A stretch of DNA of 53,389 nt, taken from an uncultured Candidatus Altimarinota bacterium. GTDB taxonomy: Bacteria > Patescibacteriota > Gracilibacteria > CAIRYL01. This document shows positions 1 through 53,389 of the stretch, piece after piece. The notes under the pieces were generated by a model. The model was not told the origin of the DNA and did not search any database. It was given only the letters and a program-made list of their open reading frames with translations. Numbering within the stretch: position 1 is the first letter of the stretch; the number at the start of each line of letters is the position of its first letter. Made by a program: the position numbers and the translations under genes. The stretch spans positions 1 to 53,389 of the forward strand of contig CAMZKJ010000024.1 of assembly GCA_947311245.1 (NCBI GenBank), in the 5' to 3' direction.

Positions 1-1
1 A

Positions 2-172
2 AGTCATTATACAGGTGATATTTTTAGAAAAGAAGAATTTTCTTTAGAAGAAATGTGTGAGTATTATGCCGATAAAAGAGCATTACATAATGGATTTGTA
101 ACTATTCAAGAACGTTTGATAGATGGAGCAAAAAGATATGGCTATGAACAAGCAGGAGCAAAAAAAAAATAA
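2..172 (+). CDS. HD-domain hydrolase, C-terminal part (5' end outside window)
   Basis: The frame is open from base 2 to TAA at 170-172 and gives 56 residues. It contains the segments EEMCEYYADKRALHNGFVT and ERLIDGAKRYG, which match the C-terminal helices of small HD/HDIG metal-dependent phosphohydrolases common in Patescibacteria. The metal-binding residues would lie upstream of the window. The frame ends in nine A's followed by TAA. Skipping one base in that run opens a further frame to TAG at 267-269 encoding a helical tail (KLLEKILFFEKLLQEFGKW...), so the gene may really end at 269. The family call rests on the short tail only; substrate unknown. Confidence 0.55.
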   Translation, partial: SHYTGDIFRKEEFSLEEMCEYYADKRALHNGFVTIQERLIDGAKRYGYEQAGAKKK

Positions 173-334
173 ATTGCTTGAAAAAATTTTATTTTTTGAA
201 AAATTATTGCAAGAATTTGGAAAATGGACTGAGAAGGATATTCAAAATAAATTGACTTTTCATGCATAGATTTTTTAGAATGCGTACAATATATTTATAA
301 TATTTATATTACTTATTTTATAACTTTTTGTTCC

Positions 335-1879
335 ATGAAATATTCATTTTCAATTGATGAGACTATCCCATTTTTGGCATTTCGAAAGCTTAAAGAAATA
401 GCAGAAAAAGAAGTGGGGGCAATGAATGTATTAGATTTGTCACAAGGAGAGCCTGGGTATGGATTTTCACCAAATGTGAGATCTCGGCAATTTTTCTCTT
501 TTATTGCAATGTTAGATATAGAGTTTAATAATCATAATATTGAAAGTGATGTAAATTTGTTTTTTAAACGAAAACCATCAGATATTTCTGAAATTGAACA
601 AATAGTAGAAAACGTAGCACGAGAAAAATATTCTGAAAAACTTGCAACTGAATTGATATCAGATTGGAAAGAATTTATTCTAGAGTTGGAAAAAATTTGT
701 GCGGCACAAGGTTTAGGATATTTAAAATTTGATATTTATTACGAATTATTTAAATATTCTAATTTGATGGGAGGGCGGTATCCGCAACCTGCTGGGCATC
801 CACTTTTGCAAGCAACAATGGCAGAAGAATATACAAAAACGTTAGGGGTAACAGTAAAGGCTCATGAATTGATAGGAATTATGGGGGCGTCGCACGGGAT
901 TGGTGCAACATTTCAGGCTCTTGGAAGTGAAGGAATTAAATATTTAAAACGGGGACACACGGTTGTAATGACCTCACCTGTATATGCTCCATATAATACT
1001 ATTTTTGAAGAACGGGGAATTAATGTTGTATCACTTTCTGTAGACCCAGAAACTGGAGAGATTGATCCTGCTGATTTAAAAACAGTAGAAGGTTTAGATA
1101 AAAAAGTTCGGGCAATCATTTTAATTGACCCAAATAATCCAACGGGATTTGCAAGTAGTGATAGATTTTTAAAGGGAATTGTTGATATTGCAGAAGAGCA
1201 TAATTCTTTGATTATTGCAGATAGTGTATATCTTCGATTTTTTAATGATACAAAAACTATTGCAAATTATCCAAAAGCAAGAAAACGATTAATTCAAATT
1301 GATTCACTTTCAAAAATTGAGCGGGCAACAGGTGTTCGTGCTGGAGATATTTATGTATCTGATGAAGCAAATGAATATATTACAAACAATATATTACAAA
1401 ATTATTTTCTGAAAAAATATGAAAATATTCGACATTTATTATTTTTAGCGAAATCTCCAGGAGGAAAAAATATTGGTTTATTTCAGCATATTACAGGTAT
1501 TCCTGGTCCGTCAGTTGCAATATCACTTTCTCATGTAATTTTAGGAAAAGCAGAACGAGCTAAATATGTAGAATTATTACGAAAAAAGGTATCTATTTTT
1601 TATGAAACCTTAGGTCTTACGCATAATGGAAATAGTTATTATGGAATGATAGATTTGGAAACTATTGAATCTGAAAAATCAAAATTACGAGATATAGAAG
1701 CGGTAATGGAAGATATTGCGAAATTAGGAGTTGTGGTAATGCCTGCAAATTTATTCTTTTCTCGGTCAGATCGGCATAAAAAAGATAGAAGACGAGTTAT
1801 CCGTGTGAGTCTTCCGAATCTTTCAAATGAAGGAACAAAACGTGCTGCAGAAATTATAAAAACAGTTACTTCTCTATAA
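335..1879 (+). CDS. PLP-dependent class I/II aminotransferase, large AsdA-like form
   Basis: The 514-residue product has the fold-type I aminotransferase signatures: LIDPNNPTG, then IIADSVY with the PLP-contacting Asp, the Schiff-base lysine in SLSKIERATGVRAGDIY, and a late Arg in RVIRVSLP. The usual family length is about 400. The extra ~100 residues form a helical block at about residues 50-145. The block sits where aspartate 4-decarboxylase (AsdA, ~530 aa) also has one, and the flanking LSQGEPGYGFSPNVRSRQFF and YLKFDIYYEL segments read like that family. The product could be a transaminase, a beta-decarboxylase or both; substrate is not decided by sequence. ATG at 335 follows an AT-rich leader without a Shine-Dalgarno motif. 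purB follows after 63 bp. Confidence 0.75.
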   Translation: MKYSFSIDETIPFLAFRKLKEIAEKEVGAMNVLDLSQGEPGYGFSPNVRSRQFFSFIAMLDIEFNNHNIESDVNLFFKRKPSDISEIEQIVENVAREKYSEKLATELISDWKEFILELEKICAAQGLGYLKFDIYYELFKYSNLMGGRYPQPAGHPLLQATMAEEYTKTLGVTVKAHELIGIMGASHGIGATFQALGSEGIKYLKRGHTVVMTSPVYAPYNTIFEERGINVVSLSVDPETGEIDPADLKTVEGLDKKVRAIILIDPNNPTGFASSDRFLKGIVDIAEEHNSLIIADSVYLRFFNDTKTIANYPKARKRLIQIDSLSKIERATGVRAGDIYVSDEANEYITNNILQNYFLKKYENIRHLLFLAKSPGGKNIGLFQHITGIPGPSVAISLSHVILGKAERAKYVELLRKKVSIFYETLGLTHNGNSYYGMIDLETIESEKSKLRDIEAVMEDIAKLGVVVMPANLFFSRSDRHKKDRRRVIRVSLPNLSNEGTKRAAEIIKTVTSL

Positions 1880-1942
1880 AAAAATATAAATAACTGATAC
1901 TGTAAAAATACTTAAAAAATACTTAATTTATTATCATAATTT

Positions 1943-3355
1943 ATGATTACCGCACTTTCTCCGTTAGATGGTCGATATGCTTCAAAAGTTGCAGAACTTT
2001 CAGAATTTTTTTCAGAATATGCACTTATTAAATATCGTTGCAAAGTTGAAATTGAATGGTTTAAGCATTTGGCAGAGCGAGAAGATATTCCAGAATTGCG
2101 AAAATTAACAGAGGATGAGATAAAAATTTTAGATTCTATTTTAGAAGAATTTAATGAACAATCAGCAGAGCATGTAAAAGATATTGAAAAAACGACACGG
2201 CATGATGTGAAAGCTGTAGAATATTTTTTAAAAGATCAATTACTAGAAACTTCTTTAGAAGAACTTTCTGAATGGATTCATTTTACATGTACAAGTGAAG
2301 ATATAAATAATTTATCATATGCATTAATGTTGAAAGATGCACATCAACAACTGATGATGCCAGCGGTAGATTATATTTTAGAAGTACTTGAAAATAAATC
2401 GAAAGAATGGCAAGAAGTTCCGCTTCTTTCTTTGACTCATGGGCAATCTGCTTCGCCAACTACTGTAGGAAAATCAATTTTTGTTTTTGCTGCACGAATT
2501 TCAGCACAATTAAAACATTTAATGTCTCAAGAATTTCTTGGAAAAATAAATGGAGCAACTGGAAATTTTAATGCACATTTGGTTGCGTATCCAGATGCAA
2601 ATTGGTTAGAAATTTCTCAAACATTTGTAGAAGGATTAGAATTACAATGGAATCCATTTTCGGATCAAATAGATCCTCATGATTTTATTGCAGAACTGTC
2701 GCATGTGAATATTCGAGTAAATACAATTCTGATTGATTTATCACGAGATATTTGGGGATATATTTCACGAGGAGTATTTACACAAAAAACAAAAGCAGGA
2801 GAAATTGGGTCGTCTGCTATGCCTCATAAAGTAAACCCAATTGATTTTGAAAATGCAGAAGGAAATTTTGGAATTGCAAATGTATTATTTGACCATTTTG
2901 CATTAAAACTTCCAATTTCTCGATGGCAAAGAGATTTAACAGATTCTACAGTATTGAGAAATTTAGGAGTAGCGTTTGGGCATATGTTAATAGCATTGAA
3001 AAGTTTAAATGCTGGATTGGAAAAAATTGAAGTTTCGCCAGAAAATTGTAAGATGGAGCTTTCAAAAAATGTGGAAGTGTTAGCCGAAGCAGTACAAACA
3101 GTTATGCGAAAATATGAAATTGAAAAACCATATGAAAAATTAAAAGAATTAACAAGAGGAAAACGAATTACTTTAGATGATTATAAAGAATTTGTTGAAA
3201 AACTTGAAATTCCAGAAGATGCAAAAGAGCGATTATATAATTTGACTCCAGAGACATATATAGGTATTGCACCAAAAATGGTAGATATATTTATGCAAGA
3301 TGCAGAATTATTACCTGATGAGAATAATTGTTGTGAATCTGGTGAGTGTAAATAA
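1943..3355 (+). CDS. purB: Adenylosuccinate lyase
   Basis: PurB cleaves SAICAR to AICAR and adenylosuccinate to AMP, releasing fumarate, in purine synthesis. The 470-residue product is of the E. coli type: it opens with ALSPLDGRYASKV and carries TTRHDVKAVEYFLK, FTCTSEDINNLS, the THGQSASPTTVGK substrate-binding segment and the fumarase/aspartase-superfamily signature GSSAMPHKVNPIDFE with the catalytic serine loop. Length is normal. The last ~15 residues form a Cys-rich tail (NNCCESGECK) not usual for the family. A hairpin terminator follows at 3411-3450. Confidence 0.97.
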   Translation: MITALSPLDGRYASKVAELSEFFSEYALIKYRCKVEIEWFKHLAEREDIPELRKLTEDEIKILDSILEEFNEQSAEHVKDIEKTTRHDVKAVEYFLKDQLLETSLEELSEWIHFTCTSEDINNLSYALMLKDAHQQLMMPAVDYILEVLENKSKEWQEVPLLSLTHGQSASPTTVGKSIFVFAARISAQLKHLMSQEFLGKINGATGNFNAHLVAYPDANWLEISQTFVEGLELQWNPFSDQIDPHDFIAELSHVNIRVNTILIDLSRDIWGYISRGVFTQKTKAGEIGSSAMPHKVNPIDFENAEGNFGIANVLFDHFALKLPISRWQRDLTDSTVLRNLGVAFGHMLIALKSLNAGLEKIEVSPENCKMELSKNVEVLAEAVQTVMRKYEIEKPYEKLKELTRGKRITLDDYKEFVEKLEIPEDAKERLYNLTPETYIGIAPKMVDIFMQDAELLPDENNCCESGECK

Positions 3356-3410
3356 AAAAAATTAGAAAAATTAGAAAATTATAAAAAAAATAAATTGTAA
3401 AAATAAATGT

Positions 3411-3450
3411 AACTTTGCTACACTCTTAAAAGTTTAGCAAAGTTATTTTT
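3411..3450 (+). terminator. Rho-independent terminator after purB
   Basis: Perfect 10-bp arms AACTTTGCTA (3411-3420) and TAGCAAAGTT (3435-3444) with a 14-nt loop, followed by ATTTTT. It lies between purB and the carB half, so these are probably separate transcription units. Confidence 0.75.
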
Positions 3451-3473
3451 ATGTTATTTCATTTTCTTGATTC

Positions 3474-5033
3474 ATGTCTGAAAAATCTTCTAAAAAAGCA
3501 ATAGTTTTAGGATCTGGTCCATATTGTATTGGGTCATCGGTAGAGTTTGATTGGGGGTGTGTTACAGCAGCAAAAACATTACAATCAGAGGGGTATGAAA
3601 CTGTTATGATTAATTATAACCCTGAAACTGTTTCAACCGATTATAATACATGTGATAAATTATATTTCGATGAATTAAGTGAAGAACGCGTGATGGATAT
3701 TTACGAAGCAGAAAATCCCGATGGAGTTATATTGTATACGGGAGGGCAAATTCCAAATAATTTAGCAACAAAACTAGAAAAGCATAATGTTTCTTTTATT
3801 GGAACAGAGGCCGTAAATATTGATAGTGCGGAATCTCGTCATATTTTTTCTGGTATATTAGATGACTTAGGAATTGATCAGCCAGAATGGAAAGAGTTTG
3901 TAGCATTGGAAGAACTTGAAGAATTTACAGAGCGAGTTGGGTATCCACTTCTTGTGCGACCATCATATGTTCTTTCAGGGGCTGCAATGGCAGTAGCGTG
4001 GAGTAAAGATGAATTAGAAAATTTCTTGGGAACTGCATCAAAAATTTCAACAGAAGCACCAGTTGTTGTTTCAAAATTTGAAGTTGGGGCAATGGAAATT
4101 GAAATAGATGCAGTAGCGAGTGAAGGAGAGGTTGTAATCTATGCGATATCGGAACATGTAGAAAATGCAGGAGTTCATTCTGGGGATGCCACAATTTGCT
4201 TGCCTCCACAACGAACATATTTAGAAACTGTTCGAAGAATTAAACAAGTAGCGAAAAAATTGGCAAAACGACTAGATATTACAGGTCCTTTTAATATGCA
4301 ATTTTTAGCAAAAAATAATGAAATTAAAGTTATTGAGTTGAATTTACGAGCATCTCGAAGTTTTCCATTTGTTTCAAAGGTTACAGGGCATAATTTTATT
4401 GAAATTGCGACAAAAGCAGCGATTGCAAAAAAAGAAGGACGAAAAATAGAATTTCCTAAATTTAATACATTAGATTTAGATTATGTAGGTGTAAAAGCAC
4501 CACAGTTTTCATTTTCTCGACTTCGAGGAGCGGATCCTGTTTTATCTGTTGAAATGTCATCGACAGGAGAAGTTGCGTGTTTTGGTGATAATTTAGAAGA
4601 AGCATTTTTAAAATCTATGATTTCTACAGGATTTAAAATTCCTAACAAAAATATTTTTATTTCTATTGGACAAACTATTGATAAAGCAGATTTTCTTGAT
4701 TATGCAAAAGAATTTGTAAAAATGGGCTTCCTTTTGAAAGGAACGGAGGGGACTGCTAAATTTTTTCAAAAAGAAGGAGTTGAAATTATTTCTGTAGAAT
4801 CTGAAAATGTAGAAGAGGAGATTCAAAATTCTGATTTATTGGTAAATATTCCAACTGCATACGCACATGAGAAAAAAACAAAAGGATATGCTTTGCGTCG
4901 GGCTGCAATTGATGGAAATGTTTCGCTTATTACAAATATTCAAATTGCAAAATTGATGGTAAATGCATTAAAAAAATATCCAAAAGCTTCAGATTTACCA
5001 ATGAGTAGTATTGATGAGTTTGTAGGTCAGTAA
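3474..5033 (+). CDS. carB: Carbamoyl-phosphate synthase large chain, C-terminal half as a separate protein
   Basis: The 519-residue product corresponds to the second ATP-grasp half (carbamate-phosphorylating) plus the C-terminal MGS-like allosteric domain of CarB, normally ~1070 aa in one chain. It shows VLGSGPYCIGSSVEFD, NYNPETVSTDYNTCDKLYF, GGQIPNNLA, RPSYVLSGAAMAV, SEHVENAGVHSGDAT, ELNLRASRSFPFVSK, then a C-terminal alpha/beta domain from about residue 385. Split carB genes are known in archaea and some bacteria. Neither the N-terminal half nor carA is in this window. Several segments (LSGAAMAV, VKAPQFSFSRLRGADP, MSSTGEVACFG, STGFKIP) read more like eukaryotic CPS1/CAD and some Bacteroidetes enzymes than E. 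coli CarB. Role with pyrF in pyrimidine synthesis is inferred. Confidence 0.88.
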   Translation: MSEKSSKKAIVLGSGPYCIGSSVEFDWGCVTAAKTLQSEGYETVMINYNPETVSTDYNTCDKLYFDELSEERVMDIYEAENPDGVILYTGGQIPNNLATKLEKHNVSFIGTEAVNIDSAESRHIFSGILDDLGIDQPEWKEFVALEELEEFTERVGYPLLVRPSYVLSGAAMAVAWSKDELENFLGTASKISTEAPVVVSKFEVGAMEIEIDAVASEGEVVIYAISEHVENAGVHSGDATICLPPQRTYLETVRRIKQVAKKLAKRLDITGPFNMQFLAKNNEIKVIELNLRASRSFPFVSKVTGHNFIEIATKAAIAKKEGRKIEFPKFNTLDLDYVGVKAPQFSFSRLRGADPVLSVEMSSTGEVACFGDNLEEAFLKSMISTGFKIPNKNIFISIGQTIDKADFLDYAKEFVKMGFLLKGTEGTAKFFQKEGVEIISVESENVEEEIQNSDLLVNIPTAYAHEKKTKGYALRRAAIDGNVSLITNIQIAKLMVNALKKYPKASDLPMSSIDEFVGQ

Positions 5034-5052
5034 AATAATAAAAATAACTTTT

Positions 5053-5092
5053 AAATCTTATAATTATATGATATAATTATAAGATTTTTTTT
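5053..5092 (+). terminator. Rho-independent terminator after carB
   Basis: Perfect 16-bp AT-rich arms at 5053-5068 and 5072-5087 with a 3-nt loop, running into a T tract (5084-5092). It ends 10 bp before the next start codon. Confidence 0.75.
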
Positions 5093-5102
5093 ATAAATAA
5101 AA

Positions 5103-6425
5103 ATGACAGAGGTTTTAAAACCATCGGATGAGTATGAAAAAGGAGATTTAATGTATAAATTAGATAAAGAAACTCAGAAAATGATAGAAGTCACTGTTGA
5201 AAATTTAGGTAATTTGAAAGTCGGAGTCGACAAGACTATTCGTTTGGTGGGAATGACAGAAGAGATGCAAAAAAATGAAAGAGCTGTGAATATTCAAGAT
5301 TTAGTAAATTCAGGAACAGAGCTTACAGATTCTCAAGTGCAAAGTATGTCTATTGAGCAATTAAATGCATATGAACAGGCTAAGTGGAAATCTGAAGCGA
5401 CAAAGAATGGTGTGGAATTTACAGGGAAAATGGGTAGTGATAATTTTGCAGAAATAAAAGATTTTGATGGAGTTGGTTTAGGAACAAAAGAATACAAAGC
5501 CTTGAAAGAAAATGGATTACAAGAACGACATAATGCATTACGAGATTTTCTTCGAAAAAATAATGCTGATAAGGTGAAAATTTTACAAGTAGAAAAATTA
5601 ACTGGAGAAGAACTCAAAAATGGGCTCACAAATGCAATAAAAGCGACAGTTATAACAGGAGATACACAAGAAACTATTCTTTTTGGGAAAGACCAAAATG
5701 GTAAATTAAAAATTTTGAGCTTATCTGACCAAAATGTGAAAGGAAGTAAAAAATATTCTCATGATTTTTTAAGCAAAAAGGCTAAAAAATCAGAATCTGA
5801 ACTAAACGAGTGGCAAGTAAATCAAGATATTCTTTTTGATGAAAATGGAAAAGCAACTTCTGCAAATATTAAAGAAGGGGAGAGAGAGGTTTATATTGAT
5901 AAAAGTGAAAAAATTGTAGAGGCAGGTTGGGTTGCAAATGGTGAAGAAATTTGTGAAGGGGATAAGTGTTCACAATCAACAACAGAAACAGTAGAGTCAG
6001 TAGATATCGAAGAGAGGTTAGAATGGGATCACGTTGTTAATATGAAGGAAAATTCAGATATTTTAAAAAAAGAGAAAAATTTTCATACAAGTTATGAAAA
6101 GGGAGTGCAATATGCAAAAGAAAAAAAACAAGATGTCGTAATTCTTGCGGTAAATTCGGATTGTGGTTTTTGTAAAAAATTATATGATAAAGTTATAAAT
6201 ACAAAAGATTTTGTAAAATATGCAAAAGATAAAACTATTATTTTTCAGCCTGCTAAATATTTAGAAAAAGCAGAGAGTACAGTGTTACAGGATTCAGGTG
6301 GAGCAGTTCCTGCTCTTTTAGCAATAAGTAAAGATGATTATAATACACCTATATTAGTGAGTAATGGATATGATGATAAGAAAGACTATAAAGATGAAAT
6401 AACAGATATTTTACGCTCTTCTTAA
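5103..6425 (+). CDS. Uncharacterised protein with C-terminal thioredoxin-like CGFC domain
   Basis: The product is 440 residues with no signal peptide or membrane segment, so it is probably cytoplasmic. The last ~110 residues look like a thioredoxin-fold domain: a strand QDVVILAVNS leads into the redox motif C354-G-F-C357, followed by KKLYDKVINTKDFVKYA and later a cis-Pro-like GGAVPALLAI. This resembles thioredoxin-like proteins with a C-x-x-C helix. The N-terminal ~320 residues are rich in Lys, Glu, Asn and Ser, contain no motif I recognise, and include a CEGDKC dithiol near residues 285-290. It has its own terminators on both sides, so it looks monocistronic. A thiol-disulfide role is inferred from the motif only. 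Confidence 0.6.
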   Translation: MTEVLKPSDEYEKGDLMYKLDKETQKMIEVTVENLGNLKVGVDKTIRLVGMTEEMQKNERAVNIQDLVNSGTELTDSQVQSMSIEQLNAYEQAKWKSEATKNGVEFTGKMGSDNFAEIKDFDGVGLGTKEYKALKENGLQERHNALRDFLRKNNADKVKILQVEKLTGEELKNGLTNAIKATVITGDTQETILFGKDQNGKLKILSLSDQNVKGSKKYSHDFLSKKAKKSESELNEWQVNQDILFDENGKATSANIKEGEREVYIDKSEKIVEAGWVANGEEICEGDKCSQSTTETVESVDIEERLEWDHVVNMKENSDILKKEKNFHTSYEKGVQYAKEKKQDVVILAVNSDCGFCKKLYDKVINTKDFVKYAKDKTIIFQPAKYLEKAESTVLQDSGGAVPALLAISKDDYNTPILVSNGYDDKKDYKDEITDILRSS

Positions 6426-6435
6426 AACATACACA

Positions 6436-6466
6436 AAAAAATAAAATATTTTATATTTTATTTTTT
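6436..6466. terminator. AT-only hairpin between convergent genes
   Basis: Arms AAAAAATAAAAT (6436-6447) and ATTTTATTTTTT (6455-6466) around a 7-nt loop, with T-rich flanks on both strands. It sits between the CxxC gene and the leftward gene, overlapping the latter's stop, and could serve both. Pure A/T pairing makes it weak. Confidence 0.4.
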
Positions 6467-7014
6467 ACAATCGTAAAACTTACATATAAATCCTCTAGGT
6501 AAACAGATTTAGTATTTCCGCGATTGGTATCAAGAGAAAATTCTAAAATATCAATCGCTTTTTTTTGTAATTGTTTTCTTGCTTCTCTATCTAAAATATT
6601 ATCGAGTTCTGAAAAATAATCTTCAACAAATTTCCCACAGGATTTTTGATATCGATCGGGAATCCATTTTACCGCCAAAAGAAAATCTAAAAATTTTGTC
6701 CAAATTTCAAAATACAGTGTAATAATGCTTGTATTTGACAGTGGGTATTTTTTCGCATTTTTAATAATATTATTAAGGTTTGAAACTTTTACCTTTCTAC
6801 TTTTCCCAATTTTATTACTTGTTTCTTTTTGTACGGTTAGTAATAATTTTTTTAAAACTTTTTCTTCGCCTTCATTTTTTCCAGAATTTTCATTTTTTTC
6901 AAGCCATATAGAAAAAATATCTTTTGTATCTTGCGAAAATTCATATATGTTATCTATAAAATTTTCTTGTTGTCCACGTGATAATTCCCAAAATTTTTTT
7001 ACTAATTTTTTCAT
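6451..7014 (-). CDS. Hypothetical protein, possibly DUF6155-like
   Basis: The 187-residue Lys-rich protein is predicted all-helical, without signal peptide or membrane segment. It starts MKKLVKKFWELSRGQQENFIDNIYEFSQD and has a central KSRKVKVSNLNNIIKNAKKY segment and a C-terminal block with KKAIDILEF. The general pattern (short 'leucine-Ser-x-x-Glu' opening helix, central basic strand, helical C-terminus) recalls DUF6155 proteins, but this is from memory and weak. The start lies 42 bp from the probable mutY start on the other strand, so the two genes share a short divergent promoter region. Function unknown. Confidence 0.6.
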   Translation of the reverse strand: MKKLVKKFWELSRGQQENFIDNIYEFSQDTKDIFSIWLEKNENSGKNEGEEKVLKKLLLTVQKETSNKIGKSRKVKVSNLNNIIKNAKKYPLSNTSIITLYFEIWTKFLDFLLAVKWIPDRYQKSCGKFVEDYFSELDNILDREARKQLQKKAIDILEFSLDTNRGNTKSVYLEDLYVSFTIVKNKI

Positions 7015-7056
7015 AATTGTTTTATGTTATAATTTTTTTACTAATTTTTAATCTCT

Positions 7057-8196
7057 ATTCCTATACATTTAAATCTTACACCACTTTTAGAGTGGTATAA
7101 ACACAATGGGAGAAATTTACCATGGAGACAGACAACTGATCCTTATAAAATTTGGGTATCAGAAATTTTTTTACAGCAAACACAGGTAGAGAGGGTAATT
7201 GAGTATTATGAAAAAATAATAAAAAAATATCCCACGGTGGACGATTTAGCACAATCAGATTGGGAAGAATTTTTTCCATATTTTAAAGGGTTAGGATTTT
7301 ATTCTCGTGGGAAAAATATGCTTTTTTGTAGTTCAGATGTAGTAAAATTACATAATTCTATATTTTCTGATAATCCAAAAATATTAGAAACTTTACCAGG
7401 AATAGGGGAATATACTGCACATGCTATTGCAAGTTTTGCCTATAAAAAATCTGTTCCAGCTTTAGATGTAAATTTGTATAGGGTTTTAGGAAGGGTTTTA
7501 GATATGCACGAAAATATTCCAAAAGCTGAAAATAAAAGAGTTTTAATAAAAAATATTACGACGGTTGCATTTAATTATTTTGCGAAACAAACAGGTGAAA
7601 CAGCACATGTTTTTAATCATGCATTGATGGATATTGGTTCAAAATTTTGTACGGCTAAAAAAATTGATTGTACAAATTGTCCGTTAAAAAATGATTGTTT
7701 ATTTTTTAAAAATAATAAAACACTGTCTAATTCTAAAATAATAAAAAATACTACAAATACTACAAATACTACAAATACTACAAATAATAATAAAATTAAT
7801 AATTTTAATAATAAAATTGCTGTAATGATGTTAAGACATAATAAGAAATATTTATTAGAAAATAAAAAAAATGAAGAAAATATTTGGCAATTTCCAGAAT
7901 TTGTACGAGAATTAAATAATCAGAATGCTAAAAATAATAGAGATTTTTTGAAAAAAATTGTTCATGAAAAATTTCATATAGATATTTCTGTTCGACCAGT
8001 TTTTTGGAAAGAGCAGTGTTATGAATTTGCACGATGCCAAATTCAAAGTGGTGAAAAAAACTTTATATTCGATATAGAAAAAAATAATACATATAAATTT
8101 TTTACTATTTCTGAAATTATAGAGTTGTATAAAAAGAAAAAAATTAAATATTATTCACACGAATTTTATGAAAAAATTATAAAAATGAGAGTATAA
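7057..8196 (+). CDS. mutY: A/G-specific adenine glycosylase, probable non-AUG start
   Basis: MutY removes adenine mispaired with 8-oxoguanine. The conserved N-terminus LLEWYKHNGRNLPWR, then WVSEIFLQQTQVERV, is encoded from 7087 on, well upstream of the first GTG (7237). The frame is open only from 7045 and has no ATG, GTG or TTG before that region. Starting at ATT 7057 gives 379 residues and puts catalytic Glu at 36 and Asp at 137, against E37 and D138 in E. coli. ATA 7063 is an alternative. Visible features are the helix-hairpin-helix LPGIGEYTAHAI, ALDVN, a 4Fe-4S motif C-x6-C-x2-C-x5-C (CTAKKIDCTNCPLKNDC), an Asn/Thr-rich linker made by a 9-bp DNA repeat, and a C-terminal NUDIX-like 8-oxoG recognition domain. 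nth follows 35 bp downstream. Confidence 0.85.
   Translation: MPIHLNLTPLLEWYKHNGRNLPWRQTTDPYKIWVSEIFLQQTQVERVIEYYEKIIKKYPTVDDLAQSDWEEFFPYFKGLGFYSRGKNMLFCSSDVVKLHNSIFSDNPKILETLPGIGEYTAHAIASFAYKKSVPALDVNLYRVLGRVLDMHENIPKAENKRVLIKNITTVAFNYFAKQTGETAHVFNHALMDIGSKFCTAKKIDCTNCPLKNDCLFFKNNKTLSNSKIIKNTTNTTNTTNTTNNNKINNFNNKIAVMMLRHNKKYLLENKKNEENIWQFPEFVRELNNQNAKNNRDFLKKIVHEKFHIDISVRPVFWKEQCYEFARCQIQSGEKNFIFDIEKNNTYKFFTISEIIELYKKKKIKYYSHEFYEKIIKMRV
7750..7785 (+). repeat. In-frame 9-bp tandem repeat in mutY linker
   Basis: Four exact copies of ACTACAAAT (7750-7785) encode a Thr/Asn run between the FeS motif and the NUDIX-like domain of MutY, followed by further Asn codons. It is a length-variable linker candidate. 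Confidence 0.9.
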
Positions 8197-8231
8197 AAAT
8201 CAGAATATTAAAAAATTATGATATAAGAAGT

Positions 8232-8894
8232 ATGAGTAAAAAAAATACGAGAATTTCAAAAGAAAAAGCTGAATTATTTTTTCAATCATTAAAAATATTG
8301 TTTCCAGAAACAAAAGCATTTTTAAATGGTGAAACCTATTGGCAATTTTTAGTAGCTATTTTGCTTTCAGCACAAATGACAGATATTGGTGTGAATAAAG
8401 CAACTGAATCATTTTTTAAAGTGATGAAAACTCCTCAAGATGCAATTAATTTAGGAGCAGATAAAATTTATGAATTTATTAAAACTATAAATTTTGCACC
8501 TAAAAAAGCACTATATATTTTGCATTCAGCAGAATTACTGGTAAACGAATATGATGGAATTGTGCCAAAAACTCGAAAAGAGTTAGTGAAATTACCTGGA
8601 GTTGGAATGAAAACAGCTGGTGTTTTTTTGTTAAATGAAGGCTTTGAATATGCATTCCCTGTGGATACCCATATCAGAAGAATTGCGCAAAGTTTTGGTT
8701 TTACCGAAAGCAATAATGTCGATGTTATAGAAAAAGATTTAAGTAGGATTTTTCCAAAAGAGCAGTGGTTAGAGTTGCATTTACGAATAATTTCTTATGG
8801 TCGAAAATATTTATCTGCACGAAATATCCCAGAAACAATAGAGGAGGCATGGAAAGATTTAGAAAAAAATGTTGAAGAATATAAAAAAAATTAA
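8232..8894 (+). CDS. nth: Endonuclease III-like DNA glycosylase lacking the FeS cluster
   Basis: The 220-residue product is a HhH-GPD glycosylase/AP lyase of the Nth type acting on oxidised pyrimidines. It has LLSAQMTDIGVNKAT, the hairpin LPGVGMKTAG with the catalytic Lys (K127) and FPVDTHIRR with the catalytic Asp (D145); the 18-residue spacing is that of E. coli K120/D138. The C-terminal 4Fe-4S loop present in E. coli Nth is missing: after ISYGRKYLSARNIP there is only a helical tail, and the entire protein contains no cysteine. Same strand as mutY, 35 bp after it, and 7 bp before the next gene, suggesting a short operon. Confidence 0.9.
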   Translation: MSKKNTRISKEKAELFFQSLKILFPETKAFLNGETYWQFLVAILLSAQMTDIGVNKATESFFKVMKTPQDAINLGADKIYEFIKTINFAPKKALYILHSAELLVNEYDGIVPKTRKELVKLPGVGMKTAGVFLLNEGFEYAFPVDTHIRRIAQSFGFTESNNVDVIEKDLSRIFPKEQWLELHLRIISYGRKYLSARNIPETIEEAWKDLEKNVEEYKKN

Positions 8895-8901
8895 AATTAT
8901 T

Positions 8902-9669
8902 ATGAAATCAAAACAATTTTATTGGAAAATAGAGGATTTGTGGGAAAAATATTATGCAAAAAAAAATAAGAAAGTAAGCAAATGTTTTGATTTTACTCCA
9001 TCAAAAAATCCAGTATTTTTTGATGATAATGAAGATGATAAGCCATATTTTGGTTTACAAAATGATTCACAAATTATTGAAAAAGATAGTAAAAAAATAT
9101 TTTTAACAGATAATCATCATAAAGTTTTCAGTTTTTTGTTTCATCAGTTTTTACAAAATAAACAAAAAATAACCCTCATTCATATTGATGCTCATAGAGA
9201 TAATGCAATTTTTCAACATTATGAAAAATGTCGTTTTGAAATAGAAGAGGTTAAAAACTATATAAATTTTTTAGATCAGCAAGAGAATAGTAAAGAGAAT
9301 ACGGAGAAGGATATTGACGAGAGTGAAAAAATAAAAAATTATATAAACATTATTCAAAATAATTGCAGAATATCTGACTATTTAGATATTGCACTGCATT
9401 TAGGTTTTGTAGAAAAAGTACTTTCTATTACACAAACATCTGAATTTAAGAATATGACACTTGAAAATTTGAATAATAAAAATATTATTTTAAATTTAGA
9501 TATAGATATTTATGGACCGGAGGGGGGAGCTGTATCGACAGATTTAAAAACTGAGGTAATAGCAAAAAGCTGGAGAATTGCAAATGCAGTGTGCATAGCA
9601 ACCAGTCCAGCTTTTATTAATGAAGATATGGCAGAGAAAATTATTAAAATTTTTACTTCCTCTTTTTAG
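8902..9669 (+). CDS. UPF0489/arginase-like fold protein
   Basis: I chose ATG 8902, 7 bp after nth; an in-frame ATG at 8869 would overlap nth. The 255-residue product has FLTDNHHKVFSF, the metal-site-like LIHIDAHRDN (H-x-D-x-H, as in arginase/deacetylase folds) and a later ILNLDIDIYGPEGG with two Asp. This order resembles the UPF0489 (C5orf22-like) family, thought to be arginase-related, whose reaction is unknown. A charged Lys/Glu insertion lies at about residues 120-155. The gene ends in TAG overlapping the stop of convergent pyrF by 4 bp. Confidence 0.6.
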   Translation: MKSKQFYWKIEDLWEKYYAKKNKKVSKCFDFTPSKNPVFFDDNEDDKPYFGLQNDSQIIEKDSKKIFLTDNHHKVFSFLFHQFLQNKQKITLIHIDAHRDNAIFQHYEKCRFEIEEVKNYINFLDQQENSKENTEKDIDESEKIKNYINIIQNNCRISDYLDIALHLGFVEKVLSITQTSEFKNMTLENLNNKNIILNLDIDIYGPEGGAVSTDLKTEVIAKSWRIANAVCIATSPAFINEDMAEKIIKIFTSSF

Positions 9670-10523
9670 AAAAAATTTAAATCTTCTTTTGCTTTTCTTG
9701 CTGCTTCTCCTGCGTAAAATGCAAATTCTTCTGGTTTTCCAGCTTCTTCAAATGCAAATAAAATTCCTCGAGAAGAGTTTACCAGTGCACCTTTTCCTCC
9801 TTCGTAAAATACTGGTCGTAAATCGTCGGCTTCTCCTCCTTGTGCTCCGTACCCCGGAATAAGAAAAATTTGAGAAGGCATATCTCTTCGTAAAAAAGAA
9901 AGTTCTTCTGGGTATGTTGCCCCAACAACCGCTCCAATATTAGAGTATTGGTCTTTATTTATATTTTCTGTTCCGAGTCGTGCAACGGTTCGTGCAATTT
10001 TTTCACACACTAATTCTTCTCCGACTGGTAAATCTTGAATATCTCCAGATCCTGGATTTGATGTTTTTACAAGTACGAAAATTCCTTTTCCATTTTCATT
10101 TGCTTTTGTAACAAATGGGACAAGGGTATCTTCTCCCATATATGGATTCACAGTAAGTGCATCATATGGTCGGTTTTTCCCTAAGAATGCTTCGGCATAT
10201 GCTTCAGCAGTAGATCCAATATCACCTCGTTTTGCATCTACAATAACGGGAAGTTGTTTACTTTTTGCATATATACATACTTTCTCAAAAGCGTTATATC
10301 CTACGCTTCCAAATTGTTCAAAAAATGCAATTTGTGGTTTTACGCATGCTATATGAGGTTCGCATGCATCAATAATAGGGATAAGGAATTTTAAAATAGC
10401 TTCATCCGGACTGCAGTCTTCTTTTAAAAAATTTGGAATTCTATCCCAGTGTGGATCAAGCCCAAGGCATAGTACAGATTGTTTTGTATCAATAGATTCG
10501 TTTATTAAGTCGGCAAAATGCAT
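9666..10523 (-). CDS. pyrF: Orotidine 5'-phosphate decarboxylase, type 2 (long form)
   Basis: PyrF decarboxylates OMP to UMP, the last step of de novo UMP synthesis. The 285-residue protein is of the long type 2 class: VLCLGLDPHWDRIP at the N-terminus, KPQIAFFEQFG, the catalytic VDAKRGDIGSTAEAYA (Asp-Lys-x-x-Asp), LTVNPYMGEDTL, KTSNPGSGD and FLIPGYGAQGG near the phosphate site. Length is normal for type 2. It is transcribed leftward from a TATAAT-type promoter and converges on the UPF0489-like gene with a 4-bp stop overlap. Confidence 0.96.
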   Translation of the reverse strand: MHFADLINESIDTKQSVLCLGLDPHWDRIPNFLKEDCSPDEAILKFLIPIIDACEPHIACVKPQIAFFEQFGSVGYNAFEKVCIYAKSKQLPVIVDAKRGDIGSTAEAYAEAFLGKNRPYDALTVNPYMGEDTLVPFVTKANENGKGIFVLVKTSNPGSGDIQDLPVGEELVCEKIARTVARLGTENINKDQYSNIGAVVGATYPEELSFLRRDMPSQIFLIPGYGAQGGEADDLRPVFYEGGKGALVNSSRGILFAFEEAGKPEEFAFYAGEAARKAKEDLNFF

Positions 10524-10550
10524 AAGTTTTATAAAAAATATAGTGTTTAT

Positions 10551-10579
10551 ATTATAGCTTTTATTTATTTAAGTGCTAG
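10551..10579 (-). promoter_or_regulatory. Possible pyrF promoter
   Basis: On the minus strand an exact TATAAT lies at 10556-10551, 28 bp before the pyrF start. The -35 position is poor (TAGCAC-like at 10578-10573, 16-bp spacer), so only the -10 is convincing. Confidence 0.35.
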
Positions 10580-10685
10580 AGAATTTTTTATATTTTAGGT
10601 ATTATTAAGAATAGAACTTGATAAATTTTAGATTTTAAGTAAAACTATTTCTGTTATGTATTATATTTTAAAAGAAATAAAAGAT

Positions 10686-10904
10686 ATGAAAGATATTGTA
10701 TTCTGGGTAGAAATTGTGTCAGCGATTATGTTAATTCTTATTATTTTACTTCAGCCAAAAACAAGCTCTGGAATGGGTTCAATGGCAGGAGAAGATTCTG
10801 CGGCACTTAATACGAAAAGAGGGGGAGAAAAAGTTATTCATACAATAACAATTATTCTTGCATTTACATTCGCTATATCGGCATTTTTATATCATATTCT
10901 TTAG
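10686..10904 (+). CDS. secG: Preprotein translocase subunit SecG
   Basis: SecG is the small two-helix partner of SecYE in protein export. I take ATG 10686 (72 residues, MKDIVFWVEIVSAIM) because the ten residues from the upstream ATG 10656 are charged and would precede the first helix unusually. Helix 1 (FWVEIVSAIMLILIILLQ) is followed by the typical KTSSGMGSMAGEDSAALNTKRGGEK loop and helix 2 (IITIILAFTFAISAFLY-like). The family length is about 70-110. It sits 45 bp before the peptide-binding protein gene, as is common in Patescibacteria. Confidence 0.9.
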   Translation: MKDIVFWVEIVSAIMLILIILLQPKTSSGMGSMAGEDSAALNTKRGGEKVIHTITIILAFTFAISAFLYHIL

Positions 10905-10949
10905 TTTCTTGTATCTGTTCTATTTTATTAATTTATATTATAAAAAAAT

Positions 10950-13187
10950 ATGAGAGGAATTAAATCGATAAAAAAGAAGTTATTTGCTGGAGTCTCAACA
11001 ATAGAAAAGCTTCTCTTAATGTTTTTAGGAGGGCTTTTTTTTTGGGGGCTTTTCGGATTGCTTTCTGTTTTTTTTGTAACTCATTCGGTTTCATTACCAG
11101 AAAAAGGAGGGGTTTATAAAGAGGGGGTTCTTGGAGATGTTTCAAATCTTGTATTGAATCCGTTGTATGTATATGGGAAACGAGATAAAAGTTTTGAATC
11201 TGATGTTACTTCTTTAGTGTTTTCTGGTTTAATGAGTTACGATACAAATTCAGGGAAAACCATAGATAATATTGCAACTCATACATTGTCTGCAGATAAA
11301 AAAACATATACCTTTTATTTAAAAGATGGAGTTCGGTGGCATGATGGTGCAGATGTTACAATAGATGATATTTATTACACCTTTGAAACAGTTATAAAAT
11401 CTGAAGATTTTCAAAATATATTTTTACAAGAGGCTTTTAAAAATGTTGAAATAAAAAAAATAAGTGATAGTGCAATTTCTTTTACTATTCAATATCCATA
11501 CAAATATTTTCTTACAAATTTTACAGTAGGAATATTGCCATATCATATCTTAAAAGATGTTCCTATCGCGGATTTAGAATATGATGAGTTTTCTCAAAAC
11601 CCGATAGGGTGTGGTCCATATAAATTTTCGTCTTTAGAAGAGGTAAAAAAAGGTATTTTTAAATTGAAACTTGAAGTCTTTGAAAATTCTGAATTATTTA
11701 ATTCATATTTATCAGGAATAGAGTTTTATATTTACTCAAGAAAAAGTTCATTATCTTTGGATGCGTCAACGCTTCATGGGATTCGTCCATTTCCAAAAGT
11801 GATGAAAGATGAGTTTGAAATTCCTGAAAAATTTTCTTTAAAAGAGTATAATCTTCCACAGTATTCAGCATTGTTTTTTAATATGAAAAAACCTGTGTTT
11901 GATGGGCGTAATGGTCGACAGATTCGATTAGCTATGCAACTTGCAACAAATAAAAATGCTATAATTGAAAATATTGTAAGTGGTTCGCGAATAGATACTC
12001 CACTTCTTGAATCGGACAATTCGGATTGGGAATATGAATTTGATACAGTAAAAGCACAAGGAGCATTGAAAGATAGTGGTTATTTTTTACCAAGCTCAAA
12101 ACCTAAAACATTTGTTCCCAAGAAATCTGATACTCAATATATAACATTTCCAACTCTTGAAAATGTATTTGAAACAAAGCGTTCAAATTATGTTTTAGAA
12201 GAAAACAAACAAAACAAACAAACTGAAGAAAACGACAAAGAAAATAAAGAAAATAAAGAAAATAAAGAAAATAAAGAAAATAAAGAAAATAAAGAAGATA
12301 AAGAAAATAAAGAACCAGAATATTTTATTTTAAAAGGAAAATATCCTGTAAAAATTGAAAAAACAAAAATATTTATAGATGATGAGTTTTTACGAGAAGA
12401 AAAAAAACCAGAAATGGCAAGAAATTGGACGTTTCCATTGGAATTAAAAGATAAATTTAATGATGGGACTCATGAAATTCGACTAGAATTTTGGAATTTT
12501 GATGGAGAATTGGAAAAAGAAGATGCAATTTCCGTGTATTTAGAGCCTATTGCAAAAGAAAAAACAGATGCTGAGCAAAAATATGAAATTCGTGAAAATA
12601 AAAAAGGTGAAAAACTTAAATTAACTCTTGTAACAAGTGATAAACCGTATTATTATAAAGAGGTTGCTGAATATCTAAAAGAAGATTATGGAAAGATTGG
12701 GATAGATCTTGATATAAAAGTCTTGAATATGAATTCTTTTTTAGATAGAGTAAAGCATAGAGAGTATGATATTCTTTTATATGGTCAAAGTCTTGGGTAT
12801 AATCTTGATATTTATGAATTTTTTCATGAAAGTCAGGCAGGAAAAGATAATCTTTCAGATTATCAAAATCCGACAGCAAGTGTTTTGATTGAAGAGATTA
12901 GAAGATCTCATATGACAGATGTTCGTACAGCAAAAATGCAAAAATTGCGAGAGTCTTTTAAACGAGATATTCCTGCAGTTTTCCTTTTCTCTCCTACGTA
13001 TCAATATTATTTTGATTCAAAGTTAAAGGGGTTAGATATTTCAAGTATTGGTTCTCATAAAGACCGATTTTCAAATATTGAACATGCATATATGGTAGAG
13101 AAAAGATTATTGGAAGATTCTACCTGGGTAGACTTTCCTCAATGGTTTCTCAATAATTATATTTCTTTTATAACTTTTTCATTATGA
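10950..13187 (+). CDS. Membrane-anchored ABC-type oligopeptide-binding protein (SBP family 5) with inserted Ig-like domain
   Basis: The 745-residue protein has one N-terminal transmembrane helix (about residues 17-48, LLLMFLGGLFFWGLFGLLSVFF-like) with no lipobox Cys. An SBP_bac_5 domain follows: GGVYKEGVLGDVSNLVLNPLY, LVFSGLMSYD, FYLKDGVRWHDGADVTIDDI and YEFDTVKAQGALKDSGY. From about residue 400 the second lobe is interrupted by a (Lys-Glu-Asn)n linker and a ~90-residue beta-rich, Ig/Big-like segment (FILKGKYPVKI...WTFPLEL...GTHEIRLEFWNFDG). The SBP fold then resumes with LKLTLVTSDKPYYYKEVAEYLK. No permease or ATPase is nearby, so transport is unproven. It ends in TGA inside ATGA, coupling it to rplI; this is the only TGA stop I found. 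Confidence 0.85.
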   Translation: MRGIKSIKKKLFAGVSTIEKLLLMFLGGLFFWGLFGLLSVFFVTHSVSLPEKGGVYKEGVLGDVSNLVLNPLYVYGKRDKSFESDVTSLVFSGLMSYDTNSGKTIDNIATHTLSADKKTYTFYLKDGVRWHDGADVTIDDIYYTFETVIKSEDFQNIFLQEAFKNVEIKKISDSAISFTIQYPYKYFLTNFTVGILPYHILKDVPIADLEYDEFSQNPIGCGPYKFSSLEEVKKGIFKLKLEVFENSELFNSYLSGIEFYIYSRKSSLSLDASTLHGIRPFPKVMKDEFEIPEKFSLKEYNLPQYSALFFNMKKPVFDGRNGRQIRLAMQLATNKNAIIENIVSGSRIDTPLLESDNSDWEYEFDTVKAQGALKDSGYFLPSSKPKTFVPKKSDTQYITFPTLENVFETKRSNYVLEENKQNKQTEENDKENKENKENKENKENKENKEDKENKEPEYFILKGKYPVKIEKTKIFIDDEFLREEKKPEMARNWTFPLELKDKFNDGTHEIRLEFWNFDGELEKEDAISVYLEPIAKEKTDAEQKYEIRENKKGEKLKLTLVTSDKPYYYKEVAEYLKEDYGKIGIDLDIKVLNMNSFLDRVKHREYDILLYGQSLGYNLDIYEFFHESQAGKDNLSDYQNPTASVLIEEIRRSHMTDVRTAKMQKLRESFKRDIPAVFLFSPTYQYYFDSKLKGLDISSIGSHKDRFSNIEHAYMVEKRLLEDSTWVDFPQWFLNNYISFITFSL
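12237..12308 (+). repeat. 9-bp in-frame tandem repeat (KEN)n
   Basis: Eight units of AAAGAAAAT (the seventh reads AAAGAAGAT) encode a Lys-Glu-Asn linker inside the peptide-binding protein, immediately before its inserted Ig-like segment. Confidence 0.92.
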
Positions 13188-13633
13188 ACGTATTGTTACT
13201 TAAAAACGTGAAAGGTCTTGGAACAGCTGGTCAGCTGGTTGATGTTCCACGAGGTTTTGCAACTAATAAACTTATTCCATCTAAATTGGCTAAGTTTCCT
13301 TCTGTTGAAGAAGAATTAAAAGCTGAAGCATTTGTACCAAATGTAGAAAAAGATTCTTCAGAATTTGTTGAATGGGCAAAAGCTACAGTTGTTAAATTAT
13401 CTGGTAAAACATTATTGTTTTCTGGAAAAGCATCTGAGAAAGGTCATCTTTTTGGTTCTATTTCAGAGGCAGATATTGTAGAGCGAATTAAGTCTGATTT
13501 CGATGTTGATGTTGAAGTAAGTCAAATTCACATTGATAAAAAAATTAAAGACCTTGGTGATAACCGAGTAGAAGTAGTTTTTTCTCCAGAATTTCATGCA
13601 GCTCTTACTATTCGTGTAGAAGCAGCTAAATAA
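13184..13633 (+). CDS. rplI: 50S ribosomal protein bL9
   Basis: The 149-residue product has the bL9 opening MNVLLLKNVKGLGTAGQLVDVPRGFATNKLIP with the signature GxxGxxxxVxxGxxxNxLxP, a central helix, and the C-terminal rRNA-binding domain (LFSGKASEKGHLFGSISEADIVE). Length is normal. The start overlaps the previous gene's TGA by 4 bp (ATGA), indicating translational coupling. bL9 is missing in several CPR lineages, so its presence is a lineage clue. A long hairpin and a tRNA gene follow. Confidence 0.97.
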   Translation: MNVLLLKNVKGLGTAGQLVDVPRGFATNKLIPSKLAKFPSVEEELKAEAFVPNVEKDSSEFVEWAKATVVKLSGKTLLFSGKASEKGHLFGSISEADIVERIKSDFDVDVEVSQIHIDKKIKDLGDNRVEVVFSPEFHAALTIRVEAAK

Positions 13634-13644
13634 TACAAATTTTG

Positions 13645-13707
13645 TCAATTATGGGTTGTGAATAATATTATTATTATTGTAGTAATATTATTACAGCTCA
13701 TAATTGA
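13645..13707 (+). other. Long imperfect hairpin between rplI and the tRNA gene
   Basis: Arms TCAATTATG...AATAATATTA and TAATATTATT...CATAATTGA can pair over about 25 bp. The middle section (GGTTGT with ACAGCT) includes two G-U pairs, there is one bulged G, and the loop is 12 nt. No T tract follows, so it is not a classical terminator. It could be an RNase III-type processing site separating rplI mRNA from the tRNA, or an mRNA stabiliser. Confidence 0.6.
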
Positions 13708-13715
13708 GCAATTGA

Positions 13716-13791
13716 GGGCCTGTAGCTCAGGGGTTAGAGCAGAAGACTCATAATCTTTTTGTCGATGGTTCAATTCCATCCAGGCCCACCA
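13716..13791 (+). tRNA. tRNA with CAU anticodon (Ile2 with lysidine, or elongator Met)
   Basis: The 76-nt cloverleaf has acceptor stem GGGCCTG/CAGGCCC, D-arm AGCTCAGGGGTTAGAGC, anticodon stem GAAGA/TCTTT (one G-U) around loop CTCATAA, T-arm GATGG-TTCAATT-CCATC and an encoded ACCA end (13788-13791). CAU serves both Met and the AUA-reading Ile2 tRNA. It lacks the GGG/CCC anticodon-stem pairs of initiator tRNA. C4-G69 and C5-G68 in the acceptor stem and overall likeness to E. coli tRNA-Ile2 favour the TilS-modified Ile2, but this is inference. Confidence 0.93.
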
Positions 13792-13800
13792 TTTTTTATA

Positions 13801-13841
13801 AAAAAAACTCATAAAATAAATTTTTATTTTATGAGTTTTTT
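13801..13841. terminator. Bidirectional terminator between tRNA and rsmE
   Basis: A long perfect hairpin (AAAAAACTCATAAAATAAA pairing with TTATTTTATGAGTTTTTT) has a T run on the right and an A run on the left. It can therefore end the rightward tRNA transcript and the leftward folD-rsmE transcript. Confidence 0.8.
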
Positions 13842-13851
13842 AATATTTATT

Positions 13852-14646
13852 TTATAGAAAAAAACTTGCTACAGTTATGCATGCACTTTCACTTTTTAAA
13901 ACAAGAGGTGTGTTAAATTTTCTAATAGTAATATTTTTTTCTGATATTTTTTGAAATTCTAATCGTTCATTGTTTGAGAACCCTCCTTCTGGGCCAATAA
14001 AAAATAAGTAGTAGTTATCGATTGTGCTATTTTTATTACTTTTAAATTTTATTATTTCGTTATCTGAAAAAATATTTTCTTGAAAATCACAAATATAATT
14101 TTTTTCTACGTTTGGTGAAATTTTTATATTTTTTAAATATGTTTGAAAATTTATGCTATCTATTTCCATGAGAGTATTTCTTCCGCATTGCTCGCATGAT
14201 GATCGTAAAATTGTATTAAATTTTTCAAATATTTTTTCTGTGAGTTTAATATTGCCTTGGCTTCGTTCGCATTCTACAAATGTTATTTTTTCAACTCCCA
14301 TTTGATTTAAAATAGGAAGGGTAGATGTAATAGTTTTTATTTCGCAAATTCCCCAAAAAAGGTGTAGTTTTCCAGTGAATGCATTTTCGGTGTGTTGTGA
14401 TATGAGTTCTAATTCTGCAGATCTTTTTGAAATATTTAGAATATTATATGTATAGTATTTAATTAGATTTTTATTACTATTTTCATCTGTGTTGCTATTA
14501 CTATTATTATTCTTTTTATTTGTAATATTTATAAAAATTATTTTATCGTCAATTTTTTTTCTTCGTACTCGAATAAGTGAGTGAAAATCTGTATTTTCTA
14601 GTGTGATATGCACTTGTCCTGCGTCTTTGTGATGAAAAAAAAGCAT
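13852..14646 (-). CDS. rsmE: 16S rRNA m3U1498 methyltransferase
   Basis: RsmE is a SPOUT-fold methyltransferase that N3-methylates U1498 of 16S rRNA using SAM. The 264-residue product has the N-terminal PUA-like part (HHKDAGQVHITLENTDFHSLIRVRRKK-type), KLHLFWGICE...QMGVEKITFVECERSQG, RSSCEQCGRN, and the SAM-binding knot FIGPEGGFSNNERLEF with the C-terminal PLVLKSESACITVASF. An Asn/Ser-rich insertion lies at about residues 43-60. It lies 8 bp downstream of folD, probably co-transcribed. Confidence 0.93.
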   Translation of the reverse strand: MLFFHHKDAGQVHITLENTDFHSLIRVRRKKIDDKIIFINITNKKNNNSNSNTDENSNKNLIKYYTYNILNISKRSAELELISQHTENAFTGKLHLFWGICEIKTITSTLPILNQMGVEKITFVECERSQGNIKLTEKIFEKFNTILRSSCEQCGRNTLMEIDSINFQTYLKNIKISPNVEKNYICDFQENIFSDNEIIKFKSNKNSTIDNYYLFFIGPEGGFSNNERLEFQKISEKNITIRKFNTPLVLKSESACITVASFFL

Positions 14647-14654
14647 AAATTAAT

Positions 14655-15509
14655 TTATTGTGAAGCTCTTAATGTATTTTGGATTAAGCTCGCTACAGTC
14701 ATTGGTCCAACTCCACCAGGAACTGGAGAAATAGCTGAAACTTTTTCTTTTACTGATTCAAAATCGACATCTCCGCACAGTATAAATTTTTTGTCTGAAG
14801 TTTTATCTGGGTTTTCGATTCTATGAATTCCTACATCTACAAGTATTGCTCCATCTTTTATCATTTCGCCTGTAATAAATTTAGGTTGTCCAATTGCAAC
14901 TATAATTATATCTGCGCGTTTTGTATGAAACGCTAAATCTTTTGTCCGTGAATGACAAACGGTAACAGTCGCATTTCTGTTTAAAAGCATTATTGCTACT
15001 GCTTTTCCTACATTGTTACTTCGTCCAATAACTACAACTTCTTTTCCAGAAATTTCTATATTGTTTTCTTCGAGCATTGCAACAATTCCTGCAGGCGTTG
15101 CTGGTGGTAAAAATTCTTTATCTTTAGAAAGATATACTTCTCCTAAATTTGCGGGATGAAATCCGTCCATATCTTTTTTAGGGTCTATTGCATAGAGCAC
15201 TTTTTCTTCTGAAATATGACTTGGGAGTGGTACTTGTACAATCATTCCAGTTACCGTTTGGTCTTCGTTTAATTCTTTTATTTTATTTAACACTTCAGAT
15301 TCAGTAATGTCGTAAGGAAATTCAATAGATATTGATCTAATCCCTGCTTTTTCACACGATTTTTTTTTATTATTTACATAGACTTGAGAGGCTGGATCTG
15401 ATCCTACTAGAATAACAGCAAGGCACGGTTTTTTATCCATTATATCGGTTTGTGCTTTCATTGAAATGTACATGTTTTCTGCTAAGTTTTTCCCGTCTAA
15501 AATTTTCAT
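14655..15509 (-). CDS. folD: Bifunctional methylene-THF dehydrogenase / methenyl-THF cyclohydrolase
   Basis: FolD interconverts 5,10-methylene-, methenyl- and 10-formyl-tetrahydrofolate with NADP. The 284-residue length is standard. Visible features are LVGSDPASQVYVNNKKKSCEKAGI with the catalytic YVxxKxK lysine, VQVPLPSHI, IDPKKDMDGFHPANLG, PATPAGI, the NADP motif VIGRSNNVGKAVA, CHSRT, and the C-terminal PVPGGVGPMTVASL signature. It supplies one-carbon units for purine synthesis and formyl-Met, matching purB and def elsewhere in the window. It leads a two-gene operon with rsmE. Confidence 0.97.
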   Translation of the reverse strand: MKILDGKNLAENMYISMKAQTDIMDKKPCLAVILVGSDPASQVYVNNKKKSCEKAGIRSISIEFPYDITESEVLNKIKELNEDQTVTGMIVQVPLPSHISEEKVLYAIDPKKDMDGFHPANLGEVYLSKDKEFLPPATPAGIVAMLEENNIEISGKEVVVIGRSNNVGKAVAIMLLNRNATVTVCHSRTKDLAFHTKRADIIIVAIGQPKFITGEMIKDGAILVDVGIHRIENPDKTSDKKFILCGDVDFESVKEKVSAISPVPGGVGPMTVASLIQNTLRASQ

Positions 15510-15694
15510 ATAATTCTATATAATGGTGTATATTCTTCTGTATTTTACATGTAAAAACTATTAAATATCAAGAGTGAATGATTTATCTATTCTCATAGGT
15601 ATTTCCGTACTATTGGAATTATTATAATTTCTTATATAAACGTAAGCATGCTAAATTATGTGTACAGATTATCTTGTTCATTATTTATATATTC

Positions 15695-17242
15695 ATGTTT
15701 GAAAAAATTAAAAATTATTTATCTCCAAATAATTGGAAAAATGATACTCTTTCTGGTTTAACGGTTGCATTGGCGTTGGTTCCAGAAGCAATTGCATTTG
15801 CATTTGTTGCGGGAGTAGACCCAATAGTCGGGTTATATGCTGCATTTATGGTAAGTTTAATAGCTGCACTTTTAAGTGGGCGACCTGGTATGATTTCTGG
15901 GGCAACTGGAGCGTTGGCTGTGGTTATGGTTTCACTCGTAACACAATATGGAGTTCAGTATTTATTCGCAACAGTTGTATTAATGGGGCTTATTCAAATT
16001 GCATTTGGTGTGTTTAAACTTGGAAAATTTGCACGAATTATTCCGCACTCTGTAATGCTTGGGTTTGTGAATGGGCTTGCTATTGTTATTGGTTTAGCAC
16101 AATTAACACAATTTAAAGATAGTTCAGGAGAGTGGTATTCTTCTGATATTTTATTTCCAATGGCAGGATTTATTTTGCTTACAATGGCAATTATGTATTT
16201 TTTACCAAAATTTACCAAAGCAATTCCTTCTGCATTGTCAGCAATTGTGGTTGTAACTTTGGCAGTTATTTTCTTTGAAATTGATATTCCTACAGTAAAA
16301 GATATGCTTAATGGTGGTTCTATGGCTGCGGGCTTCCCAACTTTTTCTATTCCGGAAATTCCATTCACGTTAGAAACATTATGGATAATTATTCCGTATG
16401 CTGTAATATTGGCATTTATTGGTTTAATAGAATCACTAATGACATTGTCCTTAATTGATGAAATTACGAATACACGAGGGCAAAGTAATAAAGAATGTTT
16501 AGCACAGGGAACTGCAAATATTGTTACAGGATTTTTTGGAGGAATGGGAGGTTGTGCAATGGTTGGTCAAAGTATGATAAATATTGATTCAAATGGTCGA
16601 GGTCGATGGGGTGGAATTGTTGCAGGTTTAGGTCTTCTTGGTTTTATTTTGTTTGGGGCAAATTTAATTGAGCAAATTCCTTTGGCAGCACTTGTCGGGG
16701 TTATGTTTATGGTTGTTATTGGAACTTTTGCGTGGTCGAGTTTAAGAATTTTAAATAAAATTCCTAAATCTGATGCCTTTGTTTTAGCATTTGTTTCTAT
16801 TATTACAGTGTTTACAGATTTGGCAATTGCGGTAATTTCAGGAATTATTATTTCGGCATTGGTGTTTAGTTGGAAAAAATCTACGAATATAGAAATTCAA
16901 GATTCTATCAATATTAATGATAAAAATACTATTCATCATAAGATTTCTGGATATATTTTCTTTGCATCGAGTAAAAATTTTTCTGAATTATTTTCTGAAA
17001 AAATTATTTCTGATCCTGTAAATGTATATATCGACTTTCAAGATGCTAAGATTTTAGATCATTCTGGGATTGAAGCAATTAACAGTCTAACGAAGAAATA
17101 TAAATCAGCGAATAAAAAATTACATTTACAGCATTTGTCATCAGACTGCAGAAAATTATTATTAAATGCACAGGATGTTATTGAGGTAAATATAGAAGAA
17201 GATCCTAAATATAAAGTGGCAGATGATAGATTAGGGGGGTAG
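15695..17242 (+). CDS. SulP-family anion transporter with STAS domain
   Basis: The likely start is ATG 15695 (MFEKIKNYL, 515 residues); a TTG 21 bp upstream would add an odd hydrophobic peptide. The product has about 10-14 membrane segments, the SulP opening NDTLSGLTVALALVPEAIAFAFVAGVDPIVGLYAAF, GRPGMISGATGALAVV, GFVNGLAIVIGLAQLTQF, a central GLIESLMTLSLIDEITNTRGQSNKE and a C-terminal STAS domain (YIDFQDAKILDHSGIEAINSL). The family carries sulfate, bicarbonate or other anions, often with Na+ or H+. The substrate cannot be read from sequence. It ends in TAG and a strong terminator. Confidence 0.92.
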   Translation: MFEKIKNYLSPNNWKNDTLSGLTVALALVPEAIAFAFVAGVDPIVGLYAAFMVSLIAALLSGRPGMISGATGALAVVMVSLVTQYGVQYLFATVVLMGLIQIAFGVFKLGKFARIIPHSVMLGFVNGLAIVIGLAQLTQFKDSSGEWYSSDILFPMAGFILLTMAIMYFLPKFTKAIPSALSAIVVVTLAVIFFEIDIPTVKDMLNGGSMAAGFPTFSIPEIPFTLETLWIIIPYAVILAFIGLIESLMTLSLIDEITNTRGQSNKECLAQGTANIVTGFFGGMGGCAMVGQSMINIDSNGRGRWGGIVAGLGLLGFILFGANLIEQIPLAALVGVMFMVVIGTFAWSSLRILNKIPKSDAFVLAFVSIITVFTDLAIAVISGIIISALVFSWKKSTNIEIQDSININDKNTIHHKISGYIFFASSKNFSELFSEKIISDPVNVYIDFQDAKILDHSGIEAINSLTKKYKSANKKLHLQHLSSDCRKLLLNAQDVIEVNIEEDPKYKVADDRLGG

Positions 17243-17262
17243 TAGTATAGAGTAATTTTATT

Positions 17263-17301
17263 AAAAATCTAAGACGTACATGTTAGGTCTTAGATTTTTT
17301 T
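17263..17301 (+). terminator. Rho-independent terminator after sulP gene
   Basis: Perfect 13-bp stem AAAAATCTAAGAC / GTCTTAGATTTTT (17263-17275, 17287-17299) with an 11-nt loop and a run of T's. The A-rich left arm could also serve the convergent leftward gene ending at 17316. Confidence 0.85.
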
Positions 17302-17315
17302 GTTTTTAATAATAT

Positions 17316-18266
17316 TTAATAATATTTCATTATTTTATTTATTTCTTGGGTCATTCTTTTTAATTCATGTATGAGAGTTTCAAATTCTTTTTCAACTATA
17401 GGGTCTTTAAATGAAGCAAGAAACTCTGATAATTTTCGATCAAAATCTTTATGTTTTGTATTTATTGTTCCAGTATCTCCAGAGCTTAAAAATAAATATT
17501 GTAGTGGGTTTTCGTCTTTATTTTTTACTAAATCTTCAAAATTTATAATGAGTGTTTTTCGTATCTCATTAACTACTCCCTGTAGAACAAATGGGTCTGG
17601 TTTTGATTTTGGGTTAGCTTTGATTATTCGATCTAAGCGATTTAATAAAATTTTTGTATCATTTAGGTTTTTTACAAATGTGGCTTTGTCTGGAGAATTA
17701 TCAAGGTTGTAATAAAATTCTCGTCCAGAACTATCTGTTACTTTTCTCTGCATCTTTCCATTTTTATCTAGCGTAATTTTAGAGGATACCAATAGCTTTT
17801 GTTTTTGTCCTTTTTCTTGTTGTTTATATAATGCTCGTGGAATTGATCCTCCGTCTGCGCGAACTAATCCTCCTTGCCATAAATGATGATCATATTCATA
17901 GAGTACATCATCAATATTTATTAAAAGAGTATGGTGTCCGAGGATTCCATCTTTTCCTTTCTCTCGTCCTATAACATTCGTTACAATTGTTTCTGCATTT
18001 ATATTATTTTTTTTAAAAAAATCAGTAAGGATATCTTTATAGTAGTATGCAACTTGTGCACATGATCCTCCGTATTTTTCAAGAGAATATTGAGTTAGAT
18101 CTTCTTTTAGATAGTGTTGTATTGCGTTTACAGATGTTGCCATGTTTGCAAAAGGAATCATGTTCTCTGCGAGAAAGTCACTGATTATTGTTACTTTTGC
18201 TTCGTGGCTTAGATTGTCTAGATTGTTTTCGTTGCTCTCATTACAAGAATCTGTTGTATTTTCCAT
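17316..18266 (-). CDS. Cys-His-Asp triad protein (NAT/transglutaminase-like), paralogue A
   Basis: The 316-residue cytosolic protein is paralogous to the one at 18916-19740. Shared blocks are FLAENMIPFANMATS, KYGGSCAQVAYYYKDIL, VTNVIGREKGKDGILGHH, VLYEYDHHL, GGSIPRALYK, REFYYNL and DPFVLQGVV. C69, H111 and D126 are spaced as in the catalytic triad of arylamine N-acetyltransferases (C69, H107, D122 in the classical enzymes; His-Asp distance 15 in both), and GGSC resembles NAT RGGRC. The region after ~150 does not match NAT. Acyltransfer, amide hydrolysis or crosslinking are all possible; the function is unknown. It is transcribed divergently from the RBBP9-like hydrolase across 74 bp. Confidence 0.6.
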   Translation of the reverse strand: MENTTDSCNESNENNLDNLSHEAKVTIISDFLAENMIPFANMATSVNAIQHYLKEDLTQYSLEKYGGSCAQVAYYYKDILTDFFKKNNINAETIVTNVIGREKGKDGILGHHTLLINIDDVLYEYDHHLWQGGLVRADGGSIPRALYKQQEKGQKQKLLVSSKITLDKNGKMQRKVTDSSGREFYYNLDNSPDKATFVKNLNDTKILLNRLDRIIKANPKSKPDPFVLQGVVNEIRKTLIINFEDLVKNKDENPLQYLFLSSGDTGTINTKHKDFDRKLSEFLASFKDPIVEKEFETLIHELKRMTQEINKIMKYY

Positions 18267-18340
18267 AATGTTATTGATAATTTATATATGTGTGGAAAGT
18301 TTTTTCACCGCTACATTAACATATTTTATAAAAAAAGCAA

Positions 18341-18919
18341 ATGAATAATTCAAAAAATATTATTTTATTACATGGAAAGGGTGGTTTGGTAGTAGGTGGT
18401 TGGTTCGATGAAATTAAAGTATTTGCATCTGACAAGAAAATACCATTGATATCAGAGTCTTTTCCTACTAGTGAAATGATTATGTATAATACATGGAAAG
18501 AAAAATTTGAATTATTAGTTCTGCCTTTTTTGAATGAAAAATCAATAGTGGTTGCACATAGTTTAGGGTGTGGATTTTGGCAAAAATACTTTACAGAAAA
18601 TAGAGCAAATTTTAGTGTTGATACTGTGATTTTTGCTTCTCCAACAGTGAAATGGAGTGGAACTGAATCTATTAAGGATTTTTTTACAGAAGAGAGAAAT
18701 TATAAAAATATACAAAAATCTTCAAAAAATTTTGTAGTAATAGGTGGTGGAAAAGATGAATATATAGGTGCAGAACAGTTTAAATTTTTATCGGAAGAAT
18801 TAAATGCAAAATATTATTACGACCCTGAAATGACTCATATGAGTCAACGAAAATATTCGCATCATCCTAAGGTTTTAGAACTTCTAGATTCTCTTTTTTC
18901 AGAAGTTTCAGAAGTTTAA
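18341..18919 (+). CDS. RBBP9/YdeN-type serine hydrolase
   Basis: The 192-residue alpha/beta hydrolase has NIILLHGKGG at the oxyanion strand, the nucleophile elbow VAHSLGCG (S74), an acid in GGGKDEYIG (D139) and the catalytic His in MTHMS (H166). Size and order match the small RBBP9/YdeN family, which act as esterases or serine hydrolases of poorly known substrate. It lies between the two NAT-like paralogues. Its start faces paralogue A and its stop overlaps the stop of paralogue B by 4 bp. That placement suggests, but does not prove, a shared pathway. Confidence 0.8.
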   Translation: MNNSKNIILLHGKGGLVVGGWFDEIKVFASDKKIPLISESFPTSEMIMYNTWKEKFELLVLPFLNEKSIVVAHSLGCGFWQKYFTENRANFSVDTVIFASPTVKWSGTESIKDFFTEERNYKNIQKSSKNFVVIGGGKDEYIGAEQFKFLSEELNAKYYYDPEMTHMSQRKYSHHPKVLELLDSLFSEVSEV

Positions 18920-19740
18920 AAAGTTTTAAGTTCTAATTGAAGTTTTATAAGAAGGGTTTTTAACTCTTCTTTTGTTATAGGTTCCACAAAAGAATTCAGA
19001 AATATCTCTAGAGTAGGTTCAAAATTTTCCTGATGAGTAAGAAGAGTCTCTGTATTGGTTTTTAAAGAAAGAAGTGCGTATGGGTTATTTTCTTTATCTT
19101 TAATCATGTCGTCTGGTTTGATGCTAAGAGTCATTCTTACTCCATCGACACTTCCTTGAAAAATAAAAGGATTTTTAATTTTTATTCGTTCGTATCTATT
19201 TTCGTAAATAATATTCGATTCTGGATTATCTACGAATGTTTCGGTGTGATTTTTTGTAAGATGATAATGAAATTCTCGTTTCCCGTCATTTACAATATAT
19301 ATTTGTGTATTTTTATCAAATGATGATTGTAATATACTATTTTCTTCATTTTTATAATTTGCTCTTTTTACATTTCCTCCCTCGATAGGAAGTATATTTT
19401 CTGGATATAAATGATGGTCAAAATCATAATATACAGAATTAATTCGAATTAAATTTGAGTGATGCCCAAGAAGTCCCTTTTTGGCAGGTTCTCGCTCTAT
19501 TACATTTTTCACAAATACTGCATCATGAGCTGATAATTTTTCTTCAAGAAGTTCTTTATAAAAATATGCTGTTAAAGCACATGACCCTCCATATTTTAAA
19601 AGAGGGTATTCATTTGTATCAAATTCTTTTCCTTTTTTGTATAAAATAGTAAGGAAAGATGTTGCAATATTTGAGTATGGAATTTTATTTTCCGAAAGAA
19701 ATTTTGATACATCGTCAGCTGTTTTTAGAATATGTTTCAT
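18916..19740 (-). CDS. Cys-His-Asp triad protein (NAT/transglutaminase-like), paralogue B
   Basis: The 274-residue protein is homologous to paralogue A along its length, without the N-terminal ~18-residue extension and with a shorter middle. Conserved elements are FLSENKIPYSNIATS, KYGGSCALTAYFYKELL (C54), VKNVIEREPAKKGLLGHH (H93), YYDFDHHL (D108), GGNVKRANYK and PFIFQGSVDGVRMTL. Cys-His and His-Asp spacings (39 and 15) are close to those of arylamine N-acetyltransferases. No signal peptide is visible. Upstream it is separated from the DMT gene by 184 bp. Function unknown; duplication with the hydrolase gene in between suggests old or selected co-retention. Confidence 0.6.
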   Translation of the reverse strand: MKHILKTADDVSKFLSENKIPYSNIATSFLTILYKKGKEFDTNEYPLLKYGGSCALTAYFYKELLEEKLSAHDAVFVKNVIEREPAKKGLLGHHSNLIRINSVYYDFDHHLYPENILPIEGGNVKRANYKNEENSILQSSFDKNTQIYIVNDGKREFHYHLTKNHTETFVDNPESNIIYENRYERIKIKNPFIFQGSVDGVRMTLSIKPDDMIKDKENNPYALLSLKTNTETLLTHQENFEPTLEIFLNSFVEPITKEELKTLLIKLQLELKTF

Positions 19741-19846
19741 TGTGTAAATAGAAAGAAGACAAGAAGAAAAGTTTAAACTATAAAAAATGTATCATTTTTT
19801 TTTCAAAAAATAAATTCTATTCGTCATGCAAAACTTTTATACTTTT

Positions 19847-19894
19847 CCTATATTATTTCCTATATTATTTTTTGTATTATTTGCTATATTATCC
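19847..19894 (+). repeat. Imperfect 12-bp tandem repeat upstream of DMT transporter
   Basis: Four units of 12 bp: CCTATATTATTT twice exactly, then TTTGTATTATTT and GCTATATTATCC. They lie 30-78 bp upstream of the start at 19925 and run into the presumed promoter. The function is unknown; it may change promoter spacing or bind a regulator. Confidence 0.7.
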
Positions 19895-19909
19895 ATATAA
19901 GATTATAAA
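19881..19909 (+). promoter_or_regulatory. Possible promoter of the DMT/synthetase operon
   Basis: TTGCTA (19881-19886) and TATAAA (19904-19909) are separated by 17 bp and lie 15 bp before ATG 19925, giving a very short or nearly leaderless transcript. The AT-rich background makes chance matches likely. Confidence 0.4.
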
Positions 19910-19924
19910 AATTTAACAAATAAT

Positions 19925-20851
19925 ATGGATATTATTAGTGGTGTATTAGGCAGTAGTATTATTATTGGGGGGATTTTTCCCATGATATTTTTTGGATTGA
20001 TGGATTTTTTATTTAGATATTTTTCTGTAAAAATTCCATTTCAAAATGTATTTTTATTCACTGCGATTGGAGGAACAATTGCAATGAGTATTTTAAGTTA
20101 TTTTTTATTTGATATAACTGCTGATAATTATAAAGAAATTTTTTCTAAAAATAATTATGATACTATTTTTATTGGAATAATTTTGGGGGCAATTTGGACA
20201 CTGGCAATTTTTTCTATGGGATTTGCATACGAAAAATTAAACGCAAATGGTGCACAAATCATTCCTATCGCATCGGCTAGTGGCTTGTTAACTTCGGTTT
20301 TAAGTATTGTAATATTAGGGGAAACGGGAAATTTATATTACTTGTTTGTATCGGCTTTTATAATTTTTGTAGGAGTTTTAATTTTACAAAAAGCTGAAAT
20401 AATTTCTGATAAAAAATCTGAAAATCTAAAAACTATAAATTTTTTACCAATTTTAGTTGGAGGGATTATTCCGCTTATAAGTTTTGGAGTGTTGAACACA
20501 ATGTTTAAAGCGTATTATGAATTAAATTCTGGAGCATTAGGAATTGTAATGGGGTGTACTGGAATTATTTTATCGTTACTTGTTCAAATTATACGAAAAC
20601 AAAAATTACAATATGAACCAAAATTGTTGATAACAGGAGTTGCGTGGGCTATTGCGGTTGCATCACTTGGGTATGGATTTTCCCCTCTTATGGGGAAAGC
20701 GTCTATTCTTCTTCCTATTGCAGGTGCTAGCCCTCTTGTATCGGTTATATTAGTAGCAATTTCCCTTGATGAAAAAGTAGATTGGAAATATATTACATTT
20801 GGTTCTGTGTTAATTTTTTCTGGAGTGTTGGCATTGCATTTATTTTTATAA
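19925..20851 (+). CDS. DMT-superfamily (EamA-like) transporter
   Basis: The 308-residue product has about ten hydrophobic helices in two repeats: GVLGSSIIIGGIFPMIFFGLMDFLF opens repeat 1 and FLPILVGGIIPLISFGVLN opens repeat 2. Each repeat ends in the typical IPIASASGLLTSVLSIVILGE or LPIAGASPLVSVILVAISLDEKV motif, as in drug/metabolite transporters of the EamA type. The direction and substrate are unknown. Only 9 bp separate its stop from the N-acetylglutaminylglutamine synthetase-like gene, so the two are very probably one operon and the transporter may handle that product or its precursor. Confidence 0.82.
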   Translation: MDIISGVLGSSIIIGGIFPMIFFGLMDFLFRYFSVKIPFQNVFLFTAIGGTIAMSILSYFLFDITADNYKEIFSKNNYDTIFIGIILGAIWTLAIFSMGFAYEKLNANGAQIIPIASASGLLTSVLSIVILGETGNLYYLFVSAFIIFVGVLILQKAEIISDKKSENLKTINFLPILVGGIIPLISFGVLNTMFKAYYELNSGALGIVMGCTGIILSLLVQIIRKQKLQYEPKLLITGVAWAIAVASLGYGFSPLMGKASILLPIAGASPLVSVILVAISLDEKVDWKYITFGSVLIFSGVLALHLFL

Positions 20852-20860
20852 TTTTTTTTA

Positions 20861-22471
20861 ATGATGAAAGAAAATACGGTTTTAGATTGTGGATGGGGAA
20901 AACTTTTATTTGGTGAAACTTTTTCTGAAACAAAAAAAACAATTACAGAGTTGAAAAAAGAGCGAAAAACAGAGCGAAATATTTTGTTTTATCCTCTAGA
21001 CCCTCAGTTGATGATGACAAGTAATGCTCAAGATTTTTTTCTGAATCCAGCATATATATATAAGTTAGACTTGAATACGTTTTCAGAGAGAAAAATTTCA
21101 AGAACAACATTTAGAGTGCGAGAAGCAGTAAATCAAGAAGATATAGATCGACTAAATTTGGTATATATCAAAATGAATATGTTACCATTTCGAAAAAATT
21201 GGTTTGAGGACAGACATAAATCTTTGTCTGTATATATTGTTGAAGATATAAAAACAAAAGAAGTCTATGGTGGAATGATGATGGTTGATCATATACTTGC
21301 TTTTCAAGATGAAAAAAAATCTACAAGTGTGTGGTCTGTTGTCGTAAGTTCTTCAGCTCCATATTTAGGAATGGGAAAAGCATTAATGAAATATTCTATT
21401 CGAGAATCAAAAAAGAAAAAATGTGTACGAATGTTTTTATCGGTTGTGGCAAATAATATTCCGGCTCAGCGTTTATACGAACAATTAGGGTTTGTTAAAA
21501 CACCAATTTTAAGTGTTAAAAATAAAACACCTATCAATGAAGAATTATTTGTTTCGCGAGAAATTGTAAATAAATTTTCAAATAAAACGAAAGGAATCAT
21601 TAAAGAAGCATTAAAAAAAGGTATTCATGTTCGACAAATAAATGATGATATTTATGAATTATCATTAGGGGGGCAAATAATGAATTGTGATAGTTCACTG
21701 TCTGAAAAAACATCTGCTATTATGCAAGATATTTGTGCAAATCAGAAATATTTTTTAAAAATGTTAGACCGATTACATATTTCTTATCCAAATTCTGAGT
21801 TTCATATTCAACAAAGAAATATTGAAAAATTTTTAGAAAAAAATAAAAAAATTGTTTTAAAAACACTGCAAAAAAATATTACAACTCATGATATTACAGA
21901 TAATAAAACACTGCATAAGCAGTTTTCAAGAGTAAGGCAATGTTCCAATGAAATTTTGTTGCAAGAGTCAAAAGACGGAACTATTTATAGAGTTTTAACA
22001 ATGAAGTATAAAGTTGTAGCAGTGGTTGAAACACAGCCACCTATTATTCTTGGAAATGGGAAATTGACAGTTGCACAATTAATAAAAAAGCTTTCACGGC
22101 GAAAACAATCAACCTCTGGTGGCGAAAATAAAATACCTATGGATTCAAAAACAAAAGCATTTGTTGCCAAGCAAGGGTATAATTTTGAATCTATTTTAGA
22201 AAAAGGGAAGTCTTTACAGGTACGAAAAAAATCGAGTTATTATACAGGAGGAACAATGAAAGATGTAACTCAATCTTTCCCAGAAAATTTAAAAAAAATT
22301 GCTGTTAAAATAGCAAAATATTTAAATATTCAGGTTATGAGTTTAGAAATTATTGTTCCAGATATTTCTAATCCAGAAGAATATTTTGTGTTAGAGGCAA
22401 CGAGTAAGCCAAATTTACAATATTATTCAGAACAAAATGTATATTCTAAGTTTTTAGATGTGTTATTTTAA
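20861..22471 (+). CDS. N-acetylglutaminylglutamine synthetase-like protein (GNAT + ATP-grasp fusion)
   Basis: The 536-residue protein matches, along its length, the fused acetyltransferase/ATP-grasp enzyme that makes the osmolyte N-acetylglutaminylglutamine amide with AsnO in rhizobia and Pseudomonas. Matching segments are LDCGWGKLLFGETF (residues 8-21), DFFLNPAYIYKLDL, a GNAT domain at about 83-230 (APYLGMGKALMKYS; LYEQLGFVKTPILSVKNKTPINE), then an ATP-grasp at about 285-536 (YKVVAVVETQPPIILGNGKLTVAQLI; RKKSSYYTGGTMKDVT). Two ATP-grasp positions look degenerate: the Gly-rich loop is KTLQKNITTHDIT (334-346), and the terminal E-x-N motif reads EATSKP (512-517). Activity may therefore be altered. 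AsnO is not in the window. Confidence 0.72.
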   Translation: MMKENTVLDCGWGKLLFGETFSETKKTITELKKERKTERNILFYPLDPQLMMTSNAQDFFLNPAYIYKLDLNTFSERKISRTTFRVREAVNQEDIDRLNLVYIKMNMLPFRKNWFEDRHKSLSVYIVEDIKTKEVYGGMMMVDHILAFQDEKKSTSVWSVVVSSSAPYLGMGKALMKYSIRESKKKKCVRMFLSVVANNIPAQRLYEQLGFVKTPILSVKNKTPINEELFVSREIVNKFSNKTKGIIKEALKKGIHVRQINDDIYELSLGGQIMNCDSSLSEKTSAIMQDICANQKYFLKMLDRLHISYPNSEFHIQQRNIEKFLEKNKKIVLKTLQKNITTHDITDNKTLHKQFSRVRQCSNEILLQESKDGTIYRVLTMKYKVVAVVETQPPIILGNGKLTVAQLIKKLSRRKQSTSGGENKIPMDSKTKAFVAKQGYNFESILEKGKSLQVRKKSSYYTGGTMKDVTQSFPENLKKIAVKIAKYLNIQVMSLEIIVPDISNPEEYFVLEATSKPNLQYYSEQNVYSKFLDVLF

Positions 22472-22554
22472 AAAAAATATCAAATTTATTTATTCTATGG
22501 TATACTTATTTCACGAAATTTTTTTGTTAATTCATTAGTAATCAAAATTAAAAC

Positions 22555-25455
22555 ATGAGTGAAAATATTGTAATAAAAGGGGCGAGAACCCATAATTTAA
22601 AAAATATAGATTTAGAAATTCCTAAAAATTCTTTAGTGGTAATTACTGGAGTTTCAGGAAGTGGAAAATCTTCTTTAGCATTTGATACTATTTTTGCAGA
22701 AGGGCAACGAAGATATGTAGAAAGTTTGTCGGCGTATGCACGGCAATTTTTAGGAAGTATGGATAAACCAGATATTGATGAAATTAAAGGGCTTTCTCCA
22801 GCTATTTCTATTGAACAAAAAACAGCTACTCGATCGCCACGGTCTACAGTGGGAACAACAACAGAAATTTATGATTATTTTAGACTTCTTTTTGCAAAAG
22901 TAGGTATTCCTCATTGTCCAGAATGTAATGAAAAAGTACAGAAAACAACGCCATCAAATATTGTTACACAAATTGGAAAACTTCCATTAAAAACAAAAAT
23001 AATGATTATGGCACCTGTTGTGCGTGGGAAAAAGGGGAGCCATATAAAAGTTTTTGAAAATATTAAAAGAGATGGGTTTTTACGATATAGAGTTAATGGA
23101 GAAATTTATACAATGGCACAAGATTTCCCAGAATTAGATCCTAATAAAAAACATACAATTGAAATTGTTATTGATCGTATTGTTGTAAAAGATTTTGGAC
23201 AGCATTATAAAGAACTTTCAAATGGATCAAAAATTGAAATTCCTAATCCGGATCGAGCACGAGTTGCCGATTCTGTAGAATTATCTCTAAAACGAGCCGA
23301 GGGGTTAGTATCTATTGCTAATTTAGATGATGGAACGACTACAACATATTCTGAAAATTTTGCGTGTTCAACACATGGGGCAGTAATTCCAGAAATTGAG
23401 CCGAGAAGTTTTTCTTTTAATTCTCCATATGGAGCATGTAACTCATGTCATGGGTTAGGAAGACGACAAGAAGTTTTACCAAAATTACTTATAAAAGAAA
23501 GTTTAAGCTTGGAACAAGGTGCAATTATCCCATGGAATGCAGGAAATACACTTTCTTGGTATTTAAAATTATTGGAACAAGTAGGAAAAGAATATGGTTT
23601 TGATATAAAAACTCCTGTTAAAAATTTTACTCAAGAGCAAAAAGATATTTTAATTTATGGGGCTGGAAATAATGAATTTGAGGTGAAAATGGCTGGTGCA
23701 AAATCTGGTGAAGCTGAAAGTTATGTAAAATATGAAGGAGTTATTTCAAATTTAGAACGACGATATTTGGAAACAGATAGTGACCATGTACGAAAAGCAC
23801 TTGAAAAATTTATGGAAGAACAACAATGTTCTACATGTAATGGAGGGCGATTGAAAAAAGAATTTTTAGGTGTTACAATTCTTGGAAAGAATATTTTAGA
23901 CACAACTAAATTTTCTATAAAAGAAGCCGCCGATTTCTTTTCTGATTTAAAATCAGAATTAAATACTTCAGATTTGACTATTGCAACACCAATTATAGAT
24001 GAAATTTCTGAACGGTTAAAATTTTTGTTAAAAGTAGGTCTTGCATATTTAACATTAGACAGAAGTTCTGCAACGCTTTCTGGAGGAGAAGCACAACGAA
24101 TTCGTTTAGCAACGCAAATTGGGTCAAAGCTTGAAGGAGTGTTATATGTATTAGATGAGCCTTCAATTGGATTACACCAGAGAGATAACGAAAAATTGAT
24201 AGAAACAATGCGAGAATTGCAAGAATTGGGAAACACAGTTCTTGTTGTAGAGCATGATGAAGACACAATGAAAGCAGCAGATTATTTAATTGAAATTGGT
24301 CCAAAGGCTGGAAAGGCTGGAGGTGAAGTTATAAATATAGGAACTCCTAAAGAATTTTTTGCAAATAAAAATTCTTCAACTGCTGCGTATTTATCGGGGA
24401 GAAAAAAAATAGAACTTCCAAAAACAAGAAGAGCTGCAAAAATAGATGAAAAAACAAAGAAAAAACAATTTGTATCAATTCAAAATGCCACTTTTAATAA
24501 TTTAAAAGATGTATCTGTAGATATTCCGTTAGGGTGTTTTGTTGGAGTTTCAGGAGTTTCGGGGTCTGGTAAATCGTCTTTAATTAACGGAATTCTTTCT
24601 CCTAAATTATTGAATGATTTAAATAAAGCAAAACAAGTAGTAGGAGCACATAAAAAAATAACAGGAATTGAATATTTAGATAAAGCAATTGTTATTGATC
24701 AAAGTGCAATTGGAAAGTCTCCACGGTCGAATCCTGCAACATATGTAAAAGTATTTGATGATATTCGAACAGTTTTTTCTGAAGCAACAGAATCAAAAAT
24801 TCGTGGATATAAAATTGGTCGGTTTTCGTTTAATGTAAAAGGAGGACGATGTGAAGAGTGTCAAGGTGATGGAATTAAAAAAATTGAAATGCATTTTCTT
24901 CCCGATGTATATGTGCAATGTGAAATATGTGCGGGAAAACGATATAATACAGAAACATTAGAGGTAACATGGCGAGGAAAAAATATTGCTGATGTATTAG
25001 AAATGACTATTTCAGAAGCTTCACAATTTTTTGAAAAAGTTCCTGCTATTCATCGAAAATTAAAAACATTAGAAAGTGTCGGTTTAGGATATTTGCAATT
25101 AGGACAAAGTGCCACAACTCTTTCTGGAGGAGAAGCACAAAGAATAAAACTTTCTACAGAGCTTTCAAAACGATCTACAGGAAAAACATTTTATATTTTA
25201 GACGAACCAACAACAGGGTTACATTTTGAAGATATTCAAAAATTATTAGATGTTTTAGAACGATTAGTAGAATCGGGAAATACGGTGTTAGTTATTGAAC
25301 ATAGTTTAGATGTATTGAAATGTTGCGATTATCTTATAGATATTGGGCCTGAAGGTGGTTCTGGTGGAGGAGAAGTGGTTGCAGAAGGAACACCTGAAGA
25401 AGTTGCGCAATCAAAAAAATCACATACTGCTAAATTTTTAAAAGAATTATTATAA
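22555..25455 (+). CDS. uvrA: UvrABC excinuclease subunit A
   Basis: UvrA is the damage-sensing ABC ATPase of nucleotide excision repair and loads UvrB. The 966-residue length is slightly above E. coli's 940. Two cassettes are complete: Walker A GVSGSGKSS (32-40) and GVSGSGKSS again at about 680, signatures LSGGEAQRIRLATQ and LSGGEAQRIKLSTE, and Walker B VLDEPSIGL and ILDEPTTGL. The first zinc module differs from E. coli: where CPIC is expected it reads CSTH, before ACNSCHGLG, so one ligand may be His. The C-terminal zinc module (GRCEECQGDG...VQCEICAGKRY) is intact. Conserved Arg residues use CGA and CGG. ssrA follows 100 bp downstream. Confidence 0.97.
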   Translation: MSENIVIKGARTHNLKNIDLEIPKNSLVVITGVSGSGKSSLAFDTIFAEGQRRYVESLSAYARQFLGSMDKPDIDEIKGLSPAISIEQKTATRSPRSTVGTTTEIYDYFRLLFAKVGIPHCPECNEKVQKTTPSNIVTQIGKLPLKTKIMIMAPVVRGKKGSHIKVFENIKRDGFLRYRVNGEIYTMAQDFPELDPNKKHTIEIVIDRIVVKDFGQHYKELSNGSKIEIPNPDRARVADSVELSLKRAEGLVSIANLDDGTTTTYSENFACSTHGAVIPEIEPRSFSFNSPYGACNSCHGLGRRQEVLPKLLIKESLSLEQGAIIPWNAGNTLSWYLKLLEQVGKEYGFDIKTPVKNFTQEQKDILIYGAGNNEFEVKMAGAKSGEAESYVKYEGVISNLERRYLETDSDHVRKALEKFMEEQQCSTCNGGRLKKEFLGVTILGKNILDTTKFSIKEAADFFSDLKSELNTSDLTIATPIIDEISERLKFLLKVGLAYLTLDRSSATLSGGEAQRIRLATQIGSKLEGVLYVLDEPSIGLHQRDNEKLIETMRELQELGNTVLVVEHDEDTMKAADYLIEIGPKAGKAGGEVINIGTPKEFFANKNSSTAAYLSGRKKIELPKTRRAAKIDEKTKKKQFVSIQNATFNNLKDVSVDIPLGCFVGVSGVSGSGKSSLINGILSPKLLNDLNKAKQVVGAHKKITGIEYLDKAIVIDQSAIGKSPRSNPATYVKVFDDIRTVFSEATESKIRGYKIGRFSFNVKGGRCEECQGDGIKKIEMHFLPDVYVQCEICAGKRYNTETLEVTWRGKNIADVLEMTISEASQFFEKVPAIHRKLKTLESVGLGYLQLGQSATTLSGGEAQRIKLSTELSKRSTGKTFYILDEPTTGLHFEDIQKLLDVLERLVESGNTVLVIEHSLDVLKCCDYLIDIGPEGGSGGGEVVAEGTPEEVAQSKKSHTAKFLKELL

Positions 25456-25555
25456 TCTAAAAAAAATTGCAGAATTGCAATAATAGTGAGATAATAGATT
25501 TTGAAGTTTATGTTTTCTTTGAAAATATAAATATTTAGATCTTTTACATTTTTTT

Positions 25556-26049
25556 GGGGATGACCTGGACTCGACAGAGAAGATGGTATCAATCGCTTGC
25601 TATTCGGGGTTTTGTTTATTTCAGCCCGTTAGAAAGAAATATCCAACAATAAGTGCTAAAAACACTAACTCTGTATTAGCTTTTGCTAAAAACGCTGGAA
25701 ACAAAGTTACTCGATTCGCTCGAGAAACTGTAGCTTCTACTCGTTCTTTTGCTCTTGCTACTGCATAATCATTTGTCCGCCTTGCGGGTTTTTAAAACGA
25801 GCGTATCGCTCCAAATGTCGTTTTTATTTTTATAAATAGGGGACTTAAAAACGTATTTACCTTTTTCGAAAAAAATATTCTTTTTGAATTTTTGTAGAAT
25901 ATTTTTTTTGTATTTTGATCAAATATTCTTTTTTTGTGGATTTTTGTTTTTTCTCTATCACAAAGAAATATTTTTAGAAAAAAATATAATAGTAGACGGC
26001 CTTTGAGCCCTTCTGCTGGACGAGGGTTCGATTCCCTCCATCTCCACCA
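25556..26049 (+). ncRNA. ssrA: tmRNA (transfer-messenger RNA)
   Basis: tmRNA rescues stalled ribosomes by trans-translation. The 5' end GGGGATGACCTGGACTCGACAG pairs with the 3' end CATCTCC-ACCA to form the acceptor stem, including the G3-U70 pair recognised by alanyl-tRNA synthetase. The T-arm GAGGG-TTCGATT-CCCTC precedes the acceptor strand, and CCA is encoded (26047-26049). Between them lie the resume codon GCT at 25655, a tag frame to TAA 25766-25768, GC-richer hairpins just after it (CCGCCTTGCGGG; GAGCGTATCGCTC) and an AT-rich pseudoknot region. At 494 nt it is longer than the usual 350-400 nt, mainly from the tag and the AT-rich 3' part. A terminator follows. Confidence 0.95.
25655..25768 (+). 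other. tmRNA tag-peptide reading frame (37 codons)
   Basis: The frame starts at resume codon GCT after ...ACAATAAGT and ends TAA. It encodes AKNTNSVLAFAKNAGN, a basic middle KVTRFARETVASTR, and ends SFALATA. Tags are usually 8-35 residues and end ALAA or similar. This one is 37 codons and ends ALATA. The early NSVLAFA looks like a typical tag ending that was read on into a longer frame. It should not be annotated as an independent protein even though an upstream in-frame ATG (25583) exists. Confidence 0.8.
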
Positions 26050-26064
26050 ATAAAATGTAAATAT

Positions 26065-26098
26065 AAAAGCCCGCTTCGTTATGAAGTGGGCTTTTTTT
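26065..26098 (+). terminator. Terminator of ssrA
   Basis: A 13-bp stem AAAAGCCCGCTTC / GAAGTGGGCTTTT (one G-U) with loop GTTAT and seven T's lies 15 nt after the tmRNA 3' CCA. It is one of the most GC-rich hairpins in the window. Confidence 0.9.
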
Positions 26099-26123
26099 GG
26101 TGTTTGAGTTTTATTTAAAAAAC

Positions 26124-26339
26124 TTAAGAAAGAATTTCTATTCGCTTTCGACAATTACTTTCACCGCTTATAATTTTAATATTTTTTCCTAACTTTTTCT
26201 TATAAAATTTTATTAACTCTTTGTTTGCTTTTCCTTTTTCTGGAATTGCAGAAATAGCCACTTTCTGTGTTCCATCTGTCATGATTTCTTTCAATTCAGA
26301 TTTTGGAGCATTGGTTATTACTTTTATATTTTGTATCAT
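26124..26339 (-). CDS. DUF167/YggU family protein
   Basis: The 71-residue protein is a compact alpha/beta domain with the family pattern IKVITNAPKSELKEI, VAISAIPEKGKANKELIKFYKKKLG and IKIISGESNCRKRIEI, which correspond to the DUF167 motifs PxxGxANxxLixfLa and SGxxSRxKxixI. Members are widespread and structurally known, but without an assigned function. It follows pcrA after 34 bp on the same strand and converges on ssrA, whose terminator lies between. Confidence 0.88.
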   Translation of the reverse strand: MIQNIKVITNAPKSELKEIMTDGTQKVAISAIPEKGKANKELIKFYKKKLGKNIKIISGESNCRKRIEILS

Positions 26340-26373
26340 AATTTTATATCATAAATTTAAAAGATGAGTTTGC

Positions 26374-28596
26374 TTACATAAAATCTCCATCAATATCTAA
26401 GTTTACTTTGGTTAATGGGGCAATAGATGCAACCATTCGTTTTTCTCCAACTTCTTGAAATGAAATTGTTAAAATATCTCCTTCAATATTTATAATAGTT
26501 CCCATTCCAAATTTTTTATGAGAAATAATATCGTTTATTTCAAAATCATGAGATGCAGTTTTAATTTCTGCTCGTGCAAATTGAGAGCCCATATCTCGTG
26601 AAGAAAAATAATTTCCGTCACAAATTTCTACTGGCATTTCAGCTATAAATCGAGAAGGAGAGTTATATTGAATATCTCCATAGAGCATTCGGCTATTGGC
26701 AAAAGTTACATATAATTTTTTTTCTGCTCGTGTAATTCCTACATACATTAGTCGTCGCTCTTCTTCTAAATTTTCTGGATTTGAAAACGACCGAGACGAT
26801 GGAAAAATATTTTCTTCTGTACCAGAAATAAATACTATTGGAAACTCTAATCCTTTTGAAGAATGTAAGGTCATGAATGTTACTTGTGCTTCTTTTGGTA
26901 TAGTTTCGCCATTTTTATCTTTTTGTTCTTCGTCTAGCGTATCTAAATCACTAATGAGTGCAACTTCTTCAAGAAATAATGTGAGGGCATTTCCTGGTTC
27001 AACTGTGTCATATTTTCGTGCAACAGAAATTAATTCTCTAATATTATCATTTCGAGATACAGATTCTTCGCTTCCGAGTCCATACTTTTTTTCTAACATT
27101 TCTTCGTATTTAATTTTTTCAATTACTTCTGCAATAAGTTCAGATAATTTTTCTGTTTTTTCTTTTGCTCGAAAATCATGAATCATTGTATCGAAAAGCA
27201 TCATTTGTTTTTTTGCAATTGCTGAAATTCCTTCGGCAGCCGAAACATGAGAAAGCATTTTTCCCCATTCAATTTTTTTTGATAATGCAAAGTTTTTTAA
27301 TCCATCTATAGATTTTTTTCCAATTTTACGACTCGGAACATTTATAATTCGTTCCAGTGCAACACTATCATTTTCATTTTTAATAAATCGTAAATACGAT
27401 AAAATATCTTTTACTTCCGATCGAGCATAAAATTTTACTCCACCAACAATGGTATAGGGGATTGCATGTCGTAAAGCTGATTCTTCTAATGCACGAGACT
27501 GAACATTTGTTCTGTATAAAATAGCAATATCAGAAAGGGATCCACCGTTATTTTTATGCTTAACAATTTCATCAAAAATTGTATTTGCTTCTTCGCGTTC
27601 GTCGCTTAATTCTAAAATGGTAATTTCGTCACCTTGTTCATTATCGGTTGTCATTGTTTTTTCAATTCGGTCTGTATTTTGAGAAATTACAGCATCGGCA
27701 GCCAATAAAATATTTTTTGTCGATCTATAATTTTTATTTAAAATAACAGTTTTTCCTTCTTTATATTCTTTTTGAAAATTTAATATATTCGATAAATCGG
27801 CTCCTCTAAATTTATAAATAGACTGGTCACTATCTCCAATAGCACAAATATTTTTATGTTTTCGTGAAATAAGTTGTGCAAATCTATACTGTAAAAAATT
27901 TGTATCTTGGTACTCGTCAATCATTATATATTTCCACCAATTTTGGTATTTTGTTAAAACCTCTGGAAAATCTTGAAAAATTTGAACTGGTAATAAAATT
28001 AAATCGTCGAAATCTACAGCATTTGTTGCTAAAAGAGTTGCTTGATATTTTTTATAACATTCGGCAACAATTACATCTCTATAATTTTCTGCAACTTCAA
28101 TGGCTTGATCTGGTGAAATCATGTCATTTTTTAAACTCGAAATACGGCTTAAAAGTCCTGCTGGATTTAAAATTTCTGTTTTTACATTTCTCTCTTTTAG
28201 CATTGTTCGTGCAAGAGATTTTGTGTCGGTTGTGTCAAAAATCGTAAAATCTTTTTCTCGTCCTAAAATTTCCATTTCTCTTCGCAAAATTCGCATTCCA
28301 ATTGAATGAAATGTTCCAATAGCTGGCGTTAAAATTTTCCCATTTGGTGCAGTTTCGCATCCTTGTTCTTCTAACAATTTTTCAACTCGTGTTTTCATTT
28401 CTTTTGCTGCTTTGTTGGTAAATGTAATGGCTAAAATTTCTCGTGCCAAAACACCTTGTTCCATTAAATACGCAATTCTAACGGTTAAAGCTTTTGTTTT
28501 TCCTGATCCTGCACCTGCAACGACCAAAAGAGGACCATCTTTATGTGTTACGGCTGAGAGTTGTTCATCGTTTAATCCGTTTAGAAGTTGAGACAT
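26374..28596 (-). CDS. pcrA: Superfamily 1A DNA helicase PcrA/UvrD
   Basis: This is a 3'-5' ATP-dependent helicase for excision and mismatch repair and for clearing replication blocks. I chose ATG 28596 (MSQLLNGLNDEQLSAV, 740 residues); ten hydrophobic residues from an upstream ATG are unlikely. Motifs in order are Q-motif NDEQLSAV, motif I GAGSGKT, Ia ITFTNKAAKEMKTR, II DEYQDTN, III GDSDQSIYKFRGA, IV LNKNYRS, V TLHSSKGLEFPIVFISG and VI YVGITRAEKKLYVT. The C-terminus carries an SH3-like segment (HKKFGMGTIINIEGDILTISF) typical of PcrA for RNA polymerase contact. Length is normal. Confidence 0.95.
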   Translation of the reverse strand: MSQLLNGLNDEQLSAVTHKDGPLLVVAGAGSGKTKALTVRIAYLMEQGVLAREILAITFTNKAAKEMKTRVEKLLEEQGCETAPNGKILTPAIGTFHSIGMRILRREMEILGREKDFTIFDTTDTKSLARTMLKERNVKTEILNPAGLLSRISSLKNDMISPDQAIEVAENYRDVIVAECYKKYQATLLATNAVDFDDLILLPVQIFQDFPEVLTKYQNWWKYIMIDEYQDTNFLQYRFAQLISRKHKNICAIGDSDQSIYKFRGADLSNILNFQKEYKEGKTVILNKNYRSTKNILLAADAVISQNTDRIEKTMTTDNEQGDEITILELSDEREEANTIFDEIVKHKNNGGSLSDIAILYRTNVQSRALEESALRHAIPYTIVGGVKFYARSEVKDILSYLRFIKNENDSVALERIINVPSRKIGKKSIDGLKNFALSKKIEWGKMLSHVSAAEGISAIAKKQMMLFDTMIHDFRAKEKTEKLSELIAEVIEKIKYEEMLEKKYGLGSEESVSRNDNIRELISVARKYDTVEPGNALTLFLEEVALISDLDTLDEEQKDKNGETIPKEAQVTFMTLHSSKGLEFPIVFISGTEENIFPSSRSFSNPENLEEERRLMYVGITRAEKKLYVTFANSRMLYGDIQYNSPSRFIAEMPVEICDGNYFSSRDMGSQFARAEIKTASHDFEINDIISHKKFGMGTIINIEGDILTISFQEVGEKRMVASIAPLTKVNLDIDGDFM

Positions 28597-28713
28597 AAAA
28601 AAAATACAAAACAAAAATAATATCAAAATAATTCTGATAAATATTACAATATTCTGTTTTTTTAAGATATATAATTATTGTTAAATCTATAAAAAATCTA
28701 CAAAAATTTATTT

Positions 28714-29022
28714 TTAATTTTGAGTTCCTGTCATAAAAAATGCGATGAATATATCTACAATTATCCATGCAAAAATGGTTAATGCAAATCCTAAAAATGC
28801 CATTATTAACGCATTTTTTCCTCCTTCTTTGTCTCCAGCAGCACCACTCACAATATATGTTATTCCTGCATATACATTCATAATTACATAAATGATACCA
28901 GCACTCACAGCTGTTAATCGTATTAAATATAATCCGTAAAGGAGCAGATCTTTAAAATCAAAATCTCCACTGATAAATGCATCATAGAGGGGACCGCTGG
29001 TTGGTATGAGTGTTAAGTCCAT
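28714..29022 (-). CDS. Small two-helix membrane protein, VirB2/TrbC pilin-like
   Basis: The 102-residue protein has two long hydrophobic segments (LLLYGLYLIRLTAVSAGIIYVIMNVY and ALIMAFLGFALTIFAWIIVDIFIAFF). They are joined by a short polar loop with ITYIVSGAAGDKEGGKNA, the arrangement of VirB2/TrbC type IV secretion pilins and of similar proteins frequent in Patescibacteria. A cleaved signal peptide is not obvious; the polar N-terminus is ~25 residues. It lies 12 bp after the M23/SLH gene and is the last gene of the leftward surface operon. No other type IV secretion gene is in the window. Confidence 0.55.
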   Translation of the reverse strand: MDLTLIPTSGPLYDAFISGDFDFKDLLLYGLYLIRLTAVSAGIIYVIMNVYAGITYIVSGAAGDKEGGKNALIMAFLGFALTIFAWIIVDIFIAFFMTGTQN

Positions 29023-29034
29023 ATTGGTTATATG

Positions 29035-31386
29035 TTATTTAATTAATTGATAAATACTTTCTGCAACTTCTGCACGAGTAACTCCTTGATTTCCTTTGAA
29101 ATGTGTTCCAAAGTTTAATAATTTATGGTCTTTCGCGAACTGTGCATACTCTGCGAACCATGATGTTTTTGGTACATCTATAAATGGATCATTTGCAGGT
29201 ATTCCTTTTAATGGAAGTTTGCTGGTTGCAATTAAAATTTTAAAATATTCTGCTCGAGAAACAGTTTTCCCAGGTTTAAATGTTCCGTCATTGTATCCTC
29301 CTACAATTTTTTTGTTATATGCAGAAAGTACATAATTTACAAACCAATCTTGAGTAGAAACATCGTTAAATGGATTATTTAAATTTTTTCTAATTGAAAC
29401 ATTTAATGCTTCAAGAATCATTTTTAATGCTTCACTTCTGTTTACAGTTTTATTTGGTTTAAAGCTTCCGTCATTGTATCCACCAATAATATTTTTATTT
29501 TTCAAATATTTAATAGCTGTATAGTTTTTATGTGACGATGAAACATCTGTAAATAAATTTGTAGTATTATTTTTTTCTACTTTTTTAGGTGTATCAGATT
29601 TTACATTAATACTAAGAATAGCATTATTTATTTTAATAAATCCAATTCCTGCTTTTTCAGCTGTAAAAATTACACTAATTTCTCCTGTTGATAAATCACC
29701 TTTTCGTACTTGAAGAACATTTGCTTTCCCATTTTTTACACTTACAATATATGAGCCTCGTGGTGGATATGTTGAATCTTTGAAAATTTTATTGTTATCG
29801 CCAATTGCTTTAATTTTTACTTTTATTTTTTCACCAATTTTTACTGAAGTTTTTTCTGTATTTCCTTGTTCATCACTAATCTCAAAATGATGAAATTTTG
29901 CAGATGATATTATTTGTGTATCTGTAATTTCTTTTGTAGAGGCAGTTTTGTTTTGCAGTGTATGTTCTGTTGTTGCAGTTTGTGTAGATTGAGGTTTTTT
30001 TGTAATTTGGGGTGCTACAACTTGAATTCTGATAGTTTCAATAACATTTCCTTTTTTTACGATAATTGTATTTTTCCCAATTTTATCAAGAGTGAGATAT
30101 AATTCTTTTTCTCCTGATTTTAATTGTACATCAATATTTTCAGAGATTTTTTTATCTTTTTTTTCGTAACTTACAGTAACTGTATCGTTGTAATTTTCGA
30201 AGAAATTATTTTTATTATCTGCTGCAAGAATTGTAATTTTTACTTTTTCATTTTGTAATATTTTTGTTGGAGAAGCTTCTAATTTAAATCCTGAAAGTGT
30301 TGGTTTTGTTGTTTGTTTTGGTTTCGGAGTACTAACCTTTTTAGGGGCTGGCGTTGTCGCAGATGCGTGTATATTGTTAATTGTTCCTTGGTTTTTATGA
30401 ATAAATGCAAATGGACTAATTGTATATTTGTATCCATTTTCTTTTCCAAATCCTGCATTTACAGCACTGGTAAAATTATATCCTGCAGATCTTGCATCTT
30501 TCATTGAAAATGGCCAATAGGGAAAAAATGGTGCATCTTTTTTATCTATTTGAAAATGAATATGTGATGTTGTTGAATTTCCCGTTGATCCAACATTTCC
30601 AATTTGTTCATCTTTTTTTACAACATCTCCAACTTTTACCAATCTATTTGATAAATGTGAATATGATGAATATACGGTTCCATATGTTGGAACGGAATCA
30701 TGTCGAATAACAATATGTTGTCCGTATCCAGTTGATTGAGATTTAGATTTTACAACAATTCCATTCGCTATAGAAAAAACTGGTGTTCCCGTTGCAAGCT
30801 TAATATCTACGGCTGGGTGTGAACCGGTATTTTCTTTATGGTCAAATTTATATTTCCCCATATATACAATAGGGTAGGTAATTTTCCTATTTACTGTTTT
30901 CTGTTCCCATTCTTCGCTTCTCATTTTTGCAACCTCATATCGAGGAGCATTCACCAATTCATTTGCTGAATAACTTGAATATAATCGTGTATTTTTTCCT
31001 CCTACTTTAAACCAGTTTGGAGCCTTGTGAAACGGATAAACAGCTCCATCAAAAGGGATAGGTGATGGAGAATCTGTTATTGATGCTTTAAAATAATCTG
31101 CACTTTGTGAAAATAAAAACATTCCAGAAATCATTAAAGCAAGACTTGCAACTGCTGTTGCAATAGGTCGCTTTCGAGTTACTTCTAAATATTTATTTTT
31201 TGCGATACGAACAACTTTCCATAGTTTTCGTCCTGTATACCCAAAATGTAGTCGTGCATTTACTGGTTTTACATGAAAATATTCATCTTTTTTATTTTGA
31301 TGTTCTGTTGAATTTAATACATCATAATTATTTACATCCTCTCTTTTTACAGGGATTCCTAAATTATTTTTTTTGCTAAATTTCAT
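29035..31386 (-). CDS. Cell-surface M23 peptidase with three SLH domains
   Basis: I take ATG 31386 (783 residues); an upstream ATG at 31425 would add 13. The protein has a cytoplasmic basic N-terminus, one membrane anchor (RPIATAVASLALMISGMFLF), then an M23/LysM-type endopeptidase domain with the zinc ligands in SHPAVDIKLATG (H-x3-D) and HIHFQ (H-x-H). Two Ig-like beta domains follow (SGFKLEASPTKILQNEKVKI and FHHFEISDEQGNTEKTSVKI). Three SLH repeats close the C-terminus (FTDVSSSHKNYTAIKYL; FNDVSTQDWFVNYVL; FIDVPKTSWFAEYAQF). SLH domains normally bind secondary cell-wall polymers, so it probably trims peptidoglycan at the S-layer. Middle gene of the surface operon. Confidence 0.88.
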   Translation of the reverse strand: MKFSKKNNLGIPVKREDVNNYDVLNSTEHQNKKDEYFHVKPVNARLHFGYTGRKLWKVVRIAKNKYLEVTRKRPIATAVASLALMISGMFLFSQSADYFKASITDSPSPIPFDGAVYPFHKAPNWFKVGGKNTRLYSSYSANELVNAPRYEVAKMRSEEWEQKTVNRKITYPIVYMGKYKFDHKENTGSHPAVDIKLATGTPVFSIANGIVVKSKSQSTGYGQHIVIRHDSVPTYGTVYSSYSHLSNRLVKVGDVVKKDEQIGNVGSTGNSTTSHIHFQIDKKDAPFFPYWPFSMKDARSAGYNFTSAVNAGFGKENGYKYTISPFAFIHKNQGTINNIHASATTPAPKKVSTPKPKQTTKPTLSGFKLEASPTKILQNEKVKITILAADNKNNFFENYNDTVTVSYEKKDKKISENIDVQLKSGEKELYLTLDKIGKNTIIVKKGNVIETIRIQVVAPQITKKPQSTQTATTEHTLQNKTASTKEITDTQIISSAKFHHFEISDEQGNTEKTSVKIGEKIKVKIKAIGDNNKIFKDSTYPPRGSYIVSVKNGKANVLQVRKGDLSTGEISVIFTAEKAGIGFIKINNAILSINVKSDTPKKVEKNNTTNLFTDVSSSHKNYTAIKYLKNKNIIGGYNDGSFKPNKTVNRSEALKMILEALNVSIRKNLNNPFNDVSTQDWFVNYVLSAYNKKIVGGYNDGTFKPGKTVSRAEYFKILIATSKLPLKGIPANDPFIDVPKTSWFAEYAQFAKDHKLLNFGTHFKGNQGVTRAEVAESIYQLIK

Positions 31387-31435
31387 ACTGTTTGTGTAAA
31401 TTATTATATTTCTCTTGAAAAGCATATGCTAGATT

Positions 31436-34400
31436 TTATCCTCCTAATAATGCGGCTAAAGGATCAACTTCGCTTGAACTGCTTGAACTTGTTGTAGTAA
31501 TAGGTGTTGGGGTTGAAGTAGAAGTAGAAGTAGGTGTAGGAGTTGAGGTTGTAGTAGGAGTTGCAGTAGCTGTAGCTGTAGGAGTTGGTGTGTTTCGTGA
31601 TTGAATATTTGCTGTGGGATAGGGGGTTGCAGTTTGACTTGCTGAGTAGGTTGGGACTGGTGTTACACCTGACGCAGAATGTATATTATTCGTTGGTGTT
31701 GGTGTTGAACTCGCAGTTACTGCTGTTACCTGTGGGGTTGGTGTTGAAAGGGGATTTGGTGTTGCAGAAAATGTCGGTGTAGGAGTAGGAGAATATTCAA
31801 TGGTATTATTTGTCTGTGTATTTGAATTTGTTCCTGAAACTCCAGAATTTGAATTCTCGTTACTATTGGTTCCCGTGTAATTATTAGGATTTGCACTATT
31901 GTGGAGAGTGGTATCACTTGAATCTGAATTTGAATCTTCAAGGGTTGATAATACCTCACCATATTGAGCAGAAAATAATGTAAAATCCTTAAAATCTACT
32001 TTCCCATCTCCATCAAAATCACCGGAATTTACTTCTTTGTATGTTTTTCCATAGACGGCTGCAAAAAGTGTAAAATCTGAGAAATCTACAACTTTATCAT
32101 TATTAAAATCGGCAGTTCCATATAAATTTCCAAGATTTTCACCAAGGGGAGCAGAAAATGCGTCAAATTGTGCAAGTTTTCGTTTTTCTATTTTTTTCCC
32201 ATAAATAGATTCAATATTTTTGTAGTATAATTTATATTTTGCTCCTGCTTGCTGGGATTTTGTAGTTATTTCAATACTTGTTTTATTTTTTAATTGTAAA
32301 TCTAATACTTCAAGTCGTATTTTTGTTCCAGATTTTAATATAAATATATTTTCGGTATTTACAATACTTATCGCAGAAAGAGGTTGGTTAAATTCTAGTG
32401 TTATTTTTTCTGGTGAAGAAGTTGAAATATTAACTATTTTGAATGGATTCAATGTTCTTTCTGGAGGTTTTGAATATGCTGTAAAATTAAAAATTCTATC
32501 AGCAAAAGATGAATATACTAATCCAATTTTTTGTGCATCAATATTTAATGCATATTCTTTTTTCTCAATTTGCTCTTCTGTTTTTAGTGTTACAAGTTTT
32601 CCATCTGGGCTGGCGGTAACATTATAAATTTTTAATGATTCATTTTTATTTTGAGCATTTGTAATTTTAAATAATTCTGCTTTTAGTTGAGATGGTTCAA
32701 TTGCTTTTTTAAATAAAATCTGAATTTCTGTATTACTAATTGCTTGCACAACAGAGACTGTATTTGTTCCATCTTGTAAAACAGTTTCTGCAGTTCGAAC
32801 AGGAATGCTTAATGTTCCACTACTACTATTTTTATTTTTATCTATGGCAGTAATTTCTAATGTATAATTTTCATCTCGTGCTTTGGTTGTTTTTGGAATA
32901 ATTAAATCTGAAATATAATACCATTGTCCTTTGTTTTCTTTCATTATTGGTGTCATGCATAATAATGTTCGAGTAGAAATACACTGTTCTTTTCCGTTTA
33001 TATCTTTTGAAGATGTTCCTTTCGGAAGTTCTGAACCTTTGAAAAGTGCAATATTGCCAAGTTTTAAAATAACATGAGATATGTTGTCGTCTACATCTTG
33101 TACAAAAACATATGCCGAAAATTTGGTTTCTCCATCTGCAATTGCTTCTATTGGCGTAATATAATTTTTTTCAGAGAGAACTTGTGGTGGACGTCCATTG
33201 TCTGCACTATGGTCAACTTCTAACCATACAGTTTTACTAAATTCATTTCCTTCTTTATCGGTAGCTGAAATTCTTATTTCTTTTTTACCAACGGATGCGC
33301 CCATTGGTAAAATTAATGCATCAGATGAATACCATTGAGATCGTCCTTCGATAGCTCCTCCTTTTAAAGAAAGAGGAGGAAGTCCTATTGATGAAAGATT
33401 TACAGAAACATTGGTTATGTTATCGGCTCCTTGTGGATCAGTAACTTTTGTATGAATTTGAAATGTTGATTTTCCATCTTTTACTAAATGGTTAGACGGT
33501 GTGATGTATGTATCTTCACTTGTCATATTTGGTCCTTGATTATTACTTCGTGCAATAGTAATGGTTTTTGTTTGTTCGGTTTCTTCTCCTTGTGCATCTA
33601 TAGCTGTTATTTTTATTTGATATGAACCATCTGCAACGGATTCAGGAATAACAATGGGGTTTTCATTTTCAAAAAATCGAGTTTTACTGCTTTCTTGTCC
33701 TGTGTTTAACGGTTTTAGAAAAATTGTATTTAATTGAACAGATGATAAATCAACTGCAACGGTTGTAATATCATTCCCTCCATCTTCGTCTCTTATTTTT
33801 GCAAGAATTAAAACTGGATGACTTGTATCTGAAGGATTTATAGTATTCGGAGTAATATTAAATTCTGCAATATCTGGGGGGATAGATCCAGTTGTGTCTC
33901 GTGAAACAATAAGGGTTACAAATCCTTCTGAATGGAGTCCCGATTTATTTTGTGCTACAATAGGAATTTTATATGGAGTTGTAGATGTTGATACCGTTTC
34001 TGGAACGGTTACATTTTCCAGTACATAAATTTGCATTCCATTTTCAATTTCACCTTTTCCAAGTTCTGTTACTGCTGGTCCATCAATAACTCGTAAATCG
34101 GCAGTTACTTTTTCTAAATCGGCAAGTCCTCGTGAATCATCGACATATACATATAAATTTGTTGTTTGATTTCCATTATTTTTCACTTTTTTAGGTGACG
34201 CGTAACTTTTTTCAGATAGTACAATAATTTCATCGCTTTGAATGTTTTCTACAACAAATGCCGATGTTTTTGTTAATTGTTTTGAAATACCTCCATCTGA
34301 CCATTTAAACTCTATATCATACACTTGTTTTAAAATATTTTGTGGAATTTTAAAGCGTACCGATGTGTCGGTTGTTTCAATTTTTTCTAAGGTATATGTT

Positions 34401-36391
34401 CCTGCGTATGCTTCTAAATCAGCTGGAATATTTTGTCCCAAAATTGTAATTTCTTCTGTTGCACCAATCACCACTCGATATGGTGAAATATTGCTAATGG
34501 TAAAAACTTTTGGTGCAGCTGCAGCTGTATAAATCACAGTATTTTTTCCACCAAGAAATTTATGTTCTGGTGTTTCAAAATATTTTGGATATAACGATAA
34601 GACATATCTGTCTTTCGGAGTCTGAAGAGATGTTTTTAAAATATATTTTTTAGGATTGGTACTATCTGGTTCTACAGAGTAAATATCAATATTTTGGTTT
34701 GCATTACGAATTTCAAAATAAATATTTTTCATGCTTTCTGCACTTGGTTTTTTTGTAAATTCAATGCTAATAGTTTCATTATCAATTGGCTGAATTCCAT
34801 TTTCTGCAATTCCAAAATCTCTATCATATTCTTTTGCAGAATTATTTATTGCAAATTTTAATTGATTAAATTCAGTTATATTTTTTGCTGCATCTTGCAG
34901 TGTTCCTTTTCTTATCATTACAACATATTCTTCGGTTGGTTCGAGGAGGAGATTTCTAAATATTATAGTTTTTTTATCGGCTGAAATTTCTATTGTTGTA
35001 TTTTCATCAATAATATTTTTATTATTTTCACAGCCACTCTCATCACACAATTTACATGTTTCAAGATTTGTAAATTTAAAAATTTGAAAATGTTCTAGAT
35101 TAATAGAATTTTCATCTAATGTATTAAAAAAATTAAGCTGAATAGTATCATTATTTAATCGTAGTGCTTCTTTCATTTCAGGTCCTTTTTCTGCGATATT
35201 TGTTGGATATAAAAAAATATCGGTTAAAAATCCTAGTAAAGGTTTCCCACTTTTACTTTCAATATAATTCACTCGAAATGGATCTGGATTATGCAAGTCT
35301 TGAATTCTATACGAATCGTTAAATGTTACAGTAATTGTTTTTTTATTTGACCCAATAATAAATTTTTCAACTTCTAGTGTTCGAGATTGAAAATCTCTTA
35401 ACTGAACAGAGTCTGGGTCAATTTCTTCTGAAAATGTTAGTTTAATTGTATTATTGTCTGTATCTATAATTTCATTTTTTAGTATTTGAAAAATTGGAGA
35501 TTTATCTTTTGTAACATAAAAGGAAATAGGATTGGTTTCACTTTCTATTTTTTCTCCTTTTTTTCCTAAATATTCATTTGTAAATTGTAATTCATACTTT
35601 TCGCCTCCAAGTAAATCGAGTCGTTTAAATAGAATTTTTTCTTTATCTATATGAACAGTAGAAAACTCATTTTTTGCTTCAGGAGAAAATGAAAAATCTG
35701 CAAGCGTAATATCTTCTTTTAATAAATTATTAAAATCTATAGAGAGTTCTCCATTTTCACTCACTGTAAAATTATCAATTCGTAATTCTGAAAAATCATG
35801 CAGTATTTGAATATTTCCATTTTCAGATTTTGCACTCATTTCTTGCATATTTGCCCCAATAATTTTCATATTGTTTAATTGCAACTCTATATTTTGTACG
35901 TCTGTGGTAATATCTGCTTTTATACTGAATGATAAAAATAAAAAATCTTTTTCTGCATCAATCGCGATACTGTCACCACCAGTTGCTCCGACGACTGTAA
36001 TTTTTCCTTTAATATTTGTATTTTCTTGTACAAAAAAATTTTTTCCATCAAGTGCTCCTGTTTTTGTTGAAATTCCATTAAATTGTAATGCTGTATCTGG
36101 ATACTCGATATCAAAGCTAAATCCAAGAAGTGAATCTATTTTATTATGTGTTTTTACAATAATTTCACCTGATTGTCCTGCTTTACTTGTATATGTATCT
36201 GGAATATAAAAAATAGTGTCATTTGCTAATTCTGTATTTGAATTGCTTGTTTGAAATATATCGGCTGTAAAAAAAGTAGAATTTAAGAACCCGAAAAAAT
36301 TCGAGCTCATAAAGCTAAAGGCTATTGCTAGAGTAAATGCTAAACTTAAAAAAAGTTTTTTGTGTTTATGTATAATTGTTTTCATCGTCAT
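31436..36391 (-). CDS. Giant surface protein with N-terminal cohesin, Ig-like repeats and C-terminal dockerin
   Basis: The 1651-residue exported protein has a signal/anchor helix at about 13-33 and a cohesin-like domain at about 50-200 (AGQSGEIIVKTHNKIDSLLGFSFDIEY; NIKGKITVVGATGGDSIAI). Many Ig-like domains follow: SbsA-type units (TIKLTFSEEIDPDSVQLRDF; TIQLNFFNTLDENSINLEHF; TISIEFTKKPSAESMKNIYF), an IPT/TIG-like domain at about 625-715, then 'NITxVxVNLSSIxL' units. Next comes a dockerin pair of EF-hand-like loops (DFNNDKVVDFSDF and DFDGDGKVDFKDF, about 1420-1479), then a ~170-residue Ser/Thr/Pro/Asn tail ending EVDPLAALLGG. Having both cohesin and dockerin suggests self-assembly. First gene of the leftward surface operon. 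Confidence 0.85.
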   Translation of the reverse strand: MTMKTIIHKHKKLFLSLAFTLAIAFSFMSSNFFGFLNSTFFTADIFQTSNSNTELANDTIFYIPDTYTSKAGQSGEIIVKTHNKIDSLLGFSFDIEYPDTALQFNGISTKTGALDGKNFFVQENTNIKGKITVVGATGGDSIAIDAEKDFLFLSFSIKADITTDVQNIELQLNNMKIIGANMQEMSAKSENGNIQILHDFSELRIDNFTVSENGELSIDFNNLLKEDITLADFSFSPEAKNEFSTVHIDKEKILFKRLDLLGGEKYELQFTNEYLGKKGEKIESETNPISFYVTKDKSPIFQILKNEIIDTDNNTIKLTFSEEIDPDSVQLRDFQSRTLEVEKFIIGSNKKTITVTFNDSYRIQDLHNPDPFRVNYIESKSGKPLLGFLTDIFLYPTNIAEKGPEMKEALRLNNDTIQLNFFNTLDENSINLEHFQIFKFTNLETCKLCDESGCENNKNIIDENTTIEISADKKTIIFRNLLLEPTEEYVVMIRKGTLQDAAKNITEFNQLKFAINNSAKEYDRDFGIAENGIQPIDNETISIEFTKKPSAESMKNIYFEIRNANQNIDIYSVEPDSTNPKKYILKTSLQTPKDRYVLSLYPKYFETPEHKFLGGKNTVIYTAAAAPKVFTISNISPYRVVIGATEEITILGQNIPADLEAYAGTYTLEKIETTDTSVRFKIPQNILKQVYDIEFKWSDGGISKQLTKTSAFVVENIQSDEIIVLSEKSYASPKKVKNNGNQTTNLYVYVDDSRGLADLEKVTADLRVIDGPAVTELGKGEIENGMQIYVLENVTVPETVSTSTTPYKIPIVAQNKSGLHSEGFVTLIVSRDTTGSIPPDIAEFNITPNTINPSDTSHPVLILAKIRDEDGGNDITTVAVDLSSVQLNTIFLKPLNTGQESSKTRFFENENPIVIPESVADGSYQIKITAIDAQGEETEQTKTITIARSNNQGPNMTSEDTYITPSNHLVKDGKSTFQIHTKVTDPQGADNITNVSVNLSSIGLPPLSLKGGAIEGRSQWYSSDALILPMGASVGKKEIRISATDKEGNEFSKTVWLEVDHSADNGRPPQVLSEKNYITPIEAIADGETKFSAYVFVQDVDDNISHVILKLGNIALFKGSELPKGTSSKDINGKEQCISTRTLLCMTPIMKENKGQWYYISDLIIPKTTKARDENYTLEITAIDKNKNSSSGTLSIPVRTAETVLQDGTNTVSVVQAISNTEIQILFKKAIEPSQLKAELFKITNAQNKNESLKIYNVTASPDGKLVTLKTEEQIEKKEYALNIDAQKIGLVYSSFADRIFNFTAYSKPPERTLNPFKIVNISTSSPEKITLEFNQPLSAISIVNTENIFILKSGTKIRLEVLDLQLKNKTSIEITTKSQQAGAKYKLYYKNIESIYGKKIEKRKLAQFDAFSAPLGENLGNLYGTADFNNDKVVDFSDFTLFAAVYGKTYKEVNSGDFDGDGKVDFKDFTLFSAQYGEVLSTLEDSNSDSSDTTLHNSANPNNYTGTNSNENSNSGVSGTNSNTQTNNTIEYSPTPTPTFSATPNPLSTPTPQVTAVTASSTPTPTNNIHSASGVTPVPTYSASQTATPYPTANIQSRNTPTPTATATATPTTTSTPTPTSTSTSTPTPITTTSSSSSSEVDPLAALLGG

Positions 36392-36512
36392 GAAATAAAT
36401 TTGTGTATATTGTGTGTCGAAATTATTTGTATATGTTTATTTAATAATTCAGATAATTATATCATGAATTTCATACTTATCCAAATTTTATGTTTTGAAA
36501 TTAATATGTTTA

Positions 36513-36529
36513 GAATTATTAAATAATTC
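36513..36529. promoter_or_regulatory. Palindrome in the divergent region between surface operon and yidC
   Basis: GAATTATT-A-AATAATTC is a perfect 17-bp inverted repeat. Its right half with CAG (AATAATTCAG, 36522-36531) recurs at 36443-36452, nearer the surface-operon start. It may be an operator; AT-richness raises the chance rate. The rest of the 229-bp gap (36392-36620) shows no clear promoter or RNA. Confidence 0.35.
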
Positions 36530-36620
36530 AGCAATTTAAAAGCATTTAAAACTTGGAAAATAATCTATAGCATGTCAAAATAGAATTATAGAAAAACTAT
36601 ATTTTTACACTTAATTTCCT

Positions 36621-37850
36621 ATGGATAAAATAATGCGATTTTTAATAATTTTTTTTGGAACTTACTTACTTTTGATTTTTGTGTTTCCACCAGAAGAGAA
36701 GAGTAATAATGAAAAAATAAATGATATTACTATTGTGGCATCAGATAATGAATATACAATAGGGGATTTAGTAAGTATTGATATTACAAATAATACAGAT
36801 GAAAATATAGATTTAGGAGCTGGGACTCCTCCCGAAAAAGTAAAAATTGAAAAATACGATAATGGAGAATTGGTATCTTTGAACGTTTCGGAAGATCCAG
36901 AAAATTCTATTTTAATGGCAAATGAAACACTTACATTACGTTATCCGAAACAGAATACAGAATTTTTTAATACGGCAGGAAATTATACTGTAAAAGTTGA
37001 TGTGAATGTTTCAGAGAAAGAAAAACATTTTCAAGATACTATTGTTATAGAAGATGCAGGAATATTTAAAACAATTTGGAGAACATTTTTTTGGAAACCA
37101 GTCTATAATTTATTCATTGGTTTTTTAGATATAACTTCAAAAAATCTTGGATGGACAATAATTTTATTAACATTAATTATTAAATTATTACTGTTTATTC
37201 CAACACAAAAGGGAATGAAAGCACAGCGAGTAATGCAAAAATTACAACCAGAGCTTGATAAAATAAAAAATAAAAATGCTGGAAATCAGCAAGCTATTGC
37301 AATGCAAACAATGGAATTATGGAAAAAACATAATGTGAATCCCTTTTCATCTATTGTGCCAATGCTTATTCAGTTTCCTGTTCTTATTGCATTATATTAT
37401 GTAATTCAAGGTGGTTTATCGGAATATCAATCATTTTTTCTGTATGATTGGACATGGTTTGGAAATTTTGATTATCAGAATATTTCGTATAATTTTTACG
37501 GATTTTTAGAATTACTTCAAACTCCTCTTCAATACATTCAAGCAATTTGGTTGCCTGTAGTAGTTGCGATTGCTCAATTTTTTGCAATGAAGCTTTCTTT
37601 TGCAAAAATGAAACAACAGCAAGAGGAACGAAAAAAAGATAAAAATTATAAAAAACCAGAAGGATTTATGGGGGATATGCAAAATGAAATGCAAAAAATG
37701 AGTGGAGTATTTATGTATATTTTACCCGTAATGATTTTGTTTTTTACAATGTTTCTTCCTCTCGCTATTGGTGTTTATTGGTTAATTTCTACGCTGTTTA
37801 GTATTGGGCAACAGTATGCTGTGAATAGAATTGTAGATGCACAAAAATAA
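36621..37850 (+). CDS. yidC: Membrane protein insertase YidC/Oxa1
   Basis: YidC inserts and folds membrane proteins alone or with SecYEG. The 409-residue protein has an N-terminal helix (IMRFLIIFFGTYLLLIFVFP), a ~130-residue external beta-rich domain (residues ~25-150), then the conserved five-helix core. The core begins FFWKPVYNLFIGFLDITSKNLGWTIILLTLIIKLLLFIPTQKGMKAQRVMQKLQPELDKIK, continues PFSSIVPMLIQFPVLIALYYVI and ends FTMFLPLAIGVYWLISTLFSIGQQYAVNR. The external domain is smaller than in Gram-negative YidC. It converges on the DciA-like gene with a 5-bp gap. Confidence 0.94.
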   Translation: MDKIMRFLIIFFGTYLLLIFVFPPEEKSNNEKINDITIVASDNEYTIGDLVSIDITNNTDENIDLGAGTPPEKVKIEKYDNGELVSLNVSEDPENSILMANETLTLRYPKQNTEFFNTAGNYTVKVDVNVSEKEKHFQDTIVIEDAGIFKTIWRTFFWKPVYNLFIGFLDITSKNLGWTIILLTLIIKLLLFIPTQKGMKAQRVMQKLQPELDKIKNKNAGNQQAIAMQTMELWKKHNVNPFSSIVPMLIQFPVLIALYYVIQGGLSEYQSFFLYDWTWFGNFDYQNISYNFYGFLELLQTPLQYIQAIWLPVVVAIAQFFAMKLSFAKMKQQQEERKKDKNYKKPEGFMGDMQNEMQKMSGVFMYILPVMILFFTMFLPLAIGVYWLISTLFSIGQQYAVNRIVDAQK

Positions 37851-37855
37851 TATTC

Positions 37856-38143
37856 TTAAAAAATAATTATATTTTCTATTTTTTCATTTGGAAATTCTCT
37901 TTGAATGAGTAATAAAAATGAAGAAGAATGTGAATGAAGTGTTTGTTTCCAGCTTGAAGAAGTTGTGGAAATAAACACTTTTTTATTTTTATATTTTTTT
38001 ACAGTACAAAACTGAAAAATTTCGTCTCCAAAATGGTCAGATAATATAATTTTAGTTTTTTCTAAAATTAAAGAAGCATATGCTTCTTTTTTTAGTCCTT
38101 TTTTTTGTAAAAATTTAGAAACGAATTCAGAAAAATGTTTCAT
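37856..38143 (-). CDS. DUF721/DciA-like protein
   Basis: The 95-residue protein has the layout of DUF721: a short helical start, then beta strands KKYKNKKVFISTTSSSWKQTLHSHSSSFLLLIQREFPNEKIENIIIF. This matches the 'xLxVxVxSxxWxxELxxLxxxLLxxlN...vxxIxfr' pattern of DciA, a loader of replicative helicase DnaB in bacteria lacking DnaC. It lies 22 bp after def on the same strand. It is shorter than typical DciA (~100-170) and lacks an extended C-terminus. The replication role is inferred from family only. Confidence 0.7.
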   Translation of the reverse strand: MKHFSEFVSKFLQKKGLKKEAYASLILEKTKIILSDHFGDEIFQFCTVKKYKNKKVFISTTSSSWKQTLHSHSSSFLLLIQREFPNEKIENIIIF

Positions 38144-38165
38144 CTTTTGGTATATTGAAAAATAA

Positions 38166-38657
38166 TTATACTTCTAAATTTACGTCTTTTGTGAGTTCTC
38201 CAATTACTTTATCTGTAAATAATACACCATCTAAATGATCTATTTCATGTTGTACAATTCGTGCATCAAAATCATTTAATATTCGAGTTTTTGGTAGAAA
38301 TTTTTCATCATAAAATTTTAATTCAATTTTATTCCATCGTTCTACTATTCCAAATTGATTTGGAATAGATAAACAACCTTCGTCGTCTTTATTTGTTGTT
38401 TTTGAATGTGTAATAATTTCAGGATTAATTAAGACTGTTGTTTTTTTTCCAAGTACAGCTAATATAATTCGTAGATTTTTTCCCACTTGTGGAGCTGCAA
38501 GTCCAACACCTGTTTCTTCTTTCGCTAATGTCTTTTTCATTTTTTCTATCAATTTTTTATGTGTTTTATCCAGTTTTAAAATAGGATCAGAGACCGTTCT
38601 CAGAGTTTTTTTCTCTTCAGAATTATTTACTGTTATGATATTAAAAGTACTTGCCAT
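38166..38657 (-). CDS. def: Peptide deformylase
   Basis: Def removes the formyl group from nascent N-formyl-Met. The 163-residue product has all three motifs in order: GVGLAAPQVG, EGCLSIP with the metal-binding Cys, and QHEIDHLDGVLFTDK with the HExxH ligands. The N-terminus (RTVSDPILKLDKTHKKLI) is standard. It is transcribed leftward ahead of the DciA-like gene. Two copies of TAAGTATAATAAAA (38702-38715 and 38725-38738) lie upstream and may include its promoter. Confidence 0.96.
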   Translation of the reverse strand: MASTFNIITVNNSEEKKTLRTVSDPILKLDKTHKKLIEKMKKTLAKEETGVGLAAPQVGKNLRIILAVLGKKTTVLINPEIITHSKTTNKDDEGCLSIPNQFGIVERWNKIELKFYDEKFLPKTRILNDFDARIVQHEIDHLDGVLFTDKVIGELTKDVNLEV

Positions 38658-38770
38658 TTTAAAAGTATCTAAAAAAGAATAAATGTCTTATAAATATATT
38701 CTAAGTATAATAAAATCTATAGATTAAGTATAATAAAAATAATTTTTTGAAGAAATACAAAAAAAATAAT

Positions 38771-38802
38771 ACAAAAAAAGAGCATAAATGCTCTTTTTTT
38801 GT
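38771..38802 (-). terminator. Terminator between the RRM gene and def
   Basis: A 15-bp perfect stem ACAAAAAAAGAGCAT / ATGCTCTTTTTTTGT with an AA (TT) loop lies 26 bp after the RRM gene's stop. It has T runs on both strands, so it works in either direction; leftward use is expected here. Confidence 0.85.
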
Positions 38803-38827
38803 ATAAACAGAAATGTTTAATTATAAA

Positions 38828-39097
38828 TTAATCTCGTGGTCGAGCTTCATTTACAATAATAGCTCGTGGAGTTCGTCCATCTTGAGCATCAAAATCTTGT
38901 TCATTCCACATTTCGATTGCAGCAGCAGCTCCTTCTGTAGTTTCCATTTCTACAAATCCGAACCCTCGTGATCGACCTGTTTCTCGGTCAGTAATAACTC
39001 GAGCAGAAATAACTGTTCCAGCTTGTTCAAATGCTTCTCGAAGCATTTCATCAGAAACTCCCCAAGGAAGACTTCCTACAAATAATTTAGTTTCCAT
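38828..39097 (-). CDS. RRM-domain RNA-binding protein
   Basis: The 89-residue single-RRM protein has RNP2 LFVGSLPWGVS at the N-terminus and RNP1 RGFGFVEM in the third strand, with ITDRETGRS between and a short C-terminal tail NEARPRD. Such glycine-poor small RRM proteins occur in cyanobacteria and other bacteria and often respond to cold or bind mRNA. It has its own terminator and a 112-bp leader region containing two TACCTAA copies (plus strand, 39138-39144 and 39148-39154) and a locally GC-richer stretch, which may hold the promoter or a regulatory leader. Confidence 0.93.
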   Translation of the reverse strand: METKLFVGSLPWGVSDEMLREAFEQAGTVISARVITDRETGRSRGFGFVEMETTEGAAAAIEMWNEQDFDAQDGRTPRAIIVNEARPRD

Positions 39098-39209
39098 ATT
39101 TATAATGGTAAAGAATATATAACAATTTTTCTGTACTTACCTAACACTACCTAAACTGGAAAGATGCGGACCCGAACTTCAATAATTGCCAATAAATTAT
39201 CTCTTACTT

Positions 39210-40799
39210 TTAATTAAAATGCAAAAGTTTTTTTGCCTGATCTAATGCCTCATTTGTAACATCTTCTCCGGAAATCATTTTTGCTAATACTGTCACTCGT
39301 TCTTCACCTGTAACATATCGTAAAGTTGTAACAGTTTTGTTTTCCAAATGTGTTTTTTCTACAACTAAATGATGTGTTGCCATTGCGGCAATTTGTGGTA
39401 AATGTGTAATAGAAATAATTTGTCTATTCTCTGCAAGCTTTTTCATTTCGGTTGCCATTTTTTCTGCAATTGCCCCCGATACACCCGTATCAATTTCGTC
39501 AAAAATCATTGTAGTATTTTCTGGAAAAAACTGTTTTAGCGCCAATGTAATTCGTGCAATTTCTCCTCCAGATGCCGAAAACGATAAATTTTGTACTTCG
39601 TTTTGATTCGCTGAAAATAAAAACTCGACCTGTTCTTTCCCATATTTACAAATCTCAACAGCTTTTAAATTTACCTGAAATATAGCTTTTTCCATTCCCA
39701 TAATTCGGCATTTTTCTTGAATCAATTCTCCAAATTCTAAAGTTTTTTCTTTTCGAGCTTTTGATAAAATATCTCCTAATGCTTCAAGTTTTTCGAATAA
39801 AAGTTTTTTTTCTTCTGTGTATGTATTCTTACTATTTTCTAGTGTTATAATACTTTCTAAGTTGTTTTTAAGTGTTTCTTTTTTTTCAAAAAGTTGCTGA
39901 GGTGAAATCACTCCAAATTCTTTACACCATCGTGAGATTTGAGAAATGAGATTTTGGGCTTCTGTTATTTCAGCTTCATTTATTCCATCGGGTAATTCAG
40001 ATTCTAAATTTTGAATTATTTCTTGAACATTGGTGAAAATAATATTTAATTTTTCAGAATTATTTATTGGCGTATTGCTATTTTTTTCTAATTTTTTAAT
40101 ATTTGTTTCTACGCTGTCTAACAGTGATAAAACACTATTTCCTTCTCCTGCTAAAATTTCGATAGATTCTTCAACGATTTCTTTGGTATCAACAGAAAAT
40201 GAAGAATTTTTAATGATTTGCTCTGCAGATTCTAACTCCTCTAGGGTAAATTGAATTTTCTGCATTTTTTCCAATTGAAATTCCCAAAAATCTTTTTGTA
40301 ATAGTTTTTTTTCTAACTCTTCCGTTTTTTTTTCTAGCTGTAACTTTATATCTAAAAAAGACTGATATACAGATACATATTCTTTTTTTACATTTTGATT
40401 TTCCACAGATAAACATCTATCAAAAATTTCGGTTGCAGCTTCTGGTTGTTTTAAAAAAATATTATCGTGCTGAGAATGCATATGAAAATATTTCGACGAA
40501 AACTCTTGCCCATTTTTTAAACTTTGAGGGATATCATCGATAAAAAATCGAGATTTATTTTTTTCTAAAATCCGTCTAAATATTTTATTTTTAAGTTCTA
40601 GTTCAATAACGGTTCGTACTGTTTCACCTTCTAATGGAAATATATTTTTTGCTCGCTCTCCCATTCCTAGTTTTATAGCATTACAAAAAAAAGATTTTCC
40701 ACTTCCTGTTTCCCCTGTAATTACAGTGAATCCATTAAAAAAATTGAGATTTTCATTTTCAACTAACCCTAAATTTTTAATAGAAATTTGCTTTAACAT
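39210..40799 (-). CDS. recN: DNA repair ATPase RecN
   Basis: RecN is an SMC-like ATPase that acts early in double-strand break repair. The 529-residue protein has Walker A GETGSGKS near the N-terminus (MLKQISIKNLGLVENENLNFFNGFTVITGETGSGKS), MHSQHDN, a long coiled-coil pair (about 150-350), the signature SASGGEIARITLALK, Walker B TMIFDEIDTGVSG and a terminal ITHLPQIAAMATHHLVVEK. It is slightly shorter than the ~550 usual. It is divergent from yebC over 91 bp. Confidence 0.95.
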   Translation of the reverse strand: MLKQISIKNLGLVENENLNFFNGFTVITGETGSGKSFFCNAIKLGMGERAKNIFPLEGETVRTVIELELKNKIFRRILEKNKSRFFIDDIPQSLKNGQEFSSKYFHMHSQHDNIFLKQPEAATEIFDRCLSVENQNVKKEYVSVYQSFLDIKLQLEKKTEELEKKLLQKDFWEFQLEKMQKIQFTLEELESAEQIIKNSSFSVDTKEIVEESIEILAGEGNSVLSLLDSVETNIKKLEKNSNTPINNSEKLNIIFTNVQEIIQNLESELPDGINEAEITEAQNLISQISRWCKEFGVISPQQLFEKKETLKNNLESIITLENSKNTYTEEKKLLFEKLEALGDILSKARKEKTLEFGELIQEKCRIMGMEKAIFQVNLKAVEICKYGKEQVEFLFSANQNEVQNLSFSASGGEIARITLALKQFFPENTTMIFDEIDTGVSGAIAEKMATEMKKLAENRQIISITHLPQIAAMATHHLVVEKTHLENKTVTTLRYVTGEERVTVLAKMISGEDVTNEALDQAKKLLHFN

Positions 40800-40890
40800 T
40801 TTTTTATTTATAAATATTCTAATAATTTACAGAAATTACAAGTTTATGATAAAATAAAAGTAACTATAAGTACATTTTTATTTATTATAT

Positions 40891-41670
40891 ATGTCTGGAC
40901 ATTCAAAGTGGCACTCTATTCGGCACAAAAAAGGTGCAAACGATGCAGCACGAGGAAAAATTTTTACAAAACATGCAAACCTTGTAACTATTGCGGCACG
41001 AAGTGGTGGAGATCCAGATTCTAATCCTGCATTACGATTAGCTATTGAAAATGCAAAAAAAGAAAATACTCCAAATAAAAATATTGAAAGAGCTATTAAA
41101 AAAGGTACAGGAGAAGATAAATCTGCGGCTGCACTTGTTGAGGCTACTTTTGAAGGATATGGACCAGACGGTATTGCAATGCTTGTTGAAACATTAAGTG
41201 ATAATCGAAATAGGACTGTTACAGGGGTTCGAGTGGCATTTTCAAAAAATGGTGGAAATTTAGGAGAAAATGGAAGTGTCGCATGGATGTTTCACCGCAA
41301 AGGAGTAATTGAAATAGTTCTCGAAAACACTGCACCAGATAGTGAAAAAATAGAAGAACTTGAAATGCTTGCAATCGAAAATGATGCAGAAGATGTTATT
41401 ATTTCTACAGACGAAAATAATACAGAAATAGAAATTATTTGTGATGCAAAAAATGTTTTTGCCCTACAAGAATTATTGAATTCTAGTGGATATGAAGCCA
41501 GTGCAAAAGTTTCTATGGTTGCCGAAAACATGATAAAAGTAGAAACAACAGAACATGCACGAAAAATATTTAGATTAATCGAAGCACTCGAAGACCACGA
41601 CGATATTATTGCAGTTCATTCAAATGCAGATATTAGTAATGAAATAATGGAAGAAATTCTAGCAGAATAA
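40891..41670 (+). CDS. yebC: YebC/PmpR family protein
   Basis: The 259-residue protein opens MSGHSKWHSIRHKKGANDAARGKIFTK and has ARSGGDPDSNPALRLAIENAKKENTPNKNIERAIKKGTGE, EGYGPDGIAMLVETLSDNRNRT and the GSVAWMFHRKGVI segment, all typical of YebC. The family has been described as DNA-binding regulators and, more recently, as helping translation of proline-rich stretches; which applies here cannot be told. Its stop is 7 bp from that of the convergent flavoprotein. Confidence 0.95.
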   Translation: MSGHSKWHSIRHKKGANDAARGKIFTKHANLVTIAARSGGDPDSNPALRLAIENAKKENTPNKNIERAIKKGTGEDKSAAALVEATFEGYGPDGIAMLVETLSDNRNRTVTGVRVAFSKNGGNLGENGSVAWMFHRKGVIEIVLENTAPDSEKIEELEMLAIENDAEDVIISTDENNTEIEIICDAKNVFALQELLNSSGYEASAKVSMVAENMIKVETTEHARKIFRLIEALEDHDDIIAVHSNADISNEIMEEILAE

Positions 41671-41677
41671 AAAAATT

Positions 41678-42970
41678 CTATATATTTTCAGAAATAATTT
41701 TTGCCTGCAGGGCACAGAGTGAAATATGATACCCACCACATAAACCGTCAATATCTAAAATTTCTCCAGCTATAAAAAGGTTGGAGATTTTTTTTGATTC
41801 AAGCGTTGAAACATTGATGTCAGAAAGAGAGACTCCTCCTTTTGTTGTCCAACAGGCTTGATACGGAAATAATTCAGGCTTTGGTAATGAAAAGCCACAA
41901 AAAGCAGACACGAGATTTCTAAGCTCTTGCTTTGTTATATCTGCAAAAAATAAATTTTTAATTTTTGTTTTTTCAATTAAAAATTTTGCTAATTTTTTTG
42001 AAACAAATTGTGTAAAAAAAGAAAGAATATTATTTTTCCCATTTCGTAAATTTTGCAATTTTTTTGTAAGTGTTTTTTCTGTATATTCTGGAATAAAATT
42101 TAAAAATACATCAGATTTTTTATCCCATAATGCTGAAAAATCTAAAATAGCAGGACCCGATAACCCGACATGCGTAATAAGAATATCATCTATAACTTCT
42201 GTATTTTTTTTTATATTCACATTTTTTGCATATATTTTTCCTGTAAAACTTTGCCCTGCAACTTCTGCAAAATGTAAAGTTGCTATTTCTTCTTTTGAAA
42301 ATCGAAAAGGTGAAAGTGATGGCGAAGTTTTTTGAATAGTATGCCCAAATTGTTCGAGTAAGCTATATGTTTTTTGTTTATTTAATTGAGAATTAAGAGG
42401 CTTTTTATCTTCCATTTGCAACATTCCTCCAGTTGTAATAATAAGATTATCAAATATTTTATTATTATTTTCTAAAATAAATTTATTATTTTCAGTTGTT
42501 GTAATACTATTGATTTCTGTATTTACATGAATAAAAATATTTTTTATTTTTTCAAGTCTCGCTTGTAATGCTTCAACATCAGATTTTGCATTTTCCGATT
42601 TCAACATAGCTCTATTTTTTTCCCAAAAATATTTTATTTCAAGTTCATCAAAAAGATGAATTACAGAAAACTGTTGAATAGAATCTATAATTTCTGATTT
42701 TTTAAAAAATTTAGATTTAAAAAAATGTTCTTTTTTTCTGTTATTACTCGAGAAAAAGGTGTTTGGATTTAAAATTTTATTCGAAATATTCATTCGTCCT
42801 CCACCGGTTAATTTTAATTTTTTTCCTAATTTTTTATTTTTTTCAAAAATATGAATTTCTATTTTTCCAGCCTGTAATTCTGCTTTATATTTTTTTGCAA
42901 GAAAAAGTGCTGTAAAAATTCCAGCAGGCCCTGCGCCAATAATACCAATTATTTTAGAGATATTTTCCAT
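41678..42970 (-). CDS. HI0933/YhiN family flavoprotein
   Basis: I take ATG 42970 (MENISKIIGIIGAGPAG, 430 residues), which overlaps the upstream gene by 17 bp; another ATG at 42994 would add eight residues. The N-terminal FAD-binding Rossmann motif GIIGAGPAGIFTALFLAKK is followed by the family signature KKLGKKLKLTGGGRMNISN. Later come ITTGGM, THVGLSGPAILD and TTKGGVSLSDINVSTLESK, with the terminal FIAGEILDIDGLCGGYHISLCALQA. Members are putative NAD(P)/FAD-dependent oxidoreductases whose reaction is unknown. Last gene of the operon ruvX - M29-like - HI0933. It ends in TAG. Confidence 0.93.
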   Translation of the reverse strand: MENISKIIGIIGAGPAGIFTALFLAKKYKAELQAGKIEIHIFEKNKKLGKKLKLTGGGRMNISNKILNPNTFFSSNNRKKEHFFKSKFFKKSEIIDSIQQFSVIHLFDELEIKYFWEKNRAMLKSENAKSDVEALQARLEKIKNIFIHVNTEINSITTTENNKFILENNNKIFDNLIITTGGMLQMEDKKPLNSQLNKQKTYSLLEQFGHTIQKTSPSLSPFRFSKEEIATLHFAEVAGQSFTGKIYAKNVNIKKNTEVIDDILITHVGLSGPAILDFSALWDKKSDVFLNFIPEYTEKTLTKKLQNLRNGKNNILSFFTQFVSKKLAKFLIEKTKIKNLFFADITKQELRNLVSAFCGFSLPKPELFPYQACWTTKGGVSLSDINVSTLESKKISNLFIAGEILDIDGLCGGYHISLCALQAKIISENI

Positions 42971-44054
42971 TTTCAAAAAATACAACTTCTTCAATTATTT
43001 CTCCTGTTGTTTTATCTTTATTACAAGCTGATATTTTAAAGGCTGTTGAAAAAATATCCATGTGATATCGTTGTACAACTTCTTTTCCAAATTTAGCTCT
43101 ATAAATAGCATGTTTTTTTCCAAGTGAAATATGGAACCCTGCTTGTCGCTCAAAAACAGAAACAAAACTTAAAGGGTTTTCCATTGAAATAAAAGGATTT
43201 AATCCAAATCCTGCTTCTCTAATCATTACTTCTGGATTTCCTTCTGCATCTGTTTCCGATTCTAAAATTCGTGTAATAAGATTATCAATAAATTCTTGCG
43301 GTGCGTTATCGTCCCATTTCGTTAATACTCCATTTTCAATTGTTACTGAAAATGGTTCACATTGGACAATCTTAAATTCTGAATTTGGATAACAGCAAAT
43401 GTTTAATTTCCCATTCACACTATATAAATCTTTGCTTTCTGAAAAAATTTCCCCACAGATAGAACTTCCTCCTCGGTTTTTTTGTTGATAAAATCTTCCA
43501 TCATTTATTTTTGCTTCTTCCATTTCTGGAAAGATAAGAATATCAGGAGTTGTTTTATCTCCAGAATAAATTTTTATTTCATCGTAATTATCCATTAATT
43601 TTTTAATTTTCTCACCTAATTCAGCATATTCTTCTGCTTTATATGTTAATGCATTTAGCCATGTGTTTTCTTGGTCTGGTCCATAATAGCTCAGGTGAGA
43701 ATGCTCCATGCATCCCATATTTTTGTTATATAAATGAAGTCTAATTCTAAATTTATCCATTCTAAAACTTGTAGATTGAATTAATATTACAGAAGACTGT
43801 TCTGGTAAATTTGAAAGCATTTCTACTAACTCTGCATTATCTTCGGGTTTATATTCACGAATAATTGTTGTCTCTGGGTTTCTCTTCGCTAAAACATCTT
43901 TATGTGCTTGTGTCATGATTTTTGACAATGGTGAATCTAAATCATATAGCACTACTAAATGTTCATCTTTTACCCCAAATTGTTTAAAAATAGAATCTGA
44001 AACAATTTGGTTAATTTCATCTTTTGTAAGTTTTTTTTGAGAAATATTTGTCAT
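42954..44054 (-). CDS. M29 (aminopeptidase T)-like protein
   Basis: The 366-residue protein has no signal peptide. Its second half resembles the M29 metallopeptidase/NicX fold: SICGEIFSESKDLYSVNGKLNIC with a Glu in the position of the first metal ligand, GFGLNPFISM, and ERQAGFHISLGKKHAIY. Expected ligands (Glu, Glu, His, His, Asp) are only partly evident, and GHS-type motifs in the family are here GFHISLG and RYHMDIF. The N-terminal half (about 1-180) is an alpha/beta region with VLYDLDSPLSKIM. It lies between ruvX (19 bp) and the flavoprotein (overlapping). Peptidase activity is an inference. Confidence 0.6.
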   Translation of the reverse strand: MTNISQKKLTKDEINQIVSDSIFKQFGVKDEHLVVLYDLDSPLSKIMTQAHKDVLAKRNPETTIIREYKPEDNAELVEMLSNLPEQSSVILIQSTSFRMDKFRIRLHLYNKNMGCMEHSHLSYYGPDQENTWLNALTYKAEEYAELGEKIKKLMDNYDEIKIYSGDKTTPDILIFPEMEEAKINDGRFYQQKNRGGSSICGEIFSESKDLYSVNGKLNICCYPNSEFKIVQCEPFSVTIENGVLTKWDDNAPQEFIDNLITRILESETDAEGNPEVMIREAGFGLNPFISMENPLSFVSVFERQAGFHISLGKKHAIYRAKFGKEVVQRYHMDIFSTAFKISACNKDKTTGEIIEEVVFFENGKYL

Positions 44055-44073
44055 GAAATATATGAATAAATTT

Positions 44074-44550
44074 TTAAAGGGGATTAACTTTTTGGATATC
44101 TGAATAAAATGTTACAGAATCGAACCAATTTTGAAGAATTATAGCAGCCGCTACAGAATCTTTCGAGCTCTTTTGTTTTTTCATTTTCACTCCCATCTCT
44201 GAAAGTGATGCTTCTGCGATTTGTGTCGTAAATCGTTCATCGAAAACAAAAACAGGTAAACCAAGTGTTGATTTTATATTTTCTTTTTCATGTAAAGTTT
44301 TTTCTCTATGATCATTTTTATACTTTTTTTTCCCAGAATCTGTTGTATACGTTGAATCTTCTAAATTTTCTGAACTTTTAGGGTCTCCAATCACAATTGC
44401 TTTTACATTTTCTTCTGTAATTATTTTTTGTAATTTGAGTAAATAGTCTTCAAATTTTAACTGTTCTCTTGGAAATGCTAATTTAATATCACTTTCTCCA
44501 ATTGCTACTCCTACACGAGCAAATCCAATATCTAGCGCTATTATTTTCAT
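44074..44550 (-). CDS. ruvX: RuvX/YqgF-type putative pre-16S rRNA nuclease
   Basis: I take ATG 44550 (MKIIALDIGFARVGVAIGES, 158 residues), because the RNase H-like domain begins exactly there; ten residues from an upstream ATG are dispensable. Conserved features are LDIGFARVGVAI with the first catalytic Asp, AIVIGDPKSSE, VFVFDERFTTQIAEASL and KDSVAAAIILQNWFD with the terminal Asp. A Lys-rich insertion lies between IGDPK and the DERFTT strand. The family processes the 5' end of 16S rRNA and has been linked to Holliday junctions. First gene of its operon, divergent from uvrC. Confidence 0.92.
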   Translation of the reverse strand: MKIIALDIGFARVGVAIGESDIKLAFPREQLKFEDYLLKLQKIITEENVKAIVIGDPKSSENLEDSTYTTDSGKKKYKNDHREKTLHEKENIKSTLGLPVFVFDERFTTQIAEASLSEMGVKMKKQKSSKDSVAAAIILQNWFDSVTFYSDIQKVNPL

Positions 44551-44777
44551 AAAATCTATAAACAGTATTTGTATTTTCAAATTTTAGTGTATCAATTTAT
44601 AACTCTTATGTGAAAAGATTTATAATTTTTTTGTTAAATAAAGAATTTAATTTAATTTTATAGATTTATGAGAAATTGATATACTTACAATATGAAGTAC
44701 TTATATTATAAGTTTATTTTTATAGTTTTCTGTATAGTCTTCTGAATCTCTCGATAATTTTCTCTCAACTAATTTGT

Positions 44778-47171
44778 ATGCCTGATATTTCTGAAATTTT
44801 AGAAAAACTCCCCAAATGTTCTGGGGTTTATGAAATGAGAGATGAAAACAATGAAATTTTATATATAGGAAAAGCAAAAAATTTGTCTTCACGAGTACGA
44901 AGTTATTTTCGAGAATCGGCTAATCATTCAATTCGAATTCAAAAACTTGTTGAAAAAATTAAAAATATTGAATGGACAACAACACGAAATGAGGCAGAAG
45001 CATTAATCCTAGAAGATAATTTAATTAAAAAAAAACGACCTCGTTTTAATATTTTATTACGAGACGATAAAACATATTCGTATATTAAAATTACAAATGA
45101 AGATTTTCCACGAATTATATTGGTGCGAAAAGTTTTGAAAGATGGGGCAAAATATTTTGGTCCAAAAACATCGGGTTCAGCTGTGCGAAAAATTATAGAT
45201 ATGCTTAACGATGTTTTTTTATTTAAAACTTCAACTATTGGAATTACAGAAGATTCTACAACGGGAGAAATTTTATTAGACAATGGAAACCAAAAAATTC
45301 CATGTTTAAATTATCATTTAAAAAAATGTCACGCTCCATGTATAGGGAAAATTTCTAAGGCTGATTATGCAGAAATTATAAAAAAAGCAGTGAGTTTTTT
45401 GCGTGGTGAAACGAAAGAAATTACAGCATTTCTTACAGAAAAAATGATGAATTATGCCCAAAATTCAAAATTTACATTGGCTGCAAAAACCCGAGATATT
45501 ATTAAATCTATAGAAAATATTTCAGAAAAACAAATAATATCTGCACCAAATGAACTTTCTGCAGATATTATTGGATTATTTACAAATTATGGGCATGTAT
45601 TTTTTCATGTATTTTCGGCTCGAAATGGGAAAATAATAAATTCTGAAACCTTCCCCGTAATGATTAAAAATGAAAGTTCTCTTTCTCCTGTTTCATTTTC
45701 GGTACAACAAGAGGCCTTAAATGCATTTTTAGCATCGCATGCAAGCCGTGTTTCAGATTTTCCAAAAACTATTATTCTTGATAAAAAATTTATAGACGAA
45801 GATGAAAAAATTGTATGGGAAAAATATTTTACAGAAGAATTACAGGTTTTAAATGGGGGAAGTGTAGAAATTTCTTTACCAGAGAAAGCGAGAAGAAAAG
45901 AGTTATTAGATCTCGCACATCAAAACGCAGAAGATTACGCAAAGCGTCATGCTATGAGTTTTATTAAAAAAGATGAAAACTATGAAGATACGCTTGAAAC
46001 ATTGCAAAAAAAACTACACATGAACAGTTTTCCAAAACGAATGGAGTGTTATGATATTTCGCATTATTCAGGAGAGAAAACAGTTGCATCAATGGTAGTT
46101 TTTGAAAATGGAAAAGAAAAAAAATCGGATTATAGGTCTTTTAATATTAAATCTATAGATACAGAAACGGGGATTGATGATTTTAAATCGTTAGCAGAAG
46201 CACTGTATCGTCGACTTTCTCGTTTACCAGAAAAATTTCCAGAAAATTGGTCTACAGAAAAGCTAAAACGAAAACAAGATATTCAAGATATGCAAGAAAT
46301 TCCATGTCTAGGAGGAGTTGCAAAAGTGCATATTACTAAAAATACAATAAAAAAATTAAGTACCGCAGATATATATGGGTTATTTAATAGTCAAAAACCA
46401 AAAAAAATATATAGTAATATTTTGGCGTTAGTTGAAATAAATAGTATGAAGCATGCAAGAATAAATCTATCAGAAACATATATTGTAAAAAACATGAGTG
46501 CGGTAAGCATTGGAGATCTTCAAATATATCAAAAACAAATGCGAAAATTTTTATTAGATATATTTGTAAAAACAAAATGTGATGTTTATAAAATTTTTAA
46601 TTATGCAAAAAAAACTCAAGAATATTTAGAGCATCTTGGTTTTGAAGAAAAAACAACAGAAGAAGGGGAGTTATATATGCTTAAAACAGGAAAATTATCT
46701 ATGAGCTTGTCGGACTCGTTTCTAAAAATTCCAGATCTTATTATAATAGATGGTGGAAAAGGACAGCTTTCTTCTACTTGGAATATTTTAAAAAATACAG
46801 AATATGCCGATAAAATTCAAATTTGTTCGTTAGCCAAAAGAGAAGAGGAAGTTTTTGCGATACGTTATAATCCTGAAACTAAAATGGGTGAAATGTATAA
46901 AACTGAAATTCAAAAAAATTCAAATGAAGGGCACATGTTACAACGGATTCGAAACGAAGCGCATAGATTTGCTATTACAAAAAATAGAGCAGGGAGAGAA
47001 AAAATAATACAGAAATCTGTACTAGATGAAATTCAAGGGATAGGTGGAAAAACAAAAAAAATTCTAAAGCAGAAATTTGGTGGAATTGTTGGTATTCGTG
47101 AAGCTACAGATGGAGAACTTCTTGAAATTGTGAGTGCAAAAGTTTTAAAAAGAATTAGAGAAAGTGTGTAA
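44778..47171 (+). CDS. uvrC: UvrABC excinuclease subunit C with a large insertion in the nuclease domain
   Basis: UvrC makes both incisions in nucleotide excision repair. The 797-residue length compares with ~600 usual. The order is a GIY-YIG domain (SGVYEM...ILYIGKAKNLSSRV), the Cys region PCLNYHLKKCHAPC, a UvrB-binding UVR segment (KFTLAAKTRDIIKSIENI), then the RNase H-like endonuclease with ECYDISH (D426), IIIDGGKGQLS (D658) and RNEAHRFAI (H729), and HhH repeats EIQGIGGKTKKILKQKFGG. About 165 extra residues (~484-650, bases ~46227-46727) interrupt the nuclease domain between ALYRRLSRL and PDLIIID. Of the four E. coli FeS-cluster cysteines, the first seems absent. Confidence 0.95.
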   Translation: MPDISEILEKLPKCSGVYEMRDENNEILYIGKAKNLSSRVRSYFRESANHSIRIQKLVEKIKNIEWTTTRNEAEALILEDNLIKKKRPRFNILLRDDKTYSYIKITNEDFPRIILVRKVLKDGAKYFGPKTSGSAVRKIIDMLNDVFLFKTSTIGITEDSTTGEILLDNGNQKIPCLNYHLKKCHAPCIGKISKADYAEIIKKAVSFLRGETKEITAFLTEKMMNYAQNSKFTLAAKTRDIIKSIENISEKQIISAPNELSADIIGLFTNYGHVFFHVFSARNGKIINSETFPVMIKNESSLSPVSFSVQQEALNAFLASHASRVSDFPKTIILDKKFIDEDEKIVWEKYFTEELQVLNGGSVEISLPEKARRKELLDLAHQNAEDYAKRHAMSFIKKDENYEDTLETLQKKLHMNSFPKRMECYDISHYSGEKTVASMVVFENGKEKKSDYRSFNIKSIDTETGIDDFKSLAEALYRRLSRLPEKFPENWSTEKLKRKQDIQDMQEIPCLGGVAKVHITKNTIKKLSTADIYGLFNSQKPKKIYSNILALVEINSMKHARINLSETYIVKNMSAVSIGDLQIYQKQMRKFLLDIFVKTKCDVYKIFNYAKKTQEYLEHLGFEEKTTEEGELYMLKTGKLSMSLSDSFLKIPDLIIIDGGKGQLSSTWNILKNTEYADKIQICSLAKREEEVFAIRYNPETKMGEMYKTEIQKNSNEGHMLQRIRNEAHRFAITKNRAGREKIIQKSVLDEIQGIGGKTKKILKQKFGGIVGIREATDGELLEIVSAKVLKRIRESV

Positions 47172-47200
47172 ATGTGTGTAAATAAAAAAATAAATATTAC

Positions 47201-47239
47201 AAAAAGAGAGAATATTTTTATATTCTCTCTCTCTTTTTA
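47201..47239. terminator. Terminator between convergent uvrC and pdxT
   Basis: GAGAGAATAT (47206-47215) pairs with ATATTCTCTC (47220-47229) across a 4-nt loop, extended by A's on the left and a T-rich right flank. It can end uvrC and, on the other strand, pdxT. Confidence 0.8.
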
Positions 47240-47256
47240 TTTTTATATATTTTTTA

Positions 47257-47847
47257 TTATTTATTACAAAAATATTCATAAATACTGTAGTCTTTGGTAA
47301 TTTCAGGATGAAAACTACATGCAATAAAATTATTTTCCTCCACTAGTACTGGAGTGTTTTTATATTCAGATATTATTTCTAGAGAACTGGCTCTGTTTGA
47401 TAGAGTTGAATGATTTACAATAATTTTGGGGGCACGAATAAATGCAGCTGAAATATTTTCAACTGCAGTATTTTTATAAAATTCAGAATTTTTATTTACA
47501 GTAATATCTGTAATAATTGAGTTTTGTTGTGCACCATAAGCATTGCGTTCAATTGAAATATTCATTCCTAAATGTGAACATAAAATAGCTCCGGCACAGG
47601 TTCCAAAAATTTTAAGATTTTTATTTTGAATTTTATCTTTTAAAATTTCCCACATTTTAAATTCTTTCAGCAGTTTGAGCATTGTAGTTGATTCACCACC
47701 TGGTAAAATAAGATGAGTTATTTTTTCTAACTCATCTTTATTCCGAATAAATATGCAAGAATATCCGAGAGCTTCACACATTTCTTTATGCTCCGCAAAT
47801 GATCCTTGAATTGCTAAAATTCCAATATTTATAATTTTATTATTCAT
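47257..47847 (-). CDS. pdxT: Pyridoxal 5'-phosphate synthase glutaminase subunit
   Basis: PdxT releases ammonia from glutamine and passes it to PdxS. I take ATG 47847 (MNNKIINIGILAIQGSF, 196 residues), as the conserved LAIQGSFxEH start lies there; an upstream ATG would overlap pdxS. It has LILPGGESTTM, the nucleophile Cys in FGTCAGAILC, ERNAYGAQQNS, FIRAPKI and the catalytic SFHPEI (His, Glu). It lies 14 bp after pdxS in an operon. Confidence 0.96.
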   Translation of the reverse strand: MNNKIINIGILAIQGSFAEHKEMCEALGYSCIFIRNKDELEKITHLILPGGESTTMLKLLKEFKMWEILKDKIQNKNLKIFGTCAGAILCSHLGMNISIERNAYGAQQNSIITDITVNKNSEFYKNTAVENISAAFIRAPKIIVNHSTLSNRASSLEIISEYKNTPVLVEENNFIACSFHPEITKDYSIYEYFCNK

Positions 47848-47861
47848 ATTTTTTTGTTCTA

Positions 47862-48746
47862 TTAGTTTGTGTTTCGGTCTGCATATTTCACAGCACAATC
47901 TTTTATTTCAAGGCTTTTCATTGCTCCTCCTAAATTTCGTGATACTTCTTTTAAAATATCCGGTTTGTCAAAATTAAGAGTTGCTTGAACAATTGCTTTT
48001 GCGACTAATTCAGGATTTTCTGCATCAAAAATTCCTGATCCTACGAATACTCCTTCTGCACCAAGTTGCATCATCATTGCTGCATCTGCTGGAGTTGCAA
48101 TTCCACCTGCTACAAATGTAACAACTGGAAGTCTTTGGTCGTTCATAACCATTTCTACTAAGTCTGCAGATACTCGATATTCTCGTGCTTTTTCTTCAAT
48201 ATTAGAAGGGTTTAAGTTGTCAATTTCTCTTCTAATTTGTCGCCAATGTCGTGTTGCTTCTACAATATTTCCTGTTCCTGCTTCTCCTTTGGTTCTAATC
48301 ATTGCTGCTCCTTCTTGAATTCGTCGCAGTGCTTCTCCTAAATTTTTTGCTCCACACACAAATGGGAGTTTAAATTCATTTTTTTCTACATGTCGTTCTT
48401 CATCTGCAGGAGTTAAAACTTCACTTTCATCTATAAAATCGATATCACAACTTTGTAAAATTTGAGCTTCTACAAAATGTCCAACTCGAACTTTTGCCAT
48501 AACTGGAATAGTCGTATTTTTTTTAATTTCTTCAATCATTGAAGGATCTGACATTCGTGCAACACCTCCATCTTTTCGAATTTGAGAAGGGATTTTTTCA
48601 AGTGCCATAACGGCTACGGCTCCAGCTTTTTCTGCAATACGCGCTTGTTCAACATTCATTACATCCATAATTACTCCTCCTTTCATCATTTTTGCAAGAC
48701 CAGATTTTAGCGTAAATGTATTTTGTTCTTCAGAAATATCAGACAT
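47862..48746 (-). CDS. pdxS: Pyridoxal 5'-phosphate synthase, synthase subunit
   Basis: PdxS builds PLP from ribose 5-phosphate, glyceraldehyde 3-phosphate and ammonia in the DXP-independent pathway, as a 12-mer decorated with PdxT. The 294-residue TIM barrel has [20 protein letters not shown] (with the Asp), [15 protein letters not shown] (the ribose-5-phosphate lysine), [41 protein letters not shown] (second catalytic Lys) and [27 protein letters not shown]. The product PLP serves the aminotransferase at 335-1879. It starts 96 bp after the glycosyltransferase gene, leaving room for a promoter. Confidence 0.98.
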
Positions 48747-48842
48747 GTTTTTTCGTATAAAAATAATAATTTAGTACCAGTGTACATACGTAAAATATTA
48801 AGTTGTTTATTGTAAAATTTCAACTCATTTTTTATAAAACTA

Positions 48843-50108
48843 TTATATGCTCAGTTCTTTTTCTTCTAATAGATCTGCTAATTTTGCCATGATATTTATG
48901 GTGATATCGTCCCAAGAATATTCATGAGAAGAGGCTATTGTTATATTTTTTTTTGAAAGAATGTCTTTCTCTGTTTCATCGAGATTATACAAATTTTTCA
49001 TTTCTTTAAATAATTCGGTGTATAATGTTGGATTAAAAAAGAAATTTTCAGAGGGGCAAATTTCTGGTAATGCACCATGGGTAGAGCAAATAATGAGTGC
49101 TCCACATTTCATGGCCTCTAGTAATGTTTGTCCTTCGGTGTTATACATATCTGGTTTTATAAATCCTGCACACTTCGAATAGAGTATTATTCTTTTCTCT
49201 TTTGATGAGGGAGGAATAATTATGATATTATCAGCTCTTTTTAAGAAGGCGGTAAATTTAAAGGCATCTATAAATGGCTCTTCTATTATAAGTTTTATAT
49301 TTGCATTTGAGTATCTGCTAGAAAACAGAGCGAAGGCTTGTATAGTGTTTGAAATGGTTTCGAGTGTTTCTTGTGAATAAAAAAAAGAATCTGGTAAGTC
49401 GTCATAAATTTTTTGCTGTATTGTATTTTCTTTATATTGATTATTCATTTCTAAAATATCATCAATTTCATCTTCTTCAATTGTAAAATCTTCATTTGGT
49501 GTAAATCTTGCAATATCTTGCGTGATTCCAATGCTACTTACAAAAATTGAGCTTTCCTCATCTTCATCGTCTTCGTCTATGTCTGTTGCTAATTCGTTTG
49601 CGAGGAATTGAGATGGAACAATATTTATATCAGCATTTTTCCAATTTTTTTTATAATATTTTTTTTCTTGATATTTCATGTGATTTTCTAAGAAAATTTC
49701 CGGATAATGCAATGGTTTTAAATGGTTTGTAATTTGTACATGAATGCAGTCTCCCTCAAGTAAAACTGGCATAGGGGTCGCAAAAAATGCAACATCAAAT
49801 TTTCCTACCCATGACATATGTCCATTTTTCATTGCTAATGTTTCTACTAAATCATCAATCGCAGGATATTTTAGAAATGTAATTAATCTATATAATGTAT
49901 CTATTTCTATTTCTGTATGTATTCTTCGGACATTGTGATATTGGTCGAACTTATATTCACTTGAAAGATGTTCTGAACCTGTTGTCCAAATATAGAAAAC
50001 ATCACTTGGGTTATTTCTAAATAATGCATGAAAAAAATCTTTACAAAAATATTCTCCATTAGATGGAATTTTATTGAGAAATGGTCGAAAATCAAGAAGA
50101 ATATTCAT
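48843..50108 (-). CDS. GT4-like glycosyltransferase with acidic insertion
   Basis: The 421-residue cytosolic protein resembles GT-B glycosyltransferases of family 4. The N-terminus is MNILLDFRPFL, with an INIVPSQFLANEL segment at the end of the first Rossmann domain. The C-terminal domain has the nucleotide-sugar site NTEGQTLLEAMKCGALIICSTHGALPEI. Between the domains lies a strongly acidic, probably flexible stretch (about residues 185-245; DIDEDDEDEE and EEDEIDDILEM). Donor and acceptor are unknown. It lies 15 bp after tsaD, so it is likely co-transcribed with it. Confidence 0.8.
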   Translation of the reverse strand: MNILLDFRPFLNKIPSNGEYFCKDFFHALFRNNPSDVFYIWTTGSEHLSSEYKFDQYHNVRRIHTEIEIDTLYRLITFLKYPAIDDLVETLAMKNGHMSWVGKFDVAFFATPMPVLLEGDCIHVQITNHLKPLHYPEIFLENHMKYQEKKYYKKNWKNADINIVPSQFLANELATDIDEDDEDEESSIFVSSIGITQDIARFTPNEDFTIEEDEIDDILEMNNQYKENTIQQKIYDDLPDSFFYSQETLETISNTIQAFALFSSRYSNANIKLIIEEPFIDAFKFTAFLKRADNIIIIPPSSKEKRIILYSKCAGFIKPDMYNTEGQTLLEAMKCGALIICSTHGALPEICPSENFFFNPTLYTELFKEMKNLYNLDETEKDILSKKNITIASSHEYSWDDITINIMAKLADLLEEKELSI

Positions 50109-50123
50109 AGTTCTAGAGTGATA

Positions 50124-51164
50124 TTATAATGCGTTCATTTGAATTTTTACTGCTTCAACAGGAAATTTTTTATTTTTTGAATTATTCCACAAAATATGTG
50201 CAGCAGATCCAATCATAGCAGCGTTATCTGTACAATATTCAAATTTTACAGGAATAAAAGCGTTACATTTTCTCTGTTTTGCTTGTTCTAAAAATTGTTT
50301 ACGCAATGGCTTATTTGCAGAAACTCCACCAGAAATCATTACTGTAGAGATGTTATATTTTTTTTGTGCGAGAAACAATTTATGAAGGAGTGTTTCACAA
50401 ATCGCTGTTTCAACTTCGAGTGCAAGGTCTGAAATAGTTTGTTTTGTTAATTTATTATTATTAGTGTTGAGACTATTTTGTTTGAGATTTTCTATTTTAT
50501 AGAGTAATGCTGTCTTTAAACCAGAAAATGAAAAATTAAACATATTTTCATTTTTTGCATGTTTCAATGGGCGCGGTAATATTATATCGTCTCTTTTTTC
50601 TCCGTGTTCTGCACAGTGTGATAAAAGTGGGCCACCGGGGTATCCAAGTCCAAGCATGCGTGCACATTTGTCAAAACATTCTCCTGCAGCATCATCTAAA
50701 GTTGTTCCAATTTTTAAATATTCAGTTTCGCTATTCCAAAGATATATATCGTTATGTCCACCAGAAACAGTTAAAACAAGTGCTGGAAAAATTATTTTTT
50801 CTTTTTGTTCAAGAAAATTTGCACACATATGTCCAAAGATATGAAAAACAGGAATGAGGGGCTTATTAAAAAGAATGGCAAGTGTTTTAGCAGCTTCAAT
50901 TCCGGTCATGAGAGAGCCCACCAATCCAGGTCCATTGGTTACAGCTATTGCTTTTACACTATCCCAATCAATATTTTCTGTGATTTTTTTTAAAACACTT
51001 TGCATCATATTTGCCGCTTCGCGTGCAGCAAGTTCTGGAACAACTCCGCCAGTTTTATTTGCTAAGTCAGACGAAGAAAAAATTATGTGTTTTTCTACTT
51101 CAAAATTTTCATTAACAAGGCTTGCAGATACTTCGTCGCACGATGTTTCGATAGCTAAAATCAT
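50124..51164 (-). CDS. tsaD: tRNA N6-adenosine threonylcarbamoyltransferase TsaD
   Basis: TsaD attaches threonylcarbamoyl to A37 of ANN-decoding tRNAs (t6A). The 346-residue ASKHA protein has ILAIETSCDEVSASLV, GGVVPELAAREAA, VTNGPGLVGSLMTGIEAAK, the metal motif HIFGHMCANF (His-x3-His), LVLTVSGGHNDIYL, LDDAAGECFDKCARMLGLGYPGG, FNFSFSGLKTALLY and ISGGVSANKPLRKQF with FCTDNAAMIGSA-type end. A Lys/Asn-rich loop precedes the last third. First gene of the tsaD-glycosyltransferase unit. Confidence 0.97.
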   Translation of the reverse strand: MILAIETSCDEVSASLVNENFEVEKHIIFSSSDLANKTGGVVPELAAREAANMMQSVLKKITENIDWDSVKAIAVTNGPGLVGSLMTGIEAAKTLAILFNKPLIPVFHIFGHMCANFLEQKEKIIFPALVLTVSGGHNDIYLWNSETEYLKIGTTLDDAAGECFDKCARMLGLGYPGGPLLSHCAEHGEKRDDIILPRPLKHAKNENMFNFSFSGLKTALLYKIENLKQNSLNTNNNKLTKQTISDLALEVETAICETLLHKLFLAQKKYNISTVMISGGVSANKPLRKQFLEQAKQRKCNAFIPVKFEYCTDNAAMIGSAAHILWNNSKNKKFPVEAVKIQMNAL

Positions 51165-51364
51165 AGAAAAAAATGAGTATTATACATAAATAATATTACA
51201 GTATTTAATCCTTTTTTAATAAGGTAATTTTGAATTAATAAAAAAATATTAGAAATATTAAAAATATTAAGCACTAAAACTAAAAATAAACATTAGAATT
51301 ATTATTCATTTGTATTTATAAATTTATTTTATTTGATATATTGTTTATATATTATGAAAAATTT

Positions 51365-51934
51365 ATGAGTCAGGCCGATGCAGATTTATACATAGACGGT
51401 TTAGTAAAAAAAGCACAAAATGATGACATTGAAGCTTTTTCTTTGTTATACGATGAATTATTAGATCCTGTATATAAGTTTTGTTTTTTTAGAGTTCCAA
51501 CAAAAGAATTAGCAGAAGATATTGCGAGTGATGTTTTTTTAACAGTATGGAATAAATTAGACACATATTCAAAAAATTCTGGGGTGAAATTTAAATCGTG
51601 GGTATTTAGAATTGCACAAAATAAAATAATAGATTTTTTTAGAAAAAATAAAGATACGCTCGAATTAAAAGAGGACATATTTATTGAAGATAAAGTTTCA
51701 AAAGCAGAATTTAATAAAGTGGAAAATGATTTTTTAAAAATACAATTACAAAAAGCGTTAAATTCAATAGCATATACACAAAGCCAATCGTTAATTTTAA
51801 AATATTTTTCTCAGTTAGAAAATAGTGAAATTGCAGAAATTATGGAAAAATCTGAAACAGCTGTAAGAATTTTGCAATCGCGTGGGTTAAAAAATTTACG
51901 AAAGCAACTTCCTAACTTTGAAGATTACATTTAG
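51365..51934 (+). CDS. ECF-type RNA polymerase sigma factor
   Basis: I take ATG 51365 (MSQADADLYIDGLVKKAQ, 189 residues) over a TTG 24 bp upstream. Sigma region 2 is LYDELLDPVYKFCFFRVPTKELAEDIASDVFLTVWNKL...SWVFRIAQNKIIDFFRKNK. Region 4 is ALNSIAYTQSQSLILKYFSQLENSEIAEIMEKSETAVRILQSRGLKNLRKQL with its helix-turn-helix. Region 3 is absent, as in group 4 (ECF) factors. No anti-sigma gene is evident; the next gene, 21 bp on, encodes a CorA-like protein whose long cytosolic part could sense ions. It ends in TAG inside a small palindrome AGTAT-GAT-ATACT. Confidence 0.92.
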   Translation: MSQADADLYIDGLVKKAQNDDIEAFSLLYDELLDPVYKFCFFRVPTKELAEDIASDVFLTVWNKLDTYSKNSGVKFKSWVFRIAQNKIIDFFRKNKDTLELKEDIFIEDKVSKAEFNKVENDFLKIQLQKALNSIAYTQSQSLILKYFSQLENSEIAEIMEKSETAVRILQSRGLKNLRKQLPNFEDYI

Positions 51935-51955
51935 TATGATATACTGCGAGTATCT

Positions 51956-52873
51956 ATGAAAATGTTTAAAATTATTCCCAACGGCGATATATCTTTGGTA
52001 GATGTTTCAAAAAAAACTCTTGCAATAGAGTTTGATATGCATACTCGAGATTTTCGACCCATATTTCTTCCACGGCGTCAGTTATATACGGTGTCTATTC
52101 GTGGAGATGGGTTAATTGTAAATTTAGGAAAAATTAAATTGGTTATTGGGAAAAAAAGTGCATATTTTGTTTTACAAGATGATGAAAAGCGTGATTTAGC
52201 ATTTTCTACGCATTTAAAAAATAAATTAAAAAATAAAAAACTAGAAGATACTCATATTCCTTTTGAGTTCATGATTTTAGAGGCTGCATTTGAGTTTGTT
52301 TTATCGAAAACACAGAAACATTTTATTTCATTTGAATTGCGTCTTGCAAAAGTTTTGTCGCAAGTTTCAGAATTTCCAACACAAGAAAATTTCGAAAAAC
52401 TGTTAGTGATAAAAAAAGAAATTTTATCTATAGAAAAAATTACACAAGAGTTGCAAGATACCCTTACTGAATTATTGAATGATGATGAAGCTATAGATGA
52501 ATTAGTTTTAGCGAATAAAGATTTTGAAGATGATGATTTAGAATCTATTTTAGAAAATATTTTAGAGCAAGTCATGGAAATTTCACATGATATTCATAAA
52601 GAAAAAGAAAATATTGATGATACGCAAGAGATTGTAACTTTGAAAATGGCAACTATTCGGAATTCGGTTATTCATTTTGATTTACTGGTGAGTCTTTTAA
52701 CATTTATTTTATCTATTGGAACACTGGTTTCAGGTTTTTTTGGAATGAATTTACATAATCCTTTTGAAGATTATCCTTTTGCATTTGTATTTGTTATTTT
52801 GGGAGTGTTCATTTTTTCTATTATTTTAGGATTATTATTTTGGAAGCGTCTAAAGCAAAAATATATTTTGTAA
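51956..52873 (+). CDS. CorA/Mrs2-type divalent cation channel
   Basis: The 305-residue protein (second ATG at 51962 also possible) has the CorA layout. It begins with an alpha/beta cytosolic domain, continues with long helices (about 100-245, including FELRLAKVLSQV and DDLESILENILEQVMEISHDI), and ends with two C-terminal membrane helices joined by the selectivity motif GMN in LVSGFFGMNLHNP. A polar C-terminus KRLKQKYIL follows. The N-terminal domain is closer to Mrs2-like members than to E. coli CorA. The substrate is probably Mg2+. It is very likely co-transcribed with the sigma factor gene 21 bp upstream. Confidence 0.88.
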   Translation: MKMFKIIPNGDISLVDVSKKTLAIEFDMHTRDFRPIFLPRRQLYTVSIRGDGLIVNLGKIKLVIGKKSAYFVLQDDEKRDLAFSTHLKNKLKNKKLEDTHIPFEFMILEAAFEFVLSKTQKHFISFELRLAKVLSQVSEFPTQENFEKLLVIKKEILSIEKITQELQDTLTELLNDDEAIDELVLANKDFEDDDLESILENILEQVMEISHDIHKEKENIDDTQEIVTLKMATIRNSVIHFDLLVSLLTFILSIGTLVSGFFGMNLHNPFEDYPFAFVFVILGVFIFSIILGLLFWKRLKQKYIL

Positions 52874-53036
52874 TTTTTATTGGTTTTATTAATATTGATT
52901 TTTAGACAAAGAGTGTGGAGTATTGCCAAGTGCATTTTTTTTAAAAAATCTCTTTTACTGTTAGAAAATATGTGCTAGAATAATTTGAAGCTTTAAAAAT
53001 GAGTTTTCAAAAAAAATAAAAACAAAATAAAAACTT
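52874..53036. other. Non-coding stretch after the CorA-like gene
   Basis: This is the first part of a 427-bp gap (52874-53300). I see no frame of significance, no clear terminator for the CorA-like gene and no RNA fold I recognise, only AT-rich sequence with a short A/T-run hairpin near 52938-52952. The rest of the gap holds the promoter, small RNA candidate and terminator listed separately. Bases 53181-53300 show nothing beyond AT-rich leader sequence of the last gene. Confidence 0.5.
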
Positions 53037-53065
53037 TTGACACAAACAAAAATGCAAAATAGAAT
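53037..53065 (+). promoter_or_regulatory. Strong sigma70-type promoter
   Basis: An exact TTGACA (53037-53042) lies 17 bp from TAGAAT (53060-53065), one mismatch from TATAAT. It is the best promoter match I found in the window. It predicts a start near 53071-53073, at the beginning of the CAACA repeat. Confidence 0.75.
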
Positions 53066-53071
53066 TTTCAG

Positions 53072-53105
53072 CAACACAACACAACACAACACAATACAAC
53101 ACAGC
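53072..53105 (+). repeat. CAACA-type pentanucleotide repeat
   Basis: About six tandem ACAAC units (with one AATAC variant) lie exactly at the predicted 5' end of the transcript from the promoter at 53037-53065. Such C/A-only sequence is unstructured and unlike the surrounding A/T-rich DNA. Confidence 0.8.
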
Positions 53106-53145
53106 GCTTTAGCACAAGCTTTTCGTTTAGTGTTTTTATTCCATA

Positions 53146-53180
53146 CTATTTATCCTCAAGGAGGATAGATAGATTTTTTG
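53146..53180 (+). terminator. Strong rho-independent terminator with AAGGAGG in the hairpin
   Basis: CTATTTATCCTC (53146-53157) pairs with GAGGATAGATAG (53161-53172), 12 bp with one G-U and a 3-nt loop AAG, followed by ATTTTTT. It lies ~95 nt downstream of the promoter at 53037-53065 and 120 nt before the next start codon. Confidence 0.85.
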
Positions 53181-53300
53181 GTATATAAATCTTTGTTATA
53201 TATTCAAAAAAAATGACCAATTTCTAAAGAAGTCATAAAACTTATTATTTAGGAATCTTATATAAAATTTCTCTATATGTTTTTTTTAACCAACACAAAT

Positions 53301-53389
53301 ATGACAAAGAGAGTAAAAAAATCTTTCCGTGAGAAAGTAAAAGACAAAGCAGTACCTTTAGGGGTTACAGCTTTGGTTATGGGAGGAAT
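53301..53389 (+). CDS. Exported or membrane protein, N-terminus only
   Basis: The frame runs off the window after 29 full codons. The product starts MTKRVKKSFREKVKDKAVPLGVTALVMGG: a strongly basic N-region, then the start of a hydrophobic core, as in signal peptides or N-terminal anchors. No further identity can be given. Upstream are the small RNA candidate and its terminator, so expression may depend on read-through or a second promoter. Confidence 0.6.
   Translation, partial: MTKRVKKSFREKVKDKAVPLGVTALVMGG

Follow-up and report, generated by a model that had tools for sequence, protein, structure and literature searches.

The UvrC nuclease encoded in the window (the whole stretch of 53,389 nucleotides that we analyzed, from an uncultured Candidatus Altimarinota bacterium) is interrupted within its 5′ endonuclease domain by an additional domain, and inserts at the same site are a trait of the whole class to which this bacterium belongs rather than a singularity of one protein. 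In most of the relatives, the inserts are, judged by their sequences, unmistakable GNAT N-acetyltransferase domains, and the copy in the window most likely represents a strongly diverged variant of the same fold. The scenario that we favor, and consider quite probable, is that a GNAT domain was inserted into UvrC in an ancestor of the non-recoded part of the class, was inherited mainly vertically, and is probably active in most lineages, with the version in the genus of the window being a pseudo-GNAT. We take the class to be Gracilibacteria because the named matches come from Candidatus Peregrinibacteria and Peribacteria and because some of the families recode TGA.

The product of the interrupted gene scores 491 bits against TIGR00194 in the NCBIfam search, and PF08459, GIY-YIG, and UvrC_RNaseH all exceed their Pfam cut-offs (Table 1). 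The N-terminal nuclease domain matches PF01541 with 43.8 bits, over the cut-off, and PDB entry 1yd6 at 1e-22; the RNase H-like 5′ endonuclease domain matches PF08459 with 162 bits and contains the complete D, D, H set of residues, so that the original prediction of an intact D426, D658, and H729 holds at exactly these positions. The UVR motif for UvrB (PF02151, E 0.032) is below the cut-off. In a Foldseek search, the domain around the insert retrieved the UvrC structures 2nrt and 2nrr, with TM-scores, normalized by target, of 0.59-0.86. The window also carries uvrA, a partner gene in the same repair pathway, whereas uvrB is located on a different contig of the same genome. The genes adjoining uvrC encode the vitamin B6 synthase components PdxT (SNO) and PdxS (SOR/SNZ) (window 47257-48746, minus strand); the RuvX resolvase gene is found at window 44074-44580, adjoined by a gene for a 366-aa protein with no Pfam match at 1e-5 (window 42954-44054, minus strand).

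Table 1. Features of the window, with nucleotide coordinates on the window and residue numbers in UvrC
Feature	Position in window	Strand	Residues in UvrC	Remark
uvrA	22555..25455	+		966 aa; partner gene
uvrC	44778..47171	+		797 aa; ORF, Pfam/NCBIfam, PDB match
GIY-YIG			15-89	
UVR motif			216-247	weak
UvrC_RNaseH			262-391	
5′ endonuclease, RNase H-like domain			410-480 + 652-740	split by the insert
DISH motif	46053..46064	+		catalytic D426 of the 5′ endonuclease
Inserted domain	46218..46730	+	481-651	diverged GNAT fold (predicted), no acetyl-CoA loop; linkers on either side
EYLEHLGF	46620..46643	+	615-622	helix alpha4/strand beta6 of the predicted fold
DGGKG motif	46749..46763	+		catalytic D658
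HRFA motif	46962..46973	+		catalytic H729
HhH region			C-terminus	

The presence of the insert in the window UvrC is confirmed. The C-terminal halves of UvrC structures in the PDB align with the protein up to aa 484 and again from aa 643-651, leaving the insert unmatched, which bears out the earlier claim that the domain is split after the ALYRRL helix and before the PDLIIIDGG strand; the extent first proposed, about 165 residues at 46227-46727, was right to within a few residues of the 171 aa (46218-46730) that separate the end of the helix (YRRL) from the strand (PDLIII). An assembly artefact is excluded by two further genomes of the same genus, in which the insert is present and is 81% and 52% identical at the amino-acid level. 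The insert is not low in complexity either: its entropy is 4.04 bits, and its least complex 20-mer has 2.76 bits vs 2.57 bits in the core, so that the disordered, low-complexity spacer envisaged beforehand as the outcome that would undo the prediction is not what the sequence contains.

UvrC is encoded in 58 of the 60 related genomes, and many of these proteins carry an insert at exactly the same point. We automatically split 110 UvrCs of the class, collected from the class survey and from reading the DNA, into core and insert, setting family f40 aside: 91 have a same-site insert of at least 100 aa and 19 do not. The inserts range from 107 to 316 aa, vs linkers of 7-37 aa in insert-free and outgroup UvrCs. 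The insert-free proteins of the class come from families f3 and f14, 9 of the 16 members of f7, and the TGA-recoded families f15, f129, and f130, the recoded families having been read less densely than the others. Linkers of the same 7-37 aa occupy the site in those UvrCs of Clostridia, Ignavibacteria, Chloroflexota, Actinomycetota, and other Patescibacteria that we read; judging by the matches listed, the insert is likely rare outside Patescibacteria. When 240 genomes were sampled across the phylum, the other GNAT-bearing UvrCs among the matches listed were two from f40, another class of Patescibacteria represented by three genomes. One apparent carrier from Bacillota (L076) was dropped, its linker being 14 aa long. 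In family f18 (L015, L016, and other members) and in three f8 proteins (L014, L017, and L030), UvrC is shortened C-terminally to 697-724 aa, apparently without the HhH region, and retains the insert.

Pfam GNAT families match 14 of 20 inserts (best E-value 2.4e-16, up to 60 bits), and a profile built from the inserts retrieves GNATs from the PDB (1.5e-9), as well as GNA1 (about 1e-7). Among 95 inserts aligned to a GNAT model, not each of them proven a GNAT by a profile match of its own, the acetyl-CoA loop and the tyrosine of helix alpha4 are both kept in 59, one of the two in 17, and neither in 19. The loop mostly takes the form RGxxLG, which is also found in GNA1-type GNATs, and the alpha4 tyrosine is usually the general acid in these enzymes. 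A different type of GNAT occupies the site in four proteins (L099, L116, L119, and L123), and the longest insert, the 316 aa of L109 (genome G361), apparently consists of two tandem GNAT-like domains, the first with a sub-threshold Pfam GNAT match and the second assigned by eye, with no Pfam support. Unrelated domains are found there as well: the 175-aa insert of L093 (G013) is a nucleotidyltransferase (PF10706, Aminoglyc_resit, 28.6 bits, above the cut-off), and L143 from the same genus has a linker of 12 aa; the 206-aa insert of L098 (G015) is an alpha/beta serine hydrolase (Ser_hydrolase, PF06821, 45.9 bits); and L114 contains a DUF559 nuclease domain inside UvrC (L114:1223-1667, 119.5 bits) that lies between the arms of an inverted repeat of 34 nt (85% complementary) and resembles an in-frame insertion of a mobile unit.

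The window copy itself is harder to recognize. On its own, it yields only sub-threshold chance matches in Pfam, NCBIfam, and the PDB sequences, and against a GNAT HMM built without its order it scores 4.7 bits, where shuffled sequences reach 8.9. The same GNAT profile gives 37 bits for L005, from the family of the window, and 97 bits for L006, from its order. A profile of the window genus matches the GNAT profile collinearly, albeit weakly (P = 4.8e-4), with a match probability of 32%, whereas none of 60 column-shuffled decoys exceeds 10.9%. An AlphaFold2 model has the GNAT order of elements (pLDDT 66, pTM 0.61), and the listed Foldseek matches to it are GNAT-fold proteins, although the alignment behind this model contained recognizable GNATs, so that it is not independent evidence. 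A second model, independent in that all rows outside the family of the window were insert-free, has the same element order, with insert pLDDT mostly 50-70 and in places below 50. The order predicted, with moderate confidence, is beta-alpha-beta-beta-beta-alpha-beta-alpha-beta-beta. Taken together, the close relatives L005 and L006, the collinear profile match, the predicted topology, and the second model point to GNAT ancestry. The faint resemblance to a GNAT C-terminus (YLEHLGFEE...YMLK) that had been suspected is supported; profile search and structure prediction, two of the checks proposed with it, gave no significant match for the insert alone in the former case and a GNAT topology in the latter.

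In the GNAT model columns, neither an R/Q-x-x-G-x-G/A nor an RGxxLG acetyl-CoA loop is present in the window insert; the R/Q-G-x-x-L-G loop is replaced in all three members of the genus, and the window EYLEHLGF has a leucine at the position of the alpha4 tyrosine of intact relatives. Accordingly, the initial observation that the acetyl-CoA loop is not evident is valid for the window copy but not for most of its relatives, which have the loop. In the loop-less lineages, the loop arginine drops from 97% to 11%, partly through the way this group was chosen, whereas conservation at GF and Y100, which are fold positions, remains at about 86-91%; because the acetyl-CoA residues vanish while the fold positions stay, conversion to a scaffold fits better than plain decay. 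Between L001 and L002, omega of the insert is 0.30 (95% CI 0.17-0.51), with 0.40 and 0.35 for the other pairs in the genus, vs about 0.1 for the UvrC core; the window insert is under purifying selection and, evolving 3-4 times faster, is less constrained than the nuclease. In the pair L013/L018, omega is 0.06 for the insert vs 0.05 for the core; in L015/L016, where dS is saturating, the corresponding values are 0.05 and 0.02. The contrast in selection between loop-intact and loop-lost lineages is only suggestive (p = 0.066), the pairs being non-independent and the distant ones near saturation.

The UvrC tree fits a single early gain of the GNAT domain followed by losses and swaps, albeit as a single-gene phylogeny with weakly supported deep nodes. 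The f40 GNATs (L048 and L049) are placed among those of the class in the domain tree, unlike their cores in the UvrC tree, a discordance that hints at a transfer. We propose that the GNAT domain entered, in frame, a short, variable surface loop preceding the beta strand that ends in D658, in the ancestor of the non-recoded part of the class, and that inheritance was mainly vertical thereafter. The RNase H core would fold around the inserted domain and the nuclease would stay intact; because, in the RNase H topology, the loop leads into the D658 strand from the far end of that strand, we expect the insert to face away from the nuclease site. In most lineages, the sequence features imply a domain able to bind acetyl-CoA and probably acetylating something near UvrC, candidate targets being UvrC itself, UvrB, or some other protein located at the lesion. 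In the window genus, where the loop and the tyrosine are lost and yet purifying selection persists, the insert would be a pseudo-GNAT that keeps its fold, most likely a non-catalytic scaffold serving as a structural or partner-binding module. As first suggested, the insert may alter how UvrC binds DNA or its partners.

The main rival to the scaffold role is that the domain is a tolerated passenger. In this reading, to which we give distinctly less credence, a surface hot spot would catch foreign domains in frame and let them decay, and the remnant in the window genus would be functionless and constrained only because its misfolding would harm UvrC. The unrelated domains acquired at this loop in single lineages (L093, L098, and L114), the tandem GNAT-like arrangement of L109, the lack of an insert in the close relatives f3, f14, and much of f7, and the excess of omega over the core in the window genus are all as expected of a decaying passenger. 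However, a GNAT-like domain is present in nearly every non-recoded family sampled, the L013/L018 and L015/L016 inserts are about as constrained as the core, and losing the loop while keeping the fold positions is not random decay.

The other readings concern the nature of the window insert. It might be unrelated to the GNATs of the relatives, namely, another domain or a partly disordered spacer that took their place, given that it has no significant sequence match when taken alone and that other domains do replace the GNAT at this site; we regard this as unlikely, considering that the collinear profile match exceeds all decoys, that the GNAT topology is predicted without outside GNAT rows, that GNATs are present in the same family and order, and that the D-x-SF-x-x-P exit linker is shared. 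Some GNATs tolerate motif changes and, with a GNAT fold predicted for it, the insert could conceivably still act as an acetyltransferase, using an acetyl-CoA site of an unusual kind, but replacement of the loop in the entire genus sample and the change of tyrosine to leucine make this very improbable. An in-frame insertion in a conserved gene also brings to mind an intein, an intron, or some other self-removing element, for which we see next to no prospect: there is no match to intein families or Rfam, the reading frame is continuous, the insert lies in a variable linker rather than in a conserved motif, and its exit, which reads KIP-DLIII, lacks the HN-Cys/Ser/Thr of inteins.

A bolder and rather improbable extension of the pseudo-GNAT scenario is that the UvrC linker is a platform tethering enzymes to nucleotide excision repair, comprising the GNAT, the enzymes swapped in for it, and, in the window genus, a non-catalytic adaptor. 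If so, acetyl-CoA-linked control would be built into a repair nuclease, and the GNAT of most lineages would modify repair or nearby proteins.

Few bacterial repair proteins are as conserved as UvrC, whose fixed architecture is well known. The class-wide occurrence of an acetyltransferase domain within its nuclease domain is unexpected and seemingly undescribed, and raises the question of whether excision repair in these reduced bacteria is coupled to acetyl-CoA or protein acetylation. This one site, occupied in some lineages by an intact GNAT, in others by a pseudo-GNAT or another enzyme, and elsewhere by an empty linker, provides a natural series in which to study, by comparison, the entry of folded domains into a conserved enzyme. 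Our search of the open-access literature turned up no description of a UvrC that contains an acetyltransferase domain, in agreement with the initial statement that no described UvrC with such a module was known; of the prospect that the insert would turn out to be both common and already described, the first part came true, class-wide, but no description was found. In PMC1564403 and PMC3985635, no word starting with ‘acetyl’ occurs in the main text.

The domain fusions of GIY-YIG/UvrC proteins reviewed in PMC1564403 resemble the present case in that nucleases of the UvrC lineage have extra domains, but we came across no counterpart there of the insert within the UvrC RNase H-like domain. Compared with ordinary UvrCs (TIGR00194; 2nrt, 2nrr, 3c65, and 8b0q), the window protein has the same domain order, catalytic residues, and RNase H fold, and UvrA and UvrB are encoded in the same genome, whereas the ordinary 7-37 aa linker is replaced by a domain of 171 aa with a predicted fold. 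With GNATs (PF00583/PF13508/PF13673; 3d8p, GNA1 4ag7, and RimI 5isv), the inserts share the order of fold elements (predicted in the case of the window copy) and, in most relatives, also the acetyl-CoA loop and the alpha4 tyrosine, both of which the window copy lacks; unlike those GNATs, all these domains are embedded within a nuclease domain.
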